From a virus, in IMG/VR virus record IMGVR_UViG_3300025927_000018, positions 1 through 34,913 of that record: a DNA stretch of 34,913 bases. One strand, given 5' to 3'. Below, one piece after another: positions 1 through 34,913 of the stretch (positions within the stretch are counted from its first letter, which is position 1; each line of letters starts with the position of its first letter). The notes beneath the pieces were generated by a model that was given only the letters and a program-made list of their open reading frames with translations, did no database searches and was not told the DNA's origin. A program made the translations under genes and the position numbers.

Positions 1-291
1 GAAGAACACGACCACGAGCACGTTGGCGTCGAAGAGGAAGTTGCCGAAGCGGAACGTGATGCCGGTGAAGGGCGTCTTCGGCGGCGTCGGGTCGATCTGC
101 TTCGACGCGCCGAGCCACTGCGGCACCAGCAACTGGAGACCGGCGAAGATAAGTCCGACGCCGATCGTCGCCACGGACAGCACGAGCCGCGAGGTCTTCT
201 GGAAGCGGCGGACGACGAGGTACTCGACGACCATGCCGGCGACCATCCCCGAGCCGAGCGCAAAAGCGAGGACTGCGATGCGGAGCTTCAC
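1..291 (-). pseudogene. branched-chain amino-acid ABC transporter permease, internal fragment
   Basis: Read on the minus strand from base 291, the frame stays open for 97 codons to the window edge. It gives a hydrophobic product with a stretch like VVRRFQKTSRLVLSVATIGV followed by a membrane-like LIFAGLQLLVP segment. This is characteristic of LivH/LivM-type inner-membrane permeases that import branched-chain amino acids. Such proteins normally have about 65-70 residues with two or more membrane helices before this motif, and those are missing here. The first possible start, GTG at 291, overlaps the stop of the neighbouring phage-like gene by four bases (GTGA), which is probably accidental. 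Codons end almost always in G or C, unlike the phage genes. I read it as a truncated chromosomal gene at a junction, not a phage gene; it also runs off the window, so its other end is unknown. Confidence 0.7.
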
Positions 292-836
292 TGGGTCACC
301 GCCGTTCCCTCGGCCGCCAGCCGGGCCGCTTTGGCCGATGCGGTTTCCCACTCCCAGCCCGTCATCGCGAACGGTGGGGCCTGGTAGATGTGGAACGTGA
401 CCACATTCCCGTCCGGGGCCGTCACGGAATCGCCTTCCTTGAACACCGGATTGCCGTGCCCATCGAACGCGGCCGGCGTCCAGGTGTAGACACCAGGGGT
501 CGGGCTCTGTGCGCCTACGGGGTTGGTCGTTGGAGGCGGAGGAGTTGGTGCTGGATGCGCCGGAGGATAGTCGGCTGCATCAATCGAAACCTTGATAGTT
601 CCGGGTAAGTTCTGCCACTTGTCGGGGACGACCTTATCCCCATCGTGAAGGCGGATCGCCATAACCAGACCCGCATCCCATCCGTTGATGTCGATGGCCC
701 AGTCAATCAGGTAGCCCTGATCGTGAAGATGCGCGGCGAGCGCTTGCCGCTCCGCGCCACCTCCGACCATTGCTCGCAACGGCTGGTACGCATCAGGCTT
801 TGAATCCCAGTAGATATCGTTGGTTAGATAGGTCAT
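288..836 (-). CDS. hypothetical phage protein with proline-rich linker
   Basis: A 182-residue protein of unrecognised family. The ATG at 836 follows AAGAGGA at good distance. Residues 1-85 are an alpha/beta-looking segment containing GWDAGLVMAIRLHDGDKV. Residues about 92-115 form a Pro/Thr-rich linker (HPAPTPPPPTTNP). The C-terminal part, with GNPVFKEGDSVTAPDGNVVTFHIYQ, reads as beta strands and could be a small carbohydrate-binding-like or tail-associated module; this is inference. There is no signal peptide. It lies 15 bases downstream of the HNH gene on the same strand. Its stop sits exactly where the foreign permease fragment begins, so the last few codons could have been altered by the join. 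Confidence 0.6.
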   Translation of the reverse strand: MTYLTNDIYWDSKPDAYQPLRAMVGGGAERQALAAHLHDQGYLIDWAIDINGWDAGLVMAIRLHDGDKVVPDKWQNLPGTIKVSIDAADYPPAHPAPTPPPPTTNPVGAQSPTPGVYTWTPAAFDGHGNPVFKEGDSVTAPDGNVVTFHIYQAPPFAMTGWEWETASAKAARLAAEGTAVTQ

Positions 837-851
837 ACATTTTCCTCTTTT

Positions 852-1355
852 CTAATTTGGTCTTGGAGCATTGAGAAGTGCATATTCGCAGAAGTGCTCA
901 AACGCGGCAAAGTTGTAGGCAGTAGCCGCATCGACCTCGTCTTTGAAATACCCGATATTAATGCGCTTACCGCGAACGTTGACCCTGGCGCGCCACTTGC
1001 GGGTTTCCTTGTTCCAGTCCACGCCCTTGAATGTTGAACTTGTGGCTGCCATCTTCCTGGCGTTTGCCTGATTCTGACTCTCTGAGGCCGGTCGAAGGTT
1101 GAGGCGTTGGTTGTTCAGTCCGTTGGTATCCGCATGGTCCACATCCGAGCTACACGCCAAGATCATCTTGTGCATACAAATGTGAGACTGCCTGCCGTTG
1201 ATCCGAAGACAGCGTCTAGCGTAGATTCTGGGACTAGCGCCGTTCGCTCTTTTCTCGACCACTGCGTGCCATTTAAATTGTGCTAGCCGCTCGTAGTCCT
1301 CTTCATCAACGAGGGCCACGAAGCCTCTGGTGAGTGGTATTGTTTTAGCAGCCAT
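852..1355 (-). CDS. HNH endonuclease with AP2 DNA-binding domain
   Basis: A 167-residue homing-type endonuclease common in phages. Residues about 60-100 hold the HNH core, with a DVDHADTNGLNNQRLNLRP pattern followed by QNQANAR. Residues about 107-162 match an AP2 domain (FKGVDWNKETRKWRARV, then GYFKDEVDAATAYNFAAFE and a final LLN), which binds DNA. I chose the ATG at 1355 because GGGAGGG lies five bases upstream. The frame extends to 1439, but those residues look non-coding. It is free-standing, not inside another gene. Such enzymes usually spread themselves into related genomes; some phage HNH proteins help terminase, but this one sits far from the terminase genes. Confidence 0.85.
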   Translation of the reverse strand: MAAKTIPLTRGFVALVDEEDYERLAQFKWHAVVEKRANGASPRIYARRCLRINGRQSHICMHKMILACSSDVDHADTNGLNNQRLNLRPASESQNQANARKMAATSSTFKGVDWNKETRKWRARVNVRGKRINIGYFKDEVDAATAYNFAAFEHFCEYALLNAPRPN

Positions 1356-1432
1356 ATGAACCCTCCCGTGGTTCCTGTGGTCAGGGCTCACGCTCTGCTG
1401 ATAACAGTGCGTGGGTCCGCCTACCATTTTAC

Positions 1433-1470
1433 CCGACATTTTGTGAATTAAAACGTAGAATTGCGATTAT
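1433..1470 (+). promoter_or_regulatory. candidate promoter for the PEP-CTERM/FkbM cassette
   Basis: The only sizeable non-coding gap (1356-1591) lies between divergent genes. On the plus strand TAGAAT at 1456-1461 is a good -10 box, with CCGACA 17 bases upstream at 1433-1438. An alternative is TTGTGA (1441-1446) with GATTAT (1465-1470) at 18 bases. A minus-strand TAAAAT near 1424-1429 could serve the HNH gene. The gap is A/T-richer than its surroundings. These are consensus matches by eye assuming a sigma70-type factor. Confidence 0.35.
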
Positions 1471-1591
1471 GTTTTGGGGCTGCCGGGCTGAACTACCGAC
1501 CGGGGGATAGTGGTAGGCTTTTAGGCGGTGACCGAGGAAGGCGCGAACCAACCCCGATCACCTAGCACTTCACGAAAGGATGTTTCGTAAA

Positions 1592-2275
1592 ATGCGTCTC
1601 TCGATTGTACTCTTCTCACTGCTCGCCCCCGCGGCGTTCGCCAGCACACTGACTGAGCCGATCCCCACCGTCACAACGACCTGCACCGTGAATCAGTCTC
1701 CGGTCCAGTGCGGCGGGTTTTTAGCCCCTGGCGCTAACGCCTACGGCGACGTGAGCGGACTGAATACCGCCGAGGGCGTGTCCATTAACCTCACTGCGGA
1801 AGTCTGGACAAATAGCCAGATTCAGCAGGCCAGCGCTCTCGCATCGCTTGACTTCCTTGGTGCGACCGATGGGCCGCAGCGATCCGGTTACGCGACCTAC
1901 TCGATCTATACCGATGGCGATCATGGCGGCGATGCTGGCATCTTCGCGACCGGAATGATCGAGGGATTGGCCAGCAACCCGCTCATAGGAACTCAGGGCG
2001 TTGTGGTTCATGGATCTAACGCGCCATTCCAGCTCGGCGTGCCGTTTGAGGTTCAGGCATCGGTTCTGGCAAACAGCTTCTTTGCCTATTCCGGAGCTGG
2101 CGGAGTTACTCAGATACAGCTTCAATTGTTTGAACTAGACGGAACGCCAGTAACGATCTTCGATCCGCCAGCCACGGCGATTCCAGAGCCAGCTTCGTGG
2201 GCACTAGTCGCCGCAGGGCTTGGCATTGTTGGCGGCTTCTCGACCATTAATTCCAGGACGAAAGGATTGGTTTGA
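1592..2275 (+). CDS. PEP-CTERM sorting domain exported protein
   Basis: A 227-residue secreted protein. It begins with a signal peptide (MRLSIVLFSLLAPAAFA, cut before STL). It ends with the PEP-CTERM sorting tag: IPEPASWALVAAGLGIVGG is the Pro-Glu-Pro motif plus a membrane segment, followed by a short basic tail with R and K. Proteins of this class are cut by an exosortase and released to the surface or matrix of exopolysaccharide-producing Gram-negative bacteria. The middle is Ser/Thr/Gly-rich beta sandwich-like sequence with two cysteines near the N terminus (TTCTVNQSPVQCGG), which could form a disulfide. The start at 1592 is preferred over 1580 because GAAAGGA directly abuts the earlier ATG. 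It overlaps the next gene by four bases if that starts at TTG. No exosortase is in the window, so sorting would depend on the host. Confidence 0.85.
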   Translation: MRLSIVLFSLLAPAAFASTLTEPIPTVTTTCTVNQSPVQCGGFLAPGANAYGDVSGLNTAEGVSINLTAEVWTNSQIQQASALASLDFLGATDGPQRSGYATYSIYTDGDHGGDAGIFATGMIEGLASNPLIGTQGVVVHGSNAPFQLGVPFEVQASVLANSFFAYSGAGGVTQIQLQLFELDGTPVTIFDPPATAIPEPASWALVAAGLGIVGGFSTINSRTKGLV

Positions 2276-3144
2276 CCATGCGTACTTTACGGAGTATGCT
2301 GAACGCACCCCGCACCGGGTTTCAGCATTACTCATTCCGCCACCGCATAACGGCCTGGGTTAGTGCCACCCTGTTCGACGGCATCACGTACACGTCTCGC
2401 CACGGGCTGACGCGCGGAATGAAACGCCGCGGAGGATTGGGCTGGTTGCCGATCTCCCCCGCCAAAACCCCGGAAGAGCGTTTTTGGGAGACACTGGACC
2501 TTCGCGACGCCGTCGTGTACGATGTTGGCGCGTTCCATGGGTTGCTGACCCTGCATTTTGCACGCTCCTCCAAGCACGTAGTCTCGTTTGAGCCGACCGC
2601 AGAAAACCGGGCGCGCCTCGAACAGAACATCGCGTTGAACCGATTGACTAACGTAACCGTCAGACCAGTCGGCCTCGGATCAGCTAAAGAGATGCGGCTG
2701 ATCCGGTACGACTCACTCGTGCCGGGCGGCGCAACCGTCGACTTCGGAGAACCCATTAAAGAGCGGCGCTCGCTCGACTACGGCTACACCCACCACGGCG
2801 TCATCTCTGCGTTCAACACTCAGCCGGTTAAGATCACGACGATCGACCAGGACATGGCTGAGTACTCATTGCCCGTGCCCTCATTCGTCAAGATAGATGT
2901 GGAGGGTTTCGAGCTGCAGGTTTTGAAGGGCGCGAAAGAGTTGCTCAGTGCCCACCACCCGAAGCTCTTCCTGGAAATGCACGGGGCTACGCTTAGCGAG
3001 AAGGAGCGGAAGGTGGCGGAAATCGTTGCGCATCTGAGTGACTTGGGCTACTCAATCACACACGTTGAAACTGGAAGCCGCATTACGACGGGAAACTCCA
3101 TCGTGGCGCGGCAAGGGCATCTTTACTGCACCAACGCCGGATGA
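2272..3144 (+). CDS. FkbM family SAM-dependent methyltransferase
   Basis: A 290-residue O-methyltransferase of the FkbM family. The SAM-binding motif VVYDVGAFHGLLTLHFA is at residues about 81-97. The motif after strand beta-2, SFEPTAENRARLEQN, is at 105-119. The family signature FVKIDVEGFELQVLKGA is at 205-221, followed by KLFLEMHG. Family members methylate sugars or small molecules, often in surface polysaccharide or lipopolysaccharide gene clusters; the substrate here is unknown. The start is either TTG 2272, whose TTGA overlaps the preceding stop and which has AGGA five bases upstream, or ATG 2278. It forms a two-gene unit with the PEP-CTERM gene and ends 12 bases from the convergent minus-strand series, with no clear terminator. 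I infer an envelope-modifying cargo gene. Confidence 0.9.
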   Translation: MTMRTLRSMLNAPRTGFQHYSFRHRITAWVSATLFDGITYTSRHGLTRGMKRRGGLGWLPISPAKTPEERFWETLDLRDAVVYDVGAFHGLLTLHFARSSKHVVSFEPTAENRARLEQNIALNRLTNVTVRPVGLGSAKEMRLIRYDSLVPGGATVDFGEPIKERRSLDYGYTHHGVISAFNTQPVKITTIDQDMAEYSLPVPSFVKIDVEGFELQVLKGAKELLSAHHPKLFLEMHGATLSEKERKVAEIVAHLSDLGYSITHVETGSRITTGNSIVARQGHLYCTNAG

Positions 3145-3156
3145 TGGCCTGGGGTC

Positions 3157-5217
3157 TCACTGGAGTACCACCCGGCCACTGACCACGGACTTTCCGTTCA
3201 GCACTCCAGGGCTCGTCGAGATTAGATCTCCGTAATAATGCTCTACCGTCTGCGCCCCTGTTCGGAGAGCGACCGAGTTAAACGAGACCGAGTAGTCCTG
3301 TGACGCTGACTTGCCGTCTTCGGGGTCCGTGTCCCAAGCGTGTGAAAAGAGATCATCCCCCTCATCGCGATAAGTCGTATCTCCGGTGTAGGCGTAGTAC
3401 CAGTAGAAAGCCTCAGTCGCAACCATTCCGCCAAGGTGTTGATAGTTCGCGGCGTTGACGCCGCAATTTCCCTGCTGGTCCGGCTGAATCCAAAGATACT
3501 GCGGAGTGTCTGAGCACCCTGGACTTCCATCCGCATAAGGAACATTCATGAAAACGTGGTTTACCACGTTCGCATAAATGTAATCGTTGTATCGCTTGAT
3601 GACGTAGGGAATGCGGGGATCGTGAGATAGCGGCCAGTCTTCGATAAGCGCGTCTACTCCATAGCCGCCAAGATACCCCTGAACCCATCGGTAGGAGTTC
3701 GATGGGGTTTCGGTCATGCTGAGCAGAATCGTTATCGCCGCATCCCGCAACTTTTGGTGATTAGGGCACGAAACACTGCCGTATTTTATGATCGCGATAC
3801 AGTCCTTTAGTGACCAAGCAACCTGTCGCATCCCGTCCTGAATCCACTCCGTGGCGGGCCCTGCTGCCGTGTAGGCATTATTTATCATCAGGTCGCCAGC
3901 CGCCTTGTACGTTCCGCCACCAAAGGCACGCTCCGCGAGGTACTGGTTCTCAGTGAAATGGGCGTAAGTGACCATATTCCCGCCGTTGGATGTTATATAG
4001 TCCCTGGTGTTGGTCGCGCCTTCTTTCCCGCAGACATTTTGGTACGCCGGGTTCCCGGTATACTGCGTCGTATTGAAATAGAAATTGAACCAGTAATAGA
4101 ATCCAACTCCGGTGGACGTGCTAGGAATTATTTCCGTTGGCGTGCTGAAGGCCACTCCTGACTGCGCGGAGATGCTCGACCCTAAAGTACCGGAGGTAGC
4201 AGAAATATAAGTGAACGCATACTGGCCAGTGTTATTCCCTGGCCCTCCCAATCCTGGCTTTGCAAGCTGCACGGATGTCATCGCTGGAGTGAACTGATCA
4301 CCGCTAGTCCATGTGATCGAAGTGCCAGAAACGCTTACGACACCGGATAGGGGAACCGCCGTCAACGTACAGAAATTCACGGGCCCAGCACCAGCGCAAT
4401 TTGAACCCGGACAAGGTTGCGCCGTCATGCGGGTTTCCCATGCAGACTTCCCTGGCATGGACGTGAAAGATACCGGAGGGGTATAGCTGATGTTCGGCGG
4501 GGAGATTACGTTGATGTTCCACGAAAAAGACTGACAGCGTGTGCTAGTGCTGGTGGCGCAGAGGTTCCACGTCGTTGTGGATGTTCCTGGAGTCGCGTTC
4601 GATGGAGGCGTGACCATAACGCAGATCGTGCTTCCGGAAAGATTATGCGGATGTCCGTTCACTAGAGTTGAAACCGCTTCACACGCGCGCGCCGTGAACG
4701 GATCATTGTAGTACGCAAACGTTGTGCCCACCGGGAAACCTGTGGGGTCTGAATCCACGTATGATTGATTACCGGAGGTGAAATCGTACACCGATCCGGT
4801 TAGCGTTCCGGTTCCGGAGCTTGATACGGTTACAGTGGTGCCGGTACATGGGGTGTTGAAATAGATTCCAAACCCAGCCTGTTCTATCTTGAAGTTATTT
4901 CCTGAAACTTGGCAAATTCGATAATTGGCTGGCTCCTGATCCACTTCGCCATAAGTCCCTCCTGGAAGCGTCCCAGTAGAATCCAGATTAAAGGAGTCCC
5001 CGTTGACCGGAGTGTACGTGCCGTCTCCGGTGAAGATGCTAGTGCTCGCGTTGACGGTGAACGTGAAGGATGGGACCGGGCGAAATTCACAAATGGAAGT
5101 GTACCCGGCGATGATGGTGTAAGGGCACATCATCTCCACAACGCGAACGTGTGGAACGGTCGTCTGAGCGGAAAGGGCCGCGGCGCCCAGCGACAAAATG
5201 AGAAGCAGTTTCTTCAT
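3157..5217 (-). CDS. exported cysteine-rich protein, possible alpha/alpha-barrel enzyme domain
   Basis: A 686-residue protein starting with a clear Sec signal peptide (MKKLLLILSLGAAALSA, cut before QTT). Residues about 20-370 are Gly/Ser/Thr-rich beta modules, including Ig-like stretches such as SVYDFTSGNQSYVDSDPTG. From about residue 410 the sequence turns helical and aromatic (NQYLAERAFGGGTYKAAGDL, YLGGYGVDALIEDWPLSHD, MVATEAFYWYYAYTGDTTYR). That resembles alpha/alpha-toroid sugar lyases or hydrolases, but I cannot name a family. I count 16 cysteines after the signal peptide. The last residues (VLNGKSVVSGRVVLQ) resemble the end of the 1148-residue protein encoded upstream. The ATG at 5217 lies just after the previous gene's stop. 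It is the last gene of the minus-strand series. Confidence 0.75.
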   Translation of the reverse strand: MKKLLLILSLGAAALSAQTTVPHVRVVEMMCPYTIIAGYTSICEFRPVPSFTFTVNASTSIFTGDGTYTPVNGDSFNLDSTGTLPGGTYGEVDQEPANYRICQVSGNNFKIEQAGFGIYFNTPCTGTTVTVSSSGTGTLTGSVYDFTSGNQSYVDSDPTGFPVGTTFAYYNDPFTARACEAVSTLVNGHPHNLSGSTICVMVTPPSNATPGTSTTTWNLCATSTSTRCQSFSWNINVISPPNISYTPPVSFTSMPGKSAWETRMTAQPCPGSNCAGAGPVNFCTLTAVPLSGVVSVSGTSITWTSGDQFTPAMTSVQLAKPGLGGPGNNTGQYAFTYISATSGTLGSSISAQSGVAFSTPTEIIPSTSTGVGFYYWFNFYFNTTQYTGNPAYQNVCGKEGATNTRDYITSNGGNMVTYAHFTENQYLAERAFGGGTYKAAGDLMINNAYTAAGPATEWIQDGMRQVAWSLKDCIAIIKYGSVSCPNHQKLRDAAITILLSMTETPSNSYRWVQGYLGGYGVDALIEDWPLSHDPRIPYVIKRYNDYIYANVVNHVFMNVPYADGSPGCSDTPQYLWIQPDQQGNCGVNAANYQHLGGMVATEAFYWYYAYTGDTTYRDEGDDLFSHAWDTDPEDGKSASQDYSVSFNSVALRTGAQTVEHYYGDLISTSPGVLNGKSVVSGRVVLQ

Positions 5218-5219
5218 GG

Positions 5220-5840
5220 CTAGAGCAGCGTCAGAATCATGTACTGGATGTAGCAGACGCCACCGCTGTCGTTGGTTCCTGCCGTTGGATTGCCCCACGC
5301 GCTGCCAGCGGTGAAGCCGGAATTGTTATAGCGCGAGTCCGTGGTGATCGAGAGTGGAGTGGGGCAATTTCCAGACTGGTAGCCGATTTGGTGTGCCGGA
5401 TCATCGTTGTTTTGAGCAATCCAATAGGTGGTGTTCGCGGTCAGCGTCCCGCAACCGGAAAGCGTGTACGTGGTGAACGCATTTGCTGATGGCGTTACGC
5501 CGGTAGTGCTGCTGCAAATGGGCGCGTTCCCCGGACAATGCGTTCCGGCCCCACAGCCCACGGTGGTATCAGGGTAGATCGCCGCGAATATGTGGACTCC
5601 GACAGCTCCGCCGTAAATCTGTACGCTCGTCACCGTATAGCCGTTGGTGTTCGACCCCGTGGTACATGGAGTGAACGCTGCCAGATTGTCAACGTTCGAT
5701 TGCAGGGTCGGGCTGGTACTGACGGTGTTTCCGCAGTTGAACGTTCCGCCGCCGCTTGCCGCTTGAGATGCGATCAGCATCGACACTTGCGCGTGGGCGA
5801 ATCCGTCGCAAAGAAGGATGAGGGCCAGTAGAGTTTTCAT
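5220..5840 (-). CDS. exported cysteine-rich beta-sandwich protein
   Basis: A 206-residue protein with a signal peptide (MKTLLALILLCDGFAHA, cut before QVS). The mature part is Gly/Thr/Asn-rich and resembles extracellular beta-sandwich modules in which a 'tLtanTtYWia' strand closes the domain (here TLTANTTYWIAQNNDDP). Eight cysteines follow the signal, suggesting four disulfides and an oxidising location. No enzymatic motif was recognised. The start overlaps the stop of the 1148-residue gene by one base (TAATG), so the two are probably translated together. It could be a fibre tip, adhesin or accessory exoprotein. Confidence 0.7.
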   Translation of the reverse strand: MKTLLALILLCDGFAHAQVSMLIASQAASGGGTFNCGNTVSTSPTLQSNVDNLAAFTPCTTGSNTNGYTVTSVQIYGGAVGVHIFAAIYPDTTVGCGAGTHCPGNAPICSSTTGVTPSANAFTTYTLSGCGTLTANTTYWIAQNNDDPAHQIGYQSGNCPTPLSITTDSRYNNSGFTAGSAWGNPTAGTNDSGGVCYIQYMILTLL

Positions 5841-8800
5841 TAGTGTTTTACCTGTCCAGAAGAAAGCACTTTTCCGTTGAGGACCAGTCCGCCCGATGCG
5901 GCTCCGCTGGCGATCACGATACTCAACGGGTCCGTGGCCGTATCGAAGGCCACCGTAAAACTGTACGTTCCCGGAGTCGTAGGCGTGCCGGTGATGGTGC
6001 AGGTTGGGCCGGAGCCGCTAGAGCAGCCAGACAGGCCGGTAGGGAGTGAGCCAGACGAAATACTGAACGTGCTGGTGCCGCAGTTGGTTTCGGTTAGGGT
6101 TTGCGAGTAGGAGACGCTGACTGTGCCGCTTGGCAGACTGGTTGGCGTTATCAGACAAACGGGCGTGCCGCCAGCGTTAGGCTGGAAGACGAAGGCGTCC
6201 TGGTTGAAGTCGTTCACCACCGCAAACGTATCGAGCGGGGCGAAGTAGGAGAACCGGCTGTACATGCCGGTGTTGTTTGAGCCGGAAGTGGGACCTCCCG
6301 TGAAGCTGCTGATCGCGGTACAGGTCAGGGTATCGACAGTCGCGCCCTTCGTGAGTCCCGAGATGCTGTACAGTGTGCTGCCGCCGTTCGAGGCGTATGC
6401 GTAAATCAGCCCATCCACGGGACGATAGGCGAGGCCGGGAGCATCGCCGTTCAGAATGGCCAAGCAACCCGAGGTATGAGTGGAGAGATCTATTACGGTG
6501 AACGTGCCGCCCACGCTTACGTCAATCTTGTACGCGATGCCCGCACCCATAATTAGAACTTCTTGCAGGTTAGTGTCGAGGGTGATGTTTGCGGTTGTGC
6601 AGTTCGATCCGAAGCAATCCGGGATTCCGGGCTGTGAGGCTGATCGGAGGATGTACTGATTCGCCAGCACGCCATTCTGTGTAGCGCCCGTGGGGTTGTA
6701 TTCCATCATGGCGCTGGAACTGCCGTTCACGATGGTCAGCATGTTGCCGGTCCACGGGGCATAGACCGTATAGGCGTCCACTTGGCTAGTTAGGGTTGTC
6801 GGATCGATGGGGCTACCCACGGCAACAGTACAGGTCACTGAGCAGTTAACTGGGTCCTTGGCCGTCCATGTGGTCGTGCCGATGTTGAAGAGTTCCGTAT
6901 CGTGATTCCCGGTGCCGTTGCCACAGTAGGTCCCGCCGTGGAACTTGTACATGGAGTCCAGAGCGGGGTGGTAGAAGATCCCACCATAGGTGTGAACCGA
7001 GTTCGCGGAACCATCGCCGTTCAACGCGGGACAAGTGTTATAGGTCGTTTGCGTGACCTGACTGGGATTGTTGATTCGCGTCATCGTGGGCGTAATGAGA
7101 TTGATATTCAGGCAATACATCTCATTCCCGCCGTAGTCGGTGTGCCCGCCGCCCCAAATACACAATTGAACTGGCTTTCCGGGGGCCTGTCGCAAGATTG
7201 CGCTATTCCACGCGCGGATGACATGGGGACAATTAGTCTGATACGGGTAGGCGCTCCCGCCGTTTTGGACTGAACCGCTTGCTCCATCGGCTGGGCAGAT
7301 TGACGTGGAGATCTTCGCACCCGTCAGATCCGTCCAGCCCTGTGACCATGGCTGAATCTCAAGAGCGCCCATGGACGGCGTTGTATCGGCAAAGGCGCGG
7401 CCAGCGAGATCATAGTTCGGGATTCCAGTTGCCGTCCCGGTGTACTTCGCTGGACTGGTGGACTGTAAATGGAAGTCAAACGAAGTCGCTGCCGAGTTGT
7501 AGTATGTGATCGACGCCGCCACGAACTTTGGATCAGCAACGGAGCAGTTCGTGTTCGCCGATGCGAGCGGGGTTAGCTGCGTGCAAGTATACGGTTGCCA
7601 GCCATAAGGAGGTGTATCCCCTACTTGAAGCAGGCCAATGATCCCCGTGCCGCCGCTGCCGTCTGACTGGAAACCGATGTTATTGTTGAACACCGTCGAT
7701 GACAGCCAACTGGCACAGTCGGTCCCACAGCGATAGTCTGAAGGAGAATTGTCGTAATAGATGAACGACGGATACTGTCCGCCAAATCCGTAATTGACGA
7801 CGATGTTATTGCGGAAGGTGTTCGACCCGAAAGCCGTTCCTGTGCAGGTTGAAGTAGTGCATAATCCTCCGGGGAAGTGGGCCACGACAATGGCATACGA
7901 ACCGTTGTTCGTGCCTCCGGTGTAATCCTTCCCGGTCTGATAAACAACGTTGTTCTCGATGACGTTGCCCGTTTCGCTATAAGGGCACACCGCATAATCG
8001 TTCTGTGGGGCGCAAGTACAAGGCGCGTTGGCTCCTGGTCCGCAGTTCGACAAGCCTTCATTACCGTTGTAGGTTCCTAACTCGATCCCTCCCGACGCAT
8101 TGTTGAAGCTGAGATTTCCCCGTATGAAGGAGTTTGTGACGCCGTTCTGAAATGATATGCCCTTGATGAGTGTGTTGTAGACTACGTTCTGATCGAAAGC
8201 CACGTTCGACATCCGGCCATTCAAGTGGACGCCGTTGTAGTCCTCTCCGTAAAGTAGATTGCGCCTCACGGTGATGTCTTGCGATGTCAGCGCCCGCGAT
8301 CCGAGATAGATTCCGTGCTGGCAGGAGCCGCCGCCACAAGCATTATCGTGGAAGGAATTGTACTCAATCAGAATGTCGTGGAGGCCGTTGAACGCGCTGA
8401 CCCCGCCGAGGCCACAGGCCGTATAGCATTCGTTGTGACGGACGGTGATGTGATGCCACGCTGCCACGCTGGCCGTGTCGAGCGTCCCGCCGTCGATGAA
8501 TCCGTTATTCCCGAAGATCCCCGTGGCCTTGAATCCATCGAAGGTCAGATAACTCTGCCCGACAGTTTCAAAGGCTGTATTGCCGGTTCCGTTCTCATCG
8601 AAGAGAACAGACTCTCCAGGGTAAGCCATGAAGACGATGGGATTGCCGGAAGATCCAGAGCCTGGAGACATCAGAGCTTCGGTGTAGGTTCCGGCCCGCC
8701 ACAATACGAGGTCGTTAGCCGCCAGGGACGTTCGGATGTGTGCAAATGTGGCGCAAGGTGTTGAGATGGCGCTTGTCCCGTTCGTGTCGTGGCAGGTGTT

Positions 8801-9286
8801 TGAGTCGGACCCAGTCGTAGCAAGATACCAGAAGTTGGTCGGGCTATAGCCGAGATGCAGAAGGAAGATCTTCAGAGTCCCGTACTTGGTGATTCCCTGC
8901 GCTCCCGTATGAACAGTGGAGTCGTTATCATCTGCATCCGGTCCTGTGCAAGTAGACCCGGTTCCATAGCCGTCACCATCCACGTCGATGCAGGTCATCG
9001 TGCTCGCGCCCAGGCCCGATAGGTAGGGAGGCCCCAGAGAACCAGCGAACGCCGAGGATAGTAGAATGCAGAGAGTGCAGCACAGTAGCCCGATTGCTCT
9101 TATGAGATCGCTTGCGTGGCTGGAGAACGGTCGAGATTTCACGAGCCCTAATGGGGAATTGCGCGTGTCCATTTTGCGTTGGCCGTGGATGCGATGGAAG
9201 CTGTCAATACTCGCTGGCGAGCGATGGCGATCCATGGTAAGCGGAACCTCGCACGAAGAATTGCGAGTTGAGCTCGGCCGATTCAT
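5840..9286 (-). CDS. exported multidomain protein: metal-binding motif, beta-helix, Kelch-like and Ig-like domains
   Basis: A giant 1148-residue protein. After a long N-terminal region, a hydrophobic signal core ending SSAFA lies at residues about 61-81. Residues about 100-120 contain DVDGDGYGTGSTCTGPDADD, like the MopE-type metal-binding motif. Next come right-handed beta-helix repeats of the pectin-lyase type (LVLWRAGTYTEAL, then HITVRHNECY, ILIEYNSFHDN, ITVRRNLLYG, VAFDQNVVYN). The middle has a Kelch/beta-propeller-like part (LCIWGGGHTDYGGNEMYCLN, then GGIFYHPALDSMYKFHGGTY). Near the C terminus is a putative Ig domain (SLPTGLSGC...GTYSFTVAF), followed by the tail LVLNGKVLSSGQVKH. ATG 9286 has AGGA five bases upstream; ATG 9172 would give a more normal signal peptide. 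Thirty-four cysteines follow the signal by my count. It may bind or cut surface glycans. Confidence 0.75.
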   Translation of the reverse strand: MNRPSSTRNSSCEVPLTMDRHRSPASIDSFHRIHGQRKMDTRNSPLGLVKSRPFSSHASDLIRAIGLLCCTLCILLSSAFAGSLGPPYLSGLGASTMTCIDVDGDGYGTGSTCTGPDADDNDSTVHTGAQGITKYGTLKIFLLHLGYSPTNFWYLATTGSDSNTCHDTNGTSAISTPCATFAHIRTSLAANDLVLWRAGTYTEALMSPGSGSSGNPIVFMAYPGESVLFDENGTGNTAFETVGQSYLTFDGFKATGIFGNNGFIDGGTLDTASVAAWHHITVRHNECYTACGLGGVSAFNGLHDILIEYNSFHDNACGGGSCQHGIYLGSRALTSQDITVRRNLLYGEDYNGVHLNGRMSNVAFDQNVVYNTLIKGISFQNGVTNSFIRGNLSFNNASGGIELGTYNGNEGLSNCGPGANAPCTCAPQNDYAVCPYSETGNVIENNVVYQTGKDYTGGTNNGSYAIVVAHFPGGLCTTSTCTGTAFGSNTFRNNIVVNYGFGGQYPSFIYYDNSPSDYRCGTDCASWLSSTVFNNNIGFQSDGSGGTGIIGLLQVGDTPPYGWQPYTCTQLTPLASANTNCSVADPKFVAASITYYNSAATSFDFHLQSTSPAKYTGTATGIPNYDLAGRAFADTTPSMGALEIQPWSQGWTDLTGAKISTSICPADGASGSVQNGGSAYPYQTNCPHVIRAWNSAILRQAPGKPVQLCIWGGGHTDYGGNEMYCLNINLITPTMTRINNPSQVTQTTYNTCPALNGDGSANSVHTYGGIFYHPALDSMYKFHGGTYCGNGTGNHDTELFNIGTTTWTAKDPVNCSVTCTVAVGSPIDPTTLTSQVDAYTVYAPWTGNMLTIVNGSSSAMMEYNPTGATQNGVLANQYILRSASQPGIPDCFGSNCTTANITLDTNLQEVLIMGAGIAYKIDVSVGGTFTVIDLSTHTSGCLAILNGDAPGLAYRPVDGLIYAYASNGGSTLYSISGLTKGATVDTLTCTAISSFTGGPTSGSNNTGMYSRFSYFAPLDTFAVVNDFNQDAFVFQPNAGGTPVCLITPTSLPSGTVSVSYSQTLTETNCGTSTFSISSGSLPTGLSGCSSGSGPTCTITGTPTTPGTYSFTVAFDTATDPLSIVIASGAASGGLVLNGKVLSSGQVKH

Positions 9287-9293
9287 GTAGATC

Positions 9294-10031
9294 CTAGAAC
9301 ACCCCGCCGTGACTAGGAGTATTGGAATCGCTGCTGGCCGCCGCCGCCTTGAAGGAGATAATCGCCGCTGCTTGATCTCCTGTGGCTGTCGGAGTCCACG
9401 TAGGATTCTCCGTGGTCGCGGTCGTTTGTATTAGTTCCGCCGAAGCTCCTCCTTGGGCATTCCCACCACTTAAAGAAAACTCATCTAGCTTTGTGAAGCT
9501 GTTATTGATGCTGTAGGGAGTTGCGCCCGTGGCTGTGTTTACGTCCCCCGCTAGAACTAACTCATTCGCGACCGATGGCGTAATTGACCCAGTTTGACAG
9601 GTAGAAGTGCAACTAGCATTGTTCGTTGCAGTTTGGTCTTTTGGGTCTGAAGACGATTGCACTCCTGAATAACATGCCGCATATATAGTTGGGAAGCTCC
9701 CGCTTGTAACTGTCACCGTCATAGAGCCTGAGACAGATGCACTGTAAGCGTAGAACCACGCGCCATTTGCATTTGTACTGGCTCCCGCCACATTCGTAGT
9801 CGAATGCCATGTATTTGAAGGGGAGCTACTGACGGATGCCCCGGAAGTTGAGGCGCCATAAAACACTACCCAAACTGCAACGAAATTCCCGCCCGTGCAG
9901 TTCATCGCGGCTGTCGTGACAGTACTGGGGTTGCCGGTTCCTTGAGCAGCCTTGTGGTCAAGGCGTACTATCGCCGCGCTGAGATTGAGCGCGACAAGGA
10001 AACACGCTGCGAGTAGTTTTACTGGTCGCAT
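9294..10031 (-). CDS. exported Ser/Thr-rich beta-sandwich protein
   Basis: A 245-residue protein with a signal peptide (MRPVKLLAACFLVALNLSA, then AIVRLDH). The mature sequence is rich in Ser, Thr, Gly and Ala with alternating hydrophobics, typical of a secreted jelly-roll or lectin-like fold. Segments include NFVAVWVVFYGAS, NTWHSTTNVAGASTN, ELVLAGDVNTAT and AAIISFKAAA. Four cysteines follow the signal. No specific family was recognised; similar sequences are often found in extracellular proteins and fibre-associated proteins. Its start lies 12 bases inside the end of the preceding fibre gene, so translation is probably coupled. It lies between a fibre-like gene and the beta-helix giant. Confidence 0.7.
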   Translation of the reverse strand: MRPVKLLAACFLVALNLSAAIVRLDHKAAQGTGNPSTVTTAAMNCTGGNFVAVWVVFYGASTSGASVSSSPSNTWHSTTNVAGASTNANGAWFYAYSASVSGSMTVTVTSGSFPTIYAACYSGVQSSSDPKDQTATNNASCTSTCQTGSITPSVANELVLAGDVNTATGATPYSINNSFTKLDEFSLSGGNAQGGASAELIQTTATTENPTWTPTATGDQAAAIISFKAAAASSDSNTPSHGGVF

Positions 10032-12394
10032 TGAAGTGTACCCTGCACCATCTTGGCGGTGTTCGCCACGGACACATTCATAGCCATGATGTCGTTCGCC
10101 GTTACTGTTGTGGTCGTGAAATCGCTCACTGTGGTCGAGTGAACCGCCGTTGCTGAAGGTACTCCAAGTCCGCTAGTTGAGATTGAATTACTTACTGTTG
10201 GAATGGCCGTACCGGTTGCTACCTTCCAGAACTTCACTCGCAGTGTCGTGTCCGTCGCATCGACCAGCAGATTGTAGGCGCTGATCGTACAGGCAAACGG
10301 GACCGTGACGTAGGCCGTGTAGGAAGTGGTCAGCGCGGCTGAGTTTGTGGGATCGCCCAGAGTGAACGGGATGCCTCGCGCGCGGGTCGTGGCCGGTAGA
10401 TCGGCCTGGGCAATTGAAGCACACGTGCCCCGCGCCGACGTGTCGATAGATCGTTCAAATTGATTTGTGCAGGTATTGCCTGGAGTGTTGCCGTTGACTT
10501 TCACTACGGTTACCGCGTTGCTGCCTGACGTGGTAGCGTCTCCGCTCAGTTCTGCTCCCGTAGCTGTCTGCGTGGAGCCTGCGACGCGCAGCAAGCCCGC
10601 TGAAGGGTTAACGGTGGCAACTAGACAAGTCGGACAGGCGAACGTCTGGACATTTGCGGCTTCAGTTAAGGTAATAGGAGCCGTGACCGCGAAAGGAGCA
10701 TTGGCGACATAGTTATTGCCTCCCGTAGCCGTGTCGGATTCAATCGTGGTGCATTGATACTGCGGGAGGCTAATATTCGAGGAGCCACCGTTGATCGTCG
10801 CTGTGCCCCGCGCAATGGTCAGTGCCGTGGAATTGATGTTACATACTCCTACGATCCAGGGCATGGTCGGCACGGTCGAAAGCAGGGTGTAGGTTTTGTT
10901 CGTCCCGTTGAAGTAGATTACGGTTCCGCTGTCTCCTGAAACCGCGCTGTAGTCAACTGTTTTGCTAACGACCGTGCCGCCTGAAGTGCCCCCGCCTGTA
11001 TATTGCGGGATGTTGAGCGTGTTGGTGCTTTGCGTATACGTCGATGCGCCGCTGCTCCCCGTCGTGGTCAGGGTTAAAGGAATCTTAGTGGCATTTGTCA
11101 GATCCAGAGCCGATGGAATACCCAAGTTTGGGGTCGTCATCGCGCAATTGGTGGTCATGCAAAAACTTCCGGTCCCGCTGATTCCGGTCCAGGCCCAAGT
11201 AGCTTTATTTGAGGACGGAGCTCCGAAGAGCATCACATTGTTCGCGCTCGGAACGGAATTGGGAGATTCCAGACGAACTGAGGTCGTCATGGTTGCAGGA
11301 GCCCCGAATCCAAAACTATTCGCGGGTACGGTCACTGAAGTACCGGCTCCCATGTCAATCGCCCCAGCGTTGCCACTTCCCACACCGCTCGAAATCGTCC
11401 CCGGAGTAGACACATTTCCGCTCGTATCTAGCGTTGTAGTGGCCGATGGCGTTTGAATCGCCGTCCCGCCGCCGCCCGTGGTAATCGCCGTGCTCGTTAC
11501 GCTGCCCGCTCCGACAACCGTTACCGTTCCGGTTCCGGTCACTGTTTGAAATGTCGGATCAGCCGAGGCTCCATTGCTGGTCAAGACTTGGCCCGAAGTT
11601 CCCGCCGCTGTAGAGGTGGGAGCTGTCCCGGCCCCTCCGCCGATAACAACTCCGTGTGCGGTGAGTGCCGCCGAGGAAGCCCATGCGGCCCCACTAGAAA
11701 AGTAAGGGATACCTCCGCTGGTTCCGGCCACTGTGAAAGCGGGGGTCGAGGTAGGCGTTGCGATGGAAATTAAGCCACCGGTGAAACCCACGCTGGTTAC
11801 CGTACCGGAGCCGCCGCCTGAATATTGCGGAATGTTCAGTGTGCTGGTGGCTTGCGTATAAGTTGCAGCTCCACTCGTCCCGGTCGTAGTGAGCGTAATT
11901 GGAATATTTGTTAAATTTGTCGCATTGCCGCTCGTGGGGGTTCCTAGGATCGGAGCAATCAGCGTCGGCGTGTCATTGAACATCACCGAACCAGTTCCGG
12001 TCTTGGTGGTCATCGTCGCAAGGAGATTGGCGCTCGTCGGAGTTGTGAGGAATGTCGCTATTCCGGTTGCCGGGGTCGTTGTCGCAAGCGCTGTCAGGCC
12101 GAGGTTCGTTCGAGCTGTGCTCGCAGTAACGTCAGAAAGGTTATTCGCCGTGAGCAAATTCAGAGAGGCCGCGCCAGTTAGTGAGGCCGTGATCGTTGTT
12201 CCGGAGATTACTGGCGTGGCAGGTTGACATGTACCTGTCGACGCCCCGGCCACAAGGATCTGGTTCGGGCCAGCGGTAGGGATGCAGCCAGTTCCGGAGA
12301 TGGTTGTAGTTCCTCCGCTGCCGCCCCCGCCCAGCGGCTTCTGGGCGAATACACTCCCGGCTAACAACAGAACCGTAAGCGCTATCTTGAGCAT
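10019..12394 (-). CDS. tail fibre-like repeat protein with signal peptide
   Basis: A 791-residue protein with many short motifs typical of phage tail fibres: NNLSDVTASTARTNLGL (residues 84-100), GTPTSGNATNLTNIP (151-165), TSGGIPYFSSGAAWASS (225-241) and GTSGQVLTSNGASADPTFQ (265-283). A 31-residue unit (ITLTTTG...TLNIPQY..GGG) occurs at about 165-195 and again at 439-469. The last ~130 residues (from about FTLGDPTNSAALTTSYTAY) look like a receptor-binding beta domain. Unusually, it starts with a cleavable-looking signal peptide, MLKIALTVLLLAGSVFA, cut before QKP. Twelve cysteines follow the signal. The ATG at 12394 follows GGAAGGAG, three bases after the preceding stop. Virion fibres normally fold in the cytoplasm, so the signal is odd. 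Confidence 0.75.
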   Translation of the reverse strand: MLKIALTVLLLAGSVFAQKPLGGGGSGGTTTISGTGCIPTAGPNQILVAGASTGTCQPATPVISGTTITASLTGAASLNLLTANNLSDVTASTARTNLGLTALATTTPATGIATFLTTPTSANLLATMTTKTGTGSVMFNDTPTLIAPILGTPTSGNATNLTNIPITLTTTGTSGAATYTQATSTLNIPQYSGGGSGTVTSVGFTGGLISIATPTSTPAFTVAGTSGGIPYFSSGAAWASSAALTAHGVVIGGGAGTAPTSTAAGTSGQVLTSNGASADPTFQTVTGTGTVTVVGAGSVTSTAITTGGGGTAIQTPSATTTLDTSGNVSTPGTISSGVGSGNAGAIDMGAGTSVTVPANSFGFGAPATMTTSVRLESPNSVPSANNVMLFGAPSSNKATWAWTGISGTGSFCMTTNCAMTTPNLGIPSALDLTNATKIPLTLTTTGSSGASTYTQSTNTLNIPQYTGGGTSGGTVVSKTVDYSAVSGDSGTVIYFNGTNKTYTLLSTVPTMPWIVGVCNINSTALTIARGTATINGGSSNISLPQYQCTTIESDTATGGNNYVANAPFAVTAPITLTEAANVQTFACPTCLVATVNPSAGLLRVAGSTQTATGAELSGDATTSGSNAVTVVKVNGNTPGNTCTNQFERSIDTSARGTCASIAQADLPATTRARGIPFTLGDPTNSAALTTSYTAYVTVPFACTISAYNLLVDATDTTLRVKFWKVATGTAIPTVSNSISTSGLGVPSATAVHSTTVSDFTTTTVTANDIMAMNVSVANTAKMVQGTLQCDQ
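10988..11080 (-). repeat. fibre repeat unit, copy 2
   Basis: Encodes about 31 residues beginning PLTLTTTGSSGAS and ending NIPQYTGGG, a diverged second copy of the unit at 11810-11902 in the same gene. It marks a repeated fibre module and an internal duplication. Confidence 0.6.
11810..11902 (-). repeat. fibre repeat unit, copy 1
   Basis: Encodes about 31 residues beginning PITLTTTGTSGAA and ending NIPQYSGGG. It differs from copy 2 at few residues; the spacing between copies is about 274 residues. Confidence 0.6.
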
Positions 12395-12396
12395 GG

Positions 12397-12876
12397 CTAG
12401 TTCTCCTTCCAGGCCATTACAACTTTCACGTCTCCACTAAGGGCCGTTATGCGGATCGTGAAATTGGTAGCCGTTCCGTTGCCGTGGAGCGTCTTATCTT
12501 CGAGATTGAATGACTGAAGACCACCGCCGACATTTCCGTAATGCCCAAGGACGGTTCCGCTTCCGACGTCGCTCGCTGTAAACACTGTGGCTGTCGCCGC
12601 GCGAGCATCCGGATTGATTTTGTTGACGGTCGCCGCAGTGTTAGCTGCCGCCGTCCCGTCCCGCTCCATCGTGTAGTAGCACGTGACGGAGCAGAAGACC
12701 GACGCCCACACGAGTTGTACATTACGGCTTCCGGTCGCGGGCTGCTGGACCGTCACGATTCCGGCCGTGGCTGACAGCGTGGCGCTGTAGGTGACCGTGT
12801 ACTGCGCTCCTGGCGCTGGCTCGTCGGCAACGATACCGACACAGCAGATTACAAGTAGGGCTATCAGCCTTTTCAT
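12397..12876 (-). CDS. small exported beta-rich protein
   Basis: A 159-residue protein. A signal peptide covers the start (MKRLIALLVICCVGIVA), with cleavage near ADEP or after GAQ at 25. The mature domain (YTVTYSATLSATAGIVTVQQ, FCSVTCYYTMERDG, FTIRITALSGDVKVVMAWKEN) is a compact all-beta fold with two close cysteines, probably one disulfide. ATG 12876 follows AGGAG at eight bases. It is the first of a run of six signal-peptide genes. No family was recognised; a small fibre-cap or host-attachment role is possible but unproven. Confidence 0.7.
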   Translation of the reverse strand: MKRLIALLVICCVGIVADEPAPGAQYTVTYSATLSATAGIVTVQQPATGSRNVQLVWASVFCSVTCYYTMERDGTAAANTAATVNKINPDARAATATVFTASDVGSGTVLGHYGNVGGGLQSFNLEDKTLHGNGTATNFTIRITALSGDVKVVMAWKEN

Positions 12877-12906
12877 TGGTTGGTCTCCTGAAACTGTTGA
12901 GTTGAG

Positions 12907-13215
12907 TTAAATCTTGGGCGTGCGAAATAGCTTAGTGAGCCCGTTTAGGCTGGGCTTCGGAGCGCCCTCTACTACTTCGTGAAACTTGCCGAACCGGAGC
13001 GCTCTACGGATCCCGCGCGCCCGGATCTTCTTGGGGTCATACAGAACCGTGCCGTGCTCCGTGTTGATAGTGCGAAGGTGCTGCGGGATCGCCTCAGAGC
13101 TATCGAGGATGGCCGCTTTTGATTTTCCGGTCGTGACGGACTCCATGCGCCCCTTGGCTTGTGCGGCAAGAAAGTGCTCGGGCTGAATCTTCCAATCGGT
13201 TACTGGATCCGCCAT
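12907..13215 (-). CDS. small hypothetical phage protein
   Basis: A 102-residue basic protein without signal peptide, cysteines or recognised family. It contains an internal stretch HLRTINTEHGTVLYDPKKIR followed by an Arg-rich segment (RARGIRRALRFGKFHEVVEG). It starts at ATG 13215 with GGAGG upstream, 16 bases inside the end of the preceding ejection-like gene, so translation is probably coupled. It separates the cytoplasmic-type virion genes from the exported set. It may be a minor virion or assembly protein. Confidence 0.6.
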   Translation of the reverse strand: MADPVTDWKIQPEHFLAAQAKGRMESVTTGKSKAAILDSSEAIPQHLRTINTEHGTVLYDPKKIRARGIRRALRFGKFHEVVEGAPKPSLNGLTKLFRTPKI

Positions 13216-15218
13216 CCTTGAGCCTCCAGTTTTGCTTGGGCGTCTTGCGGGGTCATTCCCTGCGCCGCGGCGAAGTCATTCAGTTGAGACGCGGGGAAGG
13301 TGCGCTGCTGGGATGCGGCTCCTATGCCAGTTGTCGTGGCCGCTCCCGGTAGGCTAGTAGTCGTCGCCGTGAAACTCTTGCCGATTCCTGGCGTGAATAA
13401 CAGATTTGCAGCCGCGCGAGCAGTTGCCATTTCTGTGGCAACCGCCCCCACCGCTAGCGGGTTACCCGTGAGAGCGGAGAAGAGCGCGGCCCCGGCAGCA
13501 CCGTAAGGCCCCAAGGCAGCAATCATTTTAGCGGTTCCGGATGGGTTTTTATCGGTCGTAAGCGCCTTCGCTGCCAGCATAAATTGATCGATGTCATTAG
13601 CCTGCTTGCCAAACATCAACGCCTTCGTTTCTGGCCCCAGCCTGTCCCATGCTTGAAGCATCCCGGGGGCTCGCTTGAATCCGCCTTCCTTGGTCGCCTT
13701 GTTCAGTAGATCTTCTATAAATACTCTTCCGACTGTGCTTAGTTCTTTCGGTGCTACCTTGCTCAGATCCTTCAGTGTATTGACAACGCGATCGCCTCCG
13801 CGCGTTAGGTTGTCGAACAGAACACCCGGCTCCTGGTTGACATTATTGATGTCGTCCAGCAGGTCCGCCGTGGAATAATATGCCCGGACTGTATTCCGTG
13901 CGGACTTTAGAGTTGCCGGTATAGTGGGGTCGGCCTTAGCTAACGCTTGAGTTAACTGTTGTTCTCCACCTGTGATGATTTTCCGAGCCAACGCCTGCGA
14001 TTGATTAGTAAGATAGGGGCTCGCTCCATCACGAGAAATAGCCTTAACCGCTCCAAGGAACTTGTCGAAGTCCATCGCGCTCATTTGAGAATCCTTGGAG
14101 CCCATGAGGTCCTTGAGCGCGGAGTAGGCTGGCGAGGAAGCCTTTCGAGCTTCCGGCATGAGTCTGTTGATGTCGTCCCAGATGGGCTGAAGTTGTGCGC
14201 GCTGCACGTTCAGATCAATTGGACTGTCCAGTACTTGCATCACTGGCGTGGTTAGAGGCTGCCCGTTGGGCCCGACTACCGGACTCGTTTGAGTCCCCAC
14301 TTGGACTGACTGTTGGTTCTTTGCGGCGCCAGCCCTTACTTGATCATATAGGTTGTCGCTTTGACTTTTGATGCGAGCTATCCGCTGCTGCAGTCTTTGA
14401 TTGATTGCTTGTGCTGCGCCATATTCATTCGTCGTAGTGGGGGAGACTTGCTGCGCGATCCTATCGCCCGTTTTAGCGATTGCATCTTGCTGATTGCGGT
14501 AGAACGTCTGAGCCTTGGTGGATGCCCCAGGTGCGTTTTCAAGTCCTTGTTCTACTCGTTGAATTCCAGCTTGTCCAGAGCGCTGGCCGACCGACATCGG
14601 AATCTTTTGGTTCTCCGCCCATTGCAATGCAGATTCCTGAACTGGATTGTTAACATTAGGCGCAATCATGCCCCTGAGTCGCGTTGGAACGTTCAGCATC
14701 CCCTCTGCCAACTTCGGACCCTTCGAGCCGAGCAGGAAATTACCAACCATGCTGGCGACAGTCCCGACAGACCCGCCTGGATCGCCGGAGATGGCCTGGG
14801 TAACGGCCTCATTGTAAGGGGCTCCGACGCCAGGGACGGCGCTCGTTAAGAAACCAGGGAGTCTCGCCAGTGCCTCTCCATATCGCCCTTCCTTGGCCGC
14901 AGTTCCGACTTGGCCACCAATGTCAGCCATGCCCTGAAGATAAGACTTGCCGGTTTTTACTGGATTCGTGGAAACTAGATCTAGCATCCCCTGCCCGGCT
15001 CGTGTTGCATCTTCCGTTCCGGGGATAAATGGCGCGACACCTTTGTGCCAAAAGTTGGATGCGGCGCTTGACAGTTGGTCTCCAGTTTTACCGGCGAGGC
15101 GGCTAAGGAAGCTTCTGCCGCCCTCCGATTGCCCCGTTTCCTCAACCGAATATCCGGCTGGTGGCGGCGGAAGCGAATCCAGTTCGTAACCAGGGGGAGG
15201 CGGAGGCAGATCGGCCAC
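13200..15218 (-). CDS. internal virion/DNA-ejection-like protein
   Basis: A 672-residue protein. The N terminus carries a duplicated proline motif (LPPPPPGYELDS, LPPPPAGYSVEE) like the start of internal virion proteins in several short-tailed phages. The rest is mostly helical with long amphipathic stretches. It includes a 330-residue coiled-coil-like middle (NQRLQQRIARIKSQSDNLYD, IWDDINRLMPEARK) and, near the C terminus, small hydrophobic segments (ALGPYGAAGAALFSALTGN, AVGAVATEMA) that could insert into membranes. I saw no cysteines. It is third in a row of three similar large proteins, as with the three ejection proteins of P22-like phages; the role is inferred from position and composition. 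TAATG overlap with the gene before. Confidence 0.6.
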   Translation of the reverse strand: MADLPPPPPGYELDSLPPPPAGYSVEETGQSEGGRSFLSRLAGKTGDQLSSAASNFWHKGVAPFIPGTEDATRAGQGMLDLVSTNPVKTGKSYLQGMADIGGQVGTAAKEGRYGEALARLPGFLTSAVPGVGAPYNEAVTQAISGDPGGSVGTVASMVGNFLLGSKGPKLAEGMLNVPTRLRGMIAPNVNNPVQESALQWAENQKIPMSVGQRSGQAGIQRVEQGLENAPGASTKAQTFYRNQQDAIAKTGDRIAQQVSPTTTNEYGAAQAINQRLQQRIARIKSQSDNLYDQVRAGAAKNQQSVQVGTQTSPVVGPNGQPLTTPVMQVLDSPIDLNVQRAQLQPIWDDINRLMPEARKASSPAYSALKDLMGSKDSQMSAMDFDKFLGAVKAISRDGASPYLTNQSQALARKIITGGEQQLTQALAKADPTIPATLKSARNTVRAYYSTADLLDDINNVNQEPGVLFDNLTRGGDRVVNTLKDLSKVAPKELSTVGRVFIEDLLNKATKEGGFKRAPGMLQAWDRLGPETKALMFGKQANDIDQFMLAAKALTTDKNPSGTAKMIAALGPYGAAGAALFSALTGNPLAVGAVATEMATARAAANLLFTPGIGKSFTATTTSLPGAATTTGIGAASQQRTFPASQLNDFAAAQGMTPQDAQAKLEAQGWRIQ

Positions 15219-16888
15219 TATTGAACCCTCTGTCCGTTTTGCATGTCGTACCAGCCACCATCAGCCTTCTGACCGATTTTGTGTCCGCCCTTGCCGACAG
15301 CGGTACGCACATATCCTGCGCTTTGAGCAGGCGGGGTCGCTGCTGGCGTCGCCGCGTTTTCCATGTAGGTTCCGCGCGTCAGAGCCTTTCGACGGAAACC
15401 GAGCAATTGCTGTACATCGGAAAGCCCCGCCGCGATTGCCCCAGGGGAATCCGTAGATTTAATTATCTGAGCAGCCTGACTGAGTTTCGCGTCGCTTGTC
15501 CCATTACCCGTTCCTCCGCCCTGTAGAATTTTGGCTATCTCGTCAGCTACCAGAAGGGCGTCCGTTTGGAATTTCTTCAGTTTTTGATCGTTTAACTGAT
15601 CCTTGCCCATGTTCGCCAAGCCGTTAACGAAACGGACGTTGCCGTTCGCTAATTCATTGGCTCTCTGTATCACAAGTGGAATGGATTCATTGACGCTGTC
15701 CATGTAGCGAACGGTGTTCTGGAATTGCGGGCTCTTCACGAGACCATATTCAGCAGCCGAGCGTTCGAAGTCGAATTCTGGATCAAGCTTCTTTGCTGCG
15801 CCGTACACCATTCGTTTGAAGTTTTGACCAGCGGCACCAAAGCCGCCGAACATGGAAGATAGTTGCTCCGGAGCAATGCGATGGGCCACAAGATCCTGAG
15901 CTACTTGCTGTGCTTGATCTTGCGTGGGTTGCTGTTGCAGTTGCAGTTGCTTTAGAGAATCGGAAAGTGCCCTGCTTGCATCTGCCGCCGCCTTCGCCTC
16001 GGGGTCCTGCTTAAACTCCCTGAAGGCCTGGATTTTTTCTCCGGGAAGCAGGTCAGATACTTTCTTGCCGTGCGAGGAGGCCCAAGCGGGCAGGAAGAAA
16101 CTATCGAACTCGCCGGTGGGCGGCTTTTCCTCCTGTTTTATAAGCCCCATGTACTGAGTGAACTCAGTGGGATTTATTTTCGCGCCAAGCGGCAATCCGA
16201 ACTTATCAGCCAAGTCTTTCCCGACCGTCGGCCAGTTCGCCTGATCCGCCGTTTTCTTCAGATTCAGCAAGGTTGCCGCGGTCGGGGCACTCCGCACGAT
16301 TCCGGGCTGGTCGCTCGGCAGGGCCGGTTCGAACTGATAACCCTCCTTGGGAGGCGTTAGGACGGTCAAGGGCGGGCGCAAGGTCGGGGTGACGGGAAGA
16401 CCCGCGGCGGAGTCAGCGGGGCCGCTGGGCGTCGGCAATTGCAGCGGGGTTGCCATGATTTCGGTGTTCTTGGGAACGAACTCCCCGCCGCGCCCGACGA
16501 AGGCTCCGGTTTGGGTCGCCTGATTCTGCTGTTCCTCAAGATCCGCGCGCCTGGACGCCGCCTGTTCCATGGCCCGCTGGTGCGCCGCGTTGTCTTCCTC
16601 GACCTTCATCTGGCGGAGGAAGTTCTGCTGTGCCAGCGCATCCTTGTTCTGAGCCAGCATGTCCATCAAGTGCTGTCGGCGTAGCTGCTCTGCCGCGATA
16701 TCGCGCTGCTGGGACATCTGCCCCGAGTTCTGGAGGGCGCGAAATACATCGGTCGGCCCACCGAACGCGACATTCGGCGTAGCCGCTGCATCGATCCCGC
16801 CACGCACCATATTGGGCAAGGTCGCGAGTAGCCGTTGGAGGAACGATGGCTGCGGAGGGCCGTACTGCGGGAAATTAAGGTCTGGCAT
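15218..16888 (-). CDS. internal virion/DNA-ejection-like protein, Gln-rich
   Basis: A 556-residue protein starting at ATG 16888 (MPDLNFPQYGPPQPS). Upstream codons in this frame overlap another gene and look non-coding. Residues about 65-130 form a Gln/Glu/Arg coiled coil (QNFLRQMKVEEDNAAHQRAM). A Pro-rich segment then precedes a helical body with another Gln-rich run (LKQLQLQQQPTQDQAQQVAQ). No cysteines, signal peptide or catalytic motif were seen. Its position between two other large helical, cysteine-free proteins after the tail genes suggests a protein carried in the head and ejected with DNA. A scaffold or tail-assembly role cannot be excluded. Confidence 0.6.
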   Translation of the reverse strand: MPDLNFPQYGPPQPSFLQRLLATLPNMVRGGIDAAATPNVAFGGPTDVFRALQNSGQMSQQRDIAAEQLRRQHLMDMLAQNKDALAQQNFLRQMKVEEDNAAHQRAMEQAASRRADLEEQQNQATQTGAFVGRGGEFVPKNTEIMATPLQLPTPSGPADSAAGLPVTPTLRPPLTVLTPPKEGYQFEPALPSDQPGIVRSAPTAATLLNLKKTADQANWPTVGKDLADKFGLPLGAKINPTEFTQYMGLIKQEEKPPTGEFDSFFLPAWASSHGKKVSDLLPGEKIQAFREFKQDPEAKAAADASRALSDSLKQLQLQQQPTQDQAQQVAQDLVAHRIAPEQLSSMFGGFGAAGQNFKRMVYGAAKKLDPEFDFERSAAEYGLVKSPQFQNTVRYMDSVNESIPLVIQRANELANGNVRFVNGLANMGKDQLNDQKLKKFQTDALLVADEIAKILQGGGTGNGTSDAKLSQAAQIIKSTDSPGAIAAGLSDVQQLLGFRRKALTRGTYMENAATPAATPPAQSAGYVRTAVGKGGHKIGQKADGGWYDMQNGQRVQ

Positions 16889-16896
16889 CGTGGTCC

Positions 16897-18315
16897 TTAG
16901 CTGAACGTATAATTGCCGCCATAGCCGCTGAACGGCGTCGATGCGCCCGAGTAGGCCCCGCCGCCCATGTAGCCGTTGCTGTTGGTCTTGAACAGATTCC
17001 CAATGCTGCCCATCAGTCCGCCGTAGGGATTCTGCTGCGATTGGGATTGTGGGGTTCCGGCGTAGGCATTGTAGCCTCCAGCCGGAGCATTGAGTCCAGC
17101 GGCCCCCATAATTCCACTCGTTAGAGCAGTACCGGCTCCGGGGGCGAACATATTCAGGGCGCCCCCTGCCAAACCGGCCAACATCTTGGTTCCCCACCCG
17201 GCATTGGCTCCCTCGATACCGAGATTTTCGCCGAAACCGCTGGAGGCATCACGCGCGAATCCCTGTCCGCTATTCAGAGCAGCCTGCCCTTGATTCGTAA
17301 GCGTGGTCCCGAGTTGCCCGAGCGAGCCAGCGGCATTGTTCCTTTGCTGCAATCCCAGTCCGAGCCCTTGTGTGCCCGCGTTGAACCGCTGGTTTTGCAG
17401 TCCGATGTTCTGTAGGTTCGCGTTATTGTACAGGTCGGCCAACTGCTGCGCGAGTTGCTGGTCCTGAATGCTCATGTTGCGCCCGCCCGTGGCGATGCCA
17501 GAGTTGATACCGGCGTTGTTGTTCGTGTTATCCATCGTCAGGCTGCCCTGCGTCAGCCCGAGCTGGCGGGTGATGTCGGTTTGCGCCTTCGTTAGGGCGT
17601 TCTGATCGTTCATCCCGCCGAGCACCATGGAGTTTAGCTGGTTGATGTAGTTCCCCTGATTGGCGGCCATTGTGTCGTCCATCGAGTGGCCACGGGCGAC
17701 GTCGACGCTTTGCAGGATGCCAGAAGCCTCGGGAGAGTTTGGATCGATTCCCGACGCTCGGAGCCTACGTTGCGATGCGGCCATGGCGGGCGCGAAAGAC
17801 CGCGCTGCCGCTGCCGCCGCTAGATCGCCCGTGGGCAGAAGGCGCTGGACGTTCTTCGTCGCGTCTGAGTACGCATTTTGCGAAAGCTGGCGCATCCCGC
17901 CGTAATCGCGATTGGTATTGTCGCGCGCTCCAGTGATGGTTCCGTTTAGTTGAGAGAGATAGTCGGCATTCCTTTGGTCATTGATCTTTTGGAGCGCGGA
18001 GGTCGTATCCGCGCCGCTGATCGGAGTCGGTAGACCGTTGAGTCGCGCCATGCGATCGGTATTGGCCGCATCCACTCCCGGCATTGCTTGATTGCCGTAC
18101 TGGGTGATCTGGTCGGGGCTGAAGAACCCGCCGTTCGGATCATTCAGGATGCTATTCAGGTAATCGACATACTGCTGCGTGTATCCCGCGCCCTGCTGCT
18201 GCTGACCAGCGCCCTGCTTAAAGGCGTTGTTCATCTGGTCCTGGAGAATGTAGGGGATGTTCTCCAACTGACCGCGCGAGTTTTTGCCTTGGCTTGATAG
18301 TCCGAAGAAAGACAT
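16897..18315 (-). CDS. internal virion/DNA-transfer-like protein, Gly/Asn/Gln-rich
   Basis: A 472-residue protein from ATG 18315, which follows AAGGAG at seven bases. It is rich in Asn, Gln, Gly and Ala, with helical repeats (DYLSQLNGTITGARDNTNRD, AQTDITRQLGLTQGSLTMDN, QLAQQLADLYNNANLQNIGL). A hydrophobic Ala/Gly segment (MLAGLAGGALNMFAPGAGTA) lies near residue 390, then a Gly/Tyr-rich C terminus (YMGGGAYSGASTPFSGYGGN). Composition and gene order recall DNA-transfer proteins of short-tailed phages, which form a channel across the envelope. No cysteines or recognisable catalytic site. It directly follows the tailspike gene. Confidence 0.6.
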   Translation of the reverse strand: MSFFGLSSQGKNSRGQLENIPYILQDQMNNAFKQGAGQQQQGAGYTQQYVDYLNSILNDPNGGFFSPDQITQYGNQAMPGVDAANTDRMARLNGLPTPISGADTTSALQKINDQRNADYLSQLNGTITGARDNTNRDYGGMRQLSQNAYSDATKNVQRLLPTGDLAAAAAARSFAPAMAASQRRLRASGIDPNSPEASGILQSVDVARGHSMDDTMAANQGNYINQLNSMVLGGMNDQNALTKAQTDITRQLGLTQGSLTMDNTNNNAGINSGIATGGRNMSIQDQQLAQQLADLYNNANLQNIGLQNQRFNAGTQGLGLGLQQRNNAAGSLGQLGTTLTNQGQAALNSGQGFARDASSGFGENLGIEGANAGWGTKMLAGLAGGALNMFAPGAGTALTSGIMGAAGLNAPAGGYNAYAGTPQSQSQQNPYGGLMGSIGNLFKTNSNGYMGGGAYSGASTPFSGYGGNYTFS

Positions 18316-18325
18316 AGTGGGCTCC

Positions 18326-20971
18326 TTAGTGCGCTCCGACCGCAAGGCCGTGATTGAAATCAATGTTGGGAGTGACCGCAGTATTTACGGTGGTCGTACC
18401 GCCAGCACCAATACCGCCAGCCAACATTCCCTCAATCGCCGTAATGCGAGATGCCAGACTTGCTAGATCGCTAACCAGACTGGTAACATCAGATTCCGTC
18501 AAAACGCGAGGATCAAATGCCGATCCGTTCCATCTAGCGAAGTCACCAGCGGAAAATCCGGTGGCCTTGATATTGTTCGAACTAGCTACGTCCACTTTGT
18601 CTGAAAATACGTTATGGAGTGAATCGGAAAATAGAGGTTGCCCCGCCCCTATTCCGCTGCCAGCCAACTTCAGGAATCCATTGATGGTCGCGTTGGCGTC
18701 AAAGGTTGCGTTTCCGGCCGCCTCGAACGTGGTCCCGATTTTAGCGGAGGTGCTTACTTCCAGACCTAAACTTCCGGTAGGTGCCATACCAATCCCTACA
18801 CGGAACGCTGTCTGAATGGCTGTTGGATCTCCCATAACGGAAGTGAACGGAAAAGTGGGAAGAACGGAAGGACTGCCCACGATTCGGACTGTTCCGGTTG
18901 CGTCCTGGTAGAGATCGTTTGCAACTAAGCCCCCGGTAATCGCTGCGGCATTGCTCGGATAATAAGGGAGGCCAATCCAGAACATCCCGCCGCTCGGCTG
19001 AAACTGCACCCGCGAACCCGGTCCGCAAACGTCGCACGCCGTAGCATTCGGATCTACCAACAGATTGTTAATAGCGTTCTTGGCATCGTACAAAAACAGT
19101 CCGTCGGGCGTCCCACTGGTATCTTCAAACTTCCCAAGTGACCATTTAAGGGTTCCGCTGGTGATGGGATTTCCTTCGAACAATCCGAAAGCCGCCTGAT
19201 GATGAACGCTCCCGTTGCCGACAACAATGGCGGCAGTGGAACTTGAAGACGGGCCCGTTGATGCCGCAATCAGATTGGCGGCTCCAGGGTCGGTTACAGT
19301 AACGGCGCTGGAAAAGCCCATAGGCGCTCCGCCGTATCCAGAGTGCATTGAGTTCGTGTAATTCGTGCCCGTGGAACGATCAATTGAATTGAAAAACTTC
19401 GCCGCGGCGGACACGTTAAACTGATACGTGCCATGCTGGATATACGCCTGTACACCGTCGATCATCGCCACGCCGCTGGTTCCAGACTCGGCGAAGATAT
19501 ATCCGGTCGCCGTCGCCTGTTTGTCCCAAATGGACAGGTTGGAAGCGTCGACGTTGGTGTTGTTCGTAAACGTCATCGCGTGATTTCCCACGTAGCTGAC
19601 CGAGTCCGTGTCCGCATTGACGACCGTTATCCTGGAGGCGTAGGCGTTGGTGATGCTGTCATATGCCAGCCCCCAGCCAGCGCAATTCTCGCCGTGGAGG
19701 TTCTGGCCGACTACGGTTGTCGCTGCCTGGAAGAAAAAGCAGTGACCAGCTCCGTCGGCGTTCATCGGGTATCCCGTATTGGAGACGTCGATGTTAGAGA
19801 ACCGCACAAAGGGCGCGATGGGCGGCGTCTCCATGAAGGTCTCCATGATGATTCCGCTGCCTCCGGTTCGCTCGATGGTGATATTTGAAAACACCGCAGT
19901 ATCCGTGGCGTTGAAGAAGTCGATTCCCCGAGAGCCGCAGTTGCAGATTCCACCAGTTCTGAAATTCACATCGCGGATGGCTCCATTGGAGATCGATCCG
20001 GAAAATGGGTAGAGAAGGAATCCGGGGTAGCTGATGAGCAGTCCTCCCGTCGATGGATGGTCACAGGTAAATCCGTCAATGACGGTATTTTGCTGTGAAT
20101 CCGAGATGCAGGAGCCGAGCGAGTAGTAGGAATTTAGGTTGCTCGCCGTCATTCCTGTATCGGGCCAGCGATCCGTCGAGTATTGGAAGCCAAACGAATC
20201 GTCTCCGTTATTTTCGGCGTAAACATTCGATACCACTGCATTCGAGCAATTCTGGACGTTTAGCCCGTCGCGCGATGTGTTTGTGATTCTCGCCCCAATC
20301 ACTTGTGGATGGACGCAATGGAGATCCTGTTCGGCGACAAGCCCACAACTCCCGGGGTCCATGCTGGTTCCCGCGCAACCGCCAATGAACAACATGCCGA
20401 TTCCATAGCCATTGTTGACGGTGAAGTTTTTAAGGGTGGTGTTCTGGGTTCCGTAGAAAGCCCAACCCCAGCAGTTCCCGGCTCCGGCGTGATCCGGGCA
20501 TTGATCGGTCGGCTCAGTTGCGCCGTAGGTGTAAGACAGGTTTTCGAGGACCTGGTTTGACCCTCCCGTGAAATAAAAGCATCCCTGGTGCGGATTGTCA
20601 CATAAAATATGGGAGTTTCCCTCGAAGTGCATGGATCCGGTCCAGTTCGTGAAACTAAGAGGGTCTGGATTGTTATGTACCTTGTACGTGCCCTCTGGAA
20701 AAATCAGAGCGCGGTTCGAATTGATCGCGGCGGTGATGGCGGCCGTATCGTCGGTAGTCCCGTCACCGGCTGCGTAGTACGGGTAGTTTTTGACGTTCCA
20801 TGCATCGGCCCAAGAGAATACCCCGATTGGTCCAGTGTTCGTCTTGTTTTGGGTGCGGATCTCTCCCGGCAGTGAGTTATTCGCGCGCGGGAGAACCGTC
20901 ACGGGGGATGTTAGCCGTTCCTGAGCGTCGCACGCAGCGGCAACTAGACACAGGATTATTAGAAACTTCAT
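18326..20971 (-). CDS. tailspike-like protein, pectate-lyase fold, with signal peptide
   Basis: An 881-residue protein. After a short signal-like leader (MKFLIILCLVAAACDA, cut before QER) residues 59-100 match the start of the pectate_lyase_3 beta-helix: NVKNYPYYAAGDGTTDDTAA then LIFPEGTYKVHN. Many beta-helix rungs follow (VLENLSYTYG, TTLKNFTVNNGYGIG, AVVSNVYAENNGDDSFG, TVIDGFTCDH). The C terminus has fibre-like repeats and a short coiled coil (LVSDLASLASRITAIEGML), then a glycine linker and an end domain, like tailspikes with trimerising ends. Such proteins bind and often cut capsule or lipopolysaccharide. Sixteen cysteines follow the signal. ATG 20971 overlaps the preceding stop (ATGA). The leader is unusual for a virion protein. 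Confidence 0.8.
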   Translation of the reverse strand: MKFLIILCLVAAACDAQERLTSPVTVLPRANNSLPGEIRTQNKTNTGPIGVFSWADAWNVKNYPYYAAGDGTTDDTAAITAAINSNRALIFPEGTYKVHNNPDPLSFTNWTGSMHFEGNSHILCDNPHQGCFYFTGGSNQVLENLSYTYGATEPTDQCPDHAGAGNCWGWAFYGTQNTTLKNFTVNNGYGIGMLFIGGCAGTSMDPGSCGLVAEQDLHCVHPQVIGARITNTSRDGLNVQNCSNAVVSNVYAENNGDDSFGFQYSTDRWPDTGMTASNLNSYYSLGSCISDSQQNTVIDGFTCDHPSTGGLLISYPGFLLYPFSGSISNGAIRDVNFRTGGICNCGSRGIDFFNATDTAVFSNITIERTGGSGIIMETFMETPPIAPFVRFSNIDVSNTGYPMNADGAGHCFFFQAATTVVGQNLHGENCAGWGLAYDSITNAYASRITVVNADTDSVSYVGNHAMTFTNNTNVDASNLSIWDKQATATGYIFAESGTSGVAMIDGVQAYIQHGTYQFNVSAAAKFFNSIDRSTGTNYTNSMHSGYGGAPMGFSSAVTVTDPGAANLIAASTGPSSSSTAAIVVGNGSVHHQAAFGLFEGNPITSGTLKWSLGKFEDTSGTPDGLFLYDAKNAINNLLVDPNATACDVCGPGSRVQFQPSGGMFWIGLPYYPSNAAAITGGLVANDLYQDATGTVRIVGSPSVLPTFPFTSVMGDPTAIQTAFRVGIGMAPTGSLGLEVSTSAKIGTTFEAAGNATFDANATINGFLKLAGSGIGAGQPLFSDSLHNVFSDKVDVASSNNIKATGFSAGDFARWNGSAFDPRVLTESDVTSLVSDLASLASRITAIEGMLAGGIGAGGTTTVNTAVTPNIDFNHGLAVGAH

Positions 20972-21585
20972 GAGGGCTCTCCAGTAACAGAAGCAGGGCC
21001 AACATAGAACCACTTGATAATCGAATCCAAAGGATCGCGACGGCCGATGAATGTGAACACTGTCCACGTATTAGCCGTTGAATCCAATTCTGTTGGTGCC
21101 CACTTTGCACTCGCGCCCCAAGCCAGCGCTGCAGTTGGCCCATCAGCTTTAACGAAAACGTAGAGCGTTCCGCTAGGAGTAGGAGTAGGAAGGACAATAG
21201 TGGTAGTGGTTCCGGACGTAAGTGCGAAATCTATCGTTCCGCTGGTGCCGCCACCCCCGCCGCTGGTCGCGGTGCCAGAGATTGCCAGCTCATACGATTC
21301 AGAAAGGCTACGGTCGTCAAAGGACGTTAAGAACGCCTTATCTTCGGTAAACCCAACTAGTTGTGTTTGCCCAACCGGCACCTTCGCGAAAAGGGTTCCG
21401 GCCCTAAGATACACCTTGTAGTGCGTGATGTTGTCGGTTTGCTTCGGCTCTTCCCAGGTCAGAACTCCCCCCATTAGGGATGCTGGCTTTGGAGGCAACG
21501 GACGAAGGCCGAGCATCACCGAATCGCGACTGAGGCGCGTCCGGTTGAGCCGGTCAAGTACTTGATCTGGATACGCCGGTCTCAT
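20968..21585 (-). CDS. fibronectin-like tail-associated protein
   Basis: A 205-residue protein without signal peptide or cysteines. Residues about 35-105 look like a fibronectin type III domain (PKPASLMGGVLTWEEPKQTD, THYKVYLRAGTLFAKVP, SYELAISGTATSG). After a glycine run (GGGGGTSG), residues about 120-200 form a second beta domain (TIVLPTPTPSGTLYVFVKAD ... NTWTVFTFIGRR). It is encoded between the nozzle-like protein and the tailspike, with ATGA overlaps on both sides. It may be the adaptor that holds the spike to the tail, inferred from position. Confidence 0.6.
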   Translation of the reverse strand: MRPAYPDQVLDRLNRTRLSRDSVMLGLRPLPPKPASLMGGVLTWEEPKQTDNITHYKVYLRAGTLFAKVPVGQTQLVGFTEDKAFLTSFDDRSLSESYELAISGTATSGGGGGTSGTIDFALTSGTTTTIVLPTPTPSGTLYVFVKADGPTAALAWGASAKWAPTELDSTANTWTVFTFIGRRDPLDSIIKWFYVGPASVTGEPS

Positions 21586-23696
21586 GGACGGTTGCCGCTG
21601 AGGTTCTCGGTGGGCGCGATCTCAAAGATAGTCCCGAATGCGCTCGGTACAAGCTCGCCATCGTAGGACGCGGCCTCGGGATATGTCTGGAATTGAACGC
21701 CATCCCCACCGTGGCCCGCCAACTGAATCCGCAGCTTCAGCCAGAAGAAATTCCCGGTGCGGAATCGCGCCTTGTAATTGTCGTCCGTGGTAGATTGGTT
21801 CGATTTCGTTAGAGCTACCGACGTTGCGGCATTAGTGAGGTCCACGTAATAGCTGAAGGTGATCGGGCTCGCGCCCAACTCTGCCGAAGTCGCCCCGTCT
21901 CCCGTCACATCCATGTCGGTGAACTTCTTGCGGTCGCGTGGCTCACCGAAACACATCCACTGGGTGATGTAATCCCCATTGATCTCGGTGAACACACCGG
22001 ACGACAACTGATCGCGCGTGTAGATCAGCTTGGTAATCGGATCTGCTTCCTGCGTGTAGATATGCTGTCCAGCCATGAAGTGCCCGCGCAGACCGGAAGA
22101 CGTAAACATGGTCTTCGCAGCGGTTACCAGGGGCCCGCTCTTCTCATACGCCATGCCGCCCAGCGCGAAGTCGTACACCACCGAACTTCCGTCGGCGCGC
22201 CAGACTTCGTAATAATCAATCAGGCTATGCGGATCCCACAGATAATCCGCGCACGCTCCTGTCGGGCCGTAGCTTAGCGGAGAACTCAGAAGCTCGTCGA
22301 ATCCCTCGCTCAGTTTCTTGAGCTCGAATGTTGTCGCGTCGAGCAAAACAAGTTGCTGCTTCTGTGTCAGCCACATTGGGCCGCGAGGCGTGGGGACGTA
22401 GCTATTCATGTTCGCCGCGCCGTCGTGATCGCTGACCGTGACCCACTGATGCAGACCGTCAGCCGCTTCGTATAACAGGAATGTGCCGTTCGCCGTGACT
22501 ACCAGCACTTGATTCCCGCCCGGTGCGGAATCGAGAATTGTCGGCGTCTCTGCGTTAGGGGTGAACTTGCGATTGCGGATCGGCCAGGATTCCTCAGGAA
22601 CGCCAACGAAGTCATTCTGCGTCGAATCGTCGGCACCGGCACTCCAACATACGGCCCCGATTTCATTCAGCGTCTCCGTATAGGTGAAGTCCTTGTAGTA
22701 GTTCCCGCCAGAATCTGGCAGGACAACCGCCGAACCAGTTCCTCCACCGCCTAGGACCCCATATACGCGCCCGTTCGCGTAGGCGATGATACTCATGGGC
22801 CGGGGCGGATAGTTCTCGATGGGACGCTCTTGCGTGAGATCAAGCACGAATCCCTGAGGCACGAGCGTTGACAGCGAAAGGTTGGTGGTCGTGGACCCAA
22901 TGGCGACCATGTAGGGAGCTGTTAGCGCGGTATTTAGGATCTGGTACGCCGTTTGGCCGCCATCGATTGTCGCAAAGAAGACGTAATAGAGCTCGCCCTG
23001 CTCCGTGGAGTTGTTATATGCCGGTACGAGGTTATCGAGTGCCGAAACGGAGATCGTTCCCGTTCCGGGCGTCGAGAGCGTTCCCGCATAGACGCCATTC
23101 GATGTATGCTGCGTCGTGGAATTGAAAAGGGCCACATAGATTGAAACAAAATCGGTGATTGTGTTGTGCCCGGACCCCGCCGTGAACGAGGCCACTGGAG
23201 TGCTTCCGGAAGGGCAGAAGGCATCGAGGCCGACGTAGCGGACGGTAGTGCCATCCCATGATGAGAACGCCGGAAGCGAGTTCGTGGAGCGTGATCCCTT
23301 GCCGTTATACATGAAGCACTTGCTGCGGACGCTGGCGATCGCAGAGCGGGTTTGCGGAGCCCCGGTGACGGTCAGGATGTCGGTCAGCGAGCCGGTGTTG
23401 AACAGCTTCCATTTCGTGGCGGAGCCGTCGTAATGCAGGGCGATGTCGTAAATCGCTCCCGCTTGCGATACCTTTCTAAACTCGTGGAACTGGACGACAT
23501 TCGATCCGTTCGCTCCCGTGTAATTGATATTTCGGCCGCCGCGGAGTCTGAGATACGGTTTCCCTCCGGCGACGGCAGGCGGCATGATGCGAAAGTTGCG
23601 GCATCGAACGGAGGAAGCTATCGGACGGTCAAGCGCCTGCCCCTTCGTCCATACCCCTCCGAAGGGTATCGGCTTCGGTGGATCTTGTTGGGCCAT
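21582..23696 (-). CDS. tail nozzle/DNA-stabilisation-like protein
   Basis: A 704-residue protein from ATG 23696 (MAQQDPPKPIPFGG), which overlaps the adaptor stop by one base (TAATG). The start, with RCRNFRIMPPAVAGGKPYLR then RGGRNI, resembles the opening of short-tailed-phage nozzle or packaged-DNA stabilisation proteins (P22 gp10/T7 gp12 type), which form the tube below the adaptor. The rest is beta-propeller-like strands (SIIAYANGRVYGVLGGGGTG, NQVLVVTANGTFLLYEAADG, SSVVYDFALGGMAYEK). Six cysteines and no signal. Position directly after the adaptor supports the call; sequence similarity is weak by eye. Confidence 0.6.
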   Translation of the reverse strand: MAQQDPPKPIPFGGVWTKGQALDRPIASSVRCRNFRIMPPAVAGGKPYLRLRGGRNINYTGANGSNVVQFHEFRKVSQAGAIYDIALHYDGSATKWKLFNTGSLTDILTVTGAPQTRSAIASVRSKCFMYNGKGSRSTNSLPAFSSWDGTTVRYVGLDAFCPSGSTPVASFTAGSGHNTITDFVSIYVALFNSTTQHTSNGVYAGTLSTPGTGTISVSALDNLVPAYNNSTEQGELYYVFFATIDGGQTAYQILNTALTAPYMVAIGSTTTNLSLSTLVPQGFVLDLTQERPIENYPPRPMSIIAYANGRVYGVLGGGGTGSAVVLPDSGGNYYKDFTYTETLNEIGAVCWSAGADDSTQNDFVGVPEESWPIRNRKFTPNAETPTILDSAPGGNQVLVVTANGTFLLYEAADGLHQWVTVSDHDGAANMNSYVPTPRGPMWLTQKQQLVLLDATTFELKKLSEGFDELLSSPLSYGPTGACADYLWDPHSLIDYYEVWRADGSSVVYDFALGGMAYEKSGPLVTAAKTMFTSSGLRGHFMAGQHIYTQEADPITKLIYTRDQLSSGVFTEINGDYITQWMCFGEPRDRKKFTDMDVTGDGATSAELGASPITFSYYVDLTNAATSVALTKSNQSTTDDNYKARFRTGNFFWLKLRIQLAGHGGDGVQFQTYPEAASYDGELVPSAFGTIFEIAPTENLSGNRP

Positions 23697-24352
23697 TAGT
23701 TGACGAAGTTGGCGAAGTTGCGCTGCGCCAGGTCTTTCATCCCGGTAGCACGCTGGACCCACTCGCGATACTGAGCATCCGCCACGCCGAAACGCTTGTC
23801 GTTCTGCCCGTAGCGATCAAGCAGGATCGCGCGACGCAGGGCCTTTATGAGCGCCGGCTGAAGCATCTCGGGAACCCATTGACCCATATCCACCGAGCTC
23901 GTGTAATCGGCGAAAACCGGACTCTTGAGGTACACGTAATATGCTGTATACGCCGCATCCGTGGGAGCCTGGAACTTGATTGCGCGAAGGGTCGCGCCGC
24001 TCGCTCGCGGAACGATGTAGAACGCTGTCGGCCTCGTTGCGGTGGTGGCATATTCTGCCTGAAGGACAAGATTCGTGTCTTCGCCGATATATTTCAGGCT
24101 GTCGGTATCGCTCAACGTCACGGATCCAGAAGGGGGAACCTTAATGTCCTGCATCTGCCCGAAATCGTTGGGCAAATCGTACTGGCGAGTCGGAGCCGTG
24201 ATCGCAAGCGTGGCATTCACCCGCCGCCACCGCGTATCGCCCACGTCGGCGAAGAACTCCATGATGACCTCTGTGCGAAGCAGCGTCTTAATGTCGAGAT
24301 CCCCCGCAACTCCGTCCGCGTTAGCGAGCGTCTCAATTTGAACGCTGGTCAT
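23696..24352 (-). CDS. head-tail adaptor protein
   Basis: A 218-residue protein typical in length and order for the podovirus adaptor that docks below the portal. The N-terminal half is helical (LDIKTLLRTEVIMEFFADVG) followed by beta segments (QYDLPNDFGQMQDIKVPPSG, SLKYIGEDTNLVLQA, RPTAFYIVPRASGATLRAIK). The end is helical, with MGQWVPEMLQPALIKALRRA and YREWVQRATGMKDLAQRNF, a layout common to this family. ATGA overlaps with the glycosyltransferase-like gene before it. Not individually motif-proven; a T7 gp11-like or P22 gp4-like role is inferred. Confidence 0.65.
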   Translation of the reverse strand: MTSVQIETLANADGVAGDLDIKTLLRTEVIMEFFADVGDTRWRRVNATLAITAPTRQYDLPNDFGQMQDIKVPPSGSVTLSDTDSLKYIGEDTNLVLQAEYATTATRPTAFYIVPRASGATLRAIKFQAPTDAAYTAYYVYLKSPVFADYTSSVDMGQWVPEMLQPALIKALRRAILLDRYGQNDKRFGVADAQYREWVQRATGMKDLAQRNFANFVN

Positions 24353-25161
24353 GCGACTGCGGCCTCCCGGTCCTCGGAAACGCGCGCCAGCACGTCTTCC
24401 GCCGACTTATCATCGAGATTCGCCGGTGAATACGGGAACCAGCCGATATGCGCCACGGTCGTAGCGGAATCGAGCGCCACAGATACTCCCATGCGGAGCA
24501 GGTTGCGGCAAAATGTGGCATCCTCGCCGATTTGCCACTGGTTCTCGATGATGGCGAAATCGAAGGCGCGATGATGACCGTCTTTCTTGTAGTGCGCCCG
24601 CCGAAGCGCCGACTTGTAGGCGCGTTCCTTTTCCCGCTGTTCCGCCCGAACGTGCATCCGGTCGAACGCCTTGCGGTTGTCCGCAAGCCAGTCCTGGGCG
24701 TCCAAGTACCACTCGATCGCGCGGTCGATCACCTCCTTCTTTAGCAAAAGGAAGGCCGTGCCCACCATGAAGTCGCCCTTCAGTAGTGCCCCTGGCCTGA
24801 TTCGCTCCAATTGCCAGAACACATCGTTCTCCCGGTCATACCGTTGCGCTGCAATGCGAACCGGGAACTCCTCGCGGGTGGTGCAAAATGCCGATACTGC
24901 CGGGAGATCGTGCGCCATGAGCTTCACGAGAGCATCACGCCGCGGAGCCATATCATCGTCAACTAACAAGACGTAATCGGCATCCGCGCGGAGCCCGTTA
25001 ATCATCTTGTTACGCGACCAATGGATGATTGCGCTGCCCACGAGGCCAGGGGTATATACGTCATGCCCCTGCGCCTTGGTGTAGTTCAGCATGTCGTTGA
25101 TGCAGGCGTACGCCTGGGCGTTCACTCCGCGGTATGTCAGGACTGCTACGTCGACTATCAC
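24349..25161 (-). CDS. GT-A fold glycosyltransferase-like protein within the structural genes
   Basis: A 270-residue protein. It begins with a beta strand (VDVAVLTYRG). It has the GT-A hallmarks of a residue-rich N-terminal nucleotide-sugar site and an acidic metal motif (DYVLLVDDDMAP, residues about 63-74). Further motifs are GTAFLLLKKEVIDR, in the position of the acceptor-loop region, and GEDATFCRNLLRMGV, the 'ED' helix common in GT2-like enzymes. It would transfer a sugar from a nucleotide donor; acceptor candidates are virion proteins, host surface glycans or modified DNA. A Lys/Arg-rich insertion (HVRAEQREKERAYKSALRRA) is unusual. The start is GTG 25161, with GTGA overlap of the previous stop. 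Confidence 0.7.
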   Translation of the reverse strand: MIVDVAVLTYRGVNAQAYACINDMLNYTKAQGHDVYTPGLVGSAIIHWSRNKMINGLRADADYVLLVDDDMAPRRDALVKLMAHDLPAVSAFCTTREEFPVRIAAQRYDRENDVFWQLERIRPGALLKGDFMVGTAFLLLKKEVIDRAIEWYLDAQDWLADNRKAFDRMHVRAEQREKERAYKSALRRAHYKKDGHHRAFDFAIIENQWQIGEDATFCRNLLRMGVSVALDSATTVAHIGWFPYSPANLDDKSAEDVLARVSEDREAAVA

Positions 25162-25565
25162 GAGCTTGATTTTGTGGGCGGCTGGACCGGCTTGTTTTGC
25201 GATGCGACTTGCGCCTTGAGATCCGCGATCAGGCGATTCTGCTCTTCGATGGTGCGCTCACGCTGAGAAATCTTCGCTTCTGCGGGAGTTGACATCTCGC
25301 GATACTGCTCGACGGTGAAAACGTCACCCACTTCCTCGACGCGTTTATCAAGAAACGCGATCAAGACAGGATCGCTTGTCGTGAACTGCCCCCATTTGTC
25401 CGTATGGGTCCCGCCGCCGTTGATGCGCGGGGAAAATTCGATGAGCTTCTCGCCGTGCTTGCGGAGCATGCCATCCACCATTTCGATCTTCGGTTTGATG
25501 GCGGATATCGTGAGGCCGGAGGACTTCGCGTAGTACGTCCTCGGCTGCGTTTCAGTTGCTTGCAT
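25158..25565 (-). CDS. small hypothetical protein downstream of capsid gene
   Basis: A 135-residue protein from ATG 25565 with AAGGAG upstream. The N-terminal part looks like a small beta domain (RTYYAKSSGLTISAIKPKIE, KLIEFSPRINGGGTHTDKWG). It is followed by a helical segment and coiled coil (TPAEAKISQRERTIEEQNRL) and a disordered Pro/Ser tail. No family was recognised. Its place between major capsid and adaptor genes suggests a head-completion or assembly protein. The hairpin at 25585-25608 lies between it and the capsid gene. Confidence 0.6.
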   Translation of the reverse strand: MQATETQPRTYYAKSSGLTISAIKPKIEMVDGMLRKHGEKLIEFSPRINGGGTHTDKWGQFTTSDPVLIAFLDKRVEEVGDVFTVEQYREMSTPAEAKISQRERTIEEQNRLIADLKAQVASQNKPVQPPTKSSS

Positions 25566-25584
25566 TTGTTTCTCCTTGAGGGAA

Positions 25585-25608
25585 CCCGGAGAGCCGAAGC
25601 CCTCCGGG
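25585..25608 (-). terminator. strong C(UUCG)G hairpin after the major capsid gene
   Basis: In the minus-strand transcript, CCCGGAGGGC and GCTCTCCGGG pair over ten positions (one G-U) around a TTCG tetraloop, an exceptionally stable RNA hairpin. It starts 36 bases after the capsid stop. No U-run follows (TTCCCTC), so full termination is doubtful; partial termination, RNA processing or protection of the capsid message is also possible. Confidence 0.5.
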
Positions 25609-25643
25609 ATGTTGAAGGTATACGAACTATCGACTACGAAGCC

Positions 25644-26855
25644 TTACGCCTCATAATCTGTGACGTCATAAAGCTTTGCGAAGCGTTTTTCTTGTTCAAT
25701 TTTTAGGCCGAGCTCCGAAAGATACTCGGAGATCATGCCGTCGCGGCCGTCCTTGATCGAGTTCTCGATCAGGTGGGTTTGGCCGCTAGGCAGGGGTCCG
25801 CCCGCCTTGATGTTGAACATTTCGAGCGAGTCCATGTCGAGCGAGAATGCCCATCCGGAGAATCCGTTCTTGCCGGAAACGCCGTCTTCGAGCATCCAGT
25901 CGCGAACTAGCATCCAGACGCCGTGGCCCATCTGGATCTTCTGGATGTTGACGCCGAACACGGTCTCGGCGGCCTGGATCTGCATGTGGGAATTGCCCCA
26001 CTCGTGGATGGCCGAGATGACGCGCGGAGCTGCCAGCAGCATCCGGTTCTTGGACGAACCGTAGCGGAAGGCCGAAGCCGAGAAGGTCTCGAACGTCTTG
26101 CGGGTCAGCATGCCGCTCGCGTCGGTGACGTTGGTGGTGACAACCGAATTGAGGCCCATCGTGGTACGAACCGGATTAGAGTTCGGGCCGCCGGTGAGGG
26201 ATTCGGTTGCCGTGCCGAACAGGAACGAGGCGTTGATCTGCTGCTTGTGCTCGATGAGTTTCTTGGCCTGCTCGCGCTCGTACTCGCCGTTCGGAGCCGC
26301 GTAGGTCTTCGAGGCCATGGCGGTACGGGAGAAGCTCCAGGAATTGCGGAAGATTTCCGTGTAGGAGATCTTGGCGGACGGCGCCGTGCTCTTGCTGGTG
26401 GGCGTGACCGCGTTTTCCTCGTATGCCGTGCCGATGATCCGAAGCGCGGCGCCATTGTTGATGGTCTGCGCCGAAGATCCGCGAACGACGGTAAGCGTGT
26501 TGGTCGAAACCACCGTAACTCGGATGATTTCGGGAACGGTCGAGGAACTGGCCGATTGCGGAGCGATGAACAGATCGCCGGGAGCAAACAGCGTGCCGTC
26601 CGCGACGGTTACGCTGGTCGAGCCGGTTGCGCCATTCAGCGTTGCGCCGATAGTGGTCCAACGGGCGACAAAATCGTCCTCAAACCACTCACGCCGGGGA
26701 GCATCCACTTCCTGGGTGTTTTCGAGCTTGGTGAGAAAGGTTAAGATCGCCGCCTCGTTCGGTTCGAGCTCGGCCATCTTGTTGGCTACGTTCCGGACTA
26801 GTCTCGTCTCGGTAATAGCCTGGTTGGTTGTACGTGCGCCTGAATTTTGCGCCAT
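25644..26855 (-). CDS. major capsid protein
   Basis: A 403-residue protein of the right size for an HK97-fold major capsid protein, lying just after the scaffold gene. It begins with a helical arm (ITETRLVRNVANKMAELEPN, LTFLTKLENTQEV), then a beta insertion (SVTVADGTLFAPGDLFI). The helical core has RNSWSFSRTAMASKTYAAPN and EREQAKKLIEHKQQINASFL. The C-terminal beta strands contain MLLAAPRVISAIHEWGNSHM and VFGVNIQKIQMGHGVWMLVR. This pattern resembles the SU10-type capsid group (DUF5309). I see no cysteines. ATG 26855 follows AGGAG, and that AGGAG lies in a possible stem (see 26862-26885). The high need for this protein fits the hairpin after it. Confidence 0.8.
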   Translation of the reverse strand: MAQNSGARTTNQAITETRLVRNVANKMAELEPNEAAILTFLTKLENTQEVDAPRREWFEDDFVARWTTIGATLNGATGSTSVTVADGTLFAPGDLFIAPQSASSSTVPEIIRVTVVSTNTLTVVRGSSAQTINNGAALRIIGTAYEENAVTPTSKSTAPSAKISYTEIFRNSWSFSRTAMASKTYAAPNGEYEREQAKKLIEHKQQINASFLFGTATESLTGGPNSNPVRTTMGLNSVVTTNVTDASGMLTRKTFETFSASAFRYGSSKNRMLLAAPRVISAIHEWGNSHMQIQAAETVFGVNIQKIQMGHGVWMLVRDWMLEDGVSGKNGFSGWAFSLDMDSLEMFNIKAGGPLPSGQTHLIENSIKDGRDGMISEYLSELGLKIEQEKRFAKLYDVTDYEA

Positions 26856-26861
26856 AGAATT

Positions 26862-26885
26862 GTCTCCTGTTTAGCTGGTGGAGAC
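26862..26885 (-). promoter_or_regulatory. inverted repeat covering the capsid gene ribosome-binding site
   Basis: In the transcript, GTCTCC and GGAGAC form a perfect six-base inverted repeat with a 12-base loop. The right arm contains the GGAG ribosome-binding site of the capsid gene, whose ATG is at 26855. Folding would hide the site; opening would allow translation. Short and seen by eye only. Confidence 0.4.
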
Positions 26886-26895
26886 TCGCGAAGAG

Positions 26896-28068
26896 CTACT
26901 TGAACAACTTGGAGAACTTAGATCCGCCGATCTGGTTCGCCAGGAAGTCATCGCCCTTGCTGCCCCCTCTGGAAGTGGCACCGGGTCCGGCATTGAGTGT
27001 TTGCCTAGTGCGGTCTTGCTGCCTCTTCTGCTCTATGGCTTGTCCAGCTTTTAGCAGGCGCTGTGCATTCTCGGGTTTGACGGATTGTCCTTGATGGATT
27101 CGCATGGCTTGGCGATAAATCGCCGTCATGGTGAGACGCAAGGCCGTCTCGGGGTCCTTGTGATCGCGCTTGATGCTGAGGATTTCGGGATGTCGCGCGA
27201 GAATCGCGTTCAGGGGAGTGTTGGGAAACTCTCCAATGTGTCCCGTATCGGGATCCTTGAACTTGATTACGCCCTGTCCGGGTTTCATCAAATCCCTGAG
27301 TCCCTTGAAGCCGCCAGTTTCCAAATCCGATACCGCGGCATCACGGGCTCGGTTGGATCGCGCTAAGGCGACAGTCTCGTTGATCGCGGGCATCACGTCG
27401 CCAAACTGGGATTGGAACTGCTGGCCCATCTGGTTCTGCACGATGCTGGAAAGAAGCGGCAAAATCTCCATCATTTGCCGGCGCCCTTGAGCTAGGCGAA
27501 TCTCGGTCAGGTTTCGGAGGTCAGGCTGTCTCTGAGCCTCGATATCCTGCCCGATTCTGGATAGCTCCTCAAGCTCCGCTTTGTAAGCGTCTTCCCATCC
27601 CTGCCACTTCTGCCCTCGATCCTGAATCAGTGACCAGTTGTTTCCCTGCGCGGGCTGCTGGCGGTTCGGATCCTCGGTGCGCGGTCGTTCCTGCTGTGTC
27701 TGCGTCTGCGCAGTCTGTTCATCGTCCGGTTCGAATAAGCTACGCTCAAACTCCGTCAGTACCTCTTCGGGGTCGCCGTCCGTCTGGGCTGACTCGCGAA
27801 GCTTAATCTCGCGTCGCGCCATCCGCTCTGCCATCGCGCGGTCGGCAGGGTCCTCTAAATTGAGGCCCTCTTCGCCCGCCAAGCTGGTCAGTAAGGATTC
27901 ATCGATCTGAGATTCTCCGGTGTTTCCTGTGTCCTGTGCGGATTGGGATTCACCTTCGCCGGCGTCCTGGACCTCGGTTGCCTGTTCCCCTGCCGGGGGA
28001 GTTGAGCTTTCCTGCGTTTCAGGAGTTTCGGCGGTGGTCTGTTCGGCTACTGCTTCCGTTGCGGGCAT
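26896..28068 (-). CDS. scaffold-like assembly protein
   Basis: A 390-residue protein between portal and capsid genes, the usual scaffold position. The first ~85 residues are acidic and disordered (Thr/Glu/Gln/Pro-rich, e.g. EVQDAGEGESQSAQDTGN). Residues about 85-260 are helical and charged (ADRAMAERMARREIKLRE, YKAELEELSRIGQDIEAQRQ). The C terminus is basic (RQQDRTRQTLNAGPG ... IGGSKFSKLFK), as in scaffolds whose basic end binds the capsid. No cysteines or protease motif were seen. ATG 28068 follows AAAGGGTG about 12 bases upstream. The call rests on position and composition. Confidence 0.65.
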   Translation of the reverse strand: MPATEAVAEQTTAETPETQESSTPPAGEQATEVQDAGEGESQSAQDTGNTGESQIDESLLTSLAGEEGLNLEDPADRAMAERMARREIKLRESAQTDGDPEEVLTEFERSLFEPDDEQTAQTQTQQERPRTEDPNRQQPAQGNNWSLIQDRGQKWQGWEDAYKAELEELSRIGQDIEAQRQPDLRNLTEIRLAQGRRQMMEILPLLSSIVQNQMGQQFQSQFGDVMPAINETVALARSNRARDAAVSDLETGGFKGLRDLMKPGQGVIKFKDPDTGHIGEFPNTPLNAILARHPEILSIKRDHKDPETALRLTMTAIYRQAMRIHQGQSVKPENAQRLLKAGQAIEQKRQQDRTRQTLNAGPGATSRGGSKGDDFLANQIGGSKFSKLFK

Positions 28069-28092
28069 GGGGGTTGTTCACCCTTTCTCTTG

Positions 28093-28320
28093 TTAGGCGC
28101 TCCCTGTTCGGGTTACGCCTTTAAGCTCGGTCGGGAGCGCCTGAAGGATTTGCAGTTTCCCTTCATTGATGGCGGCTCGTACAATGTCGTTCGCGACGAT
28201 CGCGCTTCGGATCTCCGCCACGGTAGAGCGGGATTGATCCTCGAAGAACCGTGTGAGCGCTTCGCGAAACGTCTCTTCGTTCCAAAGTGTCGCGATCGTG
28301 TTCCGGTCCTGATCGGTCAT
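28093..28320 (-). CDS. small helical protein after portal
   Basis: A 75-residue, mostly helical protein (NEETFREALTRFFEDQSRST, VANDIVRAAINEGKLQIL). It starts at ATG 28320 with an ATGA overlap with the portal stop, so translation is coupled. No family was recognised. Its place between portal and scaffold suggests a minor head or assembly protein. Confidence 0.6.
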   Translation of the reverse strand: MTDQDRNTIATLWNEETFREALTRFFEDQSRSTVAEIRSAIVANDIVRAAINEGKLQILQALPTELKGVTRTGSA

Positions 28321-30485
28321 TGCGGAAGCGAACTAAATGGCTGCGGCTCTGGCGGAGCGGGCAAGTTCACCGGACCAGCCGGGGCTTGCGGTCCTGGAGG
28401 CATGCCGGGTACCTGCGCTTCTGGAGGCTCCGGCTGTGGCGAGATAATTCCCGCCTTGGAGAGAACTTGGACCTGCACGGCCGGCGGCTGATCTTCAAGC
28501 TTCATCGAAACTGACAGGTTCGTCTTGATCTCCTGCGGCGGAGGCGGGGGCGGCGGGGGCGGCATCCACTGTTGCCGGTCCTTGCCCTTGCCGAGCGCGT
28601 TCAACATCTCATCGCGCGCCTTTTCGACGTTGAACAGCCCTGGGGCCTGCGTCGCCATGCCGAAGAGCATCTGGGCGCGACTGAGCTTTGTATCGTCGTC
28701 ATCGGAAAGCGTTGACCCTACCTCAACCTCGATGTCGCCGTCGTCTTGGAAGTCCTCTGGAGAAGCGTTGATGATCGCCTGCGATGGGTCCGTGGCATTC
28801 TCGGGGGCCGGGGCCGCGTACCCTCCGCCGAAGTTGCGCCGGTACTGATCGGAGTTGACCTGTACATCCTCGGTCAGTTCGCCGCGGTTCAGGAGGCGCA
28901 TCATCTCCAGGTCATCCCGAAGCGCCGTGGTGAGCATGTCGACTTGCTCCCGGGTGAGAATATCCCCGTTGAAGGCCATGATTTTGGCGCCCGTAGCCGT
29001 GCGCGCCTGCTGGGGGTCGACGTTTGCCCCCATCGACATGTTGGTTTCGCCCGATGCGGTCTGAAAGGCGCGTGCGAGTGAGCTTTCATCGTTGTAGCTG
29101 GCCGATGCGGCCGCGAGCGCGGCCTGTTCGCCCATAACCCAGATCCCGCCGGGCCCTTTGGTCGTGTGAACGAGGCGGAATCCCTTCCCGCGCTTCATCA
29201 ATTCTGGATTGTCGTACAGATTGCTGTCCGTCGTGCCTACAAGCGGCCGCAAAAGGTTGTAGATCAGGTCCTCGCGCTTGGAAACTTGGTTATTGTGGAG
29301 CTCGTTGAGCCCGCGAACCATGCGCGCCGTAGAATCTCCTATGCCGGAGAGCAGATCATCGATGAACTTGAGCTCCGTGAACGCGATTTTGCCTTCAAGG
29401 TCGTACGGATAGGGAATTGAGCCGATCCAGAAGCCGTTTTCGGCCACATATTCGATGCGTGGGCTGGATCCGCCGACGTGGCGCTCTACAAATGTCCACT
29501 CGGGCCCGACGGACTTGGCGTCCTCGGTCTGCAAGAGCGAAACATCCGTCCGATTCGCCGCCGAGAGCAGCCTCGTACGCAGATTTCCCGGAACACGACG
29601 CGTGTTGTTCTTCGTGCTGCCGTTCGGGAAGGCGATCAGCAACTCATCCGCGTTTTTGGCGATATCCGGATCTTCCTTGCCGTAGGCAGCGACGAACTTC
29701 TCTAGCCAATCCATGTTGCGGCGCCGTTCGACGCAGAACCACCGCGAGGATTCGAGATCCTGAAATGCCGGCTCGGGGTAGCAGTCCCCGATGAACAGGA
29801 AATCGGCCTTTGGCCCCTCGTAGTACTTGAAAAGGTACTGAATCGGGATCAGGCCACCCTTACCGACGTCCTCCATGAGCTTCGCACTCAACATCTGCGA
29901 GATGTTCGGATCGGATGACGCGTCAACGCCCTCGGGGATTCCGGCGGCGGTCATGTAGCCGGCGAGTTTCTCACCGTACTGCTCGAAGATTTGCTTCTGC
30001 CAGTTGGGATCGAGCCCTTTCACCCGGCGCTTGCGCTGCGTCTCTTCGATGCACCAGTACCACGCCTGCACGCTCCAGCCGAAGATGGCCGCCTGCAGGA
30101 CGTGTTTCTTTTGAACCTTCTGCTTGCCGCCGCGATCCCACTGCCACATCAGCGTGCGGGTGATGCGGTCAGCGCGGTCCAAATCCTGCGAGATAAAACG
30201 GTGCGAGGGAGGCTGCGCCGTCACGCGAGCGACGAAACGGCGCACCAGCCCCCACGTGTCGGGCATCCCGATAGCGGTTTGCTCGGTGTCTTCCTTGGTC
30301 TTATCGTTCGGATCGAGGAACGGCAGCGCTTCACACTTGTAGTTCCGGAATGTGCGCTCCCACTCGTTCCAGTAATTGGCCTTGAGCCAATCCTGGCTCC
30401 GCCGGAGACAATCGATCACTTCGGATGACCGATTGTCCCGCGGTGGAGACAATGCCGATTTATCGAAAAACCCGACGTTTACCAA
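28317..30485 (-). CDS. portal protein
   Basis: A 722-residue protein of the size and position of a podovirus portal, the ring through which DNA enters and leaves. The N terminus (VIDCLRRSQDWLKANYWNEW, YKCEALPFLDP) and VRRFVARVTAQPPSHRFI match the early part of this family. A wing/stem region around LIYNLLRPLVGTT, and helices such as ALRDDLEMMRLLNRGELTED, follow. The C-terminal tail is disordered, with a run of nine prolines (WMPPPPPPPPP) and a Pro/Glu-rich end; the run could stall ribosomes unless EF-P acts. No ATG exists at the start: the only plausible start is TTG 30485, three bases after the previous stop, so translation may depend on coupling. Confidence 0.75.
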   Translation of the reverse strand: MVNVGFFDKSALSPPRDNRSSEVIDCLRRSQDWLKANYWNEWERTFRNYKCEALPFLDPNDKTKEDTEQTAIGMPDTWGLVRRFVARVTAQPPSHRFISQDLDRADRITRTLMWQWDRGGKQKVQKKHVLQAAIFGWSVQAWYWCIEETQRKRRVKGLDPNWQKQIFEQYGEKLAGYMTAAGIPEGVDASSDPNISQMLSAKLMEDVGKGGLIPIQYLFKYYEGPKADFLFIGDCYPEPAFQDLESSRWFCVERRRNMDWLEKFVAAYGKEDPDIAKNADELLIAFPNGSTKNNTRRVPGNLRTRLLSAANRTDVSLLQTEDAKSVGPEWTFVERHVGGSSPRIEYVAENGFWIGSIPYPYDLEGKIAFTELKFIDDLLSGIGDSTARMVRGLNELHNNQVSKREDLIYNLLRPLVGTTDSNLYDNPELMKRGKGFRLVHTTKGPGGIWVMGEQAALAAASASYNDESSLARAFQTASGETNMSMGANVDPQQARTATGAKIMAFNGDILTREQVDMLTTALRDDLEMMRLLNRGELTEDVQVNSDQYRRNFGGGYAAPAPENATDPSQAIINASPEDFQDDGDIEVEVGSTLSDDDDTKLSRAQMLFGMATQAPGLFNVEKARDEMLNALGKGKDRQQWMPPPPPPPPPQEIKTNLSVSMKLEDQPPAVQVQVLSKAGIISPQPEPPEAQVPGMPPGPQAPAGPVNLPAPPEPQPFSSLPQ

Positions 30486-30488
30486 GGA

Positions 30489-30857
30489 TTAGGTCCAGGT
30501 TCCTACCAATTGCGCCCTATATTTCCCGTCATCCCCCATGACAACGCGGGCCATGCCGATGCCGTTCTGCGAGCCGGCCGCCGTCAGCGTGGCCGCATTG
30601 TTGATGGAGGTCGCGGCGAGCACAAGCGTTTGCGCTGCGGACACAAAGAAGTCCGCCCACCAGCCGAGCGGCAAACCGTCGGGTAGCGTGATCGTTACCG
30701 ATCCTGAAGCGCCGGCGTTGCTGAACGCCTTGCCGTCATCGGCCTGGACGACGGTGTATGCCGCAGTTTTGGCGGCGACTCCGGTTCCTTTGTATCGGTT
30801 TCCGTTGGATGCCCGACGATACCCGTCCGGGCAATCCCGCATTCTTACTCGTTCCAT
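30489..30857 (-). CDS. small beta-rich protein between terminase and portal
   Basis: A 122-residue protein from ATG 30857 with AAAGGAG seven bases upstream. After a basic leader it has a beta domain often seen in phage fibres and decoration proteins: AAYTVVQADDGKAFSNAGAS, then SVTITLPDGLPLGWWADFF, then TLVLAATSINNAATL. It may decorate the capsid or be part of a fibre. It is not typical at this position. Confidence 0.6.
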   Translation of the reverse strand: MERVRMRDCPDGYRRASNGNRYKGTGVAAKTAAYTVVQADDGKAFSNAGASGSVTITLPDGLPLGWWADFFVSAAQTLVLAATSINNAATLTAAGSQNGIGMARVVMGDDGKYRAQLVGTWT

Positions 30858-30878
30858 TGTTTTCTCCTTTGAAAAGTG

Positions 30879-31835
30879 TCAGGCCGCAGCCTGAGTGTGG
30901 GACCAGTTGTGCCTCTCCGATACCAGACGAGGCAAATAGGAAGCGTCGGACGTTGCGAGATATCTGAGCGTGTCGACCAGATGGCAGCGGAACTCGCTAC
31001 GATCCTGCTTCAGTTCCCTCTCTTCGCTCAACCGCTTCATGATCTTGTAGCGATGCTGGCGCAGTTCAAGAATCAGCTCGGGGCAGTCTTCGGAAATGTG
31101 CAGGCGCGGCCAGATTCCCTTGGTGTCGTGCTTGCGCGGCTGGAGTAGCGTGCGAACTGCATCCTCGCCGGCGTCGTGATCCTTGCGCGGGTCCGAGAAA
31201 TCCAGGCCGTAACGGTTGTAGCGAGTCGAGTAGGTTTCGTTCTCAACTTCCGAGGCGATGAAGCCCTTACCGGCCTGATCCATAAAGCGGTTGATAATGC
31301 GCTCCCCGCCCTTCATCCGGTAGACACCATACTCGCGGTCGGTTTCCGCGTGCCGCCACTCGATTTCGTTGCCTTCGAGCAGTTCCGCGATGGTCTGCAC
31401 ATATTCGCGGATGCTGTACTGGTTGTCCTGGTCCTCATCGCGCAAGCGCCCCTTGCGGCCGGAGATGATCGACGGCCACAGTTCGCGATAGACCCACCAG
31501 TCACTCCATGCGTCGATCAAAACCCACAGCGCCGCGTGCGGCGTGCGCGGGTGAGGATCGAGCGCCATATAGAGGCAGCCGCGCTTTGGAATGCTTTCAC
31601 GTGGAACAACGTGGATCTTAGGATCGAACTCGGGATACACCGTCGCACCGGAGAGCGAGTAAGCCTTGCGCTTTACCTCACGCTGGAAATGCGCCTCGCT
31701 GGTGAAGCGATTCCGCAATTCTTGGATTTTCTCGGGATGATTGCGGAACTCGGGGTCCGCTTCAATATCGAGATCGATGAACGCGACGCCGTTCATAGTG
31801 CGGTAGAGCGCAAGGCCGTGGCAGGGACCGTTCAT
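30879..31835 (-). CDS. terL: terminase large subunit, nuclease part
   Basis: A 318-residue protein with the C-terminal, RNase H-like nuclease half of a large terminase. The opening (LYRTMNGVAFIDLDIEADPE) matches the usual link after the ATPase domain. CLYMALDPHPRTPHAALWVL at about 87-106 holds the first catalytic Asp (LDP). Later acidic sites include AETDREYG, DFSDPRKDHDAGEDAV and, near the end, HLVDTLRYL. It cuts the concatemeric DNA during packaging. ATG 31835 overlaps the stop of the ATPase gene (ATGA). Most phages have one fused gene, so this is a split terminase or a recent frameshift-like break; the two must work together. Confidence 0.8.
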   Translation of the reverse strand: MNGPCHGLALYRTMNGVAFIDLDIEADPEFRNHPEKIQELRNRFTSEAHFQREVKRKAYSLSGATVYPEFDPKIHVVPRESIPKRGCLYMALDPHPRTPHAALWVLIDAWSDWWVYRELWPSIISGRKGRLRDEDQDNQYSIREYVQTIAELLEGNEIEWRHAETDREYGVYRMKGGERIINRFMDQAGKGFIASEVENETYSTRYNRYGLDFSDPRKDHDAGEDAVRTLLQPRKHDTKGIWPRLHISEDCPELILELRQHRYKIMKRLSEERELKQDRSEFRCHLVDTLRYLATSDASYLPRLVSERHNWSHTQAAA

Positions 31836-32590
31836 TCCAGCTCGCTCAGATTGCAGTGCTTGCCTATCTCGGACATCGGATAATCCGGCCACCGCGCCGG
31901 AAGGCTCGACTCAAACAGATCCGCAAACCAGCCCGGAAATGCCGAAGATACGCACCAGATTTTGAGGCAACGCGCCGCGATCGCCTCATTCAGAGACTCT
32001 TCGCCTTGCTCGATGATGGCCGACTCATCCTGAATGTAGATGGTGGGGTGCTCGGACTTGATCTTGCGCGGATCGCCAGGGATTCCAACGATCTCGCTGC
32101 CGTTCGACAGGCGAAAACGCTCATAGGGCTGATCTTTTAACGGTTTTGGCAGCGGCCATCGCTCGCGGAGGCGCGGAATTGAGTTTTCCCATAGGATTTT
32201 GCAGTTTTGGACGTCGTGCAGGGCGCGATCGTGATCCTGCGACTGGATAACCACCTTCGTTGCGGGGTGCGTAAACGCCGTCCACGCCGCGGCTGCCGAA
32301 ACGCACCACGACATCATCATGGTTCGCGATTTGTACGTGTAAACCGTCGGCTCGTTGGGGTCGAGTAAGACTTTCAGGCATTCAAGCAGGTATCGTTTCT
32401 TCGGGAACGGCTTGTACGGATCGAGTTGGTTCTGCTCGTCCTTCGTTTTCGTGCACTCCGTCATCCAGTAAAAGGCGTCCTCCAGGGCTTTCCGCGCCAT
32501 CGACTCCTGTATCAGAGCGTCGAGCGTTGCTTTGGTGTGCTCGTACGAGTTCGATAAATTCGGAGATTTTGCCGTGAAGCTCGGTGTCAC
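31832..32590 (-). CDS. terL: terminase large subunit, ATPase part
   Basis: A protein of 252 residues from GTG 32590, or 222 from ATG 32500 (MARKALEDAFYWMT), which has AGGAG close upstream. LEDAFYWMTECTKTKDEQN and PYKPFPKKRYLLECLKVLLD are typical large-terminase openings. A variant Walker A (YKSRTMMMSW, residues 86-95), Walker B (TIYIQDES, 183-190) and a coupling-like motif (CVSSAFPG) follow. It powers DNA packaging through the portal. It overlaps the preceding small-subunit gene by 91-209 bases or so. It stops at TGA just as the nuclease gene begins. Confidence 0.8.
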   Translation of the reverse strand: MTPSFTAKSPNLSNSYEHTKATLDALIQESMARKALEDAFYWMTECTKTKDEQNQLDPYKPFPKKRYLLECLKVLLDPNEPTVYTYKSRTMMMSWCVSAAAAWTAFTHPATKVVIQSQDHDRALHDVQNCKILWENSIPRLRERWPLPKPLKDQPYERFRLSNGSEIVGIPGDPRKIKSEHPTIYIQDESAIIEQGEESLNEAIAARCLKIWCVSSAFPGWFADLFESSLPARWPDYPMSEIGKHCNLSELE

Positions 32591-33044
32591 TGAGTTGCTC
32601 TAGCTGGTGCGTGAATGTGCCGGTTATTTCGGACTTCGTTGGCGCATAGGCGCCGTGAACGGCGAGTGCTTCGTGGACCGCATCAAGTCGACTCGGCCAA
32701 TCCGGGTGCTCGAACTTGGTGTAGCCATTCTCCGGGTCGCCCTTAACGATCAGCTTGGTCGCATTCAGCCCCGCGCGGAGCGTTTTCAGCGCCTCGGCCT
32801 GGGTTACGCCGTTGAGGTTCGCGATGCGCTGGGCGATCGACAGCGTCCGCTGGCCGGCGGCCACTTCTAGCTGATCGATCTGATTCGCGATGACCTTGCG
32901 GACGTTCTTCTCGGGCCATTGGAGTTTGAGCGCCTCGGCCGCGAACCATTCATCTACCTGAATCGGCTCTGGCTGATCCCGAGCGTAATCTTCGAGAACC
33001 CGCTGACGGTAGACCGCCTCGGTAGTCTTGTCCTGCTTCGCCAC
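32382..33044 (-). CDS. terminase small subunit candidate
   Basis: A 220-residue protein from GTG 33044, just before the terminase large gene, the usual place of the small subunit that recognises the packaging site. Residues 1-140 are helical (AVYRQRVLEDYARDQPEP, NVRKVIANQIDQLEVAAGQR, TQAEALKTLRAGLNATKLIV). A conserved-looking helix (QLEQLSDTELHGKISEFIEL) lies at about 143-163. The last ~45 residues, which overlap the ATPase gene in another frame, are Arg/Gly/Glu-rich and look less conserved. The call is by position. Confidence 0.6.
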   Translation of the reverse strand: MAKQDKTTEAVYRQRVLEDYARDQPEPIQVDEWFAAEALKLQWPEKNVRKVIANQIDQLEVAAGQRTLSIAQRIANLNGVTQAEALKTLRAGLNATKLIVKGDPENGYTKFEHPDWPSRLDAVHEALAVHGAYAPTKSEITGTFTHQLEQLSDTELHGKISEFIELVRAHQSNARRSDTGVDGAESPGGRLLLDDGVHENEGRAEPTRSVQAVPEETIPA

Positions 33045-33047
33045 ACG

Positions 33048-33590
33048 CTAGAATCCGGGGAATGTGCCAGTCGGAGCCGCTGCCGGTTGCGCCGGAGTTT
33101 GGCTCTGGCTTGGTCGTTGCCACGGGCGCTGTTGCGGCTGCTGCATCTGCTGGCGCTGCATCATGTGGCGGCCGACGATATCGTTCCACCCGCCGCCGTA
33201 CCCACCACCGCCATATCCGCCCTGCCCCCCGCTGAAGCCGCCTTGACCCCACCCACCATTGCCGTAGCCGCCGGGTTGCATCTGGCGCATCCGGTTCATG
33301 AGGCTGCTTTGCTGAGTTCCGAACCCGGGGCGCTGTTGCTGGTACTGGTCATATCCCTGCATCGAATTTTGCACGGGCGCGGTTTGGTTCATCGTGGACG
33401 ACCCACTGCTATCTGGCGCGCTTTGAATATACGACTGAGGACCAAAGTACCCAGCGCCGCCAGCGCTCATTCCGGGATCACTTTCACCGGGAAACCCTCC
33501 ACCACCGTATCCGCCAGGTTGACCACCCGAGAAGCCGCCGCGCTGCTGACCCATCGCCTGAATCAGTTGCATGAGCATTTGCGGGTTCAT
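33048..33590 (-). CDS. Gly/Gln-rich low-complexity protein
   Basis: A 180-residue protein made mostly of Gly, Gln, Tyr, Pro and Met. It has two Gly-rich blocks (GGFSGGQPGGYGGGGFPG near 18-35 and GGFSGGQGGYGGGGYGGGW near 115-135). The first block partly repeats as GGFSGGQ. Met/Gln clusters (HMMQRQQMQQPQQRPWQ) follow. It starts at ATG 33590 with ATGA overlap. No family was recognised; its composition is that of disordered, self-associating proteins. It lies just before the terminase genes. Confidence 0.6.
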   Translation of the reverse strand: MNPQMLMQLIQAMGQQRGGFSGGQPGGYGGGGFPGESDPGMSAGGAGYFGPQSYIQSAPDSSGSSTMNQTAPVQNSMQGYDQYQQQRPGFGTQQSSLMNRMRQMQPGGYGNGGWGQGGFSGGQGGYGGGGYGGGWNDIVGRHMMQRQQMQQPQQRPWQRPSQSQTPAQPAAAPTGTFPGF

Positions 33591-33772
33591 GGTTGCATCA
33601 TCCTCATCATCGACATGGACGGGCCAGCCGCGGGTTTTTTCTTTTTCTTGGGCGGTACGGCGGCCTTTTTCTTGAACAGGAACGGATTCGCTTTGCCGGT
33701 CGAATCGGTCTTGTCTTCGAGCATGTCCATCTTGGGGCTCACATTTCTAACCTGGCGGTTGGGGAAAGCCAT
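33587..33772 (-). CDS. small Lys-rich protein
   Basis: A 61-residue protein from ATG 33772 (MAFPNRQVRNVSPKMDMLED), overlapping the preceding stop by one base. It contains FLFKKKAAVPPKKKKKPAAG and a Met-rich end. The strong positive charge suggests nucleic-acid contact, but no family was recognised. Confidence 0.55.
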   Translation of the reverse strand: MAFPNRQVRNVSPKMDMLEDKTDSTGKANPFLFKKKAAVPPKKKKKPAAGPSMSMMRMMQP

Positions 33773-33978
33773 TATTGAAGTGCCTCCATCATTTTGCTTG
33801 CGGCGCCCTTCTTCTTTTTGCGCTTGGCGACCACCGCGTTCGCCTCGCGAATAGCTTCGCCTTCGGGACGGCCTGACTTCAGGAGCCCATTGGCGACATG
33901 CGCCCATTGCCGTTGAGCGACGGGCGAGCTCGCCTTTTTCGTGTGGCCCTTGGCGTCACCGGGAACCCAGGGAGCCAT
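33772..33978 (-). CDS. small conserved phage protein, unknown function
   Basis: A 68-residue basic protein. The central RQWAHVANGLLKSGRPEGEA then IREANAVVAKRKKKK matches a small protein frequently found in phage genomes ('WAHVANS...AIREANAVV'). Function is unknown. Coupled by TAATG to its neighbours. Confidence 0.6.
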   Translation of the reverse strand: MAPWVPGDAKGHTKKASSPVAQRQWAHVANGLLKSGRPEGEAIREANAVVAKRKKKKGAASKMMEALQ

Positions 33979-34184
33979 TACAGTTCTCGCGATGCCGCCG
34001 CCTTCAGTCCATTCAGCGCTCCGATCGCATTCGGGAGAGCCGATCCGTGCAGAAAGATGCGTGCCTTATTGCGGTTAGCGATCTTTTCCTCACTGGGTTT
34101 TTCACCGAGATCTTCGTCTGCTGCAGCGCGAATGCGCGCGGCGAATGTCTCAATAAGTTTCACAGCATCGTCGATTTCTTTCAT
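33978..34184 (-). CDS. small helical protein
   Basis: A 68-residue acidic-to-neutral protein, mostly helical (EIDDAVKLIETFAARIRAAA, FLHGSALPNAIGALNGLK). ATG 34184 follows GGGAG at eight bases and overlaps the glycosyltransferase stop (ATGA). No family was recognised. Confidence 0.55.
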   Translation of the reverse strand: MKEIDDAVKLIETFAARIRAAADEDLGEKPSEEKIANRNKARIFLHGSALPNAIGALNGLKAAASREL

Positions 34185-34864
34185 CGTGTAATCTCCCGTA
34201 GGGCATGATTTGCGCCCGCGAAATTATTCGCACGTCTCCGTGCTAGGATGGCGGCACCGCGCTCGTAACGCTCTGGAGCGTTCTGGCGCTGATAGATACT
34301 GTCGAATGGCGCTGTGCCCCAAATGTAGTGCTTATGCTCGAATACCAGATGCCGCGCATCGATCACGACCCCATCCCTACGCGCCATTTCGGAAAAGTCA
34401 TCATCTGCCGCCATGCTCTCGTACTCGTGATAGAACAGATTGCCGATCCGCTCGTAGTATGGCCGCGTCAGAAAGCAGTTGATGAGCAAGCGCCGCTCAT
34501 CGCTGGGCGTGCCGGTCGAAACCTCGACCACGTATTCGCCGTCCAGATCGGTGACCACGTTCAGCAGTTCGGTGTCCCAGTGCGGAGGCGGAAAGAAATC
34601 GTCGGCCACTTGGATGATGAATTTCCCCGTTGAATGCGCGGCGGCGCAGTTCCAGGCCGAGGCAGCGTTATTTGGCCCGGTGTGTTCCACCACATGGAAC
34701 CATCCGTATTCCCGGGGAGCCAGCGCCCAATCAACAGTGTCCACAGCCAAGATGTACTCGATGTCCTGGGGATTATCCGCCTGCCCTAGCCATGCATCAT
34801 GGGCCGGCTTCCAGCGCTGATTCTTCAGGCGAGCTGTCGCGTGAACGAGCGAGAAGGTCTTCAT
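34181..34864 (-). CDS. GT-A fold glycosyltransferase-like protein
   Basis: A 227-residue protein. It opens with a GT2-like strand (MKTFSLVHATARLKNQRWKP). GPNNAASAWNCAAAHSTGKF then IIQVADDFFPPPHW at about residues 80-105 is the GT-A donor site with its 'ADD' acidic metal motif. A later AADDDFSEMARRDGVVIDAR may be the catalytic region. It would transfer a sugar; the acceptor is unknown. ATG 34864 is chosen because it overlaps the stop of the upstream gene by ATGA, as most genes here do. A GTG at 34882 is possible. Confidence 0.7.
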   Translation of the reverse strand: MKTFSLVHATARLKNQRWKPAHDAWLGQADNPQDIEYILAVDTVDWALAPREYGWFHVVEHTGPNNAASAWNCAAAHSTGKFIIQVADDFFPPPHWDTELLNVVTDLDGEYVVEVSTGTPSDERRLLINCFLTRPYYERIGNLFYHEYESMAADDDFSEMARRDGVVIDARHLVFEHKHYIWGTAPFDSIYQRQNAPERYERGAAILARRRANNFAGANHALREITR

Positions 34865-34913
34865 TGCTTCGGAAACGTCCACACGCGATTCTTCGGCGTC
34901 TTCGCTTTGTCAT
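34861..34913 (-). CDS. C-terminal end of an upstream phage gene (partial)
   Basis: Sixteen codons from the window edge (reading DKAKTPKNRVWTFPKQ) end in TGA overlapping the next ATG as ATGA. The tail alone does not identify the gene. The overlap pattern suggests it belongs to the same transcription unit. Confidence 0.45.
   Translation of the reverse strand, partial: DKAKTPKNRVWTFPKQ

Follow-up and report, generated by a model that had tools for sequence, protein, structure and literature searches.

How the terminase large subunit (TerL), the signature motor protein of tailed phages and of herpesviruses, transfers force from ATP hydrolysis to DNA movement via its lid and hinge is debated. TerL is normally a single chain in which ATPase and nuclease are joined by a hinge (PMC8589836; PMC7824862), and the two-domain protein has been called universal in jumbo phages (PMC7824862). 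The viral DNA analysed here, a stretch of 34,913 nucleotides (the window; IMG/VR record IMGVR_UViG_3300025927_000018), raises the question of whether such a motor can be encoded, and operate, as two polypeptides. The packaging genes of the window lie on the minus strand, and a sequence-only reading of them had proposed that the ATPase half of TerL stops with a TGA overlapping the ATG of the nuclease half. This overlap was confirmed (Table 1). The nuclease reading frame stays open farther upstream, to a GTG at 31892, and both the conserved domain and the positions where the homologous genes of relatives begin favour the ATG within the overlap as the predicted start of the second chain. A clear Shine-Dalgarno sequence was not found for this codon in the window, where the signal is weak; in the relatives compared, GAGG or AGGA precedes several of the nuclease-half starts.

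Table 1. Features of the TerL locus and its surroundings in the window.
Feature	Position	Strand	Description and basis
TerL ATPase-core gene	31832..32590	-	252 aa, stop TGA; fold match, motifs
Starts of the ATPase-core gene	GTG 32590 (first possible); ATG 32500 (alternative)	-	sequence
TerL lid, linker and nuclease gene	30879..31835	-	318 aa, ATG at 31835; fold, profile match, invariant acids
ATGA stop-start overlap of the two TerL genes	31832..31835	-	sequence; homologous site in relatives
Putative TerS	32382..33044	-	220 aa; position and conserved gene order; no family match
Gene downstream of nuclease half (g122)	30489..30857	-	122 aa; syntenic in relatives
Putative portal	28317..30485	-	722 aa; position and size; synteny with homologs of 39-47% identity in close relatives
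Major capsid protein (MCP), SU10 type	25644..26855	-	PF17236, E 9.6e-34; phrog_1328

Close relatives share the gene order TerS-ATPase-(other genes)-nuclease-g122-portal-MCP, in which TerS and portal are named by position. In all eight genomes examined (the window at 32382-32590, minus strand; L031; L109-L114), the ORFs of TerS and ATPase overlap out of phase by 139-259 nt as measured from the first possible start, and the TerS ORF ends 37-142 nt beyond the conserved D..YW codon in the ATPase gene. Farther downstream, eight large ORFs of 488-1148 aa (3157-23762, minus strand) have no PHROGs match, and the virion genes of the group are largely unknown to PHROGs. Kuura, EPV3, Tiera and PaMx41, which have related capsid proteins, were considered as a test of the site and set aside, their TerLs being of other types.

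Viewed in isolation, the locus, with its neighbouring ORFs in different frames and no sequence missing, would look the same if an ordinary one-chain TerL had suffered a recent frameshift, had become a pseudogene or had been misread. A sequencing or assembly slip is unlikely because an independent contig, IMGVR_UViG_3300009551_000091, carries the same bases over the shared 8 kb, with a sole mismatch at 34376. Furthermore, neither a homopolymer of six or more bases nor a slippery heptamer (X XXY YYZ) occurs in the final 150 nt of the ATPase ORF in the window.

An AlphaFold model of the ATPase half, built from the family alignment (pLDDT 87.0), has T4 gp17 as a Foldseek match (E 1.2e-10). Its residues 23-233 align with gp17 101-305 at a Z score of 22.4 over 200 residues, and residues 9-191 of the phage D6E TerL are covered as well; the ATPase half is accordingly modelled, and on that basis classified, as a predicted ASCE ATPase core of the terminase type. 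Walker A and B motifs had both been ascribed to this half. Walker B is present (TIYIQD188E189), with [DE]E at positions 188-189 in members and the glutamate invariant. The first motif has to be described differently, as a P-loop-like segment, K87-S-R-T-M-M-M-S-W95, with the lysine at the start of the loop and no canonical GK[ST]. Its consensus K-S-R-x-x-M-x-[ST]-W is kept in 12 members, all without the GK of GxxxxGK[ST]; shifted-lysine P-loops of a similar kind occur in terminases. The coupling motif III reads S215-S-A-F-P-G220, with an invariant S215-S-x-x-P-G220 pattern, and the residues invariant in 12 ATPase halves include K87, S88, R89, M92, W95, E189, S215, S216, P219 and G220. This conservation suggests that the chain is an active ATPase despite a P-loop lacking the usual GK[ST].

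The corresponding model of the nuclease half (pLDDT 82.1, likewise built from the family alignment) aligns over residues 12-299 with D6E TerL 183-416 (Z 18.6), and the P22 TerL nuclease matches it with a Z score of 15.9. This half is recognized with 96 bits by a profile built from fifteen intact TerLs of GenBank, and across 14 nuclease halves three acidic residues, D93, D186 and D288, do not vary. Fold and residues together identify a predicted RNase H-like TerL nuclease with three metal-binding acids. Its nearest GenBank relatives are the TerLs of ctKR88, ct7ZZ929 and ctf1B273 (MW202524, MW202601 and MW202497), at 21-27% identity. In a comparison with GenBank phages, the closest counterparts of the ATPase half of one member of the group (L041) are the TerLs of T4-like and jumbo phages, and those of its nuclease half are TerLs of the ctKR88 type; the origins of the two halves may differ. 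The TerL of ctRVW222 (MW202478; L021:991-2862) contains an intein-like insert near the C-terminus, which ends ...GLIVHNC before MDAMRYL.

As the ranges aligned to D6E, 9-191 and 183-416, follow on from each other, the two halves therefore tile one TerL, and the full domain order that had been expected of the two parts together was recovered. We take the ATPase core (subdomain I) of T4 gp17 to end near residue 313, with subdomain II (the lid) and the linker after it; the break, situated between the equivalents of about residue 305 of gp17 and the lid and linker, therefore falls between core and lid. The coupling motif and the linker thus lie on opposite sides of it, as had been proposed. The simple division into an ATPase half and a nuclease half stands insofar as there are two separate ORFs, but the break is inside the ATPase domain and the nuclease ORF also carries the lid. 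With aligned ranges that are computed and the subdomain border taken for gp17, the models place the cut within the ATPase domain, between core and lid, and not at the hinge between ATPase and nuclease.

Conventional searches missed this family. Neither half has a significant match in Pfam or PHROGs at the usual cut-offs, sequence searches of solved structures with the halves gave chance matches only, and a plasmid search with the halves gave no match. When IMG/VR was scanned with one protein at a time (ATPase half, nuclease half, capsid or portal), only the near-identical contig was retrieved. The family was opened by an alignment of three nuclease regions scanned against IMG/VR, and relatives were gathered by such alignment scans and a profile survey of every locus; all members of the group are contigs from metagenomes, most of them fragmentary. 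Because both halves remain below the usual Pfam and PHROGs cut-offs, virus survey tools relying on TerL as a marker may overlook the group, or count it as defective. Several PHROGs (10250, 6672 and 5653) are TerL families of nuclease length. In the annotation of actinobacteriophages, separate labels are used for terminase ATPase and nuclease domains. Given these labels and the nuclease-length PHROGs, there may be further TerLs that are split or fragmentary.

The same break had been suggested as something to look for in related genomes, and it was found: the halves are separate genes at the homologous position in 22 genomes including the window, down to approximately 25% identity (the window, L029, L030, L032-L039, L041-L043, L196, L198-L201 and L203-L205; L202 nearly duplicates L201, and in L042 the contig ends within the ATPase half). 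The spacing of the two genes ranges from an overlap or 0 to 3776 bp (the maximum in L037/L115), most members having 0.1-3.8 kb. The window, L039, L041, L042 and L043 share an ATGA at the homologous site, and L038 has GTGA there; in L203-L205 the halves overlap by 8-11 nt. Where genes intervene, they vary by lineage and comprise glycosyltransferases (L029, L032, L037), an RmlD-like protein (L037) and unknowns. The window itself has a glycosyltransferase gene outside TerL, upstream of the terminase genes (34181-34882, minus strand), to which the glycosyltransferase between the halves of L034/L112 (L112:7246-7956) is 38.8% identical.

Introns and inteins are known from terminase genes, for instance of Campylobacter phage vB_CcoM-IBB_35, for which removable elements were proposed (PMC3322345). 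The two halves could correspondingly be exons or exteins that yield one chain upon removal of an intron, intein or homing element, and the 0.1-3.8 kb between them in many members would suit this explanation. However, the loci of 10 members gave no Rfam match at E values up to 1, the content between the halves differs by lineage and consists of ordinary genes (glycosyltransferases, RmlD), every C-terminal half has its own start region, and in the window and five other loci stop and start overlap with nothing between them. We consider removal of such an element very improbable. A full-length TerL would be produced besides the short one if ribosomes made a programmed -1 shift, or read through the stop, at the ATGA. 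This is suggested by the frame of the nuclease half, which is -1 relative to the ATPase frame in the overlapping cases; this phase, however, is a consequence of any ATGA overlap. The mechanism is impossible where genes separate the halves, and with the slippery heptamer missing from the window's ATPase ORF over the stretch given above, it appears highly unlikely for the group.

Both halves are under strong purifying selection. In the pair compared (L033/L035), whose halves are 1.4 kb apart, the ATPase gene differs by 48 synonymous and 3 nonsynonymous changes (dN 0.0049, dS 0.35) and the nuclease gene by 65.5 synonymous and 8.5 nonsynonymous changes (dN 0.0116, dS 0.40). Together with the identical bases in the independent contig, the lack of a homopolymer at the site and a split that is shared across approximately 25% identity, usually with genes between the halves, this selection makes a recent frameshift, pseudogene or sequencing error extremely improbable, even though the TerLs of the outgroup are single ORFs. 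The relatives refute it, and the claim of a stable split is borne out by them and by the selection on both genes.

The distances of the N- and C-terminal halves are correlated (r 0.93 over 12 genomes; r 0.84 for the 9 closest genomes, a value reached in 1 of 5000 permutations), as expected for co-inherited genes, also from common descent alone. This bears on whether the halves still form one motor or whether pumping is left to the ATPase chain alone, the nuclease-lid chain having become a separate factor. Translocation without cutting exists, since the phi29 motor protein shares the common architecture and has no nuclease activity (PMC8589836). In one 30.6-kb record (L040, L188), moreover, a nuclease half, its frame opening at the equivalent position, is preceded by methyltransferase-like and other genes, and no ATPase half was detected. 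Against this, the lid resides on the nuclease chain, so that the ATPase chain would be without a part that known TerLs have, the halves diverge in step, and fused lineages are nested in the clade; independent factors are thus an unlikely outcome. A profile of intact TerLs gave one nuclease only in each of eleven genomes or records, mostly fragments, and a second TerL located off the contig is possible, most members being fragments.

The direction of change was addressed with a tree of the nuclease domain. Nearly all of approximately 50 loci with distant nuclease relatives (L117-L180) have an open frame of about 700-1000 nt ahead of the nuclease, and nearly all of these outgroup TerLs appear to be ordinary one-chain proteins encoded by single ORFs. 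The tree separates the outgroup from the split clade with full support, and the basal groups of this clade are all split. Nested inside it are two lineages with one ORF, L031 and L206 (with its near copies L207-L210); grouping of the split sequences without the fused ones was rejected (p-AU 0.0035). An intact TerL differing by a single base at the site had been named as what would refute a stable split; the one-ORF relatives instead have linkers of different length. With fused lineages nested and basal groups split, one split and two re-fusions, three changes in all, is the most economical history. The one-ORF forms are probably re-fusions, with the caveat that counting changes alone does not prove direction, and the split itself is, as judged from these sequence comparisons, ancient and not a frameshift. 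That both proteins can exist as one chain is evident from the fused relatives.

A single hint of a host comes from an Acidobacteria MAG fragment (QHYQ01000171.1; L181), in which an ATGA junction is present and the nuclease frame opens at the same place. Both of its halves are short, with an upstream frame of 81 aa and a nuclease frame that ends after 175 aa, and it may represent a decayed prophage or a mixed contig. A search of 396 genomes of this MAG's phylum gave no match besides the MAG.

We conclude that the TerL of this group very probably consists of two polypeptides, an ATPase core and a lid-linker-nuclease chain, which would assemble non-covalently into one motor. The first chain would provide the P-loop, Walker B and coupling motif III, and the second the lid subdomain, the linker and the RNase H-like nuclease. 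In members with overlapping genes, the ribosome ending the first chain may restart on the second by stop-start re-initiation; in the others, each chain would be translated from its own start. The lid-nuclease chain would then dock on the ATPase core where a one-chain TerL continues, so that the docked lid could close the ATP site and ATP hydrolysis could move lid and nuclease and thereby pump DNA, with the nuclease chain cutting the concatemer when packaging begins and again when it ends. It is likely, with somewhat more reservation, that the members constitute a clade, probably of family rank or above, whose two-chain motor is held together by docking only and which went through one early split and at least two re-fusions, the gap between the halves serving as a site for accessory genes. 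If true, a covalent linkage of core and lid would be dispensable for a DNA packaging motor. A natural cut at this position would show which link of the motor must be covalent, and the chains can be titrated and mutated separately.

In the literature searched, whose coverage was partial, there was no report of a stable two-gene TerL, and within this coverage the arrangement is a variant of TerL for which no precedent was found. Other phage enzymes are encoded as separate genes, such as the RNA polymerase subunits and minimal PolIII of jumbo phages (PMC7824862) and the DNA polymerase of MEP401 (PMC10580990); they resemble the present case in that a normally single protein is divided, but they are not terminases. 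The terminase of vB_CcoM-IBB_35 also has its coding sequence in pieces, whereas the group of the window has ordinary genes or nothing between the halves and no intron match. Like the ATPase chain of the group, gp16 of phi29, a phage without a cutting step (PMC8589836), is an ATPase chain lacking nuclease activity, yet the group always has a nuclease gene that is separate and conserved. The TerLs of ctKR88, ct7ZZ929 and ctf1B273, in contrast to the window's split protein, are single ORFs. With the one-chain TerLs of T4 (gp17), D6E, P22, HK97 and Sf6, the group shares the ATPase-core fold, Walker B, motif III and the three-acid RNase H-like nuclease, as well as TerS upstream and portal downstream; it differs from them in its two genes and predicted two chains, in the cut between core and lid, and in a P-loop with the lysine at its start and no GK[ST].
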